From Rhodoplanes sp. Z2-YC6860 (GTDB lineage: Bacteria; Pseudomonadota; Alphaproteobacteria; Rhizobiales; Xanthobacteraceae), in NCBI RefSeq assembly GCF_001579845.1, contig NZ_CP007440.1, positions 1,302,001 to 1,366,000 on the forward strand: 64,000 bases of DNA. The letters run 5' to 3'. Every line of letters starts with the position of its first letter. Position 1 is the stretch's first letter. This document shows positions 1 through 64,000 of this stretch, in pieces. Position numbers and translations under genes: made by a program. Under the pieces are notes generated by a model, which was not told the DNA's origin, did no database searches, and saw nothing but the letters and a program-made list of their open reading frames with translations.

Positions 1-1
1 C

Positions 2-61
2 AACGAAGCTGCGATTGCCGATGTGATCAAGGTTGCCGCCGGTTTAAAGCGGGCGAGATAG
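2..61 (+). CDS. C-terminal end of a gene entering from the left (partial)
   Basis: The first reading frame open to the left edge encodes 19 residues (NEAAIADVIKVAAGLKRAR) and stops with TAG. The composition looks like a helical protein C-terminus and the stop sits just before the first interspersed repeat, which is where genes end elsewhere in this window. No family can be named from so short a piece. Confidence 0.3.
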   Translation, partial: NEAAIADVIKVAAGLKRAR

Positions 62-69
62 CGCAGCTT

Positions 70-198
70 GTGTCCTGGGCGCAGCGCGGCACGAAGTGAT
101 GCGCTGCAGACCCGGGACCCCGGTTTCTTGGCAAGCCAACCGGGGTCCCGCATCTGCGGTGCACCGCTACGCGCTGCACCGCGTGCGGGACACGTGTT
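70..198. repeat. Interspersed palindromic repeat, family R1, copy 1
   Basis: Complex multi-hairpin element beginning TGTCCTGGGCGCAGCG and ending GCGGGACACGTG, with an inner pair GGGACCCCGGTTTC / CAACCGGGGTCCC. The same layout recurs at 21541, 26966 and 28462. It lies between the partial gene at the left edge and the terminator of the molybdopterin gene. Confidence 0.8.
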
Positions 199-221
199 GA
201 AAGAGTCACGCCAAGCAACAA

Positions 222-253
222 GGAAAAAGGCCCGGCGTTTCCGCCGGGCCTTT
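222..253 (-). terminator. Rho-independent terminator of the molybdopterin hydroxylase gene
   Basis: A perfect 12-bp stem (AAAGGCCCGGCG / CGCCGGGCCTTT) with a 4-base loop. On the minus strand it is followed by a run of T, and it sits about 22 bases past the stop codon of the minus-strand gene ending at 276. Confidence 0.85.
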
Positions 254-275
254 GCATTCCTCTTGTGCCGTAAAC

Positions 276-2555
276 TTACGACAGCGCCTGCTTCACCCGA
301 TCCGGCGAGAACGGCACGCGCCTGATCCGCACGCCGGTCGCGTCGAAGATCGCGTTCGCGATCGCCGCCGCCACCGGACGGATGCTCGGCTCGCCCGCGC
401 CCGACGGCGCGATCTCCGGATGGTTGATCAGCACGAAGTCGATCTTCTCCGGCGTCTCGGTGATGTCGAGGATCGGATAGGTCTGCCAGTCGACGCTGGT
501 GACGTTCTTGTTGTCGAACTTGACCTCCTCCCACAGCGTGCGGGAGATGCCCTGCACGATGTTGCCCTCGATCGCCTTCTCCAGCCCATCGGGATTGATG
601 ATCTGGCCGCAGTCGTGCGCCACCGTGAAGCGCTTGGCGAAGACCTTGCCGCTGCCGCGGTCGATCTCCACCTCGGCGATCACCGCGACGCGCGTGCCGT
701 TGCGCTGCGAATAGGCGATGCCGCGGCCCGCGACCTTCTCGCCGGTCTGGCCCTTGCGCGGCGACGGCCGCGTGTCCCAGCCGAACTTCTGCGCCGCGCC
801 CTTGATCAGCGCGATGTCGCGCGGATCCTTGACGTACTTCATGCGGAACTCGATCGGGTCCTGGTTGGTCGCCGCCGCCAGCTCGTCCATGAAGGATTCG
901 CTCGCGAAGTGGATCTGCGGTCCCACGGGGTCGCGCAGATGCGAGGTGCGCAGAGGCGACGAGCGCTCCAGCAGCGGCGGGATGGTTTCCCACGAGGTCT
1001 TCTTGTTGGCGAACTCGTAGGACTCCGCCGGAATGCCGAAGCCGTCGCCGGACTTCAACGCCACGCCGAGCGTCTGGCCGGCGAGCGTGTCGAACAGCTT
1101 GCTGCCGTTGGTGTCGACGTCGACGCGGGAAAACGCCTTGCTCTTGAACTCATAGGCGATGACGTTGCCCTGGGCATCGAGCGCCGCGCGGGCGGTGTGG
1201 ATCGACGCCGGACCCTTCGGGTCCCAGCCCGTGCCTTGCTCGCGCATGTACTGCAGACGCACCGGCTTGCCGACCGCCTTGGCCAGCACCGCGCAGTCAG
1301 CGGCGCAGTCGTCGGCGTCGTTGCGGCCGTAGGAGCCTGGGCCGGTGATCCAGCGCACATGCACGTTCTCGAGCGGTACGCCGAGCTGCGAGGCGAGGCC
1401 GATCTGCACGAAGTGGCTCTTCTGCGTGCCGCTCCAGCAGTTGACCTTGTCGCCCGCAATCTCGACCACGGCGCAGGCCGGGCCCATCGGGGCGTGCGAC
1501 TGGAACGGCCATTCGTACTCGGCCTCGATCACTTTCGCGGCGGTCTTGAAGGCCTCGTCGACATTGCCGGCAGTCTTGCCCTCGACCTGGCTTTTGCGCA
1601 CCGGCGCCTTGCGGATGTGGTCGTAGAGCGCGTTCTGGTTGGGGAACGGAGGCTCGACCTTCGACCACTCGATCTTGAGCGCCTGCATAGCCCTGATCGC
1701 ATCCCATTCCTTGGGCGCGACCAAGCCGATGAAACCGTTCTGATGAACGATCTGGACGCCCGGAATGTCCTTCACCGAGCTTTCGTCGACCTTCACCGGC
1801 ACGGCGCCTGCCACCGGCGGCCGGATCACCCGGCCGTGCACCATGCCCGGCACCTTGATGTCGACGACATAGTCCTCCTGCGAGAATACCTTCGGTGCCA
1901 CGTCCTCGCGCTTGATCGGCTGGCCGACGACCTTGTGGTCCTTGTAGGACTTCGGCTGCGCCTTGCCGGGGGCATAGAGCGCGTTGCCCATCTGCTTGTT
2001 CCAGTCGAGCTGGACGTTGAAGTATTTGCCGCCGAGCAGCTTGGCGTAGGACGTTGACTTGCCTTCGCCGGCGACGACGCCGTCGGTGACCTTGAGCTTG
2101 TCGGCCGGTACGCCGAGATCGGCCGCCGCCATCTCGACCAGCACGCGGCGTGCTTCGGCCGCCGCCACGCGCATCTGCTTGCCGCCGAACTGGATGCCCG
2201 TCGAACCCGAGGCGCCGCCCTGATTGACGCTGTTGGCGGTGTCGCCCATGTAGACCTTCACGGCCTTGAACGGCACGTCGAGCTCCTCGGCGACGATCTG
2301 GCCGATGGCGACGAACAGGCCGTGGCCCATGTCCATCTTGCCGAAGTAGGCCGCAACCGTGCCGTCGGCATTCACCGCGATGTAGGAGGAGAGCTGCTCC
2401 GGCGTCAGCGGCGGTTTGCCGCCCTGGGCGTGTGCCTGCTCGATCGAGCCAAGCAGTTCAACGCCGACCGGCGCACCGACCGAGATCACCAGCGCACCGG
2501 TGCCCATCAGCACCGCGCGGCGGGAGAGCGTCGTGGGATTGTCCATCTTTGTCAT
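276..2555 (-). CDS. Xanthine dehydrogenase family, molybdopterin-binding subunit (IorB-like)
   Basis: Large subunit of a molybdenum hydroxylase, about 759 residues, which hydroxylates or oxidises an aldehyde or N-heterocycle using water as oxygen source. A twin-arginine signal (LSRRAVLMGTGAL, about residues 10-22) predicts export to the periplasm, as in isoquinoline 1-oxidoreductase IorB. GPGSYGRN in mid-protein is a cofactor-binding stretch, and GAGE near residue 722 carries the expected catalytic Glu. I chose the ATG at 2555 because it gives the Tat signal and follows the 2Fe-2S gene by 11 bases; the open frame further upstream overlaps that gene. There is no FAD subunit next to it, so electrons probably go to a cytochrome c or another carrier. 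The substrate is unknown. Confidence 0.9.
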   Translation of the reverse strand: MTKMDNPTTLSRRAVLMGTGALVISVGAPVGVELLGSIEQAHAQGGKPPLTPEQLSSYIAVNADGTVAAYFGKMDMGHGLFVAIGQIVAEELDVPFKAVKVYMGDTANSVNQGGASGSTGIQFGGKQMRVAAAEARRVLVEMAAADLGVPADKLKVTDGVVAGEGKSTSYAKLLGGKYFNVQLDWNKQMGNALYAPGKAQPKSYKDHKVVGQPIKREDVAPKVFSQEDYVVDIKVPGMVHGRVIRPPVAGAVPVKVDESSVKDIPGVQIVHQNGFIGLVAPKEWDAIRAMQALKIEWSKVEPPFPNQNALYDHIRKAPVRKSQVEGKTAGNVDEAFKTAAKVIEAEYEWPFQSHAPMGPACAVVEIAGDKVNCWSGTQKSHFVQIGLASQLGVPLENVHVRWITGPGSYGRNDADDCAADCAVLAKAVGKPVRLQYMREQGTGWDPKGPASIHTARAALDAQGNVIAYEFKSKAFSRVDVDTNGSKLFDTLAGQTLGVALKSGDGFGIPAESYEFANKKTSWETIPPLLERSSPLRTSHLRDPVGPQIHFASESFMDELAAATNQDPIEFRMKYVKDPRDIALIKGAAQKFGWDTRPSPRKGQTGEKVAGRGIAYSQRNGTRVAVIAEVEIDRGSGKVFAKRFTVAHDCGQIINPDGLEKAIEGNIVQGISRTLWEEVKFDNKNVTSVDWQTYPILDITETPEKIDFVLINHPEIAPSGAGEPSIRPVAAAIANAIFDATGVRIRRVPFSPDRVKQALS

Positions 2556-2566
2556 GGCGGTCTCCC

Positions 2567-3034
2567 TCAACCCATCATCTCGGCGGCGCGCTTGACCGCC
2601 TTGAGGATGCTGACGTGAGTGCCGCAGCGGCACTTGACGCCTTCCAGCGCCGATTTGATCTCGGCCTCGGTTGGCTTCTTCTTGGTGGCGAGGAAGCTCG
2701 CCGCCGTCATGATCCAGCCGTTGATGCAGTAGCCGCATTGCGGCACCTGCTCTTCGATGTAGGCGGTCTGCAGCGGGTGCGGCTTGTCGGGTGTGCCGAG
2801 TCCCGCCAGCGTGACGATCTTGGCGTCGCCGACGGACGACACCGGCGTGATGCAGGAGCGGATCGCCTGGCCGTCCATGTGCACCGTGCAGGCGCCGCAT
2901 TGGGCGAGGCCACAGCCGAAGCGTGGGTTGTTGAGGCCGATGTCGTCGCGAAGCGCGTAGAGCAGCGGCATATCCGGATCGGCTTCGACGCTATGCGTCT
3001 TGCCGTTCACGTTGAGCGTGAACTTCTGGGCCAT
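2567..3034 (-). CDS. 2Fe-2S subunit of the molybdenum hydroxylase (IorA/CoxS-like)
   Basis: 155 residues with the two [2Fe-2S] clusters of the family. Plant-ferredoxin type Cys are at about 41, 46, 49 and 61 (CGLAQCGACT), and the helical-domain cluster Cys at 100, 103, 135 and 137 (CGYC, KCRCGTH). It passes electrons from the molybdopterin centre encoded 11 bases downstream. The start is fixed by a strong ribosome site (GGGAGAGAGG) before the ATG at 3034. The protein has no signal of its own, as expected if it is exported with the Tat-bearing large subunit. Confidence 0.93.
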   Translation of the reverse strand: MAQKFTLNVNGKTHSVEADPDMPLLYALRDDIGLNNPRFGCGLAQCGACTVHMDGQAIRSCITPVSSVGDAKIVTLAGLGTPDKPHPLQTAYIEEQVPQCGYCINGWIMTAASFLATKKKPTEAEIKSALEGVKCRCGTHVSILKAVKRAAEMMG

Positions 3035-3178
3035 ATGAGCGACCTCTCTCCCTTGCAGTGGAACGTGGATGGTTGTGATTTGGAACGAGACTAATCCAAA
3101 GGCGCGAGCGGGGCGAGGGGGTCTGACCCCATCGCCCCGCTCACCCATCACGTTCCGGTGTTGGCGTGTTCGTCCGCG

Positions 3179-4426
3179 TCAGTGCGTCCGCATCGGCAGG
3201 CGCTGCAGGCGCAGTTCACCAACCGCGCCGCCGTATACGGGCGTGAAGTTCGGTTCCGAGATGTGCGCCTTCGGGAACCGCGCTATCAATCGCGTGATCG
3301 CGATCGTGATCGCGGTGCGGCCCAGGATATTGCCGATGCAGTGATGCGGGCCTGCGCCGAACGACAGGATCCGCTTCGGCTTGCGATGGATGTCGAAGCG
3401 CAGGGGATCGGGAAACACGTCTGCATCGTAATTGGGCGACAACGGCGAAGGCCGTACCACCATGCCCTTGAGGATGCGCGTGCCGCCGACCTCGGTGTCT
3501 TTCACGGCGATCCGCGGAAAGGTGAAATAGCCATTGCTGCCGAGCCGCAGGCACTCTTCGAGTGCGTCCGGGATCAGCGCGGGATTGTCGATCAGTTGCT
3601 GGCGCTGGTCGTCGTGGGTGTAGAGCAGCAGGAGCGCGCCGCCCGCCGCGCGGCTGGTGGCCGACAGCGAGCCGCCCGCGAGACCGAAGATCTGATCGAA
3701 CAGCTCCTTGTCGGTGAGCTTGTCGCCGGCCTCACGGGCGTTGACCAGATCGCTGATGAAGTCCGAATGCGGCTTGGTGCGGCGCTCCTCGATGATGACC
3801 TTGATCTCGTCCATCACGTGCTGCATCGCGACCCGGCAGTTTTCCGGGAAAGGCTCGCCCGGCTTGGTGTAGGTCGTCGCCGGCAGCACATCGTGGAAGG
3901 CGACGAACACGGCTTTTCGGCGGGGATCCATCTGGATCATGGCCTCGAGCAGCGCATCCACGACGAGATGCGAACCGAGGTCGCCCATGCCGTCGAAGTC
4001 CGGTCCCTTGGCTTCGATGCGATCGAGCATCTTTTCGATGATGGTCGTGATGCTGGCCTTCAACTGATCAATCCGCCGCGACGAGAATGCCGGCATCAGC
4101 AGACGGCGAAGGCGGGCATGCTGCGAGCCGTCCATCTGGGTGATGAACTGCGCGTCCATGAACTTGTGGAACTGCTCCCAGCCCGGGCCCGTGGGCATCT
4201 CCGAAGCGAAGGTCTCGGTGTCGGAGAACACGCGATGCACGTCGGCGTAACGGCCGACCACGACCTGGGGCGGGCCTTTGCCGAGCACATAGAACGGCGG
4301 CCGGCTGGCCCATTCGGCCATGTGACGGTGTGCGTTGGCCTTGAAGGTATCGCTACCCAGATCGACATCGACGACGTTGCGGCGGTCGAGTTCGGCGAGA
4401 CGGTCGAATTCAGCAGGAGAAGACAT
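3179..4426 (-). CDS. Cytochrome P450
   Basis: A soluble bacterial P450 of about 415 residues. The haem loop FGAGPHHCIG (Cys about 363) and the K-helix ExxR (E291-R294) are both present, so a haem enzyme is certain. The I-helix reads AGGSLSAT (about residues 250-257) where most P450s have A/G-G-x-D/E-T, so the acid-alcohol pair for oxygen activation is missing. It lies 72 bases after the HD gene and 144 before the 2Fe-2S gene, all on the minus strand. No ferredoxin or reductase partner lies beside it. Start chosen at ATG 4426 on family length; upstream in-frame starts exist and the ribosome site is weak. Confidence 0.92.
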   Translation of the reverse strand: MSSPAEFDRLAELDRRNVVDVDLGSDTFKANAHRHMAEWASRPPFYVLGKGPPQVVVGRYADVHRVFSDTETFASEMPTGPGWEQFHKFMDAQFITQMDGSQHARLRRLLMPAFSSRRIDQLKASITTIIEKMLDRIEAKGPDFDGMGDLGSHLVVDALLEAMIQMDPRRKAVFVAFHDVLPATTYTKPGEPFPENCRVAMQHVMDEIKVIIEERRTKPHSDFISDLVNAREAGDKLTDKELFDQIFGLAGGSLSATSRAAGGALLLLYTHDDQRQQLIDNPALIPDALEECLRLGSNGYFTFPRIAVKDTEVGGTRILKGMVVRPSPLSPNYDADVFPDPLRFDIHRKPKRILSFGAGPHHCIGNILGRTAITIAITRLIARFPKAHISEPNFTPVYGGAVGELRLQRLPMRTH

Positions 4427-4498
4427 CACAACATCCAGACTTGTTTTGATCGTTGCGGGCGTGCGCGTCTGGCGCACGCCTGATGACGGAGCGGACGC

Positions 4499-5326
4499 TT
4501 ACAGGAACCGCGTCGGCCACATGATGGTCCGCCACATATGGGCGGACGGGCTGTCGTCCCAGCCCAGGCCTTCCTTCGGCTGCTTGAAGTTGCGGCCGAT
4601 GATGTCTTCGAACTGATCGAGCTCGACCTTTGCGTTCGGATCGAAGGCGTAGACATCGTTGACGCAAACCAGCCGCGAGGTTCCGTAGTATTTGCTGTCG
4701 CGGGCGCGCTTGTACTCTTCGACAATGTAGGGCTCGGGTTGGTAATCGTCGCCGAAGTACTTCTTGTACAGGTCGGGGTAACCATAGCCATACGACTCGT
4801 CGGGGAAGAATCGCAGCGCCTGGTGCATGCGGATCGCTTCGCTGACCTCCTCGTCGACGTAGGGCGCGATCATCTGCGCGCCCCAGTAGCCGTGGTCGCA
4901 GCGGATGAAGCCCACGACCGCGATGTCGTGCAGAAGGCACGCCATCACCACCTTCTCGGAGTGGCCGGCCTTCCGTGCCAGCGCCGCGCTTTGCAGCAGG
5001 TGGTTGGTCGAAGCGAGACGGTTCTTGAAGTAGTCCATCAGCGTGGGCTTCTCCGGCATCGGCGGCAGCCGCGGGTCGGGGCCCATGTTGAAATACTTGC
5101 CGGGGTTCTTTGCCTGCAGGACTGCGCCGCCCTCCATGCCGACCACGCCGTCGGTGAGATTGCTGAACACCGACTTGGTGATGATCTTGTCGAGCTCATG
5201 CATCATGTGCTCTTCGAGCGCATCGGCGCGTTCCGACAGTGTCATCTGGCTGGTCAGCTTATGGACGCGTTCGCTCTGGTCGGCGTCCTGGCTTGCAGTG
5301 CCCTGATGGGCGGCCTGAGGTCCCAT
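4499..5326 (-). CDS. HD-domain protein resembling mixed-valent diiron oxygenases (PhnZ/MIOX type)
   Basis: 275 residues, first gene of the minus-strand run, with a good ribosome site (CAGGGAGAGG) before ATG 5326. Potential metal ligands are H109, H133-D134, H145, H168 and D224. The spacings 24, 23 and 56 between H109/H133, H145/H168 and H168/D224 are very close to those I recall for PhnZ (24, 24, 57), and R172 sits where PhnZ has Lys108. This suggests a diiron oxygenase rather than a phosphohydrolase, but that is inference. It could still be a plain HD hydrolase. Its neighbours (P450 and Mo hydroxylase) also perform oxidations. Confidence 0.75.
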   Translation of the reverse strand: MGPQAAHQGTASQDADQSERVHKLTSQMTLSERADALEEHMMHELDKIITKSVFSNLTDGVVGMEGGAVLQAKNPGKYFNMGPDPRLPPMPEKPTLMDYFKNRLASTNHLLQSAALARKAGHSEKVVMACLLHDIAVVGFIRCDHGYWGAQMIAPYVDEEVSEAIRMHQALRFFPDESYGYGYPDLYKKYFGDDYQPEPYIVEEYKRARDSKYYGTSRLVCVNDVYAFDPNAKVELDQFEDIIGRNFKQPKEGLGWDDSPSAHMWRTIMWPTRFL

Positions 5327-5469
5327 GTGGCCTCTCCCTGAAAATTTGCTTCCGGCCCAATGAACGGTGCGGTTCTTGTCACGATCTTCGGGCCGCTCGT
5401 TTTCAAGACTACACCGAATTGGGGTTCCCAGCGACACTGAAACGCGTTCTAATTCCTCCACAAAATGCA

Positions 5470-5481
5470 GGTCTAATGACC
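5470..5481. promoter_or_regulatory. Small palindrome in the divergent promoter region
   Basis: GGTC-TAAT-GACC lies 44 bases before the ABC ATPase gene, in the 198-base gap between divergent units. It has the symmetry of a dimeric repressor site. No regulator gene adjoins it, so the assignment is weak. Confidence 0.2.
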
Positions 5482-5524
5482 GCAACAAAGAACATATCGG
5501 GCGGGAAACGGGTTCGGGACGGCA

Positions 5525-6280
5525 ATGGCGCATATTGAAATCCGGGACGTGTCGCTGGTCTATGACACGCCCGCAGGCCGGGTGACCGGCGTCGACAAGG
5601 CGAGCCTCAGCATCGAACAGTCGGAATTCCTCTGCATTGTGGGGCCGTCGGGCTGCGGCAAATCCACGCTGCTCAACATCATCGCGGGCTTCCTGCCGCC
5701 GACAGACGGCGAGATCCGCATCGCCGGTAAGGCGGTGTCGGGCTACGGCCAGGACCGCGGCGTGGTGTTCCAGGATTTCGCCCAGTTGTTTCCATGGCGC
5801 ACCGCGCTCGGCAACGTCGCCTTCGGCCTCGAGATGAAGGGAATCGGCAAGGATGAGCGCGAGTCGACAGCCAGAAAGCAGCTTGCGCTCGTGAAGCTCG
5901 AAAAGTTCGCCGACGCCTATCCGCATCATCTGTCCGGCGGCATGCAGCAGCGTGTCGCGATCGCTCGTGCGCTCGCTTACAACCCCGCGGTGCTCCTGAT
6001 GGACGAGCCGTTCGCGGCGCTCGACGCGCTCACTCGCGATGACATGCAGCGGCTGCTCGCCGACGTGTGGCGTGAGACCCGCAAGACCGTGATCTACGTG
6101 ACCCACAACGTCGCCGAGGCGGTGTATCTCGCCGACCGCGTGGTGGTGATGACGCCGCATCCCGGCCGGGTGAAGACCATGGTGCCGATCACGCTGCCGC
6201 GGCCGCGCGATCCGCTCAGTGTCGAGTTCCTCGATCACCAGAAGCAGCTTCTGCGCGAGCTCGGCCAGGAGACGCATTGA
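5525..6280 (+). CDS. ABC transporter ATP-binding protein, nitrate/sulfonate/taurine (NitT/TauT) type
   Basis: 251 residues, the usual length for SsuB/TauB. Walker A GPSGCGKST is at about 40-48, the Q-loop at VFQD, the signature LSGGMQQ at 136-142, Walker B LLMDE at 157-161 and the switch His at 194. It energises an importer at the inner membrane. No permease gene follows. A matching receptor lies 1.3 kb downstream (7540) and two fitting permeases lie at 25.3-26.9 kb on the other strand, so the transporter is probably assembled from a split locus. The substrate cannot be read from the ATPase. Confidence 0.93.
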   Translation: MAHIEIRDVSLVYDTPAGRVTGVDKASLSIEQSEFLCIVGPSGCGKSTLLNIIAGFLPPTDGEIRIAGKAVSGYGQDRGVVFQDFAQLFPWRTALGNVAFGLEMKGIGKDERESTARKQLALVKLEKFADAYPHHLSGGMQQRVAIARALAYNPAVLLMDEPFAALDALTRDDMQRLLADVWRETRKTVIYVTHNVAEAVYLADRVVVMTPHPGRVKTMVPITLPRPRDPLSVEFLDHQKQLLRELGQETH

Positions 6281-6301
6281 GATGTGGAGTCTCTCCATGC
6301 G

Positions 6302-6406
6302 GTCATTCCGGGGCGCTCGCGAAGCGAGCGAACCCGGAATCCAGAAGCAAGATCGGTGTCTGCGACTGGATTCCGGGTTCGCGCCTTCGGCGCGCCCCGG
6401 AATGAC
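6302..6406. repeat. Interspersed palindromic repeat, family R2, copy 1
   Basis: An element of about 105 bases starting GTCATTCCGGGGC and ending GCCCCGGAATGAC, with inner arms AACCCGGAATCCAG / CTGGATTCCGGGTT. Its last bases overlap the ATG of the following gene. Further copies are at 7398 and 19325. Confidence 0.85.
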
Positions 6407-7364
6407 GCGGAGCTTCATAACAGCCGTCGTCAGTGCGGTTGCACTTGTGTCGGCTCTTCCCGCGTCTGCGGACGACTATCCGTCACGTCCGATCCGCCTC
6501 GTGGTCGGCTTCGGCGCCGGCGGGCCGACCGATATCCCGGCACGCTTCATCGCCGACAAGCTCGGCAATCATCTTGGCCAGCGTGTCATCGTCGAGAACA
6601 AGATGGGCGCGGCCGGCATGCTCGCCACGCGCGACTTGCTGGCGCAGCCGGCCGACGGCTATAATCTTCTGCTCTGCACGCATTTCGAATCGATCAACAC
6701 GGTCCTCTACAAGAATCCGGGCTTCAAACTCACCGATCTCGCGCCCGTGTCGCTGATCGCCAAATATTATTACGGCGTCGCGCTCTCCAATTCGATTCCG
6801 GCGAATACTCTGGAAGAGCTGATGGCCTATGCCAAGGCGCATCCGGGCGAGGTCAGCTACGCGACGCTCGGCGCCGGCTCTGCCCAAGAGATCATGGCCC
6901 GGCAGTTCGAGAAGCTCGCCGGCATCTCGATGAACCGCATTCCGTTCCGCTCGGGCTCGCAGATCATGCCGGACCTGATCGCCGGCCGGGTGCACTTCTA
7001 TGTCTCGCCCACGATTGGCGTCGTTCCGCAGTACCACGCCAAGCAGGTCAAGATCCTCGGCGTCACCAGTCCGGAGCGGCTCAAAAGTATTCCCGAAGTC
7101 CCGACGCTGAAGGAGCGCGGCATCGACTACGTGCGCTACGGCTTCCTCGGCATCTGCGGCCGCGAGGGCACGCCACAGCCGATCGTCGATCAGCTCAACA
7201 AATACATCGTGTCGGTCGTGGCGACGCCCGAATACCGCGAACTCATTGAAAAGGGCGGCTCTTTGCCGGAATCCTCGACCCCACAAGCACTGGGGCAAGT
7301 CATCGCACAGACCGTGGACGACGTTGCGGCTACTATCAAAGAATTCGGCATGCAGCAGGAGTGA
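6402..7364 (+). CDS. Bug-family (tripartite tricarboxylate transporter) periplasmic receptor 1
   Basis: 320 residues. A Sec signal (MTRSFITAVVSAVALVSALPASA) is followed by the Bug core DDYPSRPIRLVVGFGAGGPTD, then VIVENKMGAAG and QPADGYNLLL. These receptors bind carboxylates or related small acids and normally feed a TctA/TctB carrier, absent here. The only start giving a proper signal peptide is ATG 6402, which is itself the last part of the R2 repeat (CCCCGGAATGAC), so the repeat replaced the native 5' end. No good ribosome site precedes it, so expression may be weak. It lies between the ABC ATPase and the ABC receptor. Confidence 0.85.
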   Translation: MTRSFITAVVSAVALVSALPASADDYPSRPIRLVVGFGAGGPTDIPARFIADKLGNHLGQRVIVENKMGAAGMLATRDLLAQPADGYNLLLCTHFESINTVLYKNPGFKLTDLAPVSLIAKYYYGVALSNSIPANTLEELMAYAKAHPGEVSYATLGAGSAQEIMARQFEKLAGISMNRIPFRSGSQIMPDLIAGRVHFYVSPTIGVVPQYHAKQVKILGVTSPERLKSIPEVPTLKERGIDYVRYGFLGICGREGTPQPIVDQLNKYIVSVVATPEYRELIEKGGSLPESSTPQALGQVIAQTVDDVAATIKEFGMQQE

Positions 7365-7397
7365 CGAAAAGGATAGGTGCGCCGACCCATCCCCTCG

Positions 7398-7500
7398 GTC
7401 ATTCCGGACGCCGCGAAGCGGCGATCCGGAATCCAGTTGAGAAGGTGGTGCTTGCATCTGGATTCCGGGTTCACGCGCTTCGCGCGTGCCCCGGAATGAC
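7398..7500. repeat. Interspersed palindromic repeat, family R2, copy 2
   Basis: Starts GTCATTCCGGACGCC and ends GTGCCCCGGAATGAC, in the gap between the Bug receptor and the NitT/TauT receptor. The inner arms keep pairing although their bases differ from copy 1. Confidence 0.85.
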
Positions 7501-7539
7501 GCCAGACAATACAGAACAGAATCCAGGGAGAAAGCGACA

Positions 7540-8538
7540 ATGACTGACACTTGGAATGGGCTAAGCCGGAGGCACGTGCTCGCCGCGACCGGCGCCACCG
7601 CATTGACCGCGGGCTTCGGCCTCACGCCAGCCGCCGCCGCGGATGTCACCATCCGCCAGGGCTACCAGACCAACATCTGGGGCATGCCGACCTATTACCT
7701 GATGAAGTCGGGCTATCTGGAAAAGCGTGGCCTCAAGACCGAGGACTTCGCGGTGCCGTCCGGCAATCTCACCATGCAGCAGATGGTGGCGCGGCAGGTC
7801 GACATGGGCACCTATGCCGGGCCCTCACTGATCATCGGCCATGACAAGGGCGGGCTCGTTGCCATCGCGCAGATCGAGACGGTCGGTGCCACCGGCGCCA
7901 TGGTGGTGCGCAAGGACCTCGGCATCAAGACCATCGCCGAACTGAAGGGCAAGAAGATCGCCAACCAGACCGGCTCCTCGATCGGCAACATCTTCATCGA
8001 CCAGGTCTGCCCGGCGAACGGCCTCAAGAAGGGCGAGTTCCAGGAAGTCCGCATGGACGTCAACAACATGATCGCCGCGATGGCGGCGAAGACCGTCGAC
8101 GCCATGATCAACATCGAGCCCTATAATGCCATCGCCGAGGCCGAGGGGCTTGGCGTCTCCATCATGGATCTGTCGAAATACGATCAGGTGCCGGTGTTCA
8201 TGGCGGCGACGCCGGATTTCGTCGAGAAGCAGCCGGATGCCATCGTCGCGTATCTCAAGGCCTGGCTCGACGTGAAGAAGGACTTCAAGGAGAACCCTAA
8301 GAAGGCCGCCGACGTGATCTATTCGTTCTTCACCTCCAAGGGCTACGACATGAAGCAGGAGGTGTTCGCCAAGGCCATGGGCCGCGTCGCAGTCGATCCT
8401 GGCTTCCCGAAGGATCTCGTGCCCTACATGACCGGCCATGCCGAGGTGCTGCTCAAGGAAAAGAAGATCGCCGCGATCCCGGACTGGAAGAAGTTGTTGC
8501 GCACCGACTTCATGGACAAGGCGCGCGCCGGGGCGTGA
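7540..8538 (+). CDS. ABC transporter substrate-binding protein, NitT/TauT (SsuA/ThiY-like) family
   Basis: 332 residues with a twin-arginine signal (LSRRHVLAATGATALTAG, cleavage near PAAAA). The mature start VTIRQGYQTNIWGMPTYYLM is the usual first strand and helix of NMT1/SsuA-like receptors. A good ribosome site (CAGGGAGAAAG) precedes ATG 7540. It should deliver substrate to the ATPase at 5525 and to permeases such as those at 25.3-26.9 kb. Ligands of the family include sulfonates, nitrate, thiamine precursors and aromatic acids; the sequence does not tell which. Confidence 0.88.
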   Translation: MTDTWNGLSRRHVLAATGATALTAGFGLTPAAAADVTIRQGYQTNIWGMPTYYLMKSGYLEKRGLKTEDFAVPSGNLTMQQMVARQVDMGTYAGPSLIIGHDKGGLVAIAQIETVGATGAMVVRKDLGIKTIAELKGKKIANQTGSSIGNIFIDQVCPANGLKKGEFQEVRMDVNNMIAAMAAKTVDAMINIEPYNAIAEAEGLGVSIMDLSKYDQVPVFMAATPDFVEKQPDAIVAYLKAWLDVKKDFKENPKKAADVIYSFFTSKGYDMKQEVFAKAMGRVAVDPGFPKDLVPYMTGHAEVLLKEKKIAAIPDWKKLLRTDFMDKARAGA

Positions 8539-8681
8539 TCGCGAAATAGGCATCGATGCAGCATGGCAGGGCTGGCGCACGCGCTGGCCCTGTCGGCGCT
8601 TTGGGGCCTCCCATCGCGTGGCGAAACACGCTAAACGTGCTGCCCACGCGGTCTTGAGTCCGCCTTGAGGGAGAGAATCTG

Positions 8682-10037
8682 ATGAAGCGTGCCAAGAAGA
8701 AGGTAGCGAAGAAGGCTGCGAAGCCCGCAGCCAAGAAGGTCGTAAAAGCCAAGGCGTTGAAGAAGACCGCGAAGAAGGCCGCTGCCGTCAAGAAGCCGGC
8801 CGTGAACAAGGGTTCTGGCCGGGCGAACGCCGACGGCACCGTGACCTGGAATTTCAAGCTGCTGTCTCATCACATGCTGGATGGTTTCGGCGGCATGGGC
8901 GAGGGCATGTCGCTGCAGATCGCTCCGGACGGCCGCCGCGTGATGTGGCTCGCCCACGAGAGCGCGCCGAAGAACTTCACGGCCGTGGACGTCTCTGACC
9001 CGCGCAAGCCGAAAGTGATCTGCCAGACCGATCTGCCGACCAGCCACATGCGCTCCAACTCGCTGGAGACCTGCGGGAACATCATGGCGGTGGCCTACCA
9101 GACCCAGAAGAAGGGCCAGCAGCCGGCCGGCATGGAGCTGTTCGACATCTCGAACCCGGAAAAGCCGCGCTCGATCTCGTTCTACGACTGCTCGGGCGAG
9201 CATTCGCGCGGCGTGCACCAGCTCTGGTTCTGCGACGGCGAGTACGTCCACATGGCGTCGAGCTCGCCGGACTTCGTGCCGTCGCATCCGCACGACGACC
9301 AGTTCTATCGCATCATCGATGTGCGCAATCCCTCGAAGCCCGAGGAAGTCGGCCGCTGGCACATGCCGGGCACCAAGCAGGGCGACAACGCGCCGCCGCC
9401 GCCGCGCCATCCGCTCGACAAGGGCTACCGCGCTCACAACTGCAACGTCTATCCGCAACGTCCGGACCGTTGCTACCTCGCCTATATCGACGGCGGCATG
9501 CACGTGCTCGACATCTCGGACAAGTCGCATCCCAAGCGCATCTCGTCCTGGACCAACTCGCCGCCTTACACCGGCTTCATGCACACCGTGGTGCCGCTGT
9601 TCGACCGCGGCCTGATGCTGGTCACCGACGAGTCGACCGAGAACAATGCCAAGGACTGGCCGAAGCTCGTGTGGATCCTCGATGCCCGCGACGAGACCAA
9701 CCTGGTCCCGATTGCGACCTGCCCGTTGCCCGACCACAAGCCCTATGCGGCGCGCGGCCGGTTCGGCGCCCACAACATCCACGAGAACGTGCCGCTGCCG
9801 ACCTGCTGGCAGAACGACCAGGTGGTGCTCGGCACCTTCTTCAACGGCGGGCTTCGGGCTTTCGACATCGCGAATCCGTACCAGCCGAAGGAGATCGGCA
9901 CCTTCGTGCCGCCGGCACCTCCCGGCGCGCCGACCGGCACCATCCAGCTCAATGACGTCTTCGTCGACGAGCGCGAGATCGTCTACACGGTCGACCGCCA
10001 CATCGGCGGCCTGTACTGCCTGGAGATGGATTTCTAG
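8682..10037 (+). CDS. LVIVD-repeat beta-propeller protein with a lysine/alanine-rich N-terminus
   Basis: 451 residues. The first 45 or so are a histone-H1-like Lys/Ala tail (KKVAKKAAKPAAKK). The rest is made of repeated blades of the type ...DISNPEKPRSIS..., ...DVRNPSKPEEVG..., ...DISDKSHPKRIS... and ...DIANPYQPKEIG..., the LVIVD signature, with several His/Asp clusters. No signal peptide is seen. It follows the ABC receptor by 143 bases and has its own strong ribosome site (GAGGGAGAGA). The function of such proteins is not well defined; some relate to selenium-binding-protein-like propellers. No enzymatic role is assigned. Confidence 0.8.
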   Translation: MKRAKKKVAKKAAKPAAKKVVKAKALKKTAKKAAAVKKPAVNKGSGRANADGTVTWNFKLLSHHMLDGFGGMGEGMSLQIAPDGRRVMWLAHESAPKNFTAVDVSDPRKPKVICQTDLPTSHMRSNSLETCGNIMAVAYQTQKKGQQPAGMELFDISNPEKPRSISFYDCSGEHSRGVHQLWFCDGEYVHMASSSPDFVPSHPHDDQFYRIIDVRNPSKPEEVGRWHMPGTKQGDNAPPPPRHPLDKGYRAHNCNVYPQRPDRCYLAYIDGGMHVLDISDKSHPKRISSWTNSPPYTGFMHTVVPLFDRGLMLVTDESTENNAKDWPKLVWILDARDETNLVPIATCPLPDHKPYAARGRFGAHNIHENVPLPTCWQNDQVVLGTFFNGGLRAFDIANPYQPKEIGTFVPPAPPGAPTGTIQLNDVFVDEREIVYTVDRHIGGLYCLEMDF

Positions 10038-10076
10038 TTTTTGTGTTGCGCGTTAGCGGCTCCGCTTGCTCGGCCA

Positions 10077-10130
10077 CCCTCCCCTGGAGGGGGAGGGTCG
10101 GCCGGCAAAGCCGGCCGGGGTGGGGTGATC
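10077..10130. repeat. Repeat R4, left copy, flanking the DUF559 gene
   Basis: CCCTCCCCTGGAGGGGGAGG followed by a GGCCGGC-aaa-GCCGGCC hairpin and GGGGTGGGGTGATC. An inverted copy lies at 10543-10597; only the middle hairpin differs, and it remains self-complementary. Confidence 0.85.
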
Positions 10131-10155
10131 CTTGCCAGCCTCACGGACTCCAATG

Positions 10156-10599
10156 ATGAAATTCCGGCGCGCAACCGCGCGCCGGCTTCGCGCCAACCAA
10201 ACGGGCGCGGAAACCGCCCTGTGGCGCGAACTTCACAAGATCGAAACTAAAGGCACGCATTTCCGCCGTCAGGTACCGATTGGCACTTACGTCGCCGACT
10301 TCGCTTGTCTGGCTTCCCGGCTTGTGATCGAACTGGATGGATCGCAGCACGGCGAAGAACCAACCAAGTCACAAGACGACGCGCGCACAAGCTGGCTTGA
10401 AGCCGAGGGTTATCGCGTGTTGCGTTTCTGGAACAACGATATCACGAACAATCTTGAAGGCGTGCTGGAGACGATCTATGCCGCGTTGTACGGATCGCGC
10501 GATGCAAATCCGACGCCGTTGAAACATCTGCGTAGCAAGAAAGATCACCCCACCCCGGCGCGCTTCGCGCGCCGACCCTCCCCCTCCAGGGGAGGGTGA
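10156..10599 (+). CDS. DUF559 endonuclease-domain protein (Vsr-like)
   Basis: 147 residues. The DUF559 core is visible: RRLRANQTGAETALWRELH, then the catalytic-type stretch FRRQVPIGTYVADFAC, LVIELDGSQH and a C-terminal VLRFWNNDI. This is the PD-(D/E)XK fold related to very-short-patch-repair nucleases. ATG 10153 is an equal alternative start. The last 17 residues (HPTPARFARRPSPSRGG) are simply translated from the right-hand R4 repeat, and the start lies 25 bases after the left R4 copy. The whole gene is therefore a cassette between inverted repeats. The biological role of DUF559 proteins is unknown. Confidence 0.85.
   Translation: MKFRRATARRLRANQTGAETALWRELHKIETKGTHFRRQVPIGTYVADFACLASRLVIELDGSQHGEEPTKSQDDARTSWLEAEGYRVLRFWNNDITNNLEGVLETIYAALYGSRDANPTPLKHLRSKKDHPTPARFARRPSPSRGG
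10543..10597. repeat. Repeat R4, right copy, inverted
   Basis: GATCACCCCACCCCGGCGCG to the end GGGGAGGGT, the reverse complement of the left copy except in the hairpin (GGCGCGC-gaa-GCGCGCC replaces GGCCGGC-aaa-GCCGGCC). It encodes the C-terminus and nearly the stop of the DUF559 gene. Confidence 0.85.
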
Positions 10600-10617
10600 A
10601 CCGCGCAAGCGGCAGGC

Positions 10618-11670
10618 ATGAGCGATACGATTTTCGATCTCTTCCCCTCTGCGTCGGCGAGCCGCTTTGGCCGCCGGCAGAAGCGTGCGCGGGGCTCGCG
10701 GCTGCCGGTGACCATTGTCACGGGTTTTCTTGGCGCCGGAAAAACCACGCTGGTGCGCCGCTTTCTCGAATCGCCCGAAGGCCGCGGCACCGCGCTGGTC
10801 GTCAACGAGTTCGGCTCCGAGGGCATCGACGACGCGTTGCTGCGCGAGAGCTCTGACGAGGTGACGCTTCTCGGCAACGGCTGCCTCTGCTGCAACACCC
10901 GCAGCGATCTGCAAATCGCATTGCGGCGGCTGATCGCCGACCGCGATCGCGGCAAGATCCCGCATTTCGACCGGGTGCTGATCGAAACCAGCGGGCTCGC
11001 CGATATCAGCCCGATCCTGCAAACCTTTTCCACCGATCGCGCACTCGGCGGTGAATTCGCCATCGAGGTGGTGCTGACCGTGGTCGACGCGGTATCGGGG
11101 CTGAAAAACCTTGAGCGCGCGCCCGAGGCGCGCAAGCAGGCGATCCTCGCCGACCGCATCGTGATCTCAAAATCGGATATCTCCGATATCAAGACCGTGA
11201 GGGCGCTGACCGCGCGGCTTGCCGAACTCAACCCGCGCGCCGTCACCGACGTTGCCGTGAGGGGCGACATCGATCCGAGGTGCCTGATCGACACCGGCCA
11301 GTCCGACGCGATCGAGCGTCATACCGGTTTTGTGGCGGAGGCCTCGCACAGCGACGACGTCACCAGCTTCGTCATGCGCAGCGACACGCCATGGAACTGG
11401 CCGGTGTTTCACCGCGCGATGGACACGCTGATCACCCTCCGCGGACCCGATCTTTTGCGCATCAAGGGCCTTCTGAACCTCGAGGGCAGCAAGGGGCCGG
11501 TGGTGTTCCAGGCGGTGCAGCATCTGATGCATCCGCCGGTCGAACTGTCGGCCTGGCCCGACGCCGACCACGCCAGCCGCGTGGTGTTCATCACCCGCGG
11601 CGTGACCGAGAAGCAGGTCCAAGACCTGTTCGCGGCTTGCAGCGCGCTGGGCTACGTCACCGGCGAATAG
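10618..11670 (+). CDS. CobW/COG0523 family GTP-binding metal chaperone
   Basis: 350 residues. The P-loop GFLGAGKT is at 36-43, the metal-binding motif GCLCCN is at about 88-93 (C89, C91, C92), a Walker B-like VLIETSG follows, and ISKSD stands for the base-specificity motif. The C-terminal CobW domain is present. Proteins of this family insert or traffic Zn, Co or Ni. There is no His-rich stretch, and no riboswitch or Zur-like operator was recognised upstream. The gene starts 19 bases after DUF559 and is followed at 74 bases by a Bug receptor, with no evident functional link to either. Confidence 0.9.
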   Translation: MSDTIFDLFPSASASRFGRRQKRARGSRLPVTIVTGFLGAGKTTLVRRFLESPEGRGTALVVNEFGSEGIDDALLRESSDEVTLLGNGCLCCNTRSDLQIALRRLIADRDRGKIPHFDRVLIETSGLADISPILQTFSTDRALGGEFAIEVVLTVVDAVSGLKNLERAPEARKQAILADRIVISKSDISDIKTVRALTARLAELNPRAVTDVAVRGDIDPRCLIDTGQSDAIERHTGFVAEASHSDDVTSFVMRSDTPWNWPVFHRAMDTLITLRGPDLLRIKGLLNLEGSKGPVVFQAVQHLMHPPVELSAWPDADHASRVVFITRGVTEKQVQDLFAACSALGYVTGE

Positions 11671-11744
11671 CGGAATCGCTATCGAGACTTCCGCTACGGC
11701 CTGCTAGGCTCACCGCCAACAAGAACACACCCGAGGGAATGCCG

Positions 11745-12707
11745 ATGAATGTCCGCCGCTTGGCGCTTGCGCTGGCTCTGACCATCCTGCCGTTGTGCGC
11801 GCAGGCCCAAAGCTCATATCCGAACCAACCAATCAAATTCGTCGTGCCCTATGCCGCTGGCGGCTTTCCCGACACCACCGCGCGCTTCGTCGCCGCGCAC
11901 ATGCAAGAGAAGATCGGTGAGCCTGCCGTGGTCGAGAACCGGCCAGGCGGCGCCGGCAGTGTCGCCGTCAATGCGCTCACCTCGGCGCCTCCCGACGGCT
12001 ACACGCTGATGGTCACTGACGGCGCAACCGTCACGGTCAATCCATTGCTGTTCAAAACATTGTCCTACGGCATGAAGGACGTCGTGCCGGTGGCTCTGTT
12101 CGCTCGCGCGCCGTTGTTTCTCGCGGTCAACGCCGACCTGCCGGTGCATTCGCTGAAGGAGTTCGTCGACTATGTCAGGGCGCACCCTGGCGAGGTGAAT
12201 TACGGCTCCTCGGGCGTCGGCAGCGCCCATCACATCACGATGGAGGCGCTGAAATCGGCGCTCGGCTTGCAGATGACCCACGTGCCCTATCGCGGCACCG
12301 GTCAGTCTGTGCCGGCGCTGCTCGGCGGCCATGTGCAGGTGCTGTTCTCGGCCTATCCGTCGCTGGCCGGAGCCGTCGCCGACAAGCGTGTCCGGATTCT
12401 CGCCACCAATGGCGCACAGCCGTCGCCGCAGGCGCCTGACGTGCCGCCGATCGCCACGCTGGTGCCCGGCTTCGATCTCTCGACCATGGCCGGACTGTTC
12501 GCGCGGGCCGGCACGCCGCAGGCCGTCGTCGACAAGCTGAGCGCCGCTTCCGTTGCCGTTGTGAAAATGCCCGAAACGCGAAAGCAGATGGACGGTGCCG
12601 GCATCGAGCCTGCCGGCGAGGACAGTGCGGCATTCGGCAAGTATCTCGCCGCCGAAGCCGCTTATGTGGCCAAGGTCATAGAAACCGCGGGCATCAAGGT
12701 CGAATAG
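11745..12707 (+). CDS. Bug-family periplasmic receptor 2
   Basis: 320 residues. The signal peptide MNVRRLALALALTILPLCAQA leads to SSYPNQPIKFVVPYAAGGFP, then AVVENRPGGAGS and PPDGYTLMV. ATG 11745 is preferred to ATG 11739 because CCGAGGG sits 7 bases before it. Only 31 bases separate it from receptor 3, so the two are probably co-transcribed although their sequences are clearly different. No TctA/TctB genes are near. Confidence 0.9.
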   Translation: MNVRRLALALALTILPLCAQAQSSYPNQPIKFVVPYAAGGFPDTTARFVAAHMQEKIGEPAVVENRPGGAGSVAVNALTSAPPDGYTLMVTDGATVTVNPLLFKTLSYGMKDVVPVALFARAPLFLAVNADLPVHSLKEFVDYVRAHPGEVNYGSSGVGSAHHITMEALKSALGLQMTHVPYRGTGQSVPALLGGHVQVLFSAYPSLAGAVADKRVRILATNGAQPSPQAPDVPPIATLVPGFDLSTMAGLFARAGTPQAVVDKLSAASVAVVKMPETRKQMDGAGIEPAGEDSAAFGKYLAAEAAYVAKVIETAGIKVE

Positions 12708-12738
12708 GGGACTTATTTCAAAAACGCCGGAGGGCGCA

Positions 12739-13719
12739 ATGAGGTGGTTTTCAAACATTGGAATTGCATTCGTAATTTTCATCACGTCATCGGTCGCGGC
12801 ACTTGCCCAAAATTATCCGTCGCGACCCATCGTCATGGTCGTGCCGTTTTCAGCCGGAGGCACCTTTGACGTCCTGGGCCGCATCGTCGCGCCGCGCATG
12901 AGCGAAATCCTCGGCCAGCAGGTGATCGTCGAGAACACCACCGGCGCAGGCGGCATCGTCGGCGTTACACGCGTGGTGAACGCCGCGCCGGACGGCTACA
13001 CGCTGCTGCTCGGCTCGGTCGGCACCCATGCCTACAATCAGTGGATCTACAAGAAGCGCCGCTACGACGCGGTGCACGATTTCACGCCGGTCGCGCTGTG
13101 GTCGGAGCAGCCGATGGTGCTCGAAACGCGCAAGGATTTGCCAGCCAACACCATCCCGGAGTTTGTGGCGCTCTTGAAGTCCAAGGGCTCGAAGATGCAG
13201 TTCGGCTCGGCGGGCGCTGGCACCACCACCCATCTCGCCTGCGCGTTGTTGAATGCGACCATCGGCGTGAATGTCACCCACGTGCCCTATCGCGGCTCGG
13301 CACCGGCCTCCAATGACCTGATCGGCGGCCAGATCGACTATTTGTGCGGCAATCTCGGAGCAGCCACGCCGCTGATCGCCGGCAAACAGATCAAGGTCAT
13401 TGCGACGCTGTCGAAAGACCGCTCGCCGCTGATGGCTGATCTCCCCAGCGCTCACGAGCAAGGGCTCGCAGGTATCGACATCACCACCTGGTCGGCCTTC
13501 TTCCTCCCCAAGGGCGCGCCCGCCGCCGTGGTCGCAAAGCTCAATGAGGCGGTCCATGCGGCGATGGACACCCCGGCCATCAAGACCCGGATGACGGAGA
13601 TCGGGGTCACCGGCATTGCGCCGCCGCGGCGTTCGCCCGAATACCTCGCCAGCTTCGTCGCCGACGAGGTGAAGCGGTGGGAGGGCCCGATCGTGTCGGG
13701 CGGACTTCAAGTCGATTAG
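12739..13719 (+). CDS. Bug-family periplasmic receptor 3
   Basis: 326 residues. The signal peptide is MRWFSNIGIAFVIFITSSVAALA, followed by QNYPSRPIVMVVPFSAGGTF, VIVENTTGAGG and APDGYTLLLG. The ribosome site GGAGGGCGCA directly precedes the ATG. It is second in a likely two-gene unit with receptor 2. The substrate cannot be predicted from sequence alone. Confidence 0.9.
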   Translation: MRWFSNIGIAFVIFITSSVAALAQNYPSRPIVMVVPFSAGGTFDVLGRIVAPRMSEILGQQVIVENTTGAGGIVGVTRVVNAAPDGYTLLLGSVGTHAYNQWIYKKRRYDAVHDFTPVALWSEQPMVLETRKDLPANTIPEFVALLKSKGSKMQFGSAGAGTTTHLACALLNATIGVNVTHVPYRGSAPASNDLIGGQIDYLCGNLGAATPLIAGKQIKVIATLSKDRSPLMADLPSAHEQGLAGIDITTWSAFFLPKGAPAAVVAKLNEAVHAAMDTPAIKTRMTEIGVTGIAPPRRSPEYLASFVADEVKRWEGPIVSGGLQVD

Positions 13720-13813
13720 CTTTTGAACCTTTCGGCCGGGTGGACCGACAAATGGCCGCTGTTCCGTCCTAGGTTTTAGGACGCCGTTGATATTTTGGGC
13801 CCACGATTTCCCC

Positions 13814-14371
13814 ATGCGCACCGAGTGGATTGCCATTGCCGTCGTGGCCGTGATCGCGCTTTACGCGGTGATCGTGTTCAACCGCCTGGTTCGCGCCCGC
13901 AATCTGGTGCGCGAAGGCTGGAGCGGCATCGACGTGCAGCTTCGCCGCAGAAGCGACCTCGTTCCCAATCTGATCGAGGCCGTCAAAGGCTATGCGGCTC
14001 ACGAGCGCGCGTTGTTCGACGATATCGCCGCGAAGCGCACTTCAGCGTTGAACGCGGATAGCATCGGCGGCCGCGCCGCGGCGGAAGCCGAACTGCAGGC
14101 CTCGATCCACAAGATGCTCGCGGTTGCCGAAGCCTATCCGGCGCTGAAGGCGAGCACGAATTTTCTGGAGCTGCAGCATCAGCTCGCCGGGCTGGAAGAT
14201 CAGCTGCAGCTTGCGCGGCGCTATTACAACGGCACGGTCCGCGACTACAACATCGGCATTCAGTCATTTCCCGATGTCGTGCTCGCCCGTCTGACTGGTT
14301 TTCACGAAGAGCATTTTTTCCAGACCGAAGACTCGGGCCTGCCCACGGTCTCATTCGAGGCGCGTTCATGA
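13814..14371 (+). CDS. LemA family protein
   Basis: 185 residues. One N-terminal membrane helix (WIAIAVVAVIALYAVIVFN, about 5-23) is followed by the LemA signature: NRLVRARNLVREGWSGIDV, RRSDLVPNLIEAVKGYAAHE, and near the C-terminus YYNGTVRDYNIGIQSFP. The helical domain faces away from the short N-terminal tail. It overlaps the next gene by ATGA, so the two proteins are translated together. This LemA plus DUF2207 pairing is widespread and thought to concern the envelope; the precise role is unknown. Confidence 0.93.
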   Translation: MRTEWIAIAVVAVIALYAVIVFNRLVRARNLVREGWSGIDVQLRRRSDLVPNLIEAVKGYAAHERALFDDIAAKRTSALNADSIGGRAAAEAELQASIHKMLAVAEAYPALKASTNFLELQHQLAGLEDQLQLARRYYNGTVRDYNIGIQSFPDVVLARLTGFHEEHFFQTEDSGLPTVSFEARS

Positions 14372-16305
14372 TCAGGCAATTTCTGTTGGCATTTTGTCTG
14401 TTGGCTGCTGCGCTGACGCCGAGCCTCGCCGAGGAGCGCATCGAGCGCTTCGTCAGCGATGTCACCGTGGAGGGCAATGGCGACCTTCTGGTCACTGAAT
14501 CCATCCAGGTCTGGGCCGAGGGCAGGCAGATCCGGCGCGGCATCCTGCGCGATTTCCCGACCACGTATCATCGCGCCGACGGCTCGCGGGTCGAGGTCGG
14601 CTTCGACGTGCAGTCGGTGATGCGTGACGATCTGTACGAGCAGTTCACCACCGAGCGGATGACCAACGGCGTGCGCGTGCGCATCGGCAGCGCCGGCGTT
14701 TCGCTCAACACCGGCTCGCACACCTATGTGATCAAGTATCGCACGACGCGGCAGATCGGCTTTTTCAAGAGCTATGACGAGCTTTACTGGAACGCGACCG
14801 GCACCGGCTGGACCTTCCCGATCGACGTCGCCGAAGCGCGCATCACGCTGCCGGAAGCCGTGCCGATCCAGCAGAGCGCGATCTACACCGGACCGCAGGG
14901 CGCTGCCGGCAAGGACGCGATCATTGTCGAGCAGAAGCCCGGGCTGATCGTGTTCCGCACCACCAAACGTTTGCCCGTTGCGAACGGGTTGACGGTCGCG
15001 GCCGGCTGGCAGAAGGGCGTGGTCGCCGAGCCGACCACTATGCAGCGCATCGAAGCGATCCTGCACGACGAGCCGGCGCTGAAGTTTGCCGCGGTCGGCG
15101 GCGGGCTTGTGATCGGCTTCTATCTGATTGTCTGGCTGCTGTTCGGGCGCGATCCGCGCCGCGGCACCATCATTCCGCTGTTCGGCCCGCCGGAGGGCAT
15201 GTCGGCTGCGGGCGTGCGCTTCGTCCACGAGATGGGCATGGACGACCGCGTCTTCTCGGCAGGGATCGTCGGCCTCGGCGTCAACCGCTGCCTCAAGCTG
15301 TTCGATCGCAGCAATGGCCAGTCGATTCAGCGTCTGGATGGCGGCCATCCGGCAGACGCTGCCGAAAAGGCGCTTGAAAAGAGCTTGTTCGCCAAGGGGG
15401 CGACGGTCCCGCTGAGCAATTCCAAGCACGAGGTGATCTCATCGGCGCGCAGCAGCCTGCACAGATCGCTGAAGGACAGCTACGGCGATCTGTTCAGCAA
15501 CAACACCTGGGCCGCCGTCGCCGGGCTCGCCGGCAGCATACTCGTGACCGTCCTCATCATCGCGGCCTATGGCGAAAGCTACCCAAATGATGGCGCCGTA
15601 ATCTTCGGCGGCGTGTTGATCCCGCTGCTCCCGATCATGTTCGGCTGTTCGATGATCCGTTCCGGCCGCAGGCTCGCCGGCAATCGCGGCCTGCTTCAGG
15701 TCGTGATCGGCCTGCTGACGCTGCTCGCAGGCGTCACCGTCGGCATCGGCATCTTCGGCACTAACCTTGGCTTCGGCTACGCGATGGCTCCGGCCATCGT
15801 GCCTTATGTTCTGGCGGCATTCGGCGCGCTGGGCTTCGGCTGGCTGAAGGCGCCGAGCACCGAAGGTCGCAAGATTTTGGATCAGATCGACGGCTTCAGG
15901 CAGTATCTCAGCGTGGCCGAGGAAGACCGCCTCGAATTCCTCAATCCGCCGAAGAAGACGCCCGAGCTGTTCGAGCGCTTCCTGCCTTATGCCATCGCGC
16001 TCAATGTCGAGAACAGCTGGGCCAATCGCTTCACCGGCGTGCTGGCCGCGGCGGGCGTCGGCGCGGCAGTGTCGTCCTGGTATGTCAGCAACCAAAGCTT
16101 CACTCCCGACAATGTCAACTCGTTCGCAGACCGCGTCAGCGACAATCTTGCCACCACCATCGCTGCGGCCGCGACGCCGCCGGGCTCTTCCAGCAGCACG
16201 GGAAGCTTCGGCGGCAGCAGCAGTAGCAGCGATTTCGGCGGCGGTTCGTCGGGCGGCGGCGATTCCGGTGGCGGCGGAGGCGGTGGCGGCGGCTCCGGCT
16301 GGTGA
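14368..16305 (+). CDS. DUF2207 (YciQ-like) membrane protein with Gly/Ser-rich tail
   Basis: 645 residues. There is a signal peptide (to about residue 21, SLAEERIER), then the DUF2207 beta-rich extracytoplasmic domain (for example GRQIRRGILRDFPTTY). One membrane helix lies near residue 230 (AAVGGGLVIGFYLIVWLLFG), a cytoplasmic part follows, and two or three more helices lie at about 380-500. The C-terminus is a low-complexity tail of Gly, Ser and Asp ending SGW, as in many DUF2207 and TPM-domain proteins. Its start overlaps the lemA stop by 4 bases (ATGA). Confidence 0.9.
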   Translation: MIRQFLLAFCLLAAALTPSLAEERIERFVSDVTVEGNGDLLVTESIQVWAEGRQIRRGILRDFPTTYHRADGSRVEVGFDVQSVMRDDLYEQFTTERMTNGVRVRIGSAGVSLNTGSHTYVIKYRTTRQIGFFKSYDELYWNATGTGWTFPIDVAEARITLPEAVPIQQSAIYTGPQGAAGKDAIIVEQKPGLIVFRTTKRLPVANGLTVAAGWQKGVVAEPTTMQRIEAILHDEPALKFAAVGGGLVIGFYLIVWLLFGRDPRRGTIIPLFGPPEGMSAAGVRFVHEMGMDDRVFSAGIVGLGVNRCLKLFDRSNGQSIQRLDGGHPADAAEKALEKSLFAKGATVPLSNSKHEVISSARSSLHRSLKDSYGDLFSNNTWAAVAGLAGSILVTVLIIAAYGESYPNDGAVIFGGVLIPLLPIMFGCSMIRSGRRLAGNRGLLQVVIGLLTLLAGVTVGIGIFGTNLGFGYAMAPAIVPYVLAAFGALGFGWLKAPSTEGRKILDQIDGFRQYLSVAEEDRLEFLNPPKKTPELFERFLPYAIALNVENSWANRFTGVLAAAGVGAAVSSWYVSNQSFTPDNVNSFADRVSDNLATTIAAAATPPGSSSSTGSFGGSSSSSDFGGGSSGGGDSGGGGGGGGGSGW

Positions 16306-16421
16306 TGCAACGCCGAGCATGATCTTGAGAAGCGCGAAGCGGTTTTTGAAAAGATTATGCTGAAACGAACGTCAAGCGGTTTACAAAGCGTCGCGTAACA
16401 GAGAGGAATGCCCGGTCCTCA

Positions 16422-17285
16422 ATGCCGGTGCCGTTCCTCATGCGCTGTGACTGCCATGTCCATATCGTTGGATCCATCCAAGACTATCCGCAGGTTCCCG
16501 ATCGTACTTATCTCGCAGGCGTCGCAAGCGTCGCCGCGCTGAAGGAGCTCGGCGCCACACGTGGGATCGACCGCTTCGTGATCGTGCAGCCGAGCTTCTA
16601 CGGCGTCGATAACGCCATGACGCTTGATGCTCTCGAAGAGTTCGACGGCCATGGCCGCGGTGTCGCTGTGATCGATCCGGCCAAGACCTCCCCTGACACG
16701 CTCGCGATGTTTCATGACTGCGGCGTGCGCGGTCTTCGCATCAATCTCTACAGCCCGATCAAGCCACCCGGCGGTGACACGCTGGAGGCGGCTTTTGCCG
16801 CGAACGCGGCCGCCGCGCGCCAGCACGGCTGGCACGTGCAGGTGATCGCGCCGCTGCCGAATCTGCTGCCCCACGCCGATCTGCTGGCGAAGTCGTCTGT
16901 GCCCGTCGTCATCGACCACTACGGCCTCTACGGCGACAAGCGGCCGGACAGCGCCGAAGGCCGCCGGCTGCTCGATCTCGCCGGCCTGCCGCATGTCTGG
17001 GTGAAGCTCTCTGCACCGTATCGCCACGACCGCGGCCCGCTCAACATGGTGCCGGATCGCGAGTGGATCGCAGCCTTGCTTGCTGCCGCGCCGGACCGCT
17101 GCGTCTGGGGCAGCGATTGGCCGCATCCGCCGCCCCACGACGCCCAGAAGGGCGCTGACCGCGAAGCGCCCTATCGCGCGCTGTCCTACCAGACGCTGGT
17201 CGATGAGTTCCTGGCGGCGCTGCGGTCGGAGGAGTCCGCCGGGCGTGTCATGGGGGAAAACGCCGCGCGGCTTTATGGGTTCTAG
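16422..17285 (+). CDS. Amidohydrolase-2 family hydrolase (PDC-lactonase-like)
   Basis: 287 residues with the metal-dependent TIM-barrel motifs DCHVHI near the N-terminus, VIDHYG in the middle and VWGSDWPHPP near the C-terminus, the last containing the catalytic Asp. This is the pattern of 2-pyrone-4,6-dicarboxylate lactonase and related decarboxylases or lactonases of aromatic catabolism. ATG 16440 (MRCDCHVH) is a shorter possible start. It stands 55 bases before two Bug receptors, so the three genes may form an uptake-plus-hydrolysis unit for a lactone or dicarboxylate. Confidence 0.85.
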   Translation: MPVPFLMRCDCHVHIVGSIQDYPQVPDRTYLAGVASVAALKELGATRGIDRFVIVQPSFYGVDNAMTLDALEEFDGHGRGVAVIDPAKTSPDTLAMFHDCGVRGLRINLYSPIKPPGGDTLEAAFAANAAAARQHGWHVQVIAPLPNLLPHADLLAKSSVPVVIDHYGLYGDKRPDSAEGRRLLDLAGLPHVWVKLSAPYRHDRGPLNMVPDREWIAALLAAAPDRCVWGSDWPHPPPHDAQKGADREAPYRALSYQTLVDEFLAALRSEESAGRVMGENAARLYGF

Positions 17286-17340
17286 CCACTGGACAGCGTC
17301 GACGCTGCCGCGGACAATCCGGCTCGGAGGAAGCAACAAA

Positions 17341-18303
17341 ATGTTGATGCGCTTTGTCATTGCTGCGGCACTCGCGTTTGCCGTCCTCCCGGCGAAGGCG
17401 CAGAATTTCCCGAGCCGCAACATCCACATCATCGTGGCCTACGCGGCGGGCGGCACCGGCGACATCGTCGCGCGCCTGATCGCGCAGCCGCTCGGCGAGG
17501 CGTTGGGACAGACAGTCGTCGTCGAGAACCGCGCCGGCGCCACGGGCGCCATCGGCACGCAGGCCGTGGTGTCGTCGCCGCCCGACGGCCATACGCTGTT
17601 GTTGGGCCAGACCGGCGAGATTTCGATCAACCAGCATTGGTTCGCGAACTTGAGCTACAACGCGCAGAAGGACCTTATTCCAGTCGCGCTCGCCTCCGTG
17701 GTGCCGCTGGCGCTGGTGGTGCCTGCCAAGGCGCCCTACGAAAACATCAACGATCTCGCCAAGGCGCTGCTTGAAAAGAAGCCGCTGACCTTCGCCTCGG
17801 CCGGCACCGGCACGCCGGGCCATTTCGCCGGAGAGTTCCTGAAGCTTCGCGCCAAGGCCAATCTCACGCATGTGCCTTACAAGGGCGCGGGCCCGGCGCT
17901 GAACGACCTGATCGGTGGCCACGTCGACATGTATTTCCCGGGCTTCCCGGCGGCAACGCCGCTTCTGAAATCCGGCACCGTCAAGCTTCTCGCGGTGTCG
18001 TCGGCGAAGCGCTCCGGCGCGGCGCCCGAAATCCCGACAGTTGCCGAAGCCATCAAGGACCCGAATTTCGACCTGACGCTGTGGCAGGGCTTCTTCGCGC
18101 CGGCCGGTACGCCGAAGCCGGTGGTCGAGCGGTTGAACGCCGAGATCAACAAGATCCTCGGTACGCCTGACATGCAGGCCAAGCTTCGCGAGGCCGGCGC
18201 CGACGTGCGTATCAGTTCGATGGAGGAGTTCGCCGCCTTCACCAAATCGGAAAGCGACAAGTACGCGCAGATCATCAAGGAGTCCGGCGTGAAGCCGGAG
18301 TAG
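17341..18303 (+). CDS. Bug-family periplasmic receptor 4
   Basis: 320 residues. The signal peptide MLMRFVIAAALAFAVLPAKA precedes QNFPSRNIHIIVAYAAGGTG, VVVENRAGATG and PPDGHTLLLG. A strong ribosome site (CGGAGGAAG) fixes the start. It lies 55 bases after the amidohydrolase gene and 27 before receptor 5; all three run on the plus strand, which suggests that the receptors collect the substrate of the hydrolase. Confidence 0.9.
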   Translation: MLMRFVIAAALAFAVLPAKAQNFPSRNIHIIVAYAAGGTGDIVARLIAQPLGEALGQTVVVENRAGATGAIGTQAVVSSPPDGHTLLLGQTGEISINQHWFANLSYNAQKDLIPVALASVVPLALVVPAKAPYENINDLAKALLEKKPLTFASAGTGTPGHFAGEFLKLRAKANLTHVPYKGAGPALNDLIGGHVDMYFPGFPAATPLLKSGTVKLLAVSSAKRSGAAPEIPTVAEAIKDPNFDLTLWQGFFAPAGTPKPVVERLNAEINKILGTPDMQAKLREAGADVRISSMEEFAAFTKSESDKYAQIIKESGVKPE

Positions 18304-18330
18304 TTCGATCGGCGCGGGGAGGGGGATCAC

Positions 18331-19317
18331 ATGCACCGGCGCATTGCACTTCTATCGATCGCGCTGGCGATCACGGCATTGTCGAGTCTTGCGCTGACGA
18401 GACCCGCCGCCGCTGAAAGTACGTTCCCCAGCACGACGATCAAGTTCATCGTGCCGTTCCCGGCCGGCGGCATCAACGATGTGCTGGCGCGCATCGTCGC
18501 CGACAAGCTTCAGCACAAATGGGGCCAGCCGATCATCATCGAGCAGAAGACCGGCGCGGGCGGCAACATCGGCGCTGACCTCGCGTCCCAGGCCGAGCCC
18601 GACGGGCATACGCTGTTCGTTACCGCGCCGGGCCCGCTCGCTATCAACGGCAGTCTCTACAAGAAGCTGACCTACAAGCCCGAGGACTTCGTGCCGATCA
18701 CGGTGATCGGCAGCGTGCCGAACGTCACCATCGTGCGCAAAGACCTGCCGGTGAACTCGCTGCGCGAGCTCGTCGAATACATCCGAGCCACCCCCGGCAA
18801 GATCGTCTACGGCAGCCAGGGCAACGGCGCGACGCCGCATCTGACCGCCAACATGTTCATGAACATGACCGGCACGCAGATGGTGCACGTGCCCTATCGC
18901 GGCGAGACCCTGGTGCTGCAGGACATGCTCGGCGGCCATGTCGATCTGTTCTTCGGTAATGTCTCGGCGGCGCTGGCGCTGTGGCGCGACGGCAAGGTCA
19001 AGGTGCTGGCGGTGCTCGACAAGCAGCGTTCGGCGCAGATGCCAACAGTGCCGACCACGGCCGAAGCCGGCATGCCGGACCTGATCTCGACCGGCTGGTT
19101 CGCGGTTGCGGGACCGCCGAAGATGGCGCCGGCGCTGCGCGATCGCATCGCAGCCGACTTCAACGAAGTGCTGAAGATGCCGGACGTGATCGAGAAAATC
19201 CGCAACACCGGCGTCGAGCCGGTGGGCGGCACCGCAGCCGAGACCGCGGCGTTCATCAAGGACGAAGCCCGCCGCTGGGGCGAGGTGATCGCCAAAAACA
19301 ACATCGTGGTGGATTAG
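18331..19317 (+). CDS. Bug-family periplasmic receptor 5
   Basis: 328 residues. A long signal peptide ending TRPAAA is followed by ESTFPSTTIKFIVPFPAGGI, IIIEQKTGAGG and EPDGHTLFVT. The ribosome site GGGGAGGGGG is strong. It is the last gene of the amidohydrolase-receptor-receptor unit; an R2 repeat follows 8 bases after its stop. Confidence 0.9.
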   Translation: MHRRIALLSIALAITALSSLALTRPAAAESTFPSTTIKFIVPFPAGGINDVLARIVADKLQHKWGQPIIIEQKTGAGGNIGADLASQAEPDGHTLFVTAPGPLAINGSLYKKLTYKPEDFVPITVIGSVPNVTIVRKDLPVNSLRELVEYIRATPGKIVYGSQGNGATPHLTANMFMNMTGTQMVHVPYRGETLVLQDMLGGHVDLFFGNVSAALALWRDGKVKVLAVLDKQRSAQMPTVPTTAEAGMPDLISTGWFAVAGPPKMAPALRDRIAADFNEVLKMPDVIEKIRNTGVEPVGGTAAETAAFIKDEARRWGEVIAKNNIVVD

Positions 19318-19324
19318 CTCCGCT

Positions 19325-19425
19325 GTCATTCCGGGGCGCGCCGAAGGCGCGAACCCGGAATCCATGACCACGGCTGCGGAGTATCGATTCCGGGCTCACG
19401 CGTTGCGCGCATGCCCCGGAATGAC
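19325..19425. repeat. Interspersed palindromic repeat, family R2, copy 3
   Basis: Starts GTCATTCCGGGGCGCGCCG and ends ATGCCCCGGAATGAC, between the convergent ends of receptor 5 and the enoyl-CoA hydratase gene. It may serve as a bidirectional transcription end. Confidence 0.85.
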
Positions 19426-19438
19426 TCGTGGAGAGAGC

Positions 19439-20251
19439 CTAACCTTTCCCCGGCGTCCACCTTGCGGCGCGCTTCTCCTTGAACGACGCGAGCCCTTCGG
19501 CCGCCTCAGGCGATTGCCGCTTCGCCGCGTGGCTCTCGATCAATTTCGCGAACGCCTCGTTGCTCAGGTCGCCGAACGCCTGCTCCAGCACCAGCGCCTT
19601 GGTCTGCGCGATGGCGTCGGGGCCGTTTTCCAGCACGTGGCCGACGATCCGCGCGCCGACCGCATCCAGCTCTGTCAGCGGTACGACCTCGTGCACCAGG
19701 CCGATGCGCCGCGCCTCCTCGGCGTTGAAGCGCTCGCCCGTCAGCGCGTAGCGCCGCATCTGCCGCACGCCGATGGCATCGTTGAGCTGCGGTACGATGA
19801 TCGCGGCAGTGAGCCCCCAGCGCACCTCGGCGATCGAGAAGGTCGCGTTGTCGGCTGCGATCACCGCGTCGCAGGCCGCGATCAGTCCGGTGCCGCCGCC
19901 GAAACAGCCGCCCTGGACCAGCGCAATCGTCGGCACTGGCGCGAGATTGAGCCGCTGCACGGCCTCCGCCGTGGCGCGTGAAGCGCGAATGTTGTCCGCG
20001 GGCGATGAGGTCCGCACCATGTCGATCCATTTCAGGTCGGCACCGGCCTGGAAGTGCTTGCCGTTGCCTTTGATCACCACGGCGCGCAGGCCCGTGGCGT
20101 GACCGAGCGCATCGAGTGCGGCCAACAGTCCGGCAATGAGCTCGCCGTTGTAGGCATTGTTGACCTCGGGCCGGTTGAGCGTGACGGTCGCGACGCCGCG
20201 TGCGTCGACACTCCACAGCACCGGGCCGGCCGTTTGCGATAGAACAGGCAT
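19439..20251 (-). CDS. Enoyl-CoA hydratase/isomerase family protein (methylglutaconyl-CoA hydratase-like)
   Basis: 270 residues of the crotonase fold. VTLNRPEVNNAYN is the usual N-terminal signature, HFQAGADLKWI forms the first oxyanion-hole loop, and GGCFGGGTGLIAACD forms the second. The ADLKW motif and SIAEVRWGL resemble the methylglutaconyl-CoA hydratase (LiuC/AtuE) branch, so leucine or terpenoid breakdown is plausible, but no other gene of those pathways is near. The start at 20251 follows family length. A 10-bp perfect inverted repeat lies 18 bases upstream. Confidence 0.88.
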   Translation of the reverse strand: MPVLSQTAGPVLWSVDARGVATVTLNRPEVNNAYNGELIAGLLAALDALGHATGLRAVVIKGNGKHFQAGADLKWIDMVRTSSPADNIRASRATAEAVQRLNLAPVPTIALVQGGCFGGGTGLIAACDAVIAADNATFSIAEVRWGLTAAIIVPQLNDAIGVRQMRRYALTGERFNAEEARRIGLVHEVVPLTELDAVGARIVGHVLENGPDAIAQTKALVLEQAFGDLSNEAFAKLIESHAAKRQSPEAAEGLASFKEKRAARWTPGKG

Positions 20252-20269
20252 GATCGTTCCGCATTGAGA

Positions 20270-20295
20270 GTGGGCAGAAATTCGCTTCTGCCCAC
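20270..20295. promoter_or_regulatory. Perfect inverted repeat upstream of the enoyl-CoA hydratase gene
   Basis: GTGGGCAGAA, a 6-base loop, then TTCTGCCCAC: a 10-bp perfect stem. It lies between divergent genes, 18 bases from the hydratase start and 90 from the MetE-like start. It could be an operator or a 5' leader hairpin; no regulator gene adjoins. Confidence 0.4.
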
Positions 20296-20385
20296 GCGTT
20301 GGGACGTTGCAGATTGTGATACTAAACGTTCCGACAAAAGGCGCGAAGGCGAACGTGCCCATCAAGAATGTTCAAGGGAGTTGCG

Positions 20386-21522
20386 ATGCTGCACAGCACG
20401 AAACGGATCATCACCACTCACACCGGCAGCCTGCCGCGCCCGGCCAAGGTGGTCGAGCAGCTTCTGGCGGAGAAGAAGGGTGATGCCGATCGCTCGGCGT
20501 TCAATCTCGCCGTACGCGAGGCGGTGTCCGACGTGATCGACAAGCAGCGCTCGGCTGGTATCGATATCGTCAATGACGGCGAGCAGGGCCGCACCGACTA
20601 CACGGTGCATGTGGTCGACCGTCTCACGGGGTTCGAGGGAACATCCACGCCGCCGCTCGGTCATGGCGAGCCGGAGTTTCCCGAACTCGCCGAATTGCTC
20701 AAGCAGTTCGCCTCGCCGTTCCAGCATCGGCCGGCCTGCTCGGGGCCTGTCGCCTGGAAGGATTTCGCCGCGGCTGAAGCCGACATCGCCCGCGCCAAGG
20801 CCGGCATGGTGAAAGCGGGTGTCGAGGAATACTTCATGACCTCGCCGTCGCCGGGCCAGATTGCGCGGTATCTGAAGAACCATCACTACAAGACCGACGA
20901 GGAATACCTGTTCGCGCTGGCCGATGTGATGAAGCGGGAATACAAGGCGATCATCGACGCGGGCTTCATCCTGCAGGCCGACTGCCCCGATCTGGCGATG
21001 TCTTACGCGCTTTACCCCGGCATCAGCGTTCCCGACTATCGCAAGATCATCGCGATGAACGTCGAGGCGCTCAATCACGCCGTGAAGGATTTGCCGGCCG
21101 ACCGCATGCGCATGCATGTGTGCTGGGGTTCGACGCTCGGTCCGCACCACGGCGACATTCCGATCAAGGACATTGTCGATATCGTGTTGAAGGCGAAGCC
21201 CACGGCGGTGTCGTTCCCCGGAGCCAATCCGCGCCACGGCCACGAGTGGAAGGTGTGGAAGGACGTCAAGCTGCCGGACGGCAAGGCGATCATCCCGGGC
21301 GTGATCGATTCCACGTCGAACTTCGTCGAGCATCCGGAGCTGGTTGCCGACCGGATCGTGCAATACGCGGGCGCGGTAGGCCGCGAGAACGTCATCGCCG
21401 GTGTCGACTGCGGCTTCGGCACGTTTGCGGGTCGCGTGCAGGTGGACACCAAGATCGTCTGGATGAAGCTCGCGTCGCTGGCCGAAGGCGCAAGGCTCGC
21501 GTCGAAGCAGTTGTGGAATTGA
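20386..21522 (+). CDS. MetE-C-like (cobalamin-independent methionine synthase family) methyltransferase 1
   Basis: 378 residues, so only the catalytic half of MetE (COG0620 type). TTHTGSLPRP at the start is the family signature. Zinc ligands are visible at H244 and C246 (MRMHVCWG) and C342 (VDCGFG). Such stand-alone proteins move a methyl or alkyl group to or from a thiol; many are annotated as methionine synthase but act on other substrates. The start ATG 20386 is set by AAGGGAG. A second, divergent paralogue lies at 27240. The gene is divergent from the enoyl-CoA hydratase gene. Confidence 0.88.
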   Translation: MLHSTKRIITTHTGSLPRPAKVVEQLLAEKKGDADRSAFNLAVREAVSDVIDKQRSAGIDIVNDGEQGRTDYTVHVVDRLTGFEGTSTPPLGHGEPEFPELAELLKQFASPFQHRPACSGPVAWKDFAAAEADIARAKAGMVKAGVEEYFMTSPSPGQIARYLKNHHYKTDEEYLFALADVMKREYKAIIDAGFILQADCPDLAMSYALYPGISVPDYRKIIAMNVEALNHAVKDLPADRMRMHVCWGSTLGPHHGDIPIKDIVDIVLKAKPTAVSFPGANPRHGHEWKVWKDVKLPDGKAIIPGVIDSTSNFVEHPELVADRIVQYAGAVGRENVIAGVDCGFGTFAGRVQVDTKIVWMKLASLAEGARLASKQLWN

Positions 21523-21540
21523 AGCGCGGCTCTCTCCACT

Positions 21541-21696
21541 CGTGTCCCGGGCGCAGCGCAGCACGTAGCGAAGCGGAGTGATGCGCTGCAGACCCGGGAC
21601 CCCAGTTTCTTTCTTTTCGTGGACAGCAACCGGGGTCCCGGATCAGCGGTGCACCGTTCCGCTTCGCTCCACGCTGCACCGCATCCGGGACACGTG
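21541..21696. repeat. Interspersed palindromic repeat, family R1, copy 2
   Basis: Begins GTGTCCCGGGCGCAGCGCAG and ends ATCCGGGACACGTG. It fills the gap between the MetE-like gene and the convergent alkaline phosphatase gene. Confidence 0.85.
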
Positions 21697-21729
21697 CTGC
21701 GCCATCAAGCGAGCCACGATCCGAGCATC

Positions 21730-23475
21730 CTACTCGCTTTGTCCCAATCCCAACGCCTCGGCCATGATCCGGAACACTTCGGTGTTGTCGATCTGGCCAC
21801 GCACGCGTTCGCTGCCGGGGCCCGTCGCGGTCAGGATCACATCCTCGCCGGAGTGCACGCTGGAGTTCAGGTATCGTGGCAGGTTGCCGAGCCGCAACAT
21901 CGCACCGGGCGCGTTGCGATAGCGTTCGTTCGGCTCGTACGTGCCCCTGGCGCTGCCCGTCACGGTTGGATCGTTCGGATCGTCGAGCTTCGGCCGGAAC
22001 GTCTCGTAGTAGTCCGGCGAACTCGCCGAGAAGATCGCAAGCCTGCGGCTCACATCGACGCGCGGCGGGTAGCCGTCCTTGTCCGGCACCGGGTAGTTCG
22101 GGAAGCCCGCTTTGTCGTAGACGCCGATGCGCTCGCGGAGCGGCGCCTTGGGCGTGGCCGTCATGTCGTCGTCGATGGTGCCGATGAGGCTGATCGGATG
22201 ATTGTGGTCGGCCACCACCAGGATCAGCGTGTCCTCGCCGCGCGCTTTGGCCCAATCGCGGGCGAGCTTGACGGCATTGTCGAGCATGATGGTGTCGTAG
22301 ACCGCGCGCTCCATGTCGAGCGTGTGGGTGTATTTGTCGATCAGCCCGGACTCCACCATCAGGAAGAAGCCCTGCGGATTGCGTGACAGCACTTCGAGCG
22401 CGGCCGAGACCTGTTCGGTGAGGTCCGGCTGTTCTGGAAATTTCTTCACCGTACCTCCCTTGAGATACCTGCGGTCGAGCGCGCCATCCATGTTGCCGGG
22501 ATTGAACAGCCCGAGCAGCTTATCCGAGCGCTTGGCGGCTTCATTCATTTCCGCGGCCGTGGTCGCGACCGTGTAGCCCGCGTCGCGGAATTTCGCGACA
22601 TAATCGCTGCTGTCCGCGCGCCGGCCGCCGCTCTCGCCCTTCGGCAGGAAATGCGCCGCGCCGCCGCCCATCAGCACGTCGGGCTTTGCGGCAAACAACT
22701 GTTCGACGATCTCGTCATAGGTCGAGCGCCGCCGCGTATGCGCGAGCATCGCCGCGGGCGTCGCATCTTCGATCTCGGTGTTGGTGACGACGCCGACCGC
22801 CATGCCGGCCCGCCGCTTGGCGACACTGGCGATGCTCTCGACCCGCGGATCGTCGAACGCGCTTGCGCTGCGGTCCGCATAGCCGCCCATGGCGTTGACC
22901 GCCGACTTGTGGCCGGTCGCATAGGCGCTCGCCGAATTCGCCGAGTCGGTGATGATGGAATCGCTGCCGGCGGTCGCGACCAGCGCCGTGTGCGGCATGT
23001 CGTCGATCGCGAGCTTGCCCAGCGCTTTGCCCTCGGAGATGCCTTTGGACAGATGCCGTGCGGCAACGCGATGCGCGGGCGACATGCCGTCGCCTATGAA
23101 CAAGATGACGTTCTTGGCGATGCGTGGCCCGGTGTCATAAACCGTCCATGTCACCTCGCGGCTGTTGCTGCCGTCGGAGGCCTGCACCCGATAGCTGCCG
23201 GGCTTGTTCAGTGTTACGTCGCGCAGCACGATGGACGACTGCTCCTTGTTGTCCTCGCGCTCGATGAACGTCGCGGTGCGGCCGAGGGCCGCGGCGTAGT
23301 CCGTGCCGTTGACGGTGATCCTGACCTGGTCGGGCTTGAGCTTTCCAGGGAATTCGACCTTGAAGTCGAATTTCGCGCCGTTCAGGATCTCGGCGCGGTC
23401 GATCGGGTAGATGGTCTGGCTATGGGCTGTGGCTGCGCCCAGAAGGAGCGTGGCAGTCGCAAGAACGAGGCGCAT
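21730..23475 (-). CDS. Alkaline phosphatase, PhoA family, with an N-terminal Ig-like domain
   Basis: 581 residues. A Sec signal (MRLVLATATLLLGAATAHS) is followed by a beta-rich domain (about 25-112) and then the phosphatase core: NVILFIGDGMS (metal Asp 129), ITDSANSASAYATGHK (nucleophile S178 after D177), and near the C-terminus DHNHP and SVHSGEDV, which carry metal-binding His. It releases phosphate from organic esters in the periplasm. It follows the phoD-like gene on the same strand after 80 bases, and a perfect 7-4-7 Pho box lies 45 bases before its start, so induction by phosphate starvation through PhoB is expected. Confidence 0.93.
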   Translation of the reverse strand: MRLVLATATLLLGAATAHSQTIYPIDRAEILNGAKFDFKVEFPGKLKPDQVRITVNGTDYAAALGRTATFIEREDNKEQSSIVLRDVTLNKPGSYRVQASDGSNSREVTWTVYDTGPRIAKNVILFIGDGMSPAHRVAARHLSKGISEGKALGKLAIDDMPHTALVATAGSDSIITDSANSASAYATGHKSAVNAMGGYADRSASAFDDPRVESIASVAKRRAGMAVGVVTNTEIEDATPAAMLAHTRRRSTYDEIVEQLFAAKPDVLMGGGAAHFLPKGESGGRRADSSDYVAKFRDAGYTVATTAAEMNEAAKRSDKLLGLFNPGNMDGALDRRYLKGGTVKKFPEQPDLTEQVSAALEVLSRNPQGFFLMVESGLIDKYTHTLDMERAVYDTIMLDNAVKLARDWAKARGEDTLILVVADHNHPISLIGTIDDDMTATPKAPLRERIGVYDKAGFPNYPVPDKDGYPPRVDVSRRLAIFSASSPDYYETFRPKLDDPNDPTVTGSARGTYEPNERYRNAPGAMLRLGNLPRYLNSSVHSGEDVILTATGPGSERVRGQIDNTEVFRIMAEALGLGQSE

Positions 23476-23519
23476 GGATTGGCTCTCAGTGGCGGATTCA
23501 GGTCACTTAGGCTGCCACC

Positions 23520-23537
23520 GTGACAGTCATGTAACAG
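23520..23537 (-). promoter_or_regulatory. Pho box
   Basis: On the minus strand CTGTTAC-ATGA-CTGTCAC, two 7-base direct repeats spaced by 4, which matches the PhoB consensus CTGTCAT-N4-CTGTCAT/C. It is 45 bases upstream of the PhoA-type gene and inside the phoD-phoA gap, giving the phosphatase its own promoter. Confidence 0.85.
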
Positions 23538-23555
23538 TCACAAAGGCCAGCCGGC

Positions 23556-25133
23556 CTAAATTCGCTGCACCATCGGGCCGGTGGTCCAACGCAGCAGCTT
23601 CGGCTCGATTCGCGTTGCCCACAGGGCGTTGCCGCCGACGTCCTTCAACGTCACAGTCATGACCTCGCTGGCGCTGTCGATCGCAACGTGGCCGTAGAAC
23701 TGCAAGCCGAAGCATGGCGCGAGATTCTCGCCCTGCTCGGCGCTGCAACCGTTCTGATAGCGAACCTGCGGGCCGAATGTGTTGTCGAGCTCGCCCGGGG
23801 CCCACGTGCCGGCATGCAGTGGGCCGGAGATGAACTCCCAGAACGGCTCGAAATCCTGGAACTGAGCGCGGTTCGGATCGTAATAGTGCGCCGCCGTGTA
23901 GTGCATGTCGGCGGTGATCCACACCGTGTTGTGCACGCCCGCGTGCTTGATGAAGGCGAGCAGGTCGGCGATTTCGAGCTCGCGTCCGACGGGCGCGCCG
24001 TTACCGAGCGCCACGGCGTCGTAGCTGACGATGGAAAGCGGAAGGTCGGCCGCGATCACCTTCCAGGTCGCGTTCGAGTGCGTGAGCTCGCGCTTCAGCC
24101 ATTCGAGCTGCACGGCGCCGAGGATCGCGCTGTCCGGCCCGAGTTCAGTATCGCGATTGCCGTTCGGCCCGCGGTAGCTCCGCATGTCGAGCAGGAAGAC
24201 GTCCAGCAACGGGCCGTAGGAGATATTGCGGTAGATGCGGCCGGTCTCGGCCTGGGTCTGCCGCACCGGCATGTATTCGCAGAAGGCGCGGCGGCCGTGG
24301 GCCGCGAGCAGCGATGCGTTGGTGTTGCCGTAGTCGCCACGATTCTGCCCCGGCCACCAGTCGTTGGTGACCTCGTGATCGTCCCACTGCGCGAACATCG
24401 GCACTTCGGAATTGAAGCGGCGCAGATTCGCATCGAGCAGATTGTATTTGTAGTTGCCGCGGAAGTCGGCGACTGACGTCGCATTGCGTGACTTTTCTTC
24501 AGTCACGAGGTTGCGCCACACCTCTCCGTTCGGCAGCTTCTGTTCGCGCTCGATCGGGCAATCGGCATAGATGCTGTCGCCGGAATGGATGAAGAAGTCC
24601 GGCCGGTCGCCGAGCATCGTGTTGAACGTGCGGATGCCGCCGCGCGATTCGTCGATGCCCCAGCCCTGGCCGACCACATCGCCGGACCAGACGAACGACA
24701 CCGAGCGCCGGTCCGCGGGCGCCGTGCGGAAGCGGCCCACCACCGCTTCGCTCGAAATGGTCGGCGCGGCCAAGTCCTCAAATCGCACGCGATAGAAGAT
24801 GTCCTGACCCGCCGGGAGACTCTCAAGCAACGCTTTCGCCGTGAAATCACTCTCCGGCAACGCATCGATGGCGGCTGCGCCACGGATGTTCTTGAAGCTG
24901 TCGGTGGTCGCGACCTCGACCAGCATGCGCGACGGCCGGTCGGCACGCGCCCAGACCATCGCGGAGTCCGCCGAGACGTCGCCCGATTGAATGCCATGCG
25001 TGATCTGCGGCCGGTCGGCCGCGCGGCTGACATAAGGCTTGGCGATGGAGCCGACACTTGCGAACGCTGTCACTGACGCGGCCCTCACCAGGAACCGGCG
25101 GCGCGTGAGCCGCGTGCGCGAGATGGCGACCAT
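23556..25133 (-). CDS. phoD: Alkaline phosphatase D (PhoD) family protein
   Basis: 525 residues. A Tat signal (RLTRRRFLVRAASVTAFA) is followed by an N-terminal fibronectin-like domain (ITHGIQSGDVSADSAMVWAR). The PhoD phosphoesterase core follows with FVWSGDVVGQGWG, FFIHSGDSIYADCPI, PMFAQWDDHEVTNDWWPGQ, VWITADMHYTAAHYYDP and a later Gly-His segment. It is exported folded and loaded with metal to the periplasm. A strong ribosome site (GGCGGAGGAT) precedes ATG 25133. Only a half Pho box is seen upstream, so its regulation is less certain than that of the PhoA gene downstream. Confidence 0.93.
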   Translation of the reverse strand: MVAISRTRLTRRRFLVRAASVTAFASVGSIAKPYVSRAADRPQITHGIQSGDVSADSAMVWARADRPSRMLVEVATTDSFKNIRGAAAIDALPESDFTAKALLESLPAGQDIFYRVRFEDLAAPTISSEAVVGRFRTAPADRRSVSFVWSGDVVGQGWGIDESRGGIRTFNTMLGDRPDFFIHSGDSIYADCPIEREQKLPNGEVWRNLVTEEKSRNATSVADFRGNYKYNLLDANLRRFNSEVPMFAQWDDHEVTNDWWPGQNRGDYGNTNASLLAAHGRRAFCEYMPVRQTQAETGRIYRNISYGPLLDVFLLDMRSYRGPNGNRDTELGPDSAILGAVQLEWLKRELTHSNATWKVIAADLPLSIVSYDAVALGNGAPVGRELEIADLLAFIKHAGVHNTVWITADMHYTAAHYYDPNRAQFQDFEPFWEFISGPLHAGTWAPGELDNTFGPQVRYQNGCSAEQGENLAPCFGLQFYGHVAIDSASEVMTVTLKDVGGNALWATRIEPKLLRWTTGPMVQRI

Positions 25134-25275
25134 CGATCCTCCGCCGTTGATTCGCGGCGGACAATGCCGATGGTGTTTGACAGGGACTCGACTCTTCTGC
25201 GACGGCTTGATGACTCGCCGCGACCGTTTCGCGATGATGTTTTGGCGAATCTTAGATGTGGCGCGTGTCGGGCCG

Positions 25276-26085
25276 TTAACCTTTGGCCATCCGCACCATG
25301 CCCCAGCGCTGCACGGTGGCCTTCTCGATCGAACCGAACACCAGCCGCTCGAAGGCGAAACCGATGCCGCCGATCACGATGAGCGAGGCCAGCATCAGAT
25401 CCGCGTTGAGGAACTCCTTGGCGTCGAAGATCACCCAGCCGAGCCCCCAGTCGGAGGCCGCGAGAAACTCGGCCCCGATCACCGCGATCCAGGCGCGCAG
25501 GAACGACTGACGGACTCCGGTGATGATGTAGGGCGAGGCCGCCGGCACCATCACCTTCCAGAACAGCGCGTTCTCGCTCGCGCCCATGGCGCCGGCGGCG
25601 CGCAGCCACAGCGGATTGACGGCGCGCACGCCCGACCAGGTGTTGAGCAGCATCGGAAACAGCGCCGCGTAAAACACGATCAGGACCGCCACCGTGTTGC
25701 CGAGCCCGAACCACAGGATGAAGATCGGCACCCAGGCGAGCGAGGGGATCGGCATCAGTGCGCCGACCAGCGGCATGAAGAAGTTCTCGACCGGTTTGAA
25801 ACGGCCCATCAGGATGCCGAGCGGAATGCCGATGGCGACCGCGATCGAAAGTCCGCACAGCACGCGATAGAGCGTGCTGGCCGCGTGCCAGAGCATGGTG
25901 CCGTCCATCAGCGAGCCCCATAGCGCCTGCCAGACCTTCGGCAGCGTCGGCATGAGCGCAGGAGGGAAATAGCCGGTGCGCGCGACCGCCTCGTAGAGTG
26001 CGAGCGCCACGACGATGGTGATCGTGGCCCGCAGTGTGGAGCGGTGGCGATCGGACAGGGTGGTGGTTGTCGCGACCATCGTCAT
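25276..26085 (-). CDS. ABC transporter permease, NitT/TauT (SsuC/TauC) family, second of a pair
   Basis: 269 residues with about six membrane helices and the BPD_transp_1 coupling loop (AGAMGASENALFWKVMVPAASP). Its start overlaps the stop of the upstream permease by 4 bases (ATGA), so the two are made together. There is no ATPase or receptor beside it; the matching ATPase (5525) and receptor (7540) lie about 18 kb away on the opposite strand. The two permeases may form a heterodimer. Confidence 0.9.
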   Translation of the reverse strand: MTMVATTTTLSDRHRSTLRATITIVVALALYEAVARTGYFPPALMPTLPKVWQALWGSLMDGTMLWHAASTLYRVLCGLSIAVAIGIPLGILMGRFKPVENFFMPLVGALMPIPSLAWVPIFILWFGLGNTVAVLIVFYAALFPMLLNTWSGVRAVNPLWLRAAGAMGASENALFWKVMVPAASPYIITGVRQSFLRAWIAVIGAEFLAASDWGLGWVIFDAKEFLNADLMLASLIVIGGIGFAFERLVFGSIEKATVQRWGMVRMAKG

Positions 26086-26915
26086 CGCACCATCCCCCAG
26101 CGCATCACGGTGTATTCCTCGATCTTCTGGAACACGAGCTTTTCGAGCGCGAGGCCCAGCACCGCAATGACGACCACGCCAGCGAGCATCACGTCGGTGT
26201 TCAAGAATTCGCGGGCGCCGAAGATCATCCAGCCGAGCCCCCACGGCACTGCGGCGAGCATCTCGATGCCGACCAGGATGCGCCAGGCCTGCGCCAGGCC
26301 GAGCCGCAGGCCGGTGAGGATATAGGGCAGCGCTCCCGGCACGATCACCTTGACGAACAGCCGCCGGTCGTCCGCGCCCATCGCCAGCGCCGAGCGCACC
26401 CAGATTTCCTTGACGGCTTTCACACCGGTCCAGGTGTTGAAGATGATCGGGAAGGCCGACACGAAGGCGACCAGCAGCACCGCCGAGGTGTTGCCGAGCC
26501 CAAACCAGAGCAGGAACAGTGGCGCGTAGGCGAGACCTGGGATCGGCGCGCCGATGCTGACCAGCGGCAGCGCGATGTCCTCGATCCGCCGCGACCGGCC
26601 CATCAGGATGCCCAGCACCACGCCGGCAATGGCGGCGAGCGCAAAGCCGGCGAGCAGCCGCAGGATGGTGTCGAAGGTGTGGTGCGGCAGAATGCCGTTG
26701 GCGGTCAGCCGGACGAAGGTCTCGGCGATGGTGACCAGCGAGGGAAACAGTTTGGGCGGAAACACGCCGGCCCGCGCAACGATCTCCCAGAGCCCCAGCA
26801 CCACGACGAACGGAAACACATTGCGCGCGAACACCCGCCAGCGGGCATTTTCGTTGGATCGGGCGCGGGGTCGGGTGTCGACTGCGATATCGGCCATGGG
26901 GGAGGATAGGGCCAT
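26082..26915 (-). CDS. ABC transporter permease, NitT/TauT (SsuC/TauC) family, first of a pair
   Basis: About 277 residues. The first membrane helix is VFPFVVVLGLWEIVARAGV, and the coupling loop reads ALAMGADDRRLFVKVIVPGA. LLFAGxx-type repeats are absent, as expected for this family. ATG 26915 (MALSSPMAD) has a weak ribosome site; ATG 26897 (MADIAVDT) is equally possible. It is a paralogue of the downstream permease (both contain GILMGR, LFLLWFGLGNT or its equivalent, and WGLGW), so the pair arose by duplication. Confidence 0.9.
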   Translation of the reverse strand: MALSSPMADIAVDTRPRARSNENARWRVFARNVFPFVVVLGLWEIVARAGVFPPKLFPSLVTIAETFVRLTANGILPHHTFDTILRLLAGFALAAIAGVVLGILMGRSRRIEDIALPLVSIGAPIPGLAYAPLFLLWFGLGNTSAVLLVAFVSAFPIIFNTWTGVKAVKEIWVRSALAMGADDRRLFVKVIVPGALPYILTGLRLGLAQAWRILVGIEMLAAVPWGLGWMIFGAREFLNTDVMLAGVVVIAVLGLALEKLVFQKIEEYTVMRWGMVR

Positions 26916-27239
26916 CCCGTAAAGCCCGACAAGCCACTCTGTGTCGCATCGCAAACTCTCTCCCCACGTGTCCCGGGCACAGCGCAGCATGAGCGAAGCG
27001 AATGATGCGCTGTAGACCCGGGACCCCGATTTTTCTTTTCTGTCGCTGGCCAACCGGGGTCCCGGGTCTGCGGTGCATCATTCCGCGCTCACGCGCTTCA
27101 TGCTGCACCGCGCCCGGGACACGAGTGCGGTGGTTTGGGCAACAGCCCATCGCGCAACTTGAGCCGCTTCGTGGTTCATTTCGTCGCGCCTGTCCAATAA
27201 CCTTGCGCGCAACGATCAAAACCGCAGGGAGGACCGCCG
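26916..27239. other. Intergenic region between divergent permease and MetE-like genes
   Basis: 324 bases. Half is repeat R1 copy 3 (26966-27124). The remainder should hold divergent promoters; the only clear element is the ribosome site GGGAGGACCGCCG before ATG 27240. No small gene is supported. Confidence 0.5.
26966..27124. repeat. Interspersed palindromic repeat, family R1, copy 3
   Basis: Starts CACGTGTCCCGGGCACAGCG and ends GCGCCCGGGACACGAG, so the ends are inverted repeats of each other. The inner pair CCCCGAT / caACCGGGG is kept. Confidence 0.85.
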
Positions 27240-28436
27240 ATGTTTCGCGCCACCAAGGATGTCATCTTACCCACCACCATCACCGGCTCGCTGCCGCGGC
27301 CGAGTTGGTACACCGAGAACCTCGGCACGCGGCATTTCCTTGAGGCCATGGTGACGCGGAGGTTCCGTGAGCAGTACGAGGATGCGCTCACCTGCTACAT
27401 CCGCGATCAGGAGATCGCCGGCCTCGACATCCTGACTGACGGCGATTGCCGCTTCGATGACGACGTCGGCGGCCAGAGCTGGGCCGCCTATCCGCCGATG
27501 CACATGGCCGGCTTCGAGCACGACAATCCGCGCCCGACGCCGGTCGGCCGCGGCGGCGTCGCCTTTCCACGCGGCCACATCCTGCACGACTATATGGAGT
27601 CTCGGGTGATGCCGACCGTGATCGGGCCGATCGGTCGCGGCGATCTGCAATACACCGAGATGTGGAAAGCCGCGCAGCGCTTCACCAAGAAGCCGGTGAA
27701 ATTCGGCGCCGTGACGGCGGAGCTCGTCGGCTTCGCGGTGCAGGACAAGCACTACAAGAACCCCGTCGATCGCATCTTTGCGATCGCCGAAGCGTTCAAC
27801 GAAGAGTACCACGAGCTGGCCGACGCCGGTTGTCCGGTGATCCAGATCGAAGAACCGCAGATCCATCTGCTCGCGGCACGTGGCGTCACCGATCCGGTGA
27901 TCAATCCCAAGCTGATGCTGGAGATATTCAACCGCACCGTGAAGGGGCTTCGCGCGAAGACCGAGGTCTGGGCCCATTCGTGCTGGGGCAATCCGTCCCA
28001 GCAGCGCATGTTCGCGCAGGTGCAGAGCTACAAGGCGTCGCTCGAGCTGTACAATCAGGTCGATGCCGATGTGGTGACGTTCGAGTCGTCGAGCTCGGGC
28101 GGCATAGACCTTGAGGCGATCGGCAAGTCCATCACCGATAAGAAGATCGCAATCGGGGTGATCGATCATCACACCTTGCAGGTCGAGCAGCCGTCGCAAG
28201 TCGCCGATCAGATCCGGGCGGCGATGAAGCATATCCCGGCGGAGCGGCTGGTCGTTTCCACCGACTGCGGCATGGGCCGCGAAGGCATGAGCCGGCGGCA
28301 TGCCGCCTACAAGATCGTGTCCCTGGTGCTCGGCACCAACATCGTGCGCAAGGAGATCGGTGCGCCGGAGGCGCAGGTGCTGGCAGCCGACGCGCGATAT
28401 TCGCTGGTGCAGATGGCAAGGGACGGCGTGGCGTGA
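27240..28436 (+). CDS. MetE-C-like (cobalamin-independent methionine synthase family) methyltransferase 2
   Basis: 398 residues, again only the catalytic domain. PTTITGSLPRPSWYTENLG is the family start. Zinc ligands are expected at H246 and C248 (VWAHSCWG) and C343 (STDCGMG). It differs strongly from the paralogue at 20386, so the two probably have different acceptors. A firm ribosome site (GGGAGGACC) sets the start. Downstream lie a SAF-domain oxidoreductase and a flavin monooxygenase, and upstream two SsuC/TauC permeases; an organosulfur or methylated-compound pathway is one reading of this context, but it is inference. Confidence 0.88.
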   Translation: MFRATKDVILPTTITGSLPRPSWYTENLGTRHFLEAMVTRRFREQYEDALTCYIRDQEIAGLDILTDGDCRFDDDVGGQSWAAYPPMHMAGFEHDNPRPTPVGRGGVAFPRGHILHDYMESRVMPTVIGPIGRGDLQYTEMWKAAQRFTKKPVKFGAVTAELVGFAVQDKHYKNPVDRIFAIAEAFNEEYHELADAGCPVIQIEEPQIHLLAARGVTDPVINPKLMLEIFNRTVKGLRAKTEVWAHSCWGNPSQQRMFAQVQSYKASLELYNQVDADVVTFESSSSGGIDLEAIGKSITDKKIAIGVIDHHTLQVEQPSQVADQIRAAMKHIPAERLVVSTDCGMGREGMSRRHAAYKIVSLVLGTNIVRKEIGAPEAQVLAADARYSLVQMARDGVA

Positions 28437-28461
28437 CGTTGTTGTGGAGCAGGCTCTCTCG

Positions 28462-28644
28462 ACACGTGTCCCGGGCACAGCGCAGCATGCAGCCATCAGC
28501 GCGTTTCCGCGCGTCTTCGACGCGCTATGGCGGAATGATGCGCTGTAGACCCGGGACCCCGCTTTCTTTCTTTTCAATTGCAGCCAACCGGGGTCCCGGG
28601 TCTGCGGTGCATCACTTCGTGCTGCACCGCGCCCGGGACACGTG
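28462..28644. repeat. Interspersed palindromic repeat, family R1, copy 4
   Basis: Starts CACGTGTCCCGGGCACAGCG and ends GCGCCCGGGACACGTG. It is the longest copy, with an extra segment near 28490-28530 (GCGTTTCCGCGCGTC). It lies between the MetE-like gene and the SAF-domain gene. Confidence 0.85.
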
Positions 28645-28670
28645 TTGCATCTTCATGCCATAAATCGTGC

Positions 28671-30020
28671 ATGAACCTGCATCGCCTGCTGCTCGAACGT
28701 GAAGCCGCCGGCCGCCCCGTCACAGTCGGCCTGATCGGGGCGGGCAAGTTCGGCACCATGTTCCTCGCGCAAGCGCGGCTGACGCGCGGGCTGCACGTGG
28801 TCGGCGTCGCCGACCTCAACGTCGACCGAGCGCGGAGCCAGCTCGCCGCTGCGGGCTGGCCGGCGGCTCAATTCGCCGCCGCGTCGCTCGATGACGCGAT
28901 CAAAAGCCGTGGCACATATGTCACCGCCGATGCGGAAGCGCTGATCAAACATCCGGCGATCGAAGTCGTCGTCGAAGCCACCGGCATTCCCGAGGCCGGC
29001 ATCGTCCATGCCCTCAAGACCATCGAGCATGGCAAGCACATCGTCATGGTCAACGTCGAGGCCGACGCGCTTGCAGGTCCGCTGCTTGCACGCAGGGCCA
29101 AGGCCGCGGGCGTCGTCTACAGCCTCGCCTGGGGCGATCAGCCGGCGCTGATCTGCGAACACGTCGACTGGGCGCGCGCCGCGGGCTTCAAGGTGGTCGC
29201 AGCCGGCAAGGGCACGCGCTACGAGCCGCACTACCACCGCTCCAACCCGGACAACGTCTGGGACATCCTCGACAAATACCTGAACATCACCGATCGCAAG
29301 TCGATCAATCCGAAGATGTTTAATTCGTTCGTCGACGGCACCAAGTCCGGCATCGAGATGACCGCCGTGTGCAACGCCACGGGGCTGGTGCCGCAAACGG
29401 AAGGCTTGGGCTTTCCGCCGGCGACGCGCTTCGAGCTCGCGGAGGTCTGCAAGCCGAAAAGCGCCGGCGGCACGCTGGAAAAGGAAGGTGTCACCGAGGT
29501 CACGTCCTCGGTCTATCGCGACGGCCGCGACGTTCCGCATCATCTCGCGCTCGGCACTTATGTGGTGATCGAAGGCGAGACCGATTACGCGCGGCGCTGC
29601 TTTGCCGAATACGCCATGCTGCCGGATCGGAGCGGCCGCTATGCCGCGCTGTACCGTCCGATCCATATGATCGGGCTCGAACTCGGCGTCTCGGTGGCAA
29701 GCGCTGTGCTGCGCCGCGAGCCGACCGGGGCGCCTACAGGGTTCCGGTCTGACGTCGCCGCCACCGCCAAGCGCGATCTGAAGGCCGGCGAAGTGCTCGA
29801 CGGCGAGGGCGGCTTCTGCGTCTGGGGCAAGCAGACGCCGGCCGAACTGTCGCTCGCACGGGGCCTGCTGCCGCTCGGGCTTGCGCAAAATGTCCGGCTC
29901 AAGCGCGACGTGCGCGAAGGCGAGTGCCTGAAATGGTCGGATGTGGATTGCAATCCGAACGACACGGCCGTGCGCATCCGTCGCGAGATGGAGGCAGCGT
30001 TCGCAAGGCCGAATACTTAG
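28671..30020 (+). CDS. NAD(P)-binding oxidoreductase (homoserine dehydrogenase-like) with C-terminal SAF domain
   Basis: 449 residues. An N-terminal Rossmann fold is marked by VTVGLIGAGKFGTMF and VVEATGIPEAG; the middle resembles the substrate domain of homoserine dehydrogenase-like enzymes (KAAGVVYSLAWGDQPALIC). The last 80 residues (AKRDLKAGEVLDGEGGF onward) form a SAF domain like that of sialic acid synthase or FlgA. No signal peptide is present, so it is not FlgA. No ribosome site is clear before ATG 28671. This architecture is common in Rhizobiales and its substrate is not established. Confidence 0.8.
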   Translation: MNLHRLLLEREAAGRPVTVGLIGAGKFGTMFLAQARLTRGLHVVGVADLNVDRARSQLAAAGWPAAQFAAASLDDAIKSRGTYVTADAEALIKHPAIEVVVEATGIPEAGIVHALKTIEHGKHIVMVNVEADALAGPLLARRAKAAGVVYSLAWGDQPALICEHVDWARAAGFKVVAAGKGTRYEPHYHRSNPDNVWDILDKYLNITDRKSINPKMFNSFVDGTKSGIEMTAVCNATGLVPQTEGLGFPPATRFELAEVCKPKSAGGTLEKEGVTEVTSSVYRDGRDVPHHLALGTYVVIEGETDYARRCFAEYAMLPDRSGRYAALYRPIHMIGLELGVSVASAVLRREPTGAPTGFRSDVAATAKRDLKAGEVLDGEGGFCVWGKQTPAELSLARGLLPLGLAQNVRLKRDVREGECLKWSDVDCNPNDTAVRIRREMEAAFARPNT

Positions 30021-30035
30021 GCGGTCTCAAGCCGT

Positions 30036-30148
30036 CCTCATCCTGAGGAGCGGTCCGAAGGACCGCGTCTCGAAGGACGAGGACGGCCCCGCCGGTGGCG
30101 GCCTCGTGCTTCGAGACGCATTGCTTCGCAATGCTCCTCAGCATGAGG
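30036..30148. repeat. Interspersed palindromic repeat, family R3 (one copy in window)
   Basis: Starts CCTCATCCTGAGGAGC and ends GCTCCTCAGCATGAGG, with inner arms CGTCTCGAAGGACGAGG and CCTCGTGCTTCGAGACG. This is a widespread palindromic type in Bradyrhizobium-like genomes. It lies downstream of the SAF-domain gene. Confidence 0.75.
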
Positions 30149-30290
30149 CCGTGAGAGATTGGAGTGCGCGGCTGCCATTGCAGAAATGGCGGTGGAGAGA
30201 TTTTTCCGGCCTGCTAATCTCTCTCCAACAAAAAGCCTGGAGGAAGTCTTGCTCGATCGTCCCGCGTCTTCGCAGCGTGCCCGCCTCGAC

Positions 30291-31391
30291 ATGTACAACG
30301 CCAACACGCTCAAACTCGGGCTGTTCGGCGCGAACTGCTCGTCGGGCCGATCGCCAACCCGGGTGCCCGAGCGCTGGTCGGCAAGCTGGGAGGACTGCCT
30401 TGCGCTCGCCCAGATGGCGGATGCTGCCGGCATCGACTTCATGCTGCCGATCGGCCGCTGGAAAGGCTATGGCGGCGAAACCGACATGCATGGCGAGACG
30501 CTCGAGACCATCACCTGGGCGACCGGGCTCCTTGCGCACACCGAGCGCATCACAGTGTTCGGCACCGTTCATGCGCCGCTGTTTCATCCGGTCATCGCCG
30601 CCAAGCAATGTGTCACCGCCGATCATGTCGGCGAAGGCCGTTTCGGCCTCAACATCGTCGCAGGCTGGAACGAAGGCGAGTTCGAGATGTTCGGCGTCGA
30701 ACAGCGCGAGCACGACGCACGCTACGGTTATGCCCAGGACTGGATCGACGCGATCAAGAAGTGCTGGGGCCCGGAAGAGGACTTCGACTTCAAAGGCGCG
30801 CAGATCAAGCTCGCGAAAGTCCGTGCCAAGCCCAAGCCCTATGGCGGCACGCGGCCGCTGATCATGAATGCCGGCTCCTCGGGTCCGGGTCAGGCCTTCG
30901 CGATGCGCAACTGCGACGCGTATTTCACCGCGACCTCGGAGGCGCGCAGGGGCGGCGCCGAGGTGATGAAGAAGATGGTCGCGGGCATCAAGGCCGAAGG
31001 CGCTACGCTCGGCCGCGAGATCGAAGTGTTCACGGTAGGCCAAGTGGTGTGCCGCCCGACCCAGAAGGAGGCCGAGGACTACTATCACTACGCCATCGTC
31101 GAGCAGGCGGACTGGGGCACCGTCGACGGCATGCTGCGCATCAAGGACATCACGCCGGAGAAGCTCGGCGAGGAGGAGTACAAGAAGAAGCGCGAATATT
31201 TCGCGTTCCACGCCATTGGCGGTTATCCGTTTGTCGGCTCGCCGGACCACGTCGCCAATCAGCTTGCGATGGTGAGCCACGGCGGCATACGCGGCATCGC
31301 ATTTTCCATGATCAATTATCTCGACGAATTGCCGTTCTTCCGCGACGAAGTGCTGCCGCGGCTCGTGCGGATGGGCGTGCGCGAGCGCTGA
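30291..31391 (+). CDS. Luciferase-like (LLM class) flavin-dependent monooxygenase
   Basis: 366 residues from ATG 30291 with the bacterial luciferase-like barrel: LKLGLFGANCSSG at the first strand, ADAAGIDFMLPIGRWKGYGG, GEGRFGLNIVAGWNEGEFEMFG (the flavin-phosphate region of the SsuD/RutA/SfnG branch) and PLIMNAGSSGPGQAFA. It uses reduced FMN and oxygen to cleave or oxidise its substrate, often a C-S or C-N bond. A TTG at 30249 follows a strong GGAGGAAG and could give a protein 14 residues longer. No flavin reductase is adjacent. Confidence 0.9.
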   Translation: MYNANTLKLGLFGANCSSGRSPTRVPERWSASWEDCLALAQMADAAGIDFMLPIGRWKGYGGETDMHGETLETITWATGLLAHTERITVFGTVHAPLFHPVIAAKQCVTADHVGEGRFGLNIVAGWNEGEFEMFGVEQREHDARYGYAQDWIDAIKKCWGPEEDFDFKGAQIKLAKVRAKPKPYGGTRPLIMNAGSSGPGQAFAMRNCDAYFTATSEARRGGAEVMKKMVAGIKAEGATLGREIEVFTVGQVVCRPTQKEAEDYYHYAIVEQADWGTVDGMLRIKDITPEKLGEEEYKKKREYFAFHAIGGYPFVGSPDHVANQLAMVSHGGIRGIAFSMINYLDELPFFRDEVLPRLVRMGVRER

Positions 31392-31687
31392 GCGCAATAC
31401 GCCGCGTCAGAGGATGATGGTGGAACCGGGCTTTTGCCGCGATAGGCACAAGCCATGACTCCAATGCCCGTCAGGATTGTGGTCCGCGACAACGGCACGC
31501 GGGGCGTTTTTACGCGGTCTTAACCAAAAAAATACGACAATACCTTCGGAAATTCCCGTCGCGTGAAATCCAACCGACCGAAATCGCACGAGATGCCGAC
31601 CTCCCCTGCGTTCTATCCGCAGCGGCCAGGCCGGGCGGCCACGTTCGTTTGGAAATCACGCCAAGCTGGCCCAGGACGCATCTTCAC

Positions 31688-33643
31688 ATGAAATTCTCGA
31701 ACGTCAAAACGCTCTACAAAATCCTTCTGTGTTTTGCGGTCCTGACCGTCTTCATCGCGGGCGCCACCTGGTTCGCCACCGGCAAGATGCGGCTGATCGA
31801 CGACACCTACACGGTGCTGCTCGAGCGCGAATCCATTGCGATGAAGGAAGGCGTCCGCGTCCAGTCTTCGTTGCAGAATTTCGCGCGGCTGGTCTGGCGG
31901 CTGGTTTCCGAGACCGAGCCCAAGGCCTTGAAGGAAAATGACGACGAGGTCGCCCGGAACCGCGTCCGGATGGCTGAGTTCGCGCAGAATATCGCGAAGC
32001 TGTCGCCGAGCAACGGGCCGCTGTTTGCCGAGATTTTGCGCGGATACGAGAAGGTCTATCAGGAGGACTACCTCGCGATCAAAGCCGCCAAGGCCGCCGG
32101 CAAGAACGATGAGGCGTTGCGACTCGTCCGCGATTTGTCGTCGAAGAACGCCGCACTGCGCACCCAGGCTGCAGCGGCGACAGACGCGCTGGAAAAGTAC
32201 GTCATGAAGGCCTCTGCGGACGCCACGGAGCAGACCAACAGCACCATCGCGACCACCGTGACGGTCATCAGCGGAGCGCTCGCCGCCGCCATCGCGCTGG
32301 CGTTCCTCATCGCGCAATTCACCATCGTCAAGCCGCTGCGCGCGCTCACCGGAGCCATGCACGAACTCGCCAACGGCAAATTCGAAGTGGTGCTGCCAGG
32401 GCTAGGCCAGAAGGACGAAGTCGGCGAGATCGCCGGAGCCGTCGAAGGCTTCAAGGTGAAAGCCGCCGAGAAGGCACAGCTCGAGGCCGACGAGACGCTG
32501 CGCCGCCAGAAGGCGGAAGCCGAAGCCGAGGCCGAAGCGCAAGCCAAGATCGCGACGGATCGTGCCAAGGCCGCTGAAGAACAGGCTCGCAAGGCAGAGG
32601 AACAGGCGCAAGCCTTCAACGCGCTGGCCGATGGCCTGACGCGGCTCGCCAAAGGCGACCTGTCGTTCCAGCTCAATCGCGGCTTCACCGATGAGTACAA
32701 GCAGATCAGGGACGACTTCAACGGCGCCATCGCGCAACTGAAGGAGACCATCGGCGCGATCTCGGCCTCGACCAGCGAGGTCGCGAGCGCGGCGTCGGAG
32801 ATCGCGACGGCCACGACGGACCTCTCGCAACGCACCGAGGAGCAGGCCGCGAGCCTCGAAGAGACGTCCGCCTCGATGGAGCAGATCTCGGCGACCGTGA
32901 AGAAGAACGCCGAGAACGCCCAGCATGCCAACCAGTCCGCCTCGGCCACGCGCGAGGTGGCGAATCGCGGCGGCGAGGTCGTGTCGCATGCGATCACCGC
33001 GATGTCGCGGATCGATGAGTCCTCGAAACAAATTTCCGACATCATCAGCGTGATCGACGAGATTGCGCGCCAGACCAATCTGCTCGCCCTGAACGCGGCC
33101 GTGGAAGCCGCGCGTGCCGGCGATGCCGGCCGCGGGTTCGCCGTGGTGGCGGCGGAGGTGCGCACACTGGCGCAGCGCTCGTCGCAAGCCGCAAAAGACA
33201 TCAAGGACCTGATCACGACCTCCAACAGCCAGGTCAAGGACGGCGTCGATCTCGTCAATCGTGCCGGCCAGTCGCTGAAGGAGATCGTGGATTCGATCGA
33301 GAGCGTCGCCAATGTCGTGTCCGACATCGCCAACGCAAGCTCGGAGCAGGCCGGCGGCATCGACCAGGTCAACAAGGCGCTGAGCCAGATGGACCAGGTC
33401 ACGCAGCAGAACTCGGCACTGGTCGAGCAGAACGCCGCGACCGCCAAGAACTTGCAGCAGCAGTCCGCCGCGATGAGTCAGAGCGTCGGCATGTTCAAGC
33501 TGCACGGTGGCAGCGAGCCGACACCTGTCGTCAAACCCGCCGGCACTGCCAAGCTCAACGGTTCTGGCCGCGGCGGCCCGGCGCGGCGCATGCAAGCCGG
33601 TCTCGCCACCGCGTTCAAGGCGCAGGAATTCGAGGAATTCTGA
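31688..33643 (+). CDS. Methyl-accepting chemotaxis protein 1
   Basis: 651 residues. TM1 is at about 11-31, a helical sensor domain at about 32-185 and TM2 near 188-212. Two HAMP-like segments follow ([19 protein letters not shown] and a second near [17 protein letters not shown]), joined by a Glu/Ala/Lys-rich coil. The signalling domain holds the hairpin tip [21 protein letters not shown]. The C-terminus ends EFEEF, similar to alphaproteobacterial CheR tethers but without Trp. No che genes adjoin. The stretch encoding residues about 357-576 is identical in DNA to the next gene. Confidence 0.95.
32756..33414 (+). repeat. 659-bp direct repeat, copy 1 (chemoreceptor signalling domain)
   Basis: Read base by base, this stretch matches 34789-35447 with no difference that I can find, while the flanks differ at once (32755 C versus A; 33415 G versus T). 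Confidence 0.9.
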
Positions 33644-33723
33644 GCCGAAAGAAATTCAACGGCCATGTCGGTAGAGCATGGCCGGAAACCGATAGAGCTC
33701 TTACGAACGAGGACGACGAAACA

Positions 33724-35682
33724 ATGTTTGGCCTTTCCATCCGCACGCTGCTGTTGGGTCTCTTCGGCACGATGCTGCTGTTTGTTGCGGGACAGAGCTA
33801 TATCGGCTTGAGCAAGATCGGCGCCGTGAACAACAGCGTCGTCGACATCGCGACCAACTGGATGCCTTCGATCGCCGCAGCCAAGGACCTGAACATCGCG
33901 GTGTCGTCCGTCCGGCTGGTGACATCGCGGTACATCATGGCTGCCAACGACCGTGACATGGCAGAGACCGAGAAAGAGATCCAGGCGCGCTTTGCCGGCC
34001 TGGATGCGATTCGCAAGCGCTATGAGCCGATGATCGCGACGCCCGAGGAGCGGGCCGCCTATGAGTCCTTCTCGAAGAACTGGGATGCCTATCGGCAGAT
34101 GAACGAGAAGCTGATGGCTCTGGCTCGCGCGCACAAGTCGGAAGAAGCCGAGATGTTTTTCTTGAACGACCTGTTCAAGGCGTCCACGGCGGCGAACAAC
34201 GACCTTGCCAACATCGTGAAGATCAATCAGCAGGGTGCGGATCAGGCGATCGCGCTCGCTGCCAGCAGCTATGACTGGGCCCGCCTGGAGCTCATGGTGA
34301 TGTCAGGCCTGGGGCTTGCGATCGCAGCCGCGGCGATGTTGTTCGCTTTCTTCGGCATCAGCCGGCCGCTCGACGCGCTCACCGGCTCGATGAAGGAGCT
34401 CGCCGGCGGCAATTTCGACGTGGTTCTGCCGGGGCTCGGCCGCAAGGATGAGATCGGCGGCATTGCCGGCGCGGTCGAAGACTTCAAAGTGAAAGCCGCC
34501 GAGAAGGCACAACTCGAGGCCGACGAGACGCTGCGCCGCCAGAAGGCCGAAGCCGAAGCCGAGGCCGCGGCGCAAGCCAAGATCGCAGCCGATCGCGCCA
34601 AAGCCGCCGAGGAACAGGCCAAGAAGGCCAAGGAGCAGGCGGAGGCCTTCGGCGCGCTGGCCGACGGTCTGACGCGGCTCGCCAAGGGCGATCTGTCGTT
34701 CCAGCTGAGCCGCGGGTTCACGGATGAATTCATGCAGATCCGGGACGACTTCAACCGCGCCATCTCGCAACTGAAGGAGACCATCGGAGCGATCTCGGCC
34801 TCGACCAGCGAGGTCGCGAGCGCGGCGTCGGAGATCGCGACGGCCACGACGGACCTCTCGCAACGCACCGAGGAGCAGGCCGCGAGCCTCGAAGAGACGT
34901 CCGCCTCGATGGAGCAGATCTCGGCGACCGTGAAGAAGAACGCCGAGAACGCCCAGCATGCCAACCAGTCCGCCTCGGCCACGCGCGAGGTGGCGAATCG
35001 CGGCGGCGAGGTCGTGTCGCATGCGATCACCGCGATGTCGCGGATCGATGAGTCCTCGAAACAAATTTCCGACATCATCAGCGTGATCGACGAGATTGCG
35101 CGCCAGACCAATCTGCTCGCCCTGAACGCGGCCGTGGAAGCCGCGCGTGCCGGCGATGCCGGCCGCGGGTTCGCCGTGGTGGCGGCGGAGGTGCGCACAC
35201 TGGCGCAGCGCTCGTCGCAAGCCGCAAAAGACATCAAGGACCTGATCACGACCTCCAACAGCCAGGTCAAGGACGGCGTCGATCTCGTCAATCGTGCCGG
35301 CCAGTCGCTGAAGGAGATCGTGGATTCGATCGAGAGCGTCGCCAATGTCGTGTCCGACATCGCCAACGCAAGCTCGGAGCAGGCCGGCGGCATCGACCAG
35401 GTCAACAAGGCGCTGAGCCAGATGGACCAGGTCACGCAGCAGAACTCTGCGCTGGTCGAGCAGAACGCGGCGACCGCCAAGAACCTGCAGCAGCAGTCGA
35501 CCGCGATGAGCCACAGCGTCGCGGTGTTCAAGCTGCACGGCGGCGATTCATCCACGGCCTTCGCGCCGTCCACGGTGAAGGCTGCCGCGTCGCGTCCTTC
35601 CGCGGTGAGCGGCCCCGCTCGTCGCATGCAAGCCGGGCTCGCCACCGCGCTCAAGGCCGAGCAGGAGTGCGAAGAATTCTGA
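33724..35682 (+). CDS. Methyl-accepting chemotaxis protein 2
   Basis: 652 residues. TM1 is at about 6-26, followed by a four-helix-bundle-like sensor domain ([32 protein letters not shown] resembles MCP 4HB). TM2 is near 190-212, then two HAMP-like segments and the same signalling domain as its neighbour. The sensor domain differs from that of MCP1, so the two respond to different signals through one common output. It ends ECEEF. It starts 80 bases after MCP1. Confidence 0.95.
34789..35447 (+). repeat. 659-bp direct repeat, copy 2 (chemoreceptor signalling domain)
   Basis: The partner of 32756-33414 at an offset of 2033 bases. Synonymous sites are also identical, which shows recent duplication or gene conversion. 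Confidence 0.9.
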
Positions 35683-35742
35683 GCGGCTTTAAGTCGGCTG
35701 CCCGACTTTGAAACGGATGCGTCATGCCTGGCGTTAGCCCGC

Positions 35743-35967
35743 ATGGCGCATCAATTCCATCTCAGGTTTACGTGTCTGGCCACCGGCAAACACGTGGACT
35801 GTCCGGCGGCCGACGACTTCGCCTCTGTGCGTGCCCGCTGGAATGATGCGGTCGAGTTCGCTTGCCCGCATTGCCGCATCCGGCACCGCTTCACATTCCG
35901 GGAAGGCTACATCGCCGGCTCGATGGCGGTCGGCGCCACCGGCGCCGCGGTGACCCAGACGCGCTGA
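35743..35967 (+). CDS. Small conserved-type protein with a CPHC motif
   Basis: 74 residues. FACPHCRIRHRF and an earlier TCLATGKHVDC could bind one zinc ion; the C-terminus is a short Gly/Ala stretch (GSMAVGATGAAV). The ribosome site is weak. It lies between MCP2 and another small gene. The family is not recognised. Confidence 0.55.
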   Translation: MAHQFHLRFTCLATGKHVDCPAADDFASVRARWNDAVEFACPHCRIRHRFTFREGYIAGSMAVGATGAAVTQTR

Positions 35968-36030
35968 CGGCTCCCCAAAAGCGGCCGCCCCGTTACGGAA
36001 CAAAAAATCACTGGCGGCGGTTGGCCGGTG

Positions 36031-36288
36031 ATGAAACTCACCGAGGAACTGCTGCGCACCGATCTCGCCATGCTCAATCACGGCGGGCCGGAGGCCATTT
36101 CGCTGTTTCTGGAGATGAGCCGCAAGTTGCACGAGGAAGGGCACGCTCAGGAGTTGCGCGATTGGATCGTGGTCGCGACGCCGCAATTGCCCGAGAAAGA
36201 GCGCGGCGAACTGATCGCGCTGCTGATGCATGGCTATCTTTATCTGACCGACCAGACGACCGAGGTCGACGATCGCATCCTGAACTGA
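36031..36288 (+). CDS. Small hypothetical helical protein
   Basis: 85 residues (MKLTEELLRTDLAMLNHGGP...), predicted mainly helical, acidic, without membrane segment or signal. A GTG directly before the ATG is in frame. It follows the CPHC gene by 63 bases and ends before a strong hairpin. No function can be given. Confidence 0.5.
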   Translation: MKLTEELLRTDLAMLNHGGPEAISLFLEMSRKLHEEGHAQELRDWIVVATPQLPEKERGELIALLMHGYLYLTDQTTEVDDRILN

Positions 36289-36473
36289 AGCGGCGGATGC
36301 TCGGAAATCGGCACCGCATCGCGAGCGTGGGAACGTTCGCACGCCCCGCGTTTTAGCAGGATGGACGATCTGTTGGCCGTCCTCCGATCGCGCGTGACAA
36401 TCCTCCCGGTCGCCACACGATCGAGACTGACGGCCCACGACGAGGCACGGCTTGGGTGAGCGTGTCCTCGCGC

Positions 36474-36506
36474 AAGAGCCCGATCCCCGCCGGGGATCGG
36501 GCTCTT
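36474..36506. terminator. Bidirectional terminator-like hairpin
   Basis: AAGAGCCCGATCCCC, loop GCC, then GGGGATCGGGCTCTT: a perfect 15-bp stem in the gap between convergent small genes. A T-run is lacking on both sides. Confidence 0.65.
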
Positions 36507-36555
36507 TGCTGGAGTCGATGCTGCCCGGAAGGGCTCGCCCGATCTTGTCGGCTGC

Positions 36556-36732
36556 TCAGACGCGAGCCTGCCGCTGCTCCTCCAGCCAATTGGGGAGCTT
36601 GAACGCGATCCAATCGTCGGCGTCCTTTTCGTGCTCGAAGCCTGCGATCTCCTCGAAAGCTCCGTCCGGCCACGTGACGCGCACGATGAAGCGGCCTTCG
36701 TTCTCTTTTCGCACCTGTAAGCTCGGCATCAT
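36556..36732 (-). CDS. Small protein, translationally coupled to an upstream small gene
   Basis: 58 residues (MMPSLQVRKENEGRFIVRVT...), basic/acidic mix with the look of a small beta-alpha domain (VRVTWPDGAFEEIAGFEHEKDAD). It starts in the ATGATG that also contains the stop of the upstream 53-residue gene, so translation is likely coupled. Function unknown. Confidence 0.55.
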   Translation of the reverse strand: MMPSLQVRKENEGRFIVRVTWPDGAFEEIAGFEHEKDADDWIAFKLPNWLEEQRQARV

Positions 36733-36890
36733 GCGACGTGCCCCGGGTCTTCGATGGGTGGCATCTGCTCCTTCTCCCGGCGCGTGAGCGGCGCGGCGGG
36801 GAGCGACGGGTGGCCCTTCGGCCCGCCCAGCGCCGCCTGGGCGAGATCGCCTTCGGTCGGCCGGTTTTCGTCGTTCCGTTTGCGGTCCAT
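36729..36890 (-). CDS. Small hydrophilic protein
   Basis: 53 residues (MDRKRNDENRPTEGDLAQAA...), rich in charged residues and Pro, probably disordered. The start is well supported by GGAGGTGCCGC just before ATG 36890. Its stop overlaps the next small gene. A possible general-stress promoter lies upstream, and it is divergent from the SbmA-like ABC gene. Confidence 0.55.
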   Translation of the reverse strand: MDRKRNDENRPTEGDLAQAALGGPKGHPSLPAAPLTRREKEQMPPIEDPGHVA

Positions 36891-36912
36891 GCGGCACCTC
36901 CTTCCGACCGAG

Positions 36913-36938
36913 AACGCCGATGTGTCGGGAAAGGTTCT
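36913..36938 (-). promoter_or_regulatory. Possible EcfG-type (general stress sigma factor) promoter
   Basis: On the minus strand AGAAC, 17 bases, CGTT. The alphaproteobacterial EcfG consensus is GGAAC-N16/17-CGTT, so one base differs. The CGTT ends about 22 bases before the start codon of the 53-residue gene, a suitable distance for a short leader carrying the ribosome site. Confidence 0.3.
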
Positions 36939-36988
36939 TGGGAACTTCCTGGGAACCAAATTCCGAACTGGCATTTATTCCTTCACGC

Positions 36989-38986
36989 ATGAGCGCCAGA
37001 GCGTCCGACGAGACCATCCGCCCCGACAAGAACCCCGAAACGGCGCCGCAATCCGATTCCGCAACCGGAGCCGAATCCGACCTCCCGCCGGAGACCAAGG
37101 AGTCCGAGCGCGCCGAAAACGAGGTCAAGGGCCCCGACGCTCCCGACGAAGAAACCGAAGCGCTGCGGCGCAGCTACCTGTTGCGCCGCTTCTGGCACAC
37201 TGGCTTGCGTTTCTGGACCACGCCGGGCCGCCATGTCGCCTGGCTTTTCAGCGCCGCGCTGCTCGTCATCATCCTGCTCAATCTCGGCGCCGCCTATGCG
37301 ATGAACTTGTGGAATCGCGGCATCTTCGACGCGCTGGAGAAGAAGGATGCCGGCACGGTTCTCTGGCTGTCGCTGATCTACTTCGCGATCCTGGCCGCAA
37401 GCGTTCTGATCAGCATTGCGCTGGTCTACACCCGCATGACGATCCAGCGGCGCTGGCGCAAATGGCTGACCGACACGCTGGTCGACCGCTGGCTCCGGCA
37501 TGGGCGCTACTACCAGCTCAATCTGGTGAGCGGCGATCATCAGAATCCGGAATTCCGCATCGCCGACGATGTCCGCATCGCGACCGAGGCCCCGGTCGAC
37601 TTCGTCACGGGTGTGTTGCAAGCCTTTCTGTCGGCCGCGACCTTCATCGTGGTGCTGTGGACCATCGGCGGCGCGCTCGATCTCAGCGTCGGCGGCTTCG
37701 ACATCCACATTCCGGGCTTCCTGGTGGTTGCCGCGGTGATCTATGCGCTGGTCGCCAGCGGCGCGATGCTGCTCATCGGCCGCCGCTTCGTCAGCGTTTC
37801 CGAGGGTAAGAACCAGGCGGAGGCCGAGCTGCGCTACGTGCTGACGCGGCTCCGCGAGAATGGCGAAAGCATCGCGCTCATCCAGGGCGAGGAGGAGGAG
37901 CGCGCCGGCGTGGAAACGTCGCTGCTCAAAGTGCTGAAGTGCTGGCGCAGCATCTGCATCCAGAACATGAAAACGTCCGTGGTGTCGTCGGCCTCGGGTT
38001 ACATCGCCCCGGTGCTGCCGATCATCCTCTGCGCGCCAAAATATCTGCAGGGCACCATGTCGCTTGGCGAAGTGATGCAGGCGGCCTCGGCATTCACCAT
38101 CGTGCAGGGCGCGTTCAACTGGCTGGTCGACAACTATCCGCGGCTCGCCGACTGGACCGCCTGCGCGCGGCGCTCGGCCTCGCTGATGGTGTCGCTCGAT
38201 GCGCTGGAGCGTGCCGAGAAGGGCGACGGCGTCGGCCGCATCAAGCGCACCGCCGAGGGCGAAGGCGCAGCGCTTCGCCTCAAGGACCTGTCGGTGACGC
38301 TCGACGACGGCACCGCCGTGCTGGCCGACACCGACATCGCGATCAAGCCCGGCGAGCGCGTGCTGATCGCGGGCGAGTCCGGCACCGGCAAGAGTACGCT
38401 GGTGCGCGCCATCGCGGGGCTGTGGCCCTGGGGCGGCGGCACCGTCGAATTGCAGAAGGGCGCGAAGCTGATGCTGCTGCCGCAGCGTCCTTACATACCG
38501 ATCGGCACCCTGCGCCGCGCCGCAGTTTATCCGGACGCGCCGGACAGCCGCAGCATCGAGGAGGTCGCCGAAGCGTTCCGTCACGTCGGTCTGGACCATC
38601 TCACCGAGAGGATCGAGGACGAGGCGCCTTGGGATCAGACGCTGTCCGGCGGCGAGAAGCAGCGGCTCGCCTTCGCGCGCATCTTCCTGCACAACCCCGA
38701 CATCATCATTCTCGACGAGGCGACCGCGGCGCTCGATCCGGAGAGCCAGGACAAGCTGATGGAATTGCTCAGCCGGCAGCCGGACAACACCGCGCTGGTC
38801 AGCGTCGGGCACAGGCCCGAGCTCGAGGCGTTTCACAACCGCAAGGTCGTGCTGGAGCGCCGAAAGGGCGGAGCGAAACTTGTCAGCGACATCCGGCTGG
38901 TGAAGCGGCCGGGGCGCAGGCGCCTCCTGAGCCGGTTCTTGCGGCGCCCGGCAAAGAAAGAAGCGCGATTGTCGCAAGAGAAATAG
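36989..38986 (+). CDS. ABC transporter, fused permease and ATPase, SbmA/BacA-like (ABCD/YddA type)
   Basis: 665 residues. A disordered acidic N-terminus (to about residue 65) is followed by an ABC_membrane_2 domain with about six helices (FWHTGLRFWTTPGRHVAW; TRMTIQRRWRKWLTDTLVDRWL is the family hallmark). The ATPase has Walker A GESGTGKST, signature LSGGEKQR and Walker B IIILDEATAALD. Relatives import peptides or vitamin B12, or affect very-long-chain fatty acid envelope lipids in rhizobia. An in-frame ATG at 36920 would add 23 residues; 36989 was preferred because the added part is not family-like. No clear ribosome site. Confidence 0.9.
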   Translation: MSARASDETIRPDKNPETAPQSDSATGAESDLPPETKESERAENEVKGPDAPDEETEALRRSYLLRRFWHTGLRFWTTPGRHVAWLFSAALLVIILLNLGAAYAMNLWNRGIFDALEKKDAGTVLWLSLIYFAILAASVLISIALVYTRMTIQRRWRKWLTDTLVDRWLRHGRYYQLNLVSGDHQNPEFRIADDVRIATEAPVDFVTGVLQAFLSAATFIVVLWTIGGALDLSVGGFDIHIPGFLVVAAVIYALVASGAMLLIGRRFVSVSEGKNQAEAELRYVLTRLRENGESIALIQGEEEERAGVETSLLKVLKCWRSICIQNMKTSVVSSASGYIAPVLPIILCAPKYLQGTMSLGEVMQAASAFTIVQGAFNWLVDNYPRLADWTACARRSASLMVSLDALERAEKGDGVGRIKRTAEGEGAALRLKDLSVTLDDGTAVLADTDIAIKPGERVLIAGESGTGKSTLVRAIAGLWPWGGGTVELQKGAKLMLLPQRPYIPIGTLRRAAVYPDAPDSRSIEEVAEAFRHVGLDHLTERIEDEAPWDQTLSGGEKQRLAFARIFLHNPDIIILDEATAALDPESQDKLMELLSRQPDNTALVSVGHRPELEAFHNRKVVLERRKGGAKLVSDIRLVKRPGRRRLLSRFLRRPAKKEARLSQEK

Positions 38987-39190
38987 CGCGACGCCGCTCG
39001 CGACGCCGCTCGCGACGACGGTCGAATCCGACGCGTCACAGGGAGGACGGCGGCGCGATGTCGCGCCGGCTCCTCGCTGTCCGCTTGGATCGATCGGGCA
39101 GCGGCCCTGTAAGCCTTTACAGGACGACATTCCAATCGCGTTGATCCAGGATGCTGCCGAGCCTTGGGGGCCATGATTGAAAGGGTTCCT

Positions 39191-39418
39191 ATGCAATCGG
39201 CCGCTCTGATGTCCGTCTACGTTCTGACGATCATTGCCGTCCAAGCCATTGGTGCGGTGGCCAGCAAACTGGTCGAGACACAATGGCCGTCGGCAGGGCT
39301 TGCAACCTTCCTGCTCATTTTCATGGCCGAATTTGGCGTCGCGTGGCCGCTCGCGGTCCGCATCACCGAGTGGGGCATCCGTGCCGCCGGCTACCGCGTT
39401 GATGGCGTCGATGCCTGA
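39191..39418 (+). CDS. Small membrane protein
   Basis: 75 residues with two probable helices (LMSVYVLTIIAVQAIGAVAS and LATFLLIFMAEFGVAWPLAV). The start is supported by AAAGGG six bases before ATG 39191. It lies between the ABC gene and the convergent Nramp gene. No family recognised. Confidence 0.5.
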   Translation: MQSAALMSVYVLTIIAVQAIGAVASKLVETQWPSAGLATFLLIFMAEFGVAWPLAVRITEWGIRAAGYRVDGVDA

Positions 39419-39516
39419 CGGCAGATAAGCGCAGTTTTTGAGCGGGCTGTTGCGATGGCAGGCGCGGAAAGCGAAGAGCCGTGCAAGTCGAGAGCGTTGG
39501 CGTGTCAGCCCGCCGC

Positions 39517-40836
39517 TTACCCGCCTGCAACCACCGACCACAGCAGGATCGCGTTCAGGATCAGAATGCCGATCGTCGCCGCGATAGCCACGGCCGTGGT
39601 CAGCCGGCTGTTGGCGAGATCGCCCATCAGATCGGTGCGGCGGGTCAGCATGATCAACGGGATGACCGGCACGGGCAAGGCGAGACACAGCACCACCTGG
39701 CTCAGCACCAGAGCCTGAGTCGGCGAATAGCCGGCCGCAATCACCAGGACCGGCGGAACCATCGTGACGGCGCGGCGGATCCACAGCGGGATATGCAATC
39801 CCGTAAAGCCCTGCATCACGACCTGACCAGCCATGGTGCCGACCACCGAACTCGACAGGCCGGATGCGAGCAGCGCGATCAGGAAAACCGCCGCCGACGC
39901 GCCGCCGAGCAGCGGCGTCAGCGTGTGATAGGCGGTCTCGATCGTTGCGACGTCCTGGTGTCCGCCGCCGTGAAACACCGCGGCCGCCATGATCATCATG
40001 GCCATGTTCACGGCGCCGGCGAAGCTCAGCGCCAGAACGATCTCGCGGTTCGACCACCGGACGATCTCCCGCGCCTGCGCCTTCGAATTCGGTACGATCC
40101 GGTTCTTGGTCAGATCGGAATGCAGATAGATGGCATGCGGCATGACGGTCGCGCCGATCACGCCGACCGCGAGCACCACGCTCTCGCGGCTGCTCAACGT
40201 CGGCACCGCCGAGTGATAGGCGATCAAGCCCCAGTCCGGCCGGGCCAGCAGCACCTCCAGGACGTAACAGCCGGCCATGACGCCGACGAGCGCGCTGATC
40301 AGGGCTTCGATCGGGCGAAACCCGCGGCCTTCGAGCAGCAGCATCAGATAGGTCGTGACCGCGGTGAACAGCATGCCGGCCAGGAGCGGAATTCCGAACA
40401 GCAGGTGCAGCGCGATGGTGGCGCCGAGGAATTCGGCCAGATCGGTGGCCATCGCGGCAATCTCGCTGATCGCCCACATGCCGGCGACGGTCGGCCTGGA
40501 AAAATGCTCGCGGCAGAGCTCGGTCAGATTGCGTCCGGTGGCGATGCCGAGCTTCGCCGACAGCGACTGGAACAGCATCGCCGTGACATTGGCGAACAGC
40601 ACCACCCAGAGCAGTTCGTAGCCGAGCGCGGCGCCGGACTGGATGTTGGTGGCGAAGTTGCCGGGGTCCATGTAGGCCACCGACGCGACGACGGCCGGCC
40701 CGACAAAGGGCAAAAACGCCCGCAGACCGCGGCGCTGTCCGGCCAGGGTCGCCTGGGCCTTCAGGCGGGTGCGATCGCTCCAATTGGCCTTGTTCGTGGA
40801 GGTGAAATTCGGAGGCTCCGAAATCGGGGACAGCAT
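39517..40836 (-). CDS. mntH: Nramp-family divalent metal (Mn2+/Fe2+) transporter
   Basis: 439 residues with about eleven membrane helices. The two metal-site motifs are present: VAYMDPGNFATN in helix 1 (Asp and Asn ligands) and GVIGATVMPHAIYLHS in helix 6 (Met ligand region). It imports Mn(II) or Fe(II) with protons across the inner membrane. The start ATG 40836 has no ribosome site; an imperfect palindrome CGCAATATCGTATGCG (40839-40854) lies directly before it and could be a repressor site for metal control. No metal regulator gene is adjacent. Confidence 0.93.
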   Translation of the reverse strand: MLSPISEPPNFTSTNKANWSDRTRLKAQATLAGQRRGLRAFLPFVGPAVVASVAYMDPGNFATNIQSGAALGYELLWVVLFANVTAMLFQSLSAKLGIATGRNLTELCREHFSRPTVAGMWAISEIAAMATDLAEFLGATIALHLLFGIPLLAGMLFTAVTTYLMLLLEGRGFRPIEALISALVGVMAGCYVLEVLLARPDWGLIAYHSAVPTLSSRESVVLAVGVIGATVMPHAIYLHSDLTKNRIVPNSKAQAREIVRWSNREIVLALSFAGAVNMAMMIMAAAVFHGGGHQDVATIETAYHTLTPLLGGASAAVFLIALLASGLSSSVVGTMAGQVVMQGFTGLHIPLWIRRAVTMVPPVLVIAAGYSPTQALVLSQVVLCLALPVPVIPLIMLTRRTDLMGDLANSRLTTAVAIAATIGILILNAILLWSVVAGG

Positions 40837-41167
40837 GACGCAATATCGTATGCGGCCATGCCGTCCTGGCCTTGACCAGGATCAATTCAGGTCCGGCCGC
40901 GGCCGGACTGCGCCGCCGCCCGCGGCGGCACCTCCGATCCGTCATAGACAATGCGCCGGCGATGATCGTTGCGACGGTGGCCAGGCCCGCCGCCGGGGCG
41001 GGCAGCACTGCCGGACACCAACGGTCGAAAGGTTTGTGCAACAGGGGCCCGCTCCTTTCGGTCGACCGTTCGGGTAGCCAACGCTCCGCTGGTCCGGGAT
41101 TTTGTTTTCGGACGCCCGGATGCGCCCGTCTCCCTGTTTTCCTTCTCTCTCCCGAACGGGAGAGGAA

Positions 41168-41329
41168 TGGAGCGCCGGGAGGCGCCACGGAGCTTGCGAG
41201 GCTCCGTCAGGCCAGCCTTGCGATCGGCCGGCCTGCGCGCCGAGCTTCCGGGACCCAATGCTGTGAGGGCAGTGGGGGTCCCGGGGCGCGCGGGCCCGTG
41301 CGAAGAGCCCGACGCCTCCCGGCGCTCCA
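41168..41329. repeat. Intergenic inverted repeat with 17-bp arms
   Basis: TGGAGCGCCGGGAGGCG at 41168-41184 and its exact reverse complement CGCCTCCCGGCGCTCCA at 41313-41329, enclosing about 128 bases with further small hairpins (GGAGCTTGCGAGGCTCC). No other copy was noticed in the window. Confidence 0.6.
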
Positions 41330-41506
41330 TCCGCGGCACGCGTTGTCGGCGGCCGCGTCTTGCTACGAACTCAAGCATCGCGATCGACGGTGTCGAGGCA
41401 AAGCAAGATGGAATAGAGCTTACACTAGACGAAAGAACAAATCAAGAACAAAAGCTATTGGGGTGGCACCGTTCCGAGTACGTGAAGCCTAGGTGTCTCA
41501 CGCAAG

Positions 41507-41583
41507 CTAGTACAATATCTGAGCGTGCCATCGGCTCGTTGGGAAACAATTACATCGCAAATGCGCGACGCTCATCACAGATG
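41507..41583. repeat. Direct repeat A bounding the low-GC patch
   Basis: CTAGTACAATATCTGAGCG... to ...CATCACAGATG; about 85 percent like the copy at 43742 and in the same orientation, with the shared cores TGCCATCGGCTCGTT and TCGCAAATGCGCGACGCT. Confidence 0.75.
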
Positions 41584-41955
41584 AAGACATAGGCTCAGAT
41601 GGAACGCGAGGAAGCAGACAAAGCGAAGGCCCAGGGATTTCGCGATCTTCCAGAACGCATCACTTACGCCTGCCTAAGCTATAGCCCGCGTAATGGAATT
41701 GAGGGACTTCATCTCTTTTTTCTTCGGGCTGATTAAATCATCGCAGTCAATCGCGCAGGCAATAAAGCCTGAGTAGCGGAGGCAGATAAGTACAAATCCC
41801 TCTACCCGGTTCAGTCGTAAGGAAGAGTCTGACTTATTCAAAATAAGCCACTACATCGGTAGACAAGGCCGCTATCGGTCGAAATTGGCTGAGCATGAGC
41901 TTGCTTATCGCGAGGACTTTCGCCAGCTTTTGCGCGAAGTGCGGGCCGTCGGCGT

Positions 41956-42183
41956 TTAACGTCGGTCTGTTGAGACGCCTGATTTCAAGGCGGCCGGGCA
42001 GCACATCGGCTTGTAACTGCTCGGACAAGTCTCGGCCAACATGAAGCGGACGCTTCCGACCAGAGCGGCCATGGCCAAGAGCCCGATGCTAAGTCCCCAG
42101 AAAGAGTCCGGTTGTTTCACGCAGAAGTAAGCAAGGAGACCGGCGCCCCAGACAAAATTCAGAACGTGGGCGAAAGCGATCAT
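41956..42183 (-). CDS. Small membrane protein
   Basis: 75 residues from ATG 42183 (MIAFAHVLNFVWGAGLLAYF...), with two likely helices, the second LSIGLLAMAALVGSVRFML, and a polar Cys-containing tail. GGTGA lies before the ATG; a GTG at 42213 could add ten residues. It lies in the low-GC patch. Unknown family. Confidence 0.4.
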   Translation of the reverse strand: MIAFAHVLNFVWGAGLLAYFCVKQPDSFWGLSIGLLAMAALVGSVRFMLAETCPSSYKPMCCPAALKSGVSTDRR

Positions 42184-42560
42184 ACCGGTCACCTGGGTAG
42201 GGCGGGCGTGCACTTACCATCCATCTTGGAGTGTTGCTGTATCGCGGACTGCTTCGGTAACGTGACTTTTTAGGCACTGACCTTTAAGTCGAGGCTAAAG
42301 TTCGCATGAATAGTTTTATTGCTTCATTCCAAACGGCTGAACGCGAGTAGTCGTAGCGATCAAAAGCTAGAAATAGCCAACTGAGGATCGCTTTCGTTTG
42401 TTTCAGGGCTCATGCTGGCGCGGGCCTAGCGTCGGCGTCGCTAATGGCCGAACGAGAAGCGGACCATGACCAAGCGATCCATGAAAGTACTTAGATTGAT
42501 GCATATCAAGGTCTCGCGGTCAGGTTGCGGGCATAGTCCTCAATCGAGGAGGAAGTCTCC
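42184..42560. other. Intergenic region holding the LysR promoter
   Basis: 377 bases, AT-richer than the surroundings. The only element I can support is the FNR/FixK-type box at 42496 with a suitably placed -10 (CATAGT, 42532-42537) and the ribosome site GAGGAGGAAG. A short frame from 42466 (MTKRSMKVLRL...) overlaps these and is not called. Confidence 0.5.
42496..42509 (+). promoter_or_regulatory. FNR/FixK-type box
   Basis: TTGAT-GCAT-ATCAA, an exact match to TTGAT-N4-ATCAA. Its centre (42502.5) is 41.5 bases before position 42544, and CATAGT at 42532-42537 sits exactly at -12 to -7 of that position. This is the geometry of a class II FNR-activated promoter for the LysR gene starting at 42561. 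Confidence 0.65.
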
Positions 42561-43475
42561 GTGCACAGGCGCTACGAACACATCAATATTCCGACAGAAG
42601 TCATTCGGACGCTTGTTGTGATCTCAGAGACTGGGAGCTTCACAAAAGCGGGTGAGAAGCTTGGGCTTACACAGTCTGCCATCAGCGCTCAGGTAAAACG
42701 GCTGCAGGTGTTGTCAGGATCAGCGTTGTTCGAGAAAATCGGCGGTGGCCACCAACTCACTGCGAGAGGAAAAATCATTCTTGGCCATGCGCGGAAACTT
42801 CTTGAGGCCAACGATCAAATACTCGCCATCAGTGGCGGCGCGCATGACAGTCAAGTCATCCGGCTTGGCATTTCGCCGCTGTTTATTGATGAGTTCTTAT
42901 CGCTATGGAAGCCCGATCCGAACGGTCCTCACGTAAGTATCCAATGCGATATGCCTAGCGACTTGGCGAAGACGCTGCTTGATGGCTATCTCGATGTTGC
43001 CCTGCTGTTCAACCCTCCATCCGAAGTCGGCGATCTGCTTGGCGCTTGGCAGGAAGAATTCGTTTGGGTGAGAAGTCCTGAATTTGTACTCAGTCCTGGA
43101 TTGCCACTTCCAGTCATAAGCTGGCCGGGAACACAAACGGACACTCCGTTTATCAATGCGCTGGAACACGCGGGAATAGGCTACAGCGTCGTATTTTCGA
43201 GCAGCGATCTTCACGCGCGTCTAACTGCGGCAGCGCATGGACTTGGTCTAATGGCGCTTCCGCAGCGCAAGATCGACGGACGCTTGGTGGTAGCGACCGA
43301 GTATTACCTTCCGCGTATCAAGCCAATGCAGGTTGGAATCGCGATTCGTCGCGGGCTGGAACATAAAGTGGTGGAATCGATTGCAGCCAAACTTCGAATG
43401 CTTGCACCCACACAACCCCTGAAGCTGACAACCCAGCGCGGACATAGGAGTTCAAGAGACATTAAGCGGAAGTGA
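42561..43475 (+). CDS. LysR-family transcriptional regulator (low-GC patch)
   Basis: 304 residues from a GTG start with a strong ribosome site (GAGGAGGAAG). The N-terminal winged helix is clear: TLVVISETGSFTKAGEKLGLTQSAISAQVKRL. The effector domain follows (RLGISPLFIDEFL, SDLHARLTAAAHGLGLMALP). Codon use is visibly less GC-rich than in the neighbours, and the gene lies between imperfect direct repeats, so lateral origin is likely. No target gene is adjacent. The box upstream suggests synthesis under low oxygen. Confidence 0.9.
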   Translation: MHRRYEHINIPTEVIRTLVVISETGSFTKAGEKLGLTQSAISAQVKRLQVLSGSALFEKIGGGHQLTARGKIILGHARKLLEANDQILAISGGAHDSQVIRLGISPLFIDEFLSLWKPDPNGPHVSIQCDMPSDLAKTLLDGYLDVALLFNPPSEVGDLLGAWQEEFVWVRSPEFVLSPGLPLPVISWPGTQTDTPFINALEHAGIGYSVVFSSSDLHARLTAAAHGLGLMALPQRKIDGRLVVATEYYLPRIKPMQVGIAIRRGLEHKVVESIAAKLRMLAPTQPLKLTTQRGHRSSRDIKRK

Positions 43476-43529
43476 TGCCGGCAACCTCCACGGGCCCGGC
43501 GTCGGCGGACAGAATGGCCGCCTGATCAG

Positions 43530-43616
43530 TCATTGACGCTGATGTCCGCAAAATAGGAACCCCGCAGGCGTCTCGGTGAAGACGAAGATGCTCTCGCCGC
43601 AGAATCGAAATTTCAC
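43530..43616 (-). CDS. Possible 28-residue peptide
   Basis: A GTG start with AGGAG eight bases before it encodes VKFRFCGESIFVFTETPAGF followed by LFCGHQRQ. Two FCG motifs flank a hydrophobic centre. The ribosome site is the main support; it may also be the remnant of a longer gene. Confidence 0.25.
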   Translation of the reverse strand: MKFRFCGESIFVFTETPAGFLFCGHQRQ

Positions 43617-43741
43617 CGGGCAAACTCCTTGATCGAATGAAACGGGCTGATGTCGCTATTGGCACTTCGCCGACATCCAGCGATGTCCGTTTGTCGGTCC
43701 TGGGAGCAAAGCAGACATGGGGAATTTCATGAGTACACGGT

Positions 43742-43813
43742 CTAGTGCAATCTCTGAGTGTGCCATCGGCTCGTTCTGATTACGTCGCAAATGCGCGACG
43801 CTTATCACCGATG
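43742..43813. repeat. Direct repeat B bounding the low-GC patch
   Basis: CTAGTGCAATCTCTGAGTG... to ...TATCACCGATG, matching repeat A at 41507 with a few substitutions and a 5-base gap. It lies about 200 bases from the 3' end of tRNA-Leu. Confidence 0.75.
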
Positions 43814-44011
43814 TCCAAGGGCTGAGTCTTTGACGTTGGCCGAGAATGTCTTTAGCCGGCGTACGCTCAGCAAAGTAAGCCGCTCGGTTTGCCGTGCGAC
43901 GAGTGCGTCGGCTGCGCGAGCAAGAAATCGCCCTTGGATGTGCCCCAAATAAGGTCGAAAATTCTCAGCTACGCGGCCGCGCCGTCTTTCTCGATGAAGC
44001 GGGTTGGTCGT

Positions 44012-44098
44012 TGGTGCCCCTGGCCGGTTTCGAACCAGCACGATGTTGCCATCACCAGATTTTGAGTCTGGCGCGTCTACCAGTTCCGCCACAGGGGC
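44012..44098 (-). tRNA. tRNA-Leu (anticodon CAA)
   Basis: On the minus strand the acceptor stem GCCCCTG pairs with CAGGGGC, followed by A and an encoded CCA. The anticodon stem CCAGA/TCTGG holds the loop CTCAAAA, giving anticodon CAA (reads UUG). A class II extra arm (GTGATGGCAACATC) and a T-arm with GGTTCGAAACC are present. Its 3' end points to the low-GC patch. Confidence 0.95.
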
Positions 44099-44306
44099 AC
44101 GACCGCGAGGGCCGTATTCAGGCGGCCGGGATCATAGCCACGGATGTCCTTGGGTCAATCTTGAGCATGATCCGGGGTCAATCTTTCGGGCGATAATCCC
44201 GCCCGACGGCCGGCCCCGGACCGGCCCCCATCGCTTCACATGCTTTTGCATCGACTTCGGGGGCCCGCGGCGCTATCCGGTGTCGGCCAAAAGCCGGGAT
44301 ATTTCG

Positions 44307-44852
44307 ATGGTTGCCAGCACGTTGAGTTTCGCCCGCAGGGAGCCGCCGGCCGCGGCCGCCATTGCGATCGCGGTGATCGCCATCGCCACCATCCTCGGCG
44401 CCTACTACTTCCAATACGTGCTGGGCTATCCGCCCTGTCCGCTCTGCCTCGAGCAGCGCGTCGCCTATTACGTCGCGATCCCGCTCGCGGCGATGATCCT
44501 GCTCGGCCGCTCGGTCAATTCGTCCCGCAAGGTCATTGCGCTCGCGCTGTTCGCCATTGCCTGCGCCATGCTCTGGAATACGGCGCTGGCCACCTATCAT
44601 TCCGGCGTCGAATGGGGCTGGTGGCCGGGCCCGACGGATTGCTCCGGCCCGATCCCGAGCTACAGCGGCGGCGGCAGCCTGCTCGACAAGATCAACTCGA
44701 CCCGCGTGGTTCGCTGCGACGAGGCAGCCTGGCGTTTTCTCGGCCTGTCGCTGGCCGGCTATAATGTGCTGATTTCGCTCGCGCTCGCCGTGATCGGTTT
44801 GATTGGCTCGGTCGCGGCTTGGAAATCCCGGAACGAAGCTTCGGAGGCTTGA
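44307..44852 (+). CDS. dsbB: Disulfide bond formation protein B (DsbB)
   Basis: 181 residues with four membrane helices. The first periplasmic loop carries the quinone-linked pair C44-P-L-C47 (YPPCPLCLEQR) and the second loop carries C112 and C137 (GPTDCSGPIP, VVRCDEA). It re-oxidises DsbA and passes electrons to ubiquinone. The start ATG 44307 follows CCGGGAT. It stands alone, without dsbA nearby. Confidence 0.92.
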   Translation: MVASTLSFARREPPAAAAIAIAVIAIATILGAYYFQYVLGYPPCPLCLEQRVAYYVAIPLAAMILLGRSVNSSRKVIALALFAIACAMLWNTALATYHSGVEWGWWPGPTDCSGPIPSYSGGGSLLDKINSTRVVRCDEAAWRFLGLSLAGYNVLISLALAVIGLIGSVAAWKSRNEASEA

Positions 44853-44978
44853 AGCGTCCAACGCTTGAAGCTTCCAAGGTCTGAAGCCGAATAACCCCGC
44901 ATCTTCGGGGTTTGGACTGTCGAACCCTCGGTAAAAGGGGGACGCAAAACATCCGCAAAAACCACTGGGAGGTTACGC

Positions 44979-46538
44979 ATGCATCGATTGATGACGTCGA
45001 GCGTGGCGCTCGTGTTTGGCGTGCTGCTCGCAACTGGACTTAGCACCACTTCGGCCGCCGCGCAGTCCGCACAGGATCTGGTGAAACAGGCGGTCGCAGC
45101 CCAAGGCGGCGCCGATGCGCTCAAGGCGCTCAAGACCATCTCGATCAAGGGCGAGGCCAAATTCTGGGAGCCCGGCCAGGCCTTCAAGCCCGGCGGCGAG
45201 CCGCGCTTTCTCGGCGACGCCACCTACACGGCGACCGGCGACTTCGCCAATCACACGGTCAGGATCGATTGGGACCGCGACCAGAAATATCCCGATCCCG
45301 CGATCAAGATGAAATACAGCGAGGTCATGACCCAGAAGATGGGCTACGTGACCGACGAGAAGGGCAGCCAGGCGATGTCGGGCATCCGGCTTGCCGCGCA
45401 GACGCGCGAGATGGTGCGCGGCTCGCCGACGCTGATGCTCTACGCGATGGAGCATCCCGACGCCGTGAGCGCGATGCCGGCACAGAAGCTCGGCAACCAG
45501 TCGTTGCCGGCGATCGGGTTGAAGGTCGGGCAGTACAATTTCACGGTGCTGTTCGACAAGAAGACCAGGCTTCCGGCCGCGGTGCGCACCCGCGACGACG
45601 ACAACATCGCGGGCGATTCCAACTACGATCTGGTGTTCAGCGACTGGCGGCCGGTGGGCGGCGTGCAGATGCCGCAGACCAAGTCGGGCCGGCTGAACGG
45701 AGTCGAGGTGGCGCACTTCACCGAGAAAGACGTGTCGGTGAACGCACCGATGCTGGCCAATGCCACGACGACGCCCGACTCCGTGAAGAACGCCAAGGGG
45801 CCTGCGGCCGACGCACCCTATCAATGGGTCATCCGGCGTCTCTACCTGACACGCTTCCTCGACAGCGACGACGTGATCCATCCGGCGGGCGGCGGGCTGA
45901 AGCTCGTCGAACTCGCGCCGAACGTGCAGCACGTGCAGGGCGGCACGGCCAACAATCTGATCGTCGCGATGAAGGATCATCTCGTCATCTTCGACGCGCC
46001 TTACGGCGAGAAGCAGTCGCGCTGGGTGATCGACGCCGCCAAGGCCAAGTATCCCGGCAAGCCGATCCGCTATCTGGTGCTGACGCATCATCACATGGAT
46101 CACACCGGCGGCATGCGGGCCTATGTGGCCGAAGGCGCGACCATCGTGGTGCCGGCGGGCTCGAAAGACGTGTTCGCGAAAGCCGCGCGGGCACAACACA
46201 CCGTCGCGCCCGACGCGCAGCAGAAGGCGGGCAACAAGGCCGCCAAGATCGTCGAGGTGAAAGACACCATGGCGCTGAAGGACGACACGGCCGAGATCAA
46301 GCTGATGAACATTCCGAACCCGCACGTGGACGGCATGATCATCGGCCATGTGGTCGGGCCGAACATCGTCTATGTCACCGACCTCGTCTCGCCGCGCGGC
46401 ACCATCGGCCGTTCGCCGGCGACCGTTGCGGTGGGTGACGCGCTGCGTAAGGCCGGCATCTCCGGCGCCACCATTGCCGGTGGTCACGGCACCACGACGA
46501 AGCAGGCGGACATCACTCAGGCGCTCGCGGCGAACTGA
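44979..46538 (+). CDS. Periplasmic metallo-beta-lactamase-fold hydrolase
   Basis: 519 residues. A signal peptide (cleavage after TTSAAA, about residue 28) is followed by an N-terminal domain of about 290 residues that resembles lipoprotein-type carriers (KAYL/LolA-like beta sheet, tentative). Then comes an MBL domain with the zinc motif HHHMDH at 370-375 (HxHxDH type) and later Asp and His ligands (VYVTDLVS, IAGGHG). It ends before a clear terminator. It is likely an exported hydrolase of esters, lactones or thioesters; the substrate is unknown. Confidence 0.85.
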   Translation: MHRLMTSSVALVFGVLLATGLSTTSAAAQSAQDLVKQAVAAQGGADALKALKTISIKGEAKFWEPGQAFKPGGEPRFLGDATYTATGDFANHTVRIDWDRDQKYPDPAIKMKYSEVMTQKMGYVTDEKGSQAMSGIRLAAQTREMVRGSPTLMLYAMEHPDAVSAMPAQKLGNQSLPAIGLKVGQYNFTVLFDKKTRLPAAVRTRDDDNIAGDSNYDLVFSDWRPVGGVQMPQTKSGRLNGVEVAHFTEKDVSVNAPMLANATTTPDSVKNAKGPAADAPYQWVIRRLYLTRFLDSDDVIHPAGGGLKLVELAPNVQHVQGGTANNLIVAMKDHLVIFDAPYGEKQSRWVIDAAKAKYPGKPIRYLVLTHHHMDHTGGMRAYVAEGATIVVPAGSKDVFAKAARAQHTVAPDAQQKAGNKAAKIVEVKDTMALKDDTAEIKLMNIPNPHVDGMIIGHVVGPNIVYVTDLVSPRGTIGRSPATVAVGDALRKAGISGATIAGGHGTTTKQADITQALAAN

Positions 46539-46560
46539 GCAACGGAGCAAATAACAACCG

Positions 46561-46590
46561 CGGCGTCCGTCGGGCGCCGCTGTTTTTTTC
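46561..46590 (+). terminator. Rho-independent terminator after the metallo-hydrolase gene
   Basis: GCGGCG, a 9-base loop, CGCCGC, then TGTTTTTTT. It is 22 bases after the stop codon. Confidence 0.9.
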
Positions 46591-46676
46591 AGAGCAGCAA
46601 TGTGTGGTCCACCACAGTTGCGGCACGTTTTGTGGGATTTCATCCAGCTTCGCGCGATCTCTGCTTCTGGCCGGTC

Positions 46677-47672
46677 TCAATCTGGCGCTCGAAAAGACTC
46701 ACCGCCCATCTCCAGAATGTGACGCATCCTGTCGATCCCACTTTCGACGATCGCTGATTTGACGCTCGGTCGGCTGATCACGCTCTGCAATTGAGAGAGC
46801 ACCGCAAGAGCGACTTGCTTGGAGGTCGGGCTCAGCCGCCGGTGCCGTGGCATCACCAGGTACAATTCTCTGTAGAGCGCAGGCTCCTTGATGGTTCGGA
46901 ACACCATGCTCCTGCGCGGCGCACGCAGTGCTGCGATCGTCGGCAGCAATGCGATGCAGGAGCATTGTTCGACCAAGGAAAACATCGAAGTCATGTTGGA
47001 TGTCACGAACTGCGGGCGGACCGGGATTGGCCACGCGGCATTTCTGGCAGCGAGGGTGCGTATTGCAGAGCCTTGCCCTCGGCTCACAGCATAGGGGTGT
47101 TTGCAGACATCGCGCCAGAAAAGATGTTTCTTTCTTGCAAGCTCGTGGTGACGGCTGCAAAGGACCCCCACCTCGTCTTTAAGCAGAAAATGCGATTCCG
47201 CGGTTTCGCTATCGACCAGGAAATTGCCTATGCCGAAATCAGCTTGGTCCATGGTGATCAACTTGCCGATTTCTTCGCCGACGCTTTCTGTCACTCGGAC
47301 TGAGATGTCCGGGTAAACGGTCGCAATCTTCGCGATTGCGGGCACGATCGCGAGTTGGATGACGGATGCCCCCGCAACGATTCCGACCGAACCGGCGCGA
47401 TGCCGCACGACGAGGTCGACTTGCTCCAGCCCTTCGGCGATCTCGCTGAGGACTCTGGTGGCGACAGGAAGCAGAATTTTCCCGGCCTGCGTCGGCTCCA
47501 GGCGGCGTGTCGTGCGATCGAAAAGTTGAGCATCGATTGCCGACTCCAATTGTCGCAGTTGCATGGTCAGAGCCGGTTGAGACAAATGAAGCGAAGCCGC
47601 GGCTTTTGAAATGCTCCCATTCCGCGAGACTGCAACAAGCGCGCGGAGTTGTTTGAGCGTGACGTTGAGCAT
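46677..47672 (-). CDS. LysR-family transcriptional regulator
   Basis: 331 residues. The helix-turn-helix region is LRALVAVSRNGSISKAAASLHLSQPALTMQLRQLE; the effector domain begins about residue 95 (SVGIVAGASVIQLAIVPA). It belongs to the CbbR/GltC-like set of regulators. It is divergent from the Bug receptor gene at 47792 with a 119-base shared control region, so it probably controls that receptor and the flavoprotein gene after it, in response to their substrate. Confidence 0.93.
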   Translation of the reverse strand: MLNVTLKQLRALVAVSRNGSISKAAASLHLSQPALTMQLRQLESAIDAQLFDRTTRRLEPTQAGKILLPVATRVLSEIAEGLEQVDLVVRHRAGSVGIVAGASVIQLAIVPAIAKIATVYPDISVRVTESVGEEIGKLITMDQADFGIGNFLVDSETAESHFLLKDEVGVLCSRHHELARKKHLFWRDVCKHPYAVSRGQGSAIRTLAARNAAWPIPVRPQFVTSNMTSMFSLVEQCSCIALLPTIAALRAPRRSMVFRTIKEPALYRELYLVMPRHRRLSPTSKQVALAVLSQLQSVISRPSVKSAIVESGIDRMRHILEMGGESFRAPD

Positions 47673-47791
47673 TATTACGTTTCCTTATAGGTCGGCTTGA
47701 AATTTAGATTAGCTCGCTCGGAAAGCCGTTTGCTAGACTCCTCGCGCCGGGTGCTGCCTTCAGGATTTTTCCGCGCGGAAGGAGATCATTC

Positions 47792-48781
47792 GTGAGCAGA
47801 TTGAACCGGCGGGGGCTGCTGGCGAGCGCAGCGATGGGATTGGCTGCAACCATCTCCGGGCAAGCCGCCGCGCAGAGCAGCTCTTATCCCGAACGACCGA
47901 TCAGGCTGATCGTGCCGTTCGCTCCAGGCGGCGTCGACGATGTCATCGCACGCCTGTGGGGCGAACAAATGGCATCGGTGCTCGGCACCGTGGTGGTCGA
48001 AAATCGTGCTGGTGCAAGCGGAATGATCGGGGCCAGTGAAGTCGCCCGCGCCGCTCCCGACGGCTACACGCTGCTGGCCGGCAACACCAGCACTCTGATT
48101 CTCAATCCGCTCACCGCAGCCAATCCTTCCTACGATGCGGCAAAGGATTTTGCTCCGGTGACCATTCTTGCCGAATCCCCGCTCAGCATCGCGGTGCATC
48201 CTTCGGTGCCGGCCACCAACATCAACGAGCTGGTGGCCTACATCAAAGCCAATCGCGGCAAGGTTTCCTACGGCTCGCCCGGCACCGGCAGCATCACGCA
48301 GCTGGCGGGCGAACTGTTCAAGCAGGTGGTGAACGCACCCGATGTGACGCACATTCCCTACAAGGGCGGGGGCCCGGCGATGGCCGACCTGATGAGCGGC
48401 CATATCCCCCTGCTGCTGGTGGCGATCACAAGCAACGTGCTGTCACTGCACCGGGCCGGCAAGATCAGGATCGTTACGGTTTTTAGAACGAAGCCGCTTG
48501 CGGTGCTGCCGGATGTGGATCCCGCGGCGACTTACGACCCGCAGCTCGTCGCCGCCATCTTCACGGGCGTGTTCGCACCGGCGGCGACGCCTGATCCGGT
48601 GATCCAGCGGCTGGCCCGTGCCGTCACTGCGCTGGGCGAAAGAAAATCCTTCATCGACCAGCTGCTCGCGGCCGGCTTCGATCCGGTGCTCAACAGTCCG
48701 GACGAAGCGCAGCGTTTCGTGTCCGATCAACGTGGCCGCATCTCGCCGCTGTTGAAGTCGCTCGGCTTCAATGTTCCATGA
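47792..48781 (+). CDS. Bug-family periplasmic receptor 6
   Basis: 329 residues from a GTG start with a strong ribosome site (GGAAGGAGATC). The signal peptide carries twin arginines (LNRRGLLASAAMGLAATISG), so Tat export is possible, unusual for Bug proteins. The core SSSYPERPIRLIVPFAPGGV, VVVENRAGASG and APDGYTLLAG is standard. It is divergent from a LysR gene and 85 bases before a flavoprotein gene, the typical layout for a regulated uptake and oxidation unit. Confidence 0.9.
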   Translation: MSRLNRRGLLASAAMGLAATISGQAAAQSSSYPERPIRLIVPFAPGGVDDVIARLWGEQMASVLGTVVVENRAGASGMIGASEVARAAPDGYTLLAGNTSTLILNPLTAANPSYDAAKDFAPVTILAESPLSIAVHPSVPATNINELVAYIKANRGKVSYGSPGTGSITQLAGELFKQVVNAPDVTHIPYKGGGPAMADLMSGHIPLLLVAITSNVLSLHRAGKIRIVTVFRTKPLAVLPDVDPAATYDPQLVAAIFTGVFAPAATPDPVIQRLARAVTALGERKSFIDQLLAAGFDPVLNSPDEAQRFVSDQRGRISPLLKSLGFNVP

Positions 48782-48866
48782 GGGCGCGCGGACCCGGAAC
48801 ACACGAACATGAGATGATTCTTAGGCGTGAGCCTGAAGCCAGCTTGCAATGGAAGGGTGCGTACTG

Positions 48867-50453
48867 ATGGCTGCGGAAACATTCGATGTCGTGGTTGCGG
48901 GCTTCGGCTTTGGCGGGGCTATCGCTGCGCTTAACGCTGCCCAGCGGGGCGCCAAAACCCTGCTGGTCGAGAAAGCAACACAGCCGGGAGGGCTGTCGAT
49001 CTGCTCCTATGGCGCGGTGCGCAGCGCCAGCGATCCCGACAAGGCGCTCGCCTACCTGAAAGCCACCAATGCCGGTCGCACGCCCGACAGCGTGGTCAAG
49101 GCGCTGGCCGATGGCATGTGCGAATTGGAGCAATATGTGCGTGAGCTTGCCACGGTGAACGGCGCGTCGATCACGACGTCACGGGAGCAGGCGCCGGTAC
49201 CGGACCGGCCCAACGCTCCTTACATCCATGAGCAGAAGCCCCAGCGTCGCAGCTCGGGAAACTACCCGCTGCCAGGCACGGAGACCTTCTACCACACCAC
49301 CGTCGCGGACGTGCCGGGCTTTGACGTGCGCAGCGCCTATCCTTGGGCCAACGGCGCGCCGGACGGGCCCAAGTTATTCAAGATACTTCATGACAATCTG
49401 CTCAAGGCGGGCGTGGAAATCCGGCTGGCGACCGCGGCGTTGCGCCTGATTGCGGAACCGGAGACGCGCACCGTACGGGGCGTGCGGGTGCGCAATAACG
49501 GTGCTGAGCGCGATATCTTCGCGCGGCGTGGCGTCGTGTTGGCAACGGGCGGGTTCGAGGGCGACATCGGCATGCGCGAGCAATTCATGGAAGGCAAGCC
49601 GATCCTCAATGCCGCCGGTGGATCAAACACAGGCGATGGTATCCGCATGGCCCAGCATCTTGGGGCGGCGCTTTGGCACATGTGGCACATGCACGGCTCG
49701 TACGGATTCCGACACAGCGATCCCAGCTATCCCTATTCCATCAGGCTCAAGCGTTTCCCCGACTGGTTTCCAGGTGATGAAGGGCGCGTGAAGCTGCAGA
49801 TGCCGTGGATTCTGCTGGACCGGAACGGACAGCGTTTCATGTCCGAGCAGCAGCCCTATACGCAGGACACATGCGTGCGGCCGATGCAGTATTTCGATCC
49901 ACTCACTCAGGGCTTCCCGCGCAATCCAGCGTACATGGTGTGCGACGACAAGGGGCGGCGTCTCTATCCCCTTGGCAAGCCGACGTCCAACGACGAGGGC
50001 CTGCGCTATGTATGGAGCGACGACAACATGAAGGAGGTCGAGTCGGGCATCTTGAAGCAGGCCGGCACACTGGCTCAACTGGCGAAGATGCTCGGCCTCG
50101 ATGCGGCAGCCGTCGAGCGCAGCGTCGCGCGTTGGAATGCCATGTGTGATGCTGGCGCGGACGAGGACTTCAAGCGTCCGCCCGGTTCGATGATGCGCAT
50201 TGATTCGCCGCCGTTCTACGGCGCGCCGGTCTGGGCGACGGTCTCGAACACGCAAGGTGGCCCGGTGCACGACGAGAAGCAGCGGATCATCGATGCGTTC
50301 GGCGATCCCATCCCGCGGCTCTACGCTGCCGGCGAACTTGGAAGTTCATTTGGGCACCTCTATCTGTCCGGAGGCAATATCGCCGAGTGCTTCGTGACCG
50401 GCCGGATTGCCGGTCGCAACGCTGCTGAAGCGGAACCGCTGGCCGGCATTTGA
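48867..50453 (+). CDS. FAD-dependent oxidoreductase, fumarate reductase flavoprotein-like (TcuA/KstD type)
   Basis: 528 residues. The FAD-binding motif FDVVVAGFGFGGAIAALNAA is at the N-terminus with its acidic partner LLVEKATQPGG. The C-terminal FAD contact is LYAAGELGSSFGHLYLSGGN. It resembles flavoproteins that reduce or desaturate dicarboxylates or ketosteroids, such as tricarballylate dehydrogenase. Here it follows a Bug receptor, fitting a tricarboxylate-like substrate. ATG 48867 is preferred over 48849 because GGAAGGG lies before it. No signal peptide, so cytoplasmic. Confidence 0.88.
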   Translation: MAAETFDVVVAGFGFGGAIAALNAAQRGAKTLLVEKATQPGGLSICSYGAVRSASDPDKALAYLKATNAGRTPDSVVKALADGMCELEQYVRELATVNGASITTSREQAPVPDRPNAPYIHEQKPQRRSSGNYPLPGTETFYHTTVADVPGFDVRSAYPWANGAPDGPKLFKILHDNLLKAGVEIRLATAALRLIAEPETRTVRGVRVRNNGAERDIFARRGVVLATGGFEGDIGMREQFMEGKPILNAAGGSNTGDGIRMAQHLGAALWHMWHMHGSYGFRHSDPSYPYSIRLKRFPDWFPGDEGRVKLQMPWILLDRNGQRFMSEQQPYTQDTCVRPMQYFDPLTQGFPRNPAYMVCDDKGRRLYPLGKPTSNDEGLRYVWSDDNMKEVESGILKQAGTLAQLAKMLGLDAAAVERSVARWNAMCDAGADEDFKRPPGSMMRIDSPPFYGAPVWATVSNTQGGPVHDEKQRIIDAFGDPIPRLYAAGELGSSFGHLYLSGGNIAECFVTGRIAGRNAAEAEPLAGI

Positions 50454-50467
50454 GACGCATGCGCTGG

Positions 50468-50544
50468 CTACGGATCGAGTTCCGTGTCCCAATAGAGATA
50501 GTCGAGCCAGCTGTCGTGCAGGTCGTTCGGCCGGAACAGCCGGC
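50468..50544 (-). pseudogene. Displaced 3' end of an HNH endonuclease gene
   Basis: On the minus strand it encodes LFRPNDLHDSWLDYLY and WDTELDP then stop, matching the last residues of the intact HNH nuclease at 59356 (LFPPNYLHDSWLDYLY, WDTELDP) with about 90 percent DNA identity over 77 bases. The rest of the gene is absent. It lies just after the flavoprotein gene and marks the left border of an 8.8-kb block. Confidence 0.85.
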
Positions 50545-50711
50545 AAGCGCTCGCGGCAAATTGAACGAGCGGTCCTTTTTCCGATCGAGACGAAAGTGCC
50601 AGCCCTGCCGGCCATGCAGGGCATCACTCATCAAACGCGCCGCTGAACGCTTGTCGCTGTGACAGCCGGTCTATAGCTTTTCCACCGGAGAAAAGCGGGG
50701 GCGTTCGATCG

Positions 50712-51689
50712 ATGCGTGCGTGTTTTCGTTCGGCATTGATGGCGTTGCTGGCGCTGTGCGCAGCGGCTGGCGCAGCAGTCCCGGCGCGCGCGCAAACCGA
50801 AGCTTATCCGAACCGCCTGGTGCGCATCGTCGTCCCGCTTGCGGCGGGCAGCGTGACCGACGTGCTGGCGCGGCTGGTGGCCGACAAGCTCGGCGAGGTC
50901 TGGAAGCAGACCATCATCGTCGAGAACCGGCCGGGCGTTCCGGGCATCACCAGCGTCGCCAAGAGCGCGCCGGACGGCTACACGCTGCTGGTGAACTCCA
51001 ACGGCCACACGATCGCGGGCGCGGTCAACAAGGATCTGCCGTTCGATCCGGCCAAGGATTTTGTCGGCGTGACGCAACTCGTGTCGGCGCCGCAAACCTT
51101 GATCGTGCCGGCAGACCTTCCGGCGAAGACGGTCGCGGAGTTCATCGCGCTGGCCAGGCAAAAGCCCGGTCAGATGAATTTCGGCTCGTTGGGGGTGGCC
51201 AGCGCGGCGTTTCTGGGCGCGCAGATCTTCAGGCACGAGGCCAAGATCGACATCGTCCACGTGCCATATAAGGGCTCGCCCGAGGCGATCACCAGCGTGA
51301 TCCGCGGCGACACCCAGCTCTACTATCTGTCGGTCAACCTCGCTGTCGAGCTGCACAAGGCCGGCAAGGTGCGCGTCATGGCGGTCTCCACGCCGCAACG
51401 AAGCGCCGCGTTGCCGGACGTGCCGACTGTCGCCGAGTCCGGTCTGCCGAACTATTCGTTCGATTCCTGGTTTGGCATGATGGCGCCGGCCGGCACGCCG
51501 CCCGCGGTCGTCGCCAAAATCCAGAGCGATATTGCAGCGGTGCTGCATGCTCCGGAAACGGCCGCGCGGCTGACCACGCTTGGGCTCGTGATCGTCGGCA
51601 GCAAGCCCGATGTGTTCGACGCGCTGATCAAGTCGGACACCGTGCACAACACCGAAATCCTGCGCCAAGCCGGCGTCACGCCCAATTGA
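50712..51689 (+). CDS. Bug-family periplasmic receptor 7
   Basis: 325 residues. The signal peptide ends AAVPARA and is followed by QTEAYPNRLVRIVVPLAAGS, IIVENRPGVPG and APDGYTLLVN. LAAGS replaces the usual AGG(T/P), a slight change in the ligand loop. It starts a unit with two RidA genes (14-base gap). The ribosome site is weak. It is the first gene inside the block bounded by HNH 3' ends. Confidence 0.9.
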   Translation: MRACFRSALMALLALCAAAGAAVPARAQTEAYPNRLVRIVVPLAAGSVTDVLARLVADKLGEVWKQTIIVENRPGVPGITSVAKSAPDGYTLLVNSNGHTIAGAVNKDLPFDPAKDFVGVTQLVSAPQTLIVPADLPAKTVAEFIALARQKPGQMNFGSLGVASAAFLGAQIFRHEAKIDIVHVPYKGSPEAITSVIRGDTQLYYLSVNLAVELHKAGKVRVMAVSTPQRSAALPDVPTVAESGLPNYSFDSWFGMMAPAGTPPAVVAKIQSDIAAVLHAPETAARLTTLGLVIVGSKPDVFDALIKSDTVHNTEILRQAGVTPN

Positions 51690-51703
51690 GACGAGGTTTC
51701 GCC

Positions 51704-52099
51704 ATGGCCATCCGTGATGTTGTTGAAGCCCCCGCGCCGGGACTCGATCTGCGCCGTCACTACGGTCTGCACCAGTCGCCTGCGATCCGCGCGCGGGGAT
51801 TGATCTTTTGTTCCGGCATGGTGGCGGTTCACCCCGAAACCGGCGAGCGCGAGCACGGCACCGTGCCCAGCGAGACGCGCCGCATCTTCGGCAATCTCGA
51901 TCTTCTGCTTCGCGCGGCGGGCTCTTCGCTCGAACGTCTGGTTCAGGTCCACGCCATGATCTACGACCGCATCGAATATGACGTGCTCAATCGCACGTAT
52001 CGTGAGTTCGTGCCGAGCGGGCCGCCGGCCCGGACGGTCTGGAGCTGCAAGATCGAATCCGGCTTCAAGGTCCAACTCGACGTCGTTGCGATGGAGTGA
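51704..52099 (+). CDS. RidA (YjgF/UK114) family protein
   Basis: 131 residues, the usual size for one RidA domain: LIFCSGMVAVHPETG, then VHAMIYDRIEYDVLNRTY and PPARTVWSCKI, which keeps the Arg that binds the substrate carboxylate. RidA enzymes hydrolyse reactive enamines or imines made by PLP enzymes or amine oxidation. GAGG precedes ATG 51704. It overlaps the operon of a Bug receptor and a double RidA; one reading is that they handle imines of an imported compound. Confidence 0.9.
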   Translation: MAIRDVVEAPAPGLDLRRHYGLHQSPAIRARGLIFCSGMVAVHPETGEREHGTVPSETRRIFGNLDLLLRAAGSSLERLVQVHAMIYDRIEYDVLNRTYREFVPSGPPARTVWSCKIESGFKVQLDVVAME

Positions 52100-52101
52100 C
52101 C

Positions 52102-52905
52102 ATGCCGCGCGAACTGATCCTGCCGAAGAATCCGAATCTGAACGCTCCGCGGAACTTCAACCGGCCGCATGCGGTCGGAGTGAAGGCCGACGGGCTGATT
52201 TTCCTGTCAGGCATGACGTCGATCGATCCCGCGACCGGCGAACGCCGCCAGGGGACCATGGCGCTCGAAACCACGACCGTTCTCGAAAACATGGCCGCGA
52301 TGCTGGCGGACGCGGGCTCCTCACTGGCGAATGTGGTGAAGGTTCACGTGTTCCTGCACAGCATGCTGGAAATGGAAGCCTTCAATGCGGTGTATGCCAA
52401 GTTCTTCCCGGATGCGCCGCCCGCCCGCAACGTCAGCGGGGTGGTGTTGAATGCCGGCATGAAGGTCGAGATCGACTGCGTGGCCGTGAGCGATGGTCCG
52501 GCAACGCCGGCCCGCGCGCGCTCGACGATCGAGCCGAAGAATCCGATGCTGAACAACTCGCGGCGCGGCAACCGGCCGCATTCACCCGGCGTGCGCGCCG
52601 GCAATCTCATCTTCGTGTCCGGAATGGTGCCGATCGATCCGGCGACGGGCGAGGGCAATCCGGGCCCGATCTCCGAGCAGATTCACACCGTGCTGTCCAA
52701 CATGAGGCATCTTCTGGAGTCGAACGGCAGCGGGCTCGATCGCGTCCTCAAGCTCAACGTCAGCATGGCGAACATGCTCGAGAGCGAGGCGTTCTACCGG
52801 ATCATGCCCAAGTATTTTCCGGAAAATCCGCCGGCCTGCACCATGGTCGGCATGCAGCTCAGCTTCGGCAACGGCGTCGAGATCGAATGCGTCGCGCAAG
52901 CCTGA
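52102..52905 (+). CDS. Two-domain RidA-RidA fusion protein
   Basis: 267 residues made of two complete RidA domains in tandem (about 1-130 and 145-267). Each has the family hallmarks: GLIFLSGMTSIDPATGERR and NLIFVSGMVPIDPATGEGN, KVHVFLHSM and KLNVSMANM. Domain 1 keeps the substrate Arg (R109 in PPARNV); in domain 2 this position is Cys 246 (PPACTM), so it may be inactive or have a structural role. The start follows GGAG, two bases after the previous RidA. RidA proteins are normally single-domain trimers, so this fusion is unusual. Confidence 0.88.
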   Translation: MPRELILPKNPNLNAPRNFNRPHAVGVKADGLIFLSGMTSIDPATGERRQGTMALETTTVLENMAAMLADAGSSLANVVKVHVFLHSMLEMEAFNAVYAKFFPDAPPARNVSGVVLNAGMKVEIDCVAVSDGPATPARARSTIEPKNPMLNNSRRGNRPHSPGVRAGNLIFVSGMVPIDPATGEGNPGPISEQIHTVLSNMRHLLESNGSGLDRVLKLNVSMANMLESEAFYRIMPKYFPENPPACTMVGMQLSFGNGVEIECVAQA

Positions 52906-52943
52906 GCGCGGCGGGATCGGCGTCAATTCAAACCGGGGATGTT

Positions 52944-53846
52944 TCATCCGTCGATGAAGGCCGCCAATTCGTGCGAGGTTCCCATTGGAAAGGCTTCCTT
53001 CAGATATTCCAGGAACGCGGAGACGCGCGCGCTCAACAGCCGGCGCGACGGATACAGCGTCCACAGGGTGATGTCCGGGCCATCGACATCACCCCAATGG
53101 ACCAGCGTCCCGGCAGCCAGATCGTGGCTCACGAGTGACAGGGGAAGACGCGCGGCGCCGACGCCCGCGCGGACTGCATCGCGGACCATGACCAGCGATG
53201 ACAGGCAAAGGACCGGATCAACCGCGATGCGCGGCTTTCCAGTCTTCGTCTTCACATCCCAGGCGGCCATCCGGTCACTTGGCACTCGAATGACAACCGG
53301 GACAGCCTGGCCGCGCGTGGCCCGACGGAGCCCCGGGGGCGCAACGACAACCAGCCGATCGCGCAGGAAGATGCGTCCGACAAGCCTTTCGTCCGGATCC
53401 GGATTGACCCGGATCACGAGGTCATAACCTTCCTCGATCATGTCGACGGCCCGGTCTTCCGTCGTCACCTCAAGGCGAACCTCCGGACATTTCAGCGCGA
53501 ACCCGGCGGCGACCTTACCCATTGCGGTCTGCGAGAAGAGCAGAGGTGCGCTGATGCGCAGCCTGCCTCGCGGCCTGTCGCCACCCGAAGCGATCGCGCT
53601 CGTGGTCTCGTCGAGCTCGGTCAGCAACGCCGCGGTCCGCTCATAAAGCGCTCGTCCTTCCTGGGTGAGCTTGAGCGTGCGTCCGCCGCGTTCGAACAGC
53701 CGCAAGTCGAGGCTTTTCTCCAGTTCCGCAACCCTGCGGGAGAGGGTTGCTTTCGGACGGCCGCTCTCGCGGGCCGCGCGTCCGAACCCTCCGTGCCGGG
53801 CGACGAGATTGAAATCAGCAAGAGCCAGCAAATCCATCTGTTCCAC
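52944..53846 (-). CDS. LysR-family transcriptional regulator (CrgA-like)
   Basis: 300 residues. The helix-turn-helix is ADFNLVARHGGFGRAARESGRPKATLSRRVAELE. RLRISAPLLFSQTAMGKVA begins the effector domain. It is divergent from the NmrA-like gene (94-base gap), so it is probably its regulator, possibly together with the RidA genes that converge on it. ATG 53837 (MDLLALAD) is an alternative start. Confidence 0.92.
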   Translation of the reverse strand: MEQMDLLALADFNLVARHGGFGRAARESGRPKATLSRRVAELEKSLDLRLFERGGRTLKLTQEGRALYERTAALLTELDETTSAIASGGDRPRGRLRISAPLLFSQTAMGKVAAGFALKCPEVRLEVTTEDRAVDMIEEGYDLVIRVNPDPDERLVGRIFLRDRLVVVAPPGLRRATRGQAVPVVIRVPSDRMAAWDVKTKTGKPRIAVDPVLCLSSLVMVRDAVRAGVGAARLPLSLVSHDLAAGTLVHWGDVDGPDITLWTLYPSRRLLSARVSAFLEYLKEAFPMGTSHELAAFIDG

Positions 53847-53940
53847 CAGTGGGACGGATTGTTCAAAAATAGCGACTATCGGCCCAGATGTGGATCACTA
53901 ATTTGCGGGTGTCTTTTTGACCTCAACCGGAGTGACACCC

Positions 53941-54810
53941 ATGACAATTCTCGTAACCGGCGCGACCGGCAATGTCGGCCGCCAAGTCGTCGAAGAACTC
54001 CTCAAGCGGGGCGCCGATGTGCGCGCTCTCGTCCGCGATCCCACGAAGGCCAAGTTTTCGGCGGGCGTCGCCGTCGCGAAAGGCGACCTGCTCGACGTCG
54101 ACTCGCTGCGGAGCGCTTTCGCAGGCGTCTCCACCCTGTTTCTGCTCAACGCAGTCGTGCCCGACGAATTTACCCAGGCACTGATCGCACTCAATCTTGC
54201 CCGCGAGGCCGGCGTCAAGCGGGTCGTCTATCTGTCGGTGATTCACAGCGACATTTACGTGAACGTGCCGCACTTCGCGGGCAAGTTCGGCGTCGAGCGG
54301 ATGATTGAGCAGATGGGTTTCGAAGCCACCATCCTGCGCCCCGCCTACTTCATGAACAACGATCTCATGATCAAGGACGTCGTGCTCGGACATGGCGTCT
54401 ATCCGATGCCGATCGGCGGCAAGGGGCTCGCCATGATCGACGCACGCGACATCGGCGAGATCGCGGCCATCGAGCTCGTCCGCCGCGAGTGGGCCGATGC
54501 GCCGCTCCCGCTGACCAGGATCAATCTCGTCGGTCCCGATACACTGACAGGCGCGGACGTCGCCGCAATCTGGTCCGAGGTGCTGGGCCGCCCTGTCGCA
54601 TACGGCGGCGATGACACGGCGGGATTCGAACAGAATCTGAGAAAGTTCATGCCCGCGTGGATGGCCTTCGACATGCGGCTGATGGGCGAGCGTTTCCTCA
54701 GCGACGGAATGGTCCCCGACGCCGGCGACGTCGCGCGCCTGAATGCGCTGCTGGGACGTCCCCTGCGCTCCTATCGCGACTTCGCCTCCGAGATCAAAGT
54801 CTCCGCCTGA
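53941..54810 (+). CDS. NmrA-like NAD(P)H-binding oxidoreductase
   Basis: 289 residues. The Rossmann motif TILVTGATGNVGRQVVEEL is at the N-terminus, then VRALVRDPTKA and RVVYLSVIHSD. It is an atypical short-chain dehydrogenase of the NmrA/QOR2 group that senses or reduces quinones and NADP. ATG 53941 follows CCGGAGTGAC. It is divergent from a LysR gene and ends before a 10-bp hairpin. Confidence 0.88.
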   Translation: MTILVTGATGNVGRQVVEELLKRGADVRALVRDPTKAKFSAGVAVAKGDLLDVDSLRSAFAGVSTLFLLNAVVPDEFTQALIALNLAREAGVKRVVYLSVIHSDIYVNVPHFAGKFGVERMIEQMGFEATILRPAYFMNNDLMIKDVVLGHGVYPMPIGGKGLAMIDARDIGEIAAIELVRREWADAPLPLTRINLVGPDTLTGADVAAIWSEVLGRPVAYGGDDTAGFEQNLRKFMPAWMAFDMRLMGERFLSDGMVPDAGDVARLNALLGRPLRSYRDFASEIKVSA

Positions 54811-54839
54811 CTCAGAGGCTGACGCCTCCCAAAAACGAG

Positions 54840-54871
54840 AAGGCTCGCCGTCTTTCGATGTGGCGAGCCTT
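54840..54871. terminator. Bidirectional hairpin between convergent genes
   Basis: AAGGCTCGCC, a 12-base loop, GGCGAGCCTT: a perfect 10-bp stem 29 bases after the NmrA-like stop and before the convergent TetR stop. No strong T-run. Confidence 0.6.
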
Positions 54872-54909
54872 CGTAGATTGTCGCGAATCCCGCTCGAAAG
54901 GGACTCACG

Positions 54910-55605
54910 CTAACGGCTGCGCTTTGAACCAACCTTGCTGACAGTGGCCATACCAGCAGTGAGGAAGTCGACCAGCTCCGAGGTTATCGCGTCTGCTCGC
55001 CCGGTGTCTGCCGCGCCATCCGAAAGGCGCCGCAGACGGTGACCGCGAGAGGCGTCGAGGAGGATGTGCATGATCGCACCGATCATGAAGTCGAAATGCC
55101 AGAATAATCTCGCTCGGGCCTGACCCGGAGCGGCGCGGCCCATGGCCTCGACAAAGCGTAACGCAACACGATCGGTTTGCTCCGACATAGCCTCATCGAT
55201 GAACCGTTCACGCAACGCGAAGGAAAGCACCAGAACGCGAGCGTAGTGCCGCTCCGGTCCGGTCGACTTCATGCAGGCTTCAACCGTAGGAATGACCATC
55301 GCGCGTACCACGTCGGCGACGCCGAAGCGTTTCTGGGCTTCCACTGCGCTCAAAGCCGCGAGACGCTTCTCGTTCAGCGGTGCGACAACCGCTTTGATAG
55401 CCTGTCTGATCAACTGGTCCTTCGCGCCGAAATAGTAGCTGATCGCCGCCGGATTGGCTTGGGCGTGCTCGGCGATGTCGCGCACGGTGACGTCGGAAAA
55501 GCCGCGCTCGGCAAAAAGCTCGATCGCACGTTCCAAAATCCGAGCGGGAGTGGCCGTATCCAACCCCTCCCGGGCGTGGGCGCGCGAAACTCGTCCTTTT
55601 TCCAT
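54910..55605 (-). CDS. TetR/AcrR-family transcriptional regulator
   Basis: 231 residues. The DNA-binding helix-turn-helix is RILERAIELFAERGFSDVTVRDIAEHAQANPAAISYYFGAKDQLI; the rest is a helical ligand domain. I chose ATG 55605 (MEKGRVS) because the next in-frame ATG at 55659 would place its start codon within the operator. It is divergent from the deacetylase-FAH-GST-Bug operon and two palindromes lie between, so it is very likely the repressor of that operon and of itself. Confidence 0.92.
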   Translation of the reverse strand: MEKGRVSRAHAREGLDTATPARILERAIELFAERGFSDVTVRDIAEHAQANPAAISYYFGAKDQLIRQAIKAVVAPLNEKRLAALSAVEAQKRFGVADVVRAMVIPTVEACMKSTGPERHYARVLVLSFALRERFIDEAMSEQTDRVALRFVEAMGRAAPGQARARLFWHFDFMIGAIMHILLDASRGHRLRRLSDGAADTGRADAITSELVDFLTAGMATVSKVGSKRSR

Positions 55606-55648
55606 GACCGTGAGCCGTCTGTGAAGCTTGACAATGAATATCTCAAAT

Positions 55649-55665
55649 GTTTGTTTCAAACAAAC
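55649..55665. promoter_or_regulatory. TetR operator, palindrome 1
   Basis: GTTTGTTT-C-AAACAAAC, a perfect 8-1-8 palindrome upstream of the TetR gene, with the size and symmetry of a TetR-type operator. Confidence 0.75.
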
Positions 55666-55669
55666 GTAT

Positions 55670-55683
55670 TAAACAATTGTTTA
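55670..55683. promoter_or_regulatory. TetR operator, palindrome 2
   Basis: TAAACAATTGTTTA, a perfect 14-base palindrome sharing AAACAA half-sites with palindrome 1. The centres are about 19.5 bases apart (two helical turns), and it ends 14 bases before the deacetylase start, covering its ribosome site region. Confidence 0.65.
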
Positions 55684-55697
55684 AGGGAGGGTGACCC

Positions 55698-56537
55698 ATG
55701 ACATCGACTTTGCAGCAGGGCTGGCCGCAAGGCCGTCCGATCGCGATGTCAGTCAGCGTCATGCTCGAAGGCTGGACCGACGACGCGGCCCCGGGCATCG
55801 GTCCGATGGGAAATCCGCTGAAGCCGGGTGTCTACGACACTCAAGCCAAGTCGTGGGCCGAATACGGTGCAAACGCCGGCGCCTGGCGTCTGCTGGATGT
55901 CCTGGAAGACACGAATACGAACGCCGTCTTCTATGTCAGCGGCGTTCTCGCGGAACGGCATCCTGCCCTCATGCGCGCCATCGTCGAGCAGGGTCATGCG
56001 GTGGCCGCGCACGCTTGGTCGCAACACATTATTCCGGCCTATCAGACGCCCGACGAAGAGCGGGCGGACCTGAAGCGTTGTATTTCGGTTCTAGAAGCGA
56101 CATCCGGCGTGCGGCCAAAAGGCTGGATCAGTCCGCGCGCGACACCAAGCCTCAACACTCCGGAGATACTCGCCGGAGAGAGGGTGTCGTGGATCGCGGA
56201 CGCGTTCGACCGCGATCTTCCCTATCGCGTAAAAACTGCCAAGGGTGACATCGTTGCGATCCCTTTCACCACCGAGATCAACGACTTTCCGCTCTGCATC
56301 CGCTACGGCAACGAACCGGATATGTTCGTCCGGGTCCTTCAATCAGTGCTGGACGGCTGGAGCGGCATCCGATCGCCGGCGGCTTGCCTCGATCTCACGG
56401 CGCATGCCCATGTATTCGGCCGCCCGGCGGGTGCGATCGCCTTCAAAAGGGCGATCGAGCTCTGCAAGGAGAGCAGGCTCACATGGTTGACCCACCATGC
56501 ACATCTCGCCGGCCTGGTCATGGACGAGAGGGTTTGA
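55698..56537 (+). CDS. Polysaccharide deacetylase (NodB-homology)/PuuE-like hydrolase
   Basis: 279 residues, without a signal peptide, so probably cytoplasmic like PuuE-type enzymes rather than a wall enzyme. IAMSVSVMLEGW occupies the place of the usual Asp-Asp motif; GHAVAAHAWSQHI gives two His for the metal; GVRPKGWISPR matches the third motif. The family includes allantoinase-like and imidase-like hydrolases of cyclic amides. AGGGAGG sets the start. It is the first gene of a TetR-controlled operon, three bases before the FAH gene. Confidence 0.8.
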   Translation: MTSTLQQGWPQGRPIAMSVSVMLEGWTDDAAPGIGPMGNPLKPGVYDTQAKSWAEYGANAGAWRLLDVLEDTNTNAVFYVSGVLAERHPALMRAIVEQGHAVAAHAWSQHIIPAYQTPDEERADLKRCISVLEATSGVRPKGWISPRATPSLNTPEILAGERVSWIADAFDRDLPYRVKTAKGDIVAIPFTTEINDFPLCIRYGNEPDMFVRVLQSVLDGWSGIRSPAACLDLTAHAHVFGRPAGAIAFKRAIELCKESRLTWLTHHAHLAGLVMDERV

Positions 56538-56540
56538 TCC

Positions 56541-57401
56541 GTGCGGCTTGCAAGCTACCTCGTCGGCAGCAAGGCCGAATTCGGGATCGTCGTCGGCGAC
56601 AGTCTGATCGACCTTTCAGCACGAACCCGGGCGTCGTCGTTGCGAACATTGTTGGGGGCAGGCGGACTCGCGGAAGCCGCCCGGTTTGCAGCGGAGATAC
56701 CCGATCGCTCGCTGGATAGCGTCAAGCTGCTGCCGGTCATTCCGGACTGCGCCCATTGCTACTGCGTGGGAGTAAACTACGAGGATCACCTGCGAGAGGT
56801 GCAGCAGGCGGGCGTGGCCAGGCCACGACCGAAGCAGCCGTCGCTGTTCATCCGCTATCCGGAGACGTTCGTCGCCCATGGCAGCCCGCTCTTGGCACCC
56901 AAGGTATCCGACGATCTCGACTATGAAGCGGAGCTTGCGGTCATCGTCGCAAAGGGCGGAAGGTACATTCCGCGCGAGCAGGCGATGGATCATGTCGCCG
57001 GATACTCGTGCTTCAACGACGGCAGCGTTCGCGATTGGCAGTTCCACTCGAGCCAGGTGACGTCGGGCAAGAACTTCGTCGGCACCGGAGGTTTCGGACC
57101 TTGGTTGGTGACGCCGGACGAAATCGGCGATGCCGGCGACTTGTCTGTACGTCTCGTCGTGAACGAACAGATACTTCAGGACGGTCGCACGTCCGACATG
57201 CTGTTCGACGTCGCTGCTATCGTGTCGTACGCGTCAGCGTTTCTGCCGCTTCAGCCCGGCGACGTCATTGCGACCGGCACGCCCGCCGGCGTGGGCTTCT
57301 CGCGAAATCCGCCGATCTTTCTTAAGCCCGGCGACGTCTGCGAAGTCCGAATAGAAGGAGTGGGTACGCTCCGCAACGGAATCGTGAAGGCAGCGGAATA
57401 G
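56541..57401 (+). CDS. Fumarylacetoacetate hydrolase (FAH) family protein
   Basis: 286 residues from a GTG start. The metal-binding core is visible: CVGVNYEDHLRE, DDLDYEAELAVIV (Glu ligands) and CFNDGSVRDWQ (Asp ligand), then GDVIATGTPAGVGFSR. These enzymes hydrolyse C-C bonds in acylpyruvates or decarboxylate oxaloacetate-like acids. Next to a glutathione transferase, a role in maleylpyruvate or fumarylpyruvate breakdown is plausible. The ring-cleaving dioxygenase for that route is not in the window. Confidence 0.9.
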   Translation: MRLASYLVGSKAEFGIVVGDSLIDLSARTRASSLRTLLGAGGLAEAARFAAEIPDRSLDSVKLLPVIPDCAHCYCVGVNYEDHLREVQQAGVARPRPKQPSLFIRYPETFVAHGSPLLAPKVSDDLDYEAELAVIVAKGGRYIPREQAMDHVAGYSCFNDGSVRDWQFHSSQVTSGKNFVGTGGFGPWLVTPDEIGDAGDLSVRLVVNEQILQDGRTSDMLFDVAAIVSYASAFLPLQPGDVIATGTPAGVGFSRNPPIFLKPGDVCEVRIEGVGTLRNGIVKAAE

Positions 57402-57464
57402 TCACCGCGAACGGGGGCGGCGACAGTCTCGTACCGCCCAGTCTCGCACCATGGAGGGAATGGG

Positions 57465-58235
57465 ATGCTCAAACTCTACAACGCGGCGCATTCGACATGC
57501 AGCCAAAAGGTCAGGATTTGCTTGGCCGAGAAGAATCTGCCGTTCGAAGACATCAAGCTCGATTTGGGCAAGGCCAAGGAGCACTTGCGCCCCGAATACT
57601 TGAAGATCAATCCGAATGGCGTCGTGCCGACTCTGGTCGACGACGGACAGGTCGTGATGGATTCAAGCGTGATCTGCGAGTACCTCGACGAAAAGTACCC
57701 CGAGGTCCGGCTGTCTCCCGACGACCTTGTCGAGCGTGCGAAGATGCGAGCCTGGATGCGCTTTCTTGAGGAAGTGCCGACGGCTGCGGTGCGCGTTCCT
57801 TCGTTCAACATGGGATTTCTGCCGCGCTACGAAGGGATGGACCGCACCAAGTTCGAGAGCGTCGAGTCGGACGTGCGGCCCATCCGCAAACAGTTTTATC
57901 GGCGGATGGGGCCGTCGGGCTTCAGGCGAGAGGACGTCCAGGCATCGCTCGATCAGATCGCCAACACCTGCTCCCGGATGCAGGCTGCGTTGGAGAAGGG
58001 CCCATGGCTTCTCGGCGCTCAATACTCACTCGCCGACATCATTGTGGCGCCGTTGATCGACCGTATGGCCGATCTCGGCATGGACACCATCTGGCGCGAT
58101 AAGTTTCCGCGCGTGACGGATTGGTACGCGCGGATGCAGGCGCGGCCGGCCTTTCAGCGGACTTTCTACCCAGGGGCGCGCATGTCCGAATTCCTGACGC
58201 TGACGCCCGCGTTCAAGGAGGAGGCAGCGCAATGA
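57465..58235 (+). CDS. Glutathione S-transferase family protein
   Basis: 256 residues, longer than typical GSTs (200-220). The thioredoxin-like N-terminus is MLKLYNAAHSTCSQKVRICL, with Ser/Cys near the glutathione site, then NPNGVVPTLVDDGQVVMDSSVICEYLDE with the cis-Pro and Asp-Ser motif. The C-terminal helical domain runs from about 90. Given the FAH neighbour it may isomerise a maleyl intermediate. Its stop overlaps the next start (ATGA). Confidence 0.9.
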   Translation: MLKLYNAAHSTCSQKVRICLAEKNLPFEDIKLDLGKAKEHLRPEYLKINPNGVVPTLVDDGQVVMDSSVICEYLDEKYPEVRLSPDDLVERAKMRAWMRFLEEVPTAAVRVPSFNMGFLPRYEGMDRTKFESVESDVRPIRKQFYRRMGPSGFRREDVQASLDQIANTCSRMQAALEKGPWLLGAQYSLADIIVAPLIDRMADLGMDTIWRDKFPRVTDWYARMQARPAFQRTFYPGARMSEFLTLTPAFKEEAAQ

Positions 58236-59212
58236 TGCTCCGAATAAAGTGGACCGCTGCCCTGGCGATCGCCACGGCTCTTTCCGCCGCCCCAGCGGCG
58301 GCCGACAATTACGCGTCGCGACCGATTACGATCGTGGTGCCGTTCGCCGCAGGCGGTCCAGTCGACACGACGACTCGGATCGTTGCCGACAAGATGAAGG
58401 ATGTGCTGGGGCAGCCGATCATCGTGGAGAATGTCGGGGGAGCGGCCGGCAGCATCGCCGCGGCGCGCGTCGCCAAGGCTGCACCGGACGGCTACACGAT
58501 CATGACCGGGATCTGGGGCACCCACGTCGCGAACGGAGCGATCTACAAGCTGGCTTATGACGTCCGCAAGGATTTTGCCCCGATCGCGTTGCTCTCGTCG
58601 AATCCACTTCTCATCGTCGGCAGCAACAAGGTTCCTGCCGCAGATCTCAAGGGCCTGATCTCGTGGTTGAAGACGGCGCCCGGAAAGGCCACGCAGGGTA
58701 CCTCGGGCGTGGGTAGCGTGGGCCATATCGGCGGCGCCTTTTTCGAAAAAATGACGGGCACCAAGTACAACTTCGTGCCTTACCGCGGGTTGGCGCCTGC
58801 GATGCAGGACCTGACCGCGGGCACGATAGACATGATGTTCGATACGCCGGCGACGTCGCTGCCTCAGGTCAAAGCCGGCAATATCCGCGCCTATGCCGTC
58901 ACCTCGAAGACGCGAATGAGCTCGGCTCCGGAGATTCCAACCGTCGACGAAGCAGGGCTGCCGGGTTTGTACATCTCGACCTGGACCGCGTTCTTCGCAC
59001 CAAGAGGAATCGACAAGGCGGTCATCGTTAGAATTGAAGATGCTGCACTCAAAGCGCTCGACGATCCCACAGTGAAGCAACGCTTGGCGACGGTAGGGCA
59101 GGATGTATTTCCTGCTGATCAGCGCACTTCCGAATATCTCGCGAAGTATCAGGCCGAAGAAATCGACAAATGGTGGCCAATCATCAAAGAGGCCGGCATT
59201 ACGGGTGAATAG
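58232..59212 (+). CDS. Bug-family periplasmic receptor 8
   Basis: 326 residues. The signal peptide MMLRIKWTAALAIATALSAA ends in PAAA, followed by DNYASRPITIVVPFAAGGPV, IIVENVGGAAG and APDGYTIMTG. It overlaps the GST gene by 4 bases (ATGA), so it is translated with the FAH-GST enzymes and probably captures the substrate of that operon. It ends 143 bases before the HNH gene; a short hairpin (ACGATGG/CCATCGT, 59267-59285) lies in the gap. Confidence 0.9.
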   Translation: MMLRIKWTAALAIATALSAAPAAADNYASRPITIVVPFAAGGPVDTTTRIVADKMKDVLGQPIIVENVGGAAGSIAAARVAKAAPDGYTIMTGIWGTHVANGAIYKLAYDVRKDFAPIALLSSNPLLIVGSNKVPAADLKGLISWLKTAPGKATQGTSGVGSVGHIGGAFFEKMTGTKYNFVPYRGLAPAMQDLTAGTIDMMFDTPATSLPQVKAGNIRAYAVTSKTRMSSAPEIPTVDEAGLPGLYISTWTAFFAPRGIDKAVIVRIEDAALKALDDPTVKQRLATVGQDVFPADQRTSEYLAKYQAEEIDKWWPIIKEAGITGE

Positions 59213-59355
59213 AGCGATTGGCCGCTGGCGCCCTAGGATTGGTTTCTGTTTCCGCGTGCGACTCGTACGATGGCATCACCATCGTTCGAAGCAGGGACTC
59301 GGCCCGTTCGTGACGCTCTTATGTGATGCGCCACATCGTGAGACCTTTAAGGCGA

Positions 59356-59432
59356 CTACGGATCGAGCTCGGTGTCCCAGTAGAGATAGTCGAGCCAGCT
59401 GTCGTGCAGATAGTTCGGCGGGAACAGCCGGC
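59356..59432. repeat. Intact copy of the HNH 3'-end direct repeat
   Basis: Same orientation as 50468-50544; about seven mismatches in 77 bases. The two copies border the block 50545-59355. Confidence 0.8.
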
Positions 59433-59916
59433 CGTTGCGGTGCAGGTGCTGCACCGAGGGCTGCATCGGCATCTGCGACGGCCACATCTTGGCTTCGGCC
59501 GGCGTGAGGTTGGCCTTGCGCAGATTGCAGGGCGAGCAGGCCGCGACCACGTTGGCCCAGGTGGTCTGGCCGCCGCGCGAGCGCGGGATCAGATGGTCGA
59601 AGGTGAGGTCGTCGCGCGCGCCGCAGTACTGGCAGGAGAAGCGGTCGCGCAGGAACACGTTGAACCGCGTGAAGGCCGGGTGCGAGGACGGCTTCACGTA
59701 GGTCTTGAGTGAGACCACGCTCGGCAGCTTCATCGCGATGGTCGGGCTGTGCACCGCGTGGTCGTATTCCTCGACGATGTTCACGCGTTCAAGGAATACC
59801 GCCTTGATCGTGTCCTGCCAGGACCACAGCGACAGCGGGTAGTAGCTCAACGGGCGAAAGTCAGCGTTCAGCACCAGGGCTGGAAAGCCGTTCCCGGGAT
59901 TGACGTGCACGTTCAA
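59356..59916 (-). CDS. HNH endonuclease
   Basis: 186 residues from a TTG at 59916 with GGAGG seven bases before it (a TTG at 59937 and GTG codons are alternatives). The HNH domain shows CQYCGARDDLTFDHLIPRSRG and then ACSPCNLRK, with two CxxC pairs binding zinc. The preceding part (FPALVLNADFRPLSYYPLSL) is the conserved extension of this widespread alphaproteobacterial family, whose role is unclear. Its last 77 bases recur at 50468, so the gene end has served as an insertion site. Confidence 0.9.
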   Translation of the reverse strand: MNVHVNPGNGFPALVLNADFRPLSYYPLSLWSWQDTIKAVFLERVNIVEEYDHAVHSPTIAMKLPSVVSLKTYVKPSSHPAFTRFNVFLRDRFSCQYCGARDDLTFDHLIPRSRGGQTTWANVVAACSPCNLRKANLTPAEAKMWPSQMPMQPSVQHLHRNGRLFPPNYLHDSWLDYLYWDTELDP

Positions 59917-60074
59917 ATGCGGGTCCTCCGCACCCAACTACGCATCAGGTCGCCGCGCGCCGCAGGCGGCGGCAGGCGCACAGTGTACAGGGAGCATGAC
60001 CGCATTGTGAAGCGCACGAAAACGGCCTTTTCAGGCAATTTTTCGTGCGCGCAGCCGCCGCAATTGACGTGCGA

Positions 60075-60749
60075 TCAGCGCATCAGGCCGAATCGCCTGG
60101 CCAGGAATTCGCCGCCGTGACGCAATCCTTCCTGGTCGATGCCGTGGCCGACGCCGGGCGACATGTGCCATTCGACCGGGACCTCCAGCGCAGCCAGATC
60201 CTGGGCGCTCTGGAACAACGCCTGCGGCGGGATCAGTTGATCCTCGTCGCCATGGACCAGCAGCACCGGCGGCCGGCCCTTGATCTCGCCTTTGACCGCG
60301 GCGGGCTCGGCTTCTTCAGGCAGCACGAACAGCCCGGAATAGCCGACGATGGCGGCCGGCGGCACCGCGCGGCGCAGCCCGACGTGCAGCGACATCATGG
60401 TGCCCTGGCTGAAGCCGACCAGAGCCAGTGCCTGCGGCGGCAGCTTGCGGCGCGCGAGCTCGGCATCGAGGAAGCGTTCCAGAACGGGGGCAGCCTTGCG
60501 CACCCCGTTCCAGCGCTCGTCCTGGGCACGGGTGAACAGGTCGAACCACTGCCGTCCTGTCGGGGCCTGGCCGCAGGGTTCCGGCGCGTGCGGCGAGACA
60601 AAGGCGGTATCCGGAAGCAGCGGCTGCCAGGCGCGGCCGATCTCGATCAGGTCGTTGCCGTCGGCGCCATAGCCATGAAGGAAAACCACCAGGCGTTTCG
60701 CCTGTCCGCCGCGCGGCTCAATCCGCGGTCCGTCGAGTTCACCGGCCAT
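60075..60749 (-). CDS. Alpha/beta hydrolase, carboxylesterase/phospholipase type (YpfH-like)
   Basis: 224 residues. FLHGYGADGNDLIEIG gives the oxyanion region, LVGFSQGTMMSLHV the nucleophile elbow (GFSQG), VHGDEDQLIPP the acid and GVGHGID the catalytic His. It is a cytoplasmic serine esterase of broad range. ATG 60749 (MAGELDG) was taken as start. It lies 12 bases after the glycosylase gene on the same strand, so the two may share a message. Confidence 0.92.
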   Translation of the reverse strand: MAGELDGPRIEPRGGQAKRLVVFLHGYGADGNDLIEIGRAWQPLLPDTAFVSPHAPEPCGQAPTGRQWFDLFTRAQDERWNGVRKAAPVLERFLDAELARRKLPPQALALVGFSQGTMMSLHVGLRRAVPPAAIVGYSGLFVLPEEAEPAAVKGEIKGRPPVLLVHGDEDQLIPPQALFQSAQDLAALEVPVEWHMSPGVGHGIDQEGLRHGGEFLARRFGLMR

Positions 60750-60761
60750 TTGTCTCAACAC

Positions 60762-61559
60762 TCACTTGTTGCGCGGACGCGCCGCTCCGTTGGCTTTCTC
60801 GATAGCTCTCTTGATAACTCTCTTGGCAACGGCCTTCTTGGCCATCGCCTTCTTCGTCACTGTCTTGGCCACCCGCTTGGCCTTCACGGGCGGCCAGGCA
60901 GGTTTGACTGGCGTCGGCGCCATCACGCCTTCCCGACGCTTCACCACATGATAGTAGGCCCAGAACAGGTGCGCGGCCACGCCGCGCCATGGCCGCCACG
61001 GCTCGCCGAGCTTGATCATCTCTTTGGCGTCCGGCCGCTCCTTGAGATCGAGCACGAGCTTCACAGCTTCTTGCACGGCGAGATCGCCGGCCGGCCAAGC
61101 GTCGGCATTGCCAAGGCAGAACAGCAGATAAATATCCGCGGTCCATGGCCCGATGCCGTGCAGCGCCGTCAGCGCGGCGTGGGCGTCGTCGGCCTCCATC
61201 TGCGCGACCTTGTCGAGGTCGATGTCGCCGTCGGCGATGGCTTTGCCGATCGCCCTGATGGACTTGATCTTGGCCATCGACAGGCCCAGCCGCTTGAGCT
61301 TGTCGGTGCGCGCAAGCCGCACGGCGTCGTGGTGGAACGGGTCGAAGGCGGCAAACAGCCGGTCGCGCATCGCCGCAGCACTTGCGGTCGAAACCTGCTG
61401 GCCGCAGACGATCGCGCACAGCCCCGCATAGCCGCCTTCGCGGCGGCGCAGCGCCGGCATCCCGGTCTTTTCCAGGATCGGCGCAAGCCGGGCGTCCTGC
61501 GCCACCAGCGCGGTCATGCCGGCCTGAAGATCGGTCTCGGTGTGGAGAAACGACGACAT
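60762..61559 (-). CDS. DNA-3-methyladenine glycosylase II (AlkA-like, HhH-GPD) with Lys/Ala-rich tail
   Basis: 265 residues. The HhH-GPD motif is ALHGIGPWTADIYLLF followed by the catalytic Asp in DAWPAGDLAV. It removes alkylated bases in base excision repair. The last 45 residues form a basic tail rich in Lys and Ala (KAKRVAKTVTKKAMAKKAVA), probably adding unspecific DNA affinity; typical AlkA lacks it. It is followed by the esterase gene. Confidence 0.9.
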   Translation of the reverse strand: MSSFLHTETDLQAGMTALVAQDARLAPILEKTGMPALRRREGGYAGLCAIVCGQQVSTASAAAMRDRLFAAFDPFHHDAVRLARTDKLKRLGLSMAKIKSIRAIGKAIADGDIDLDKVAQMEADDAHAALTALHGIGPWTADIYLLFCLGNADAWPAGDLAVQEAVKLVLDLKERPDAKEMIKLGEPWRPWRGVAAHLFWAYYHVVKRREGVMAPTPVKPAWPPVKAKRVAKTVTKKAMAKKAVAKRVIKRAIEKANGAARPRNK

Positions 61560-61680
61560 GGATTTTCGCTTGGGGTGATCTGAGGATGTTCAAAGCATAC
61601 TGGGCATCGCGGTCAATAGGTGTGCGAGACCGTTTGGGATGGCATGATGGCCGGCGAATGCATGTGTGGCCGATTAACTG

Positions 61681-62556
61681 ATGACGCAACCCGTTTTTCG
61701 CTTTGCCCCGAGTCCGAACGGGTATCTGCATCTCGGTCACGCGCTTTCGGCGCTGCTCAACTTCGACATGGCGCGGGCGGCCGGCGGCCGGTTTGTTCTC
61801 CGGATGGAGGACATCGACGGGACGCGTTGCCGGCCGGAGTTCGAGGCCGCGATCGTCGAGGACCTCGCCTGGCTCGGCCTCGAATGGGAGCAGCCGGTGC
61901 GACGCCAGTCGGCGCACTTCGACGAATACCGCACGGCGCTCGACAGGCTCGATGCGATGCGCCTGACATTCCCTGCCTTCGAGAGCCGCGCCGAGATCGC
62001 TCACATGATCGCCGACCGCGATGTGCGCGAGCGCTGGCCGCGCGATCCCGATGGCGTGCCCATTTATCCCGGCGCGGCGCGGCAGATGCGCCACGACGAT
62101 CGGCTGGCGCGTATGGCGCGTGGCGACGCTTTCGCGATCCGGCTCGATATCGAGCGCGCCATGGAATGGTCCGGGCCGCTGACATGGGCCGAGACCGGAT
62201 CAGGCCCGCAGCGCGAGACCGGCGCGATCGCGGCCGATCCCGCGGCCTGGGGCGATGTCATCGTCGGCCGCAAGGAGACACCGACCAGTTATCATCTGTC
62301 GGTCGTGCTCGACGACGCGTTGCAGGGCGTCACCCATGTGGTGCGCGGCCAGGACCTGTTCTGGGCGACCAGCGTGCATCGCTTGCTGCAATCGCTGCTC
62401 GACCTGCCGGCGCCGATCTACCATCACCACCGGCTCATGCTGGATAGCGAGGGACGCAAGCTGTCCAAATCGACGCAAGCGACAGGCCTGCGTGAGCTGC
62501 GGATGGCCGGCGCCACGCCTGCGGATATCCGCAGGCTTGTCGGCCTCGCTGCATAG
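61681..62556 (+). CDS. gluQ: Glutamyl-Q tRNA(Asp) synthetase
   Basis: 291 residues, about the length of the class I catalytic core without an anticodon domain, as in YadB/GluQRS. FAPSPNGYLHLGHALSALLN holds HLGH (17-20), and KLSKS is near the C-terminus. It attaches glutamate to queuosine in tRNA-Asp. The zinc-binding Cys seen in E. coli GluQ (CxC and a later C) are replaced here (TFPAFESRAEI, YPGAARQ). It is followed at 34 bases by a hybrid kinase gene. Confidence 0.9.
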   Translation: MTQPVFRFAPSPNGYLHLGHALSALLNFDMARAAGGRFVLRMEDIDGTRCRPEFEAAIVEDLAWLGLEWEQPVRRQSAHFDEYRTALDRLDAMRLTFPAFESRAEIAHMIADRDVRERWPRDPDGVPIYPGAARQMRHDDRLARMARGDAFAIRLDIERAMEWSGPLTWAETGSGPQRETGAIAADPAAWGDVIVGRKETPTSYHLSVVLDDALQGVTHVVRGQDLFWATSVHRLLQSLLDLPAPIYHHHRLMLDSEGRKLSKSTQATGLRELRMAGATPADIRRLVGLAA

Positions 62557-62590
62557 CCGCACGGCGCCTGCCGTGCCATCTTGATCGCCG

Positions 62591-63781
62591 ATGGCAAAGG
62601 CCAAACGCAAGAAACCTGTCAGGACACCCGCGAAGAAGCGGAGCAAGGTCCGTCGCCCGTCGCGCCGTTCCGCGACCGAGGTGGCGCTGGCCTCGCTCGC
62701 GCACGAGATCCGCACGCCGCTCACCGGCATCCTGGCGCTGGCCGAGCTGCTCAACACATCCGATCTGCCGGACCGCGAGCGGCACTGGGCCGAGACCATC
62801 CGCGGTGCGGCCGATCATCTGGCGCGCCTGACCGCCTTTGTGGTCGATGCCGCCAGGGCCGACGCGAGAGGGTTGGCGCTCCGCGCCGAAAGCTTCTCGC
62901 CGCGGGAGCTTTCGCGTTCGGTCGCGGGACTGCTGGCGGTGCGCGCCGAGGGCAAGGGACTCGAAGTCCGAACCGAGATCAGCGACGGCCTGCCGGCGCG
63001 CCTCGAGGGCGACGTGGTGCGGCTGCGCAGCGCGCTGGAAAATCTGGTCGACAACGCGGTGAAGTTCACCGAGCACGGCCGTGTCGGCTTTGCTGCATCG
63101 GCCGGGCGCGCCGGAAAGGGCCGCGTGCGGCTCACCTTCACGGTGACGGACAGCGGCATCGGCATCACGCCCGCCGAGTTGAAGCAATTGTTCCAGCCAT
63201 TCGCCCAGGCCAATCCCGACATCGCGCGGCGCTTCGGCGGCACCGGGCTGGGCCTCGTCTTCGTCAAAAGGATCGCCGAGGTGATGGGCGGCGATCTCAA
63301 GGTCACGAGCAAACTTGGGCGTGGCAGCACGTTCCGCATGACGGTGGTGCTGGAAAATGGCGCGGCCGCGGCGCCGGGCGCGGCCGACATGGTCGCGGTG
63401 CCGAGCCTTCGCGTGTTGTGCGTCGAGGACAATCCTTACGGCCGCGTCGTGCTCGGCACCATCCTGCGCGAGCTCGGCCACACGGTCAGCTTCGTCGGGC
63501 GCGGCGATCTTGCGGTCGAGATCGTTGAGCGGGGCGAGCACGATGTGGTGCTGATGGACGTGACGCTGAACGGAATCGACGGCGTCGAGGCCACGCGGCG
63601 CATTCGCGCGCTGCCCGCGCCCCCGGGCAAGATTCCGATCGTCGGCGTGTCGGGGCAGACCGAAGCCCACGATGAAGCCGCGGCGCGCGCGGCCGGCATG
63701 GACGGCTATCTGCGCAAGCCGGTCACGCCGGCCGAGCTGTACTCGGCCTTGCAGGCGGTCAGCCGCGTCAGCGGCGCCTGA
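62591..63781 (+). CDS. Soluble hybrid histidine kinase with receiver domain
   Basis: 396 residues. A basic N-terminal tail (KAKRKKPVRTPAKKRSK) is followed directly by the H-box LAHEIRTPLTG (H38), then the N-box ENLVDNAVKF, G1 DSGIGI and G2 FGGTGLGL. A receiver domain follows with VEDN and phospho-acceptor D323 (VLMDVTLNG) and a switch Lys in YLRKPV. There is no sensor domain and no membrane helix, so the signal must come from a partner protein or the tail. The target is unknown. Confidence 0.92.
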   Translation: MAKAKRKKPVRTPAKKRSKVRRPSRRSATEVALASLAHEIRTPLTGILALAELLNTSDLPDRERHWAETIRGAADHLARLTAFVVDAARADARGLALRAESFSPRELSRSVAGLLAVRAEGKGLEVRTEISDGLPARLEGDVVRLRSALENLVDNAVKFTEHGRVGFAASAGRAGKGRVRLTFTVTDSGIGITPAELKQLFQPFAQANPDIARRFGGTGLGLVFVKRIAEVMGGDLKVTSKLGRGSTFRMTVVLENGAAAAPGAADMVAVPSLRVLCVEDNPYGRVVLGTILRELGHTVSFVGRGDLAVEIVERGEHDVVLMDVTLNGIDGVEATRRIRALPAPPGKIPIVGVSGQTEAHDEAAARAAGMDGYLRKPVTPAELYSALQAVSRVSGA

Positions 63782-64000
63782 TCAAACCGATGATCAGCAG
63801 CAGGATCACCGCGCCGATGGTGGCGTTGATGATCGCGCCGACGATGCCGCCGCCGATAGCGATCCCAAGGCGCGGCAGGAGCCATCCCGCGATAAAGGCG
63901 CCGACAATACCGATCACGATATCGCCGATCAGGCCGAAACCGCCGCCGCGGACGATCAGACCGGCGAGCCAGCCCGCGATAGCACCCACGAGCAGGAAAA
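63768..64000 (-). CDS. GlsB/YeaQ/YmgE family membrane protein (5' end beyond the window)
   Basis: Only the C-terminal 76 or so residues are inside; the frame is open to the right edge (FLLVGAIAGWLAGL...). Three Gly-rich helices with GFGLIGDIVIGIVGAFIAGWLLP are the transglycosylase-associated/YeaQ signature. Such small proteins are often stress-induced. Its stop overlaps the end of the convergent kinase gene by 14 bases. Confidence 0.88.
   Translation of the reverse strand, partial: FLLVGAIAGWLAGLIVRGGGFGLIGDIVIGIVGAFIAGWLLPRLGIAIGGGIVGAIINATIGAVILLLIIGLIRRR

Follow-up and report, generated by a model that had tools for sequence, protein, structure and literature searches.

A DUF559 nuclease gene enclosed by inverted palindromic arms in Rhodoplanes sp. 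Z2-YC6860 suggests a possible new form of selfish DNA

The analysed window (the whole stretch of 64,000 nt) covers positions 1302001–1366000 of the single-contig, 8.19 Mb genome of Rhodoplanes sp. Z2-YC6860. A short DUF559 nuclease ORF on the plus strand (10132–10599; 155 aa from the TTG at 10132 or 148 aa from the ATG at 10153) lies between a conserved 451-aa ORF (8682–10037, plus strand), used for finding orthologous sites, and an ORF (10618–11670, plus strand) that from its sequence motifs we take to be a CobW-like GTPase and a relative of which stands downstream of the left-neighbour relatives at 56 of 69 loci. The nearest named relatives of a gene adjoining DUF559 belong to metagenome-assembled Xanthobacteraceae and other Hyphomicrobiales. 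The DUF559 ORF is enclosed by two 59-nt R4 arms, the left at 10075–10133 (plus strand) and the right at 10540–10598 (minus strand), which are inverted, 90% complementary and separated by 406 nt. Each arm is built of an outer hairpin (10076–10098 and 10575–10597), a middle hairpin (10099–10117 and 10556–10574) and an inward-pointing tail (10118–10128 and 10545–10555). The middle hairpins are unlike, CGGCCGGCAAAGCCGGCCG on the left and CGGCGCGCGAAGCGCGCCG on the right when read inward, and each is self-complementary. Folded as single-stranded DNA, 10076–10131 and 10543–10598 had z-scores of -4.5 and -6.5, respectively, each beating all 200 shuffles. The last codons of the ORF are inside the right arm, with the stop codon straddling the arm end; by eye, a proline-rich C-terminal tail read from a repeat was seen in many other DUF559 genes too. 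The sequence-only reading had described just this build (R4 copies in inverted orientation around the gene, differing yet self-complementary middle hairpins and a nuclease C-terminus encoded by the right copy), and it is confirmed on all three points. The inverted-flank score of the gene was 48, a score of 20 or more being reached by only 4 of the 2,440 windows placed at random in the fetched loci, and the arrangement is far beyond chance. The sole Rfam match within 9900–10800 up to E 1 was to a microRNA family, far under its gathering score.

Two further repeat families were noticed in the window: a second palindromic one (GTGTCCCGGGCGC...GACCCGGGACCCC) at 63–193, 21541–21694, 26954–27127 and 28452–28648, and a third, inverted one (GTCATTCCGGGGCGC...GAACCCGGAATCCA) at 6302–6351, 6367–6406, 7451–7500 and 19325–19425.

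The TTG form of the window protein matched PF04480 (DUF559) with E 6.3e-39, the domain spanning 10168–10488 (plus strand) and having, according to the profile match and the structure model (mean pLDDT 84), a Vsr/EDxHD-type fold. In Foldseek, the best structural match of the model was 3hrl, an endonuclease-like DUF559 relative, in agreement with the sequence profile (E 3.8e-40), followed by the homing endonuclease I-Bth0305I (3r3p_B, E 4.1e-05, TM (target) 0.78) and, lower-ranked, PvuRts1I (1.1e-3) and Vsr (1vsr, 2.5e-3). Judged from the model, the fold resembles that of I-Bth0305I and, more weakly, that of Vsr; the match to 1vsr supports the earlier suggestion of a Vsr-like fold, and the protein scored 14.7 bits against the Vsr family model TIGR00632, below the cut-off of 97.85. 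Twelve positions were invariant across 60 aligned DUF559 proteins, including E20, D49, E60, D62 and D75, with H66 kept in at least 90% of them. The conserved putative active site has the E, D, H, D order of the EDxHD homing endonucleases, with which DUF559 also shares the catalytic-domain fold (PMC3943268); E20, D49, H66 and D75 were matched to that core by order and recall, not by superposition. The same paper describes the EDxHD homing endonucleases as long, multi-domain proteins with extended targets, found mainly in phages. Unlike them, DUF559 is here one short domain between palindromes; phage relatives at E 1e-5 were found in 5 of 50,697 records. The dN/dS was 0.04–0.13 in five of the eight protein pairs tried, at dS above 1.5 (in the other three dS was saturated), and the DUF559 protein therefore appears, from its sequence comparisons, to be kept under purifying selection.

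The R4 repeat is dispersed in the genome of the window. The 28-nt R4 pattern was found at 50 places with up to three mismatches and the outer hairpin in 52 copies with up to one mismatch, the reversed control giving 0 for both. Copies stand mostly in short inverted pairs without a gene: the 30 R4 loci that were read contained 19 distinct convergent pairs, 18 of them short (79–174 bp) and one bearing DUF559, with six loci lacking a partner by the criterion used. The spacer was 12–39 nt in the 17 gene-less pairs where it was readable. In the 18 readable pairs (the DUF559 pair included), the left and right middle hairpins were never identical and folded well, with a mean MFE of -12.2 vs. -6.5 for shuffles. 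R4 pairs of four other genomes had the same build, with one of 20 stretches (G055:2324963) being divergent instead. Two of the four single-domain DUF559 genes of the window genome score as enclosed; by eye, L001, the third, is flanked on either side by degenerate arms, whereas a pair stands on just one side of L002, the fourth. Few copies of such other arms occur elsewhere in this genome: three other places for the L004 type and one for the L001 type. A GGYGGTGC-like motif was seen just beyond the arms in several R4 pairs (e.g., L016, L030 and L033) and may be either a target preference or an element part. The idea that the sequences beyond the arms pair within each element was dropped: within R4 pairs their pairing was no better than between elements (6.26 vs. 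5.87, p 0.20), and in 50 DUF559 elements the difference was weak (5.54 vs. 5.02, p 0.005). The idea that the unlike middle hairpins force a clover fold was rejected too, as the MFE fold of the two short pairs tried was a long hairpin.

Enclosure by inverted palindromic arms is common among the short DUF559 genes sampled. At a score of at least 18, a cut-off chosen after viewing the distribution (thresholds from 15 to 30 were also computed), 48 of the 58 testable loci of the order were enclosed, the window gene counted among the 48. This set was drawn from the 61 best-scoring DUF559 places in 61 genomes, of which 60 were used (all but G008:C47:95-409), and was completed by one gene of the long class; three of these 61 loci could not be tested because their flanks were too short. 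The long-class gene is one of the 10 misses, as is a gene lying in a 1013-aa frame. Among the matches listed, and with one gene per genome, 16 of 20 DUF559 genes of the class and 10 of 20 of the phylum outside the class were likewise enclosed, with four and 10 missing the cut-off, respectively; nine genomes (five of the class and four of other classes) were left out before fetching, one being partial and the rest of an already represented genus. Control genes in the same loci reached this score in 8/616 (order), 1/182 (class) and 0/167 (beyond) cases, or 9/965 in total, and random windows in 14/2440. ParE toxin genes of the same relatives were enclosed in none of 26 loci (30 were fetched, and four at contig ends went unscored), and neither was any of 20 members of a separate DUF559 class, mostly of ~400 aa. 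Hence the expectation that DUF559 genes of the order would mostly be flanked by arms held in this sample. The arms form a superfamily whose varieties tend to be specific to single genes, R4 being one of them. In 100 loci, a superfamily pattern occurred within 300 nt on the left of 64, on the right of 51 and on both sides of 42, and its density near DUF559 was ~64 times that elsewhere in the loci (2.52 vs. 0.039 per kb). The nearest copy was oriented as expected in 58 of 64 cases on the left and in all 51 on the right.

The arms also vary together with the protein. Arm similarity rose with protein identity over the 74 enclosed genes compared (Mantel r 0.371, p 0.0002, uncorrected for host phylogeny). 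Pairs of genes from different genomes had common arms in 100% of cases at protein identities of at least 70% (n = 8) and in 76% at 60–70% (n = 59), dropping to 14% at 55–60% and 2–4% at 35–50%; paralogue pairs within one genome shared arms in 11% (n = 27). Among the 67 close pairs (at least 60% identity, different genomes), 57 had no common gene among three neighbours on either side, and a few of the remaining 10, such as G015/G008, look syntenic. Close pairs thus mostly share arms and mostly no neighbours, so that gene and arms tend to stay together at differing sites. Fifteen elements have a middle hairpin in each arm; there, the identity of the two arms was 97% in the outer hairpin and tail and 61% in the middle hairpin, the latter being less alike in 14 of the 15.

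On the level of whole genomes, the arm superfamily tracks DUF559. Its pattern, designed from arms seen earlier at DUF559 loci (the count in 100 loci used a looser form), was counted in 299 Pseudomonadota genomes, with base composition controlled by the reversed pattern alone, which gave 0 in every genome. Of the 83 genomes whose DUF559 match had an E of 1e-20 or lower, 77 contained it, vs. 17 of 216 others (Fisher p 8e-47, phylogeny ignored), leaving six genomes with strong DUF559 and no arm pattern and 17 with arms and no strong DUF559; 2461 of the 2732 copies fall in strongly DUF559-positive genomes. Within the 12 genera that have both states, the figures were 15/17 vs. 4/46 (within-genus permutation p 3.5e-5). 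In two genomes without a strong DUF559 match, the arms number 72 (G229) and 84 (G301), for which gene loss would be one explanation. R4 itself (up to one mismatch) was found in 17 of 61 genomes and in none of the 13 without any DUF559 match. This comparison is weak by itself because 12 of those 13 genomes belong to other families, R4 is missing from 31 of the 48 that do have a DUF559 match, and two of the 17 R4-bearing genomes (G012 and G026) have solely the long, unflanked DUF559 class. An R4 abundance independent of DUF559, which the sequence-only reading named as refuting, was not found, and the superfamily as a whole follows strong DUF559 matches, across the 299 genomes and also within genera.

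Orthologous sites of the window locus are free of the gene. Relatives of the left neighbour were found at 69 loci, 56 of them with the right-neighbour relative downstream and 53 with a gap below 300 nt, and DUF559 was absent from all 56 sites holding both neighbours. Among the 12 such sites that were read, the gap was absent in two (L219 and L223) and 4–19 nt long in three; two held another arm pair belonging to the superfamily, one (L216) had 2.8 kb of other sequence, and three (L220, L224 and L225) a repeat of another family, which resembles the GTGTCCCGGGCGC...GACCCGGGACCCC repeat of the window and fills the intergenic site. In the last of the 12 (L269, 872–956), a lone R4 outer hairpin was observed in the intergenic site; it may be either an excision scar or a pre-insertion target. 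On Deinococcus plasmids of three species, the unit sits at three positions within one catabolic (hpa) cluster, namely the hpaB/oxidoreductase gap, the oxidoreductase/hpaE gap and after a VOC gene (L346, L350 and L352).

The gene-plus-hairpins unit recurs in many proteobacteria and at some loci of two other phyla; the Deinococcus, cyanobacterial and other named loci were scored without controls of their own. In Deinococcus, four loci were read of five matches; all four were enclosed, scoring between 20.5 and 53.5, and have their tails on the outer side. Two Pseudanabaena loci scored 61.5 and 41.5, the second inside a large ORF, and the remaining four cyanobacterial loci scored 17 (borderline), 14.5, 12 and 10 and were not enclosed at 18. 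At L353 and L355, cyanobacterial DUF559 genes stand amid CCCCCTAAATCCCCC-type repeats, which by their sequence look like AT-richer kin of the same arms. Of the first ten named loci, those of S. meliloti pSymB, D. proteolyticus and Sphingomonas are clearly enclosed, with Picosynechococcus borderline; those of E. coli, Shinella, three Azospirillum and Sinorhizobium M103 were not enclosed, several having one-sided hairpins. On S. meliloti pSymB, a palindromic pair element of ~130 bp with 19 matching places in that record flanks DUF559, so that here, as in one Pseudanabaena, the gene is between whole pairs and not within one; one pSymB arm element is apparently interrupted by an IS. In an E. coli record (L342, about 2505–2545), a superfamily arm was noticed ~160 nt past the DUF559 match, and the surrounding sequence has matches in 5,100 of 5,426 E. 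coli genomes, at a median of four places in those.

The closest known parallel is RAYT/REPIN, which (PMC3116915; see also PMC2817692) has in common with the DUF559 units an enzyme gene beside its own palindromes, gene/repeat co-variation, inverted doublets as the dispersed unit and several unlike gene-repeat pairs per genome. R4 agrees with this in its doublets (19 pairs among 30 loci) and in repeats that flank and co-vary with the gene, as seen from enclosure, identity correlation and fixed orientation. The two differ in the enzyme, a Y1 HUH transposase in RAYT and a Vsr/PD-(D/E)XK-type nuclease here, in the second, variable hairpin of R4-type arms and in the gene often being inside the doublet. 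The REP tag, GTAG (or CGTC) at one palindrome end according to PMC3733652, was not seen at the R4 outer hairpin, which begins with ACCC and ends with GGGT. A search of the window genome for a PF01797 (Y1) transposase, positive in 5 of 14 control genomes, gave no match, and RAYT was rejected as the mover of R4. The earlier likening to a RAYT/REPIN unit with a nuclease in place of the transposase stands for doublets, flanking and co-variation, and membership in RAYT/REPIN fails on the Y1 enzyme and the GTAG tag. RIME and other rhizobial palindromic intergenic elements (Osteras 1995, via PMC2573895) are likewise dispersed, repeated and of unknown function, and no link of RIME-type elements to DUF559 was found among the matches listed. 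Insertion sequences and MITEs go with a DDE-type transposase and a target-site duplication; the gene inside this unit is DUF559, and no such duplication was made out at the sites read. Among the matches listed, the open-licence literature contained no link of DUF559 to palindromic repeats.

Taken as arm, DUF559 nuclease gene and inverted arm, the unit is probably, in our judgement, a selfish element driven by the nuclease acting on its own arms. It would insert between genes, and its Vsr/EDxHD-type nuclease would recognise, in its own arms, the outer hairpin and the tail, and nick or cut them, or an empty target; the cut may then let repair or replication copy the unit and so drive its spread. 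Chiefly the short gene-less arm pairs would be copied in trans, so that one single-copy nuclease could maintain a miniature REPIN-like population, as we propose. Against this, we know of no strand-transfer activity of a hydrolytic nuclease.

The main rival invokes the same enzyme and the same DNA, with DUF559 as a homing-type gene: older pairs would be moved by something else, and the gene would invade them by cutting the spacer of gene-less pairs and being copied in via repair. We consider this unlikely but worth weighing, since the DUF559 gene occupies the place of the short 12–39-nt spacer and the next-closest structure after 3hrl is a homing endonuclease (3r3p), with Vsr (1vsr) lower. However, the mover of the pairs is then left unexplained in a genome without a Y1 transposase, the paralogues of one genome mostly have unlike arms, and the genes of S. 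meliloti pSymB and of one Pseudanabaena stand between whole pairs. A domesticated repair pair, in which DUF559 would repair mismatches in the manner of Vsr while the hairpins would be immobile regulatory or processing sites of its gene (terminators or attenuators), seems less probable still. Caulobacter VsrA, which shares the fold and has a DUF559 domain, is proposed to act in mismatch repair according to PMC12907096, whose main text contains neither "palindrom" nor "inverted" (0 occurrences each). Yet the arms occur in tens of copies in the window genome and others, often paired, the unit is absent from orthologous sites, and close relatives are mostly at different sites. That DUF559 is a mere passenger, caught between repeats inserted by another mechanism as both accumulate in variable regions, is already disfavoured and very improbable: IS elements do target REP sequences (PMC1525189) and one apparently lies within the pSymB arm element, but small accessory ParE genes (0/26) and control genes (9/965) are hardly ever enclosed, and the arms co-vary with the protein in fixed orientation.

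Returning to the selfish element driven by its nuclease, a wider claim, on which we are evenly divided, is that a very large superfamily of G-rich palindromes has in the DUF559 proteins its dedicated mobilising nucleases. In Pseudomonadota these palindromes read CCCTCYCC-loop-GGRGAGGG plus a GGGTGRGG tail, and Deinococcota and Cyanobacteriota have kin of them. Such units would make up a mobile-element class that is powered by a stand-alone hydrolytic nuclease of Vsr/EDxHD type and has REPIN-like non-autonomous members, parallel but unrelated to RAYT/REPIN. For many palindromic repeats of bacteria, no mover is known. If the reading is true, a large group of these repeats would find their missing partner in a one-domain nuclease family whose role is uncertain, and DUF559 would gain a testable substrate, its own flanking palindrome. 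Gene-plus-palindrome systems would then have arisen at least twice, from unrelated nucleases, and the unit of Rhodoplanes suggests a form of selfish DNA not recognised so far.
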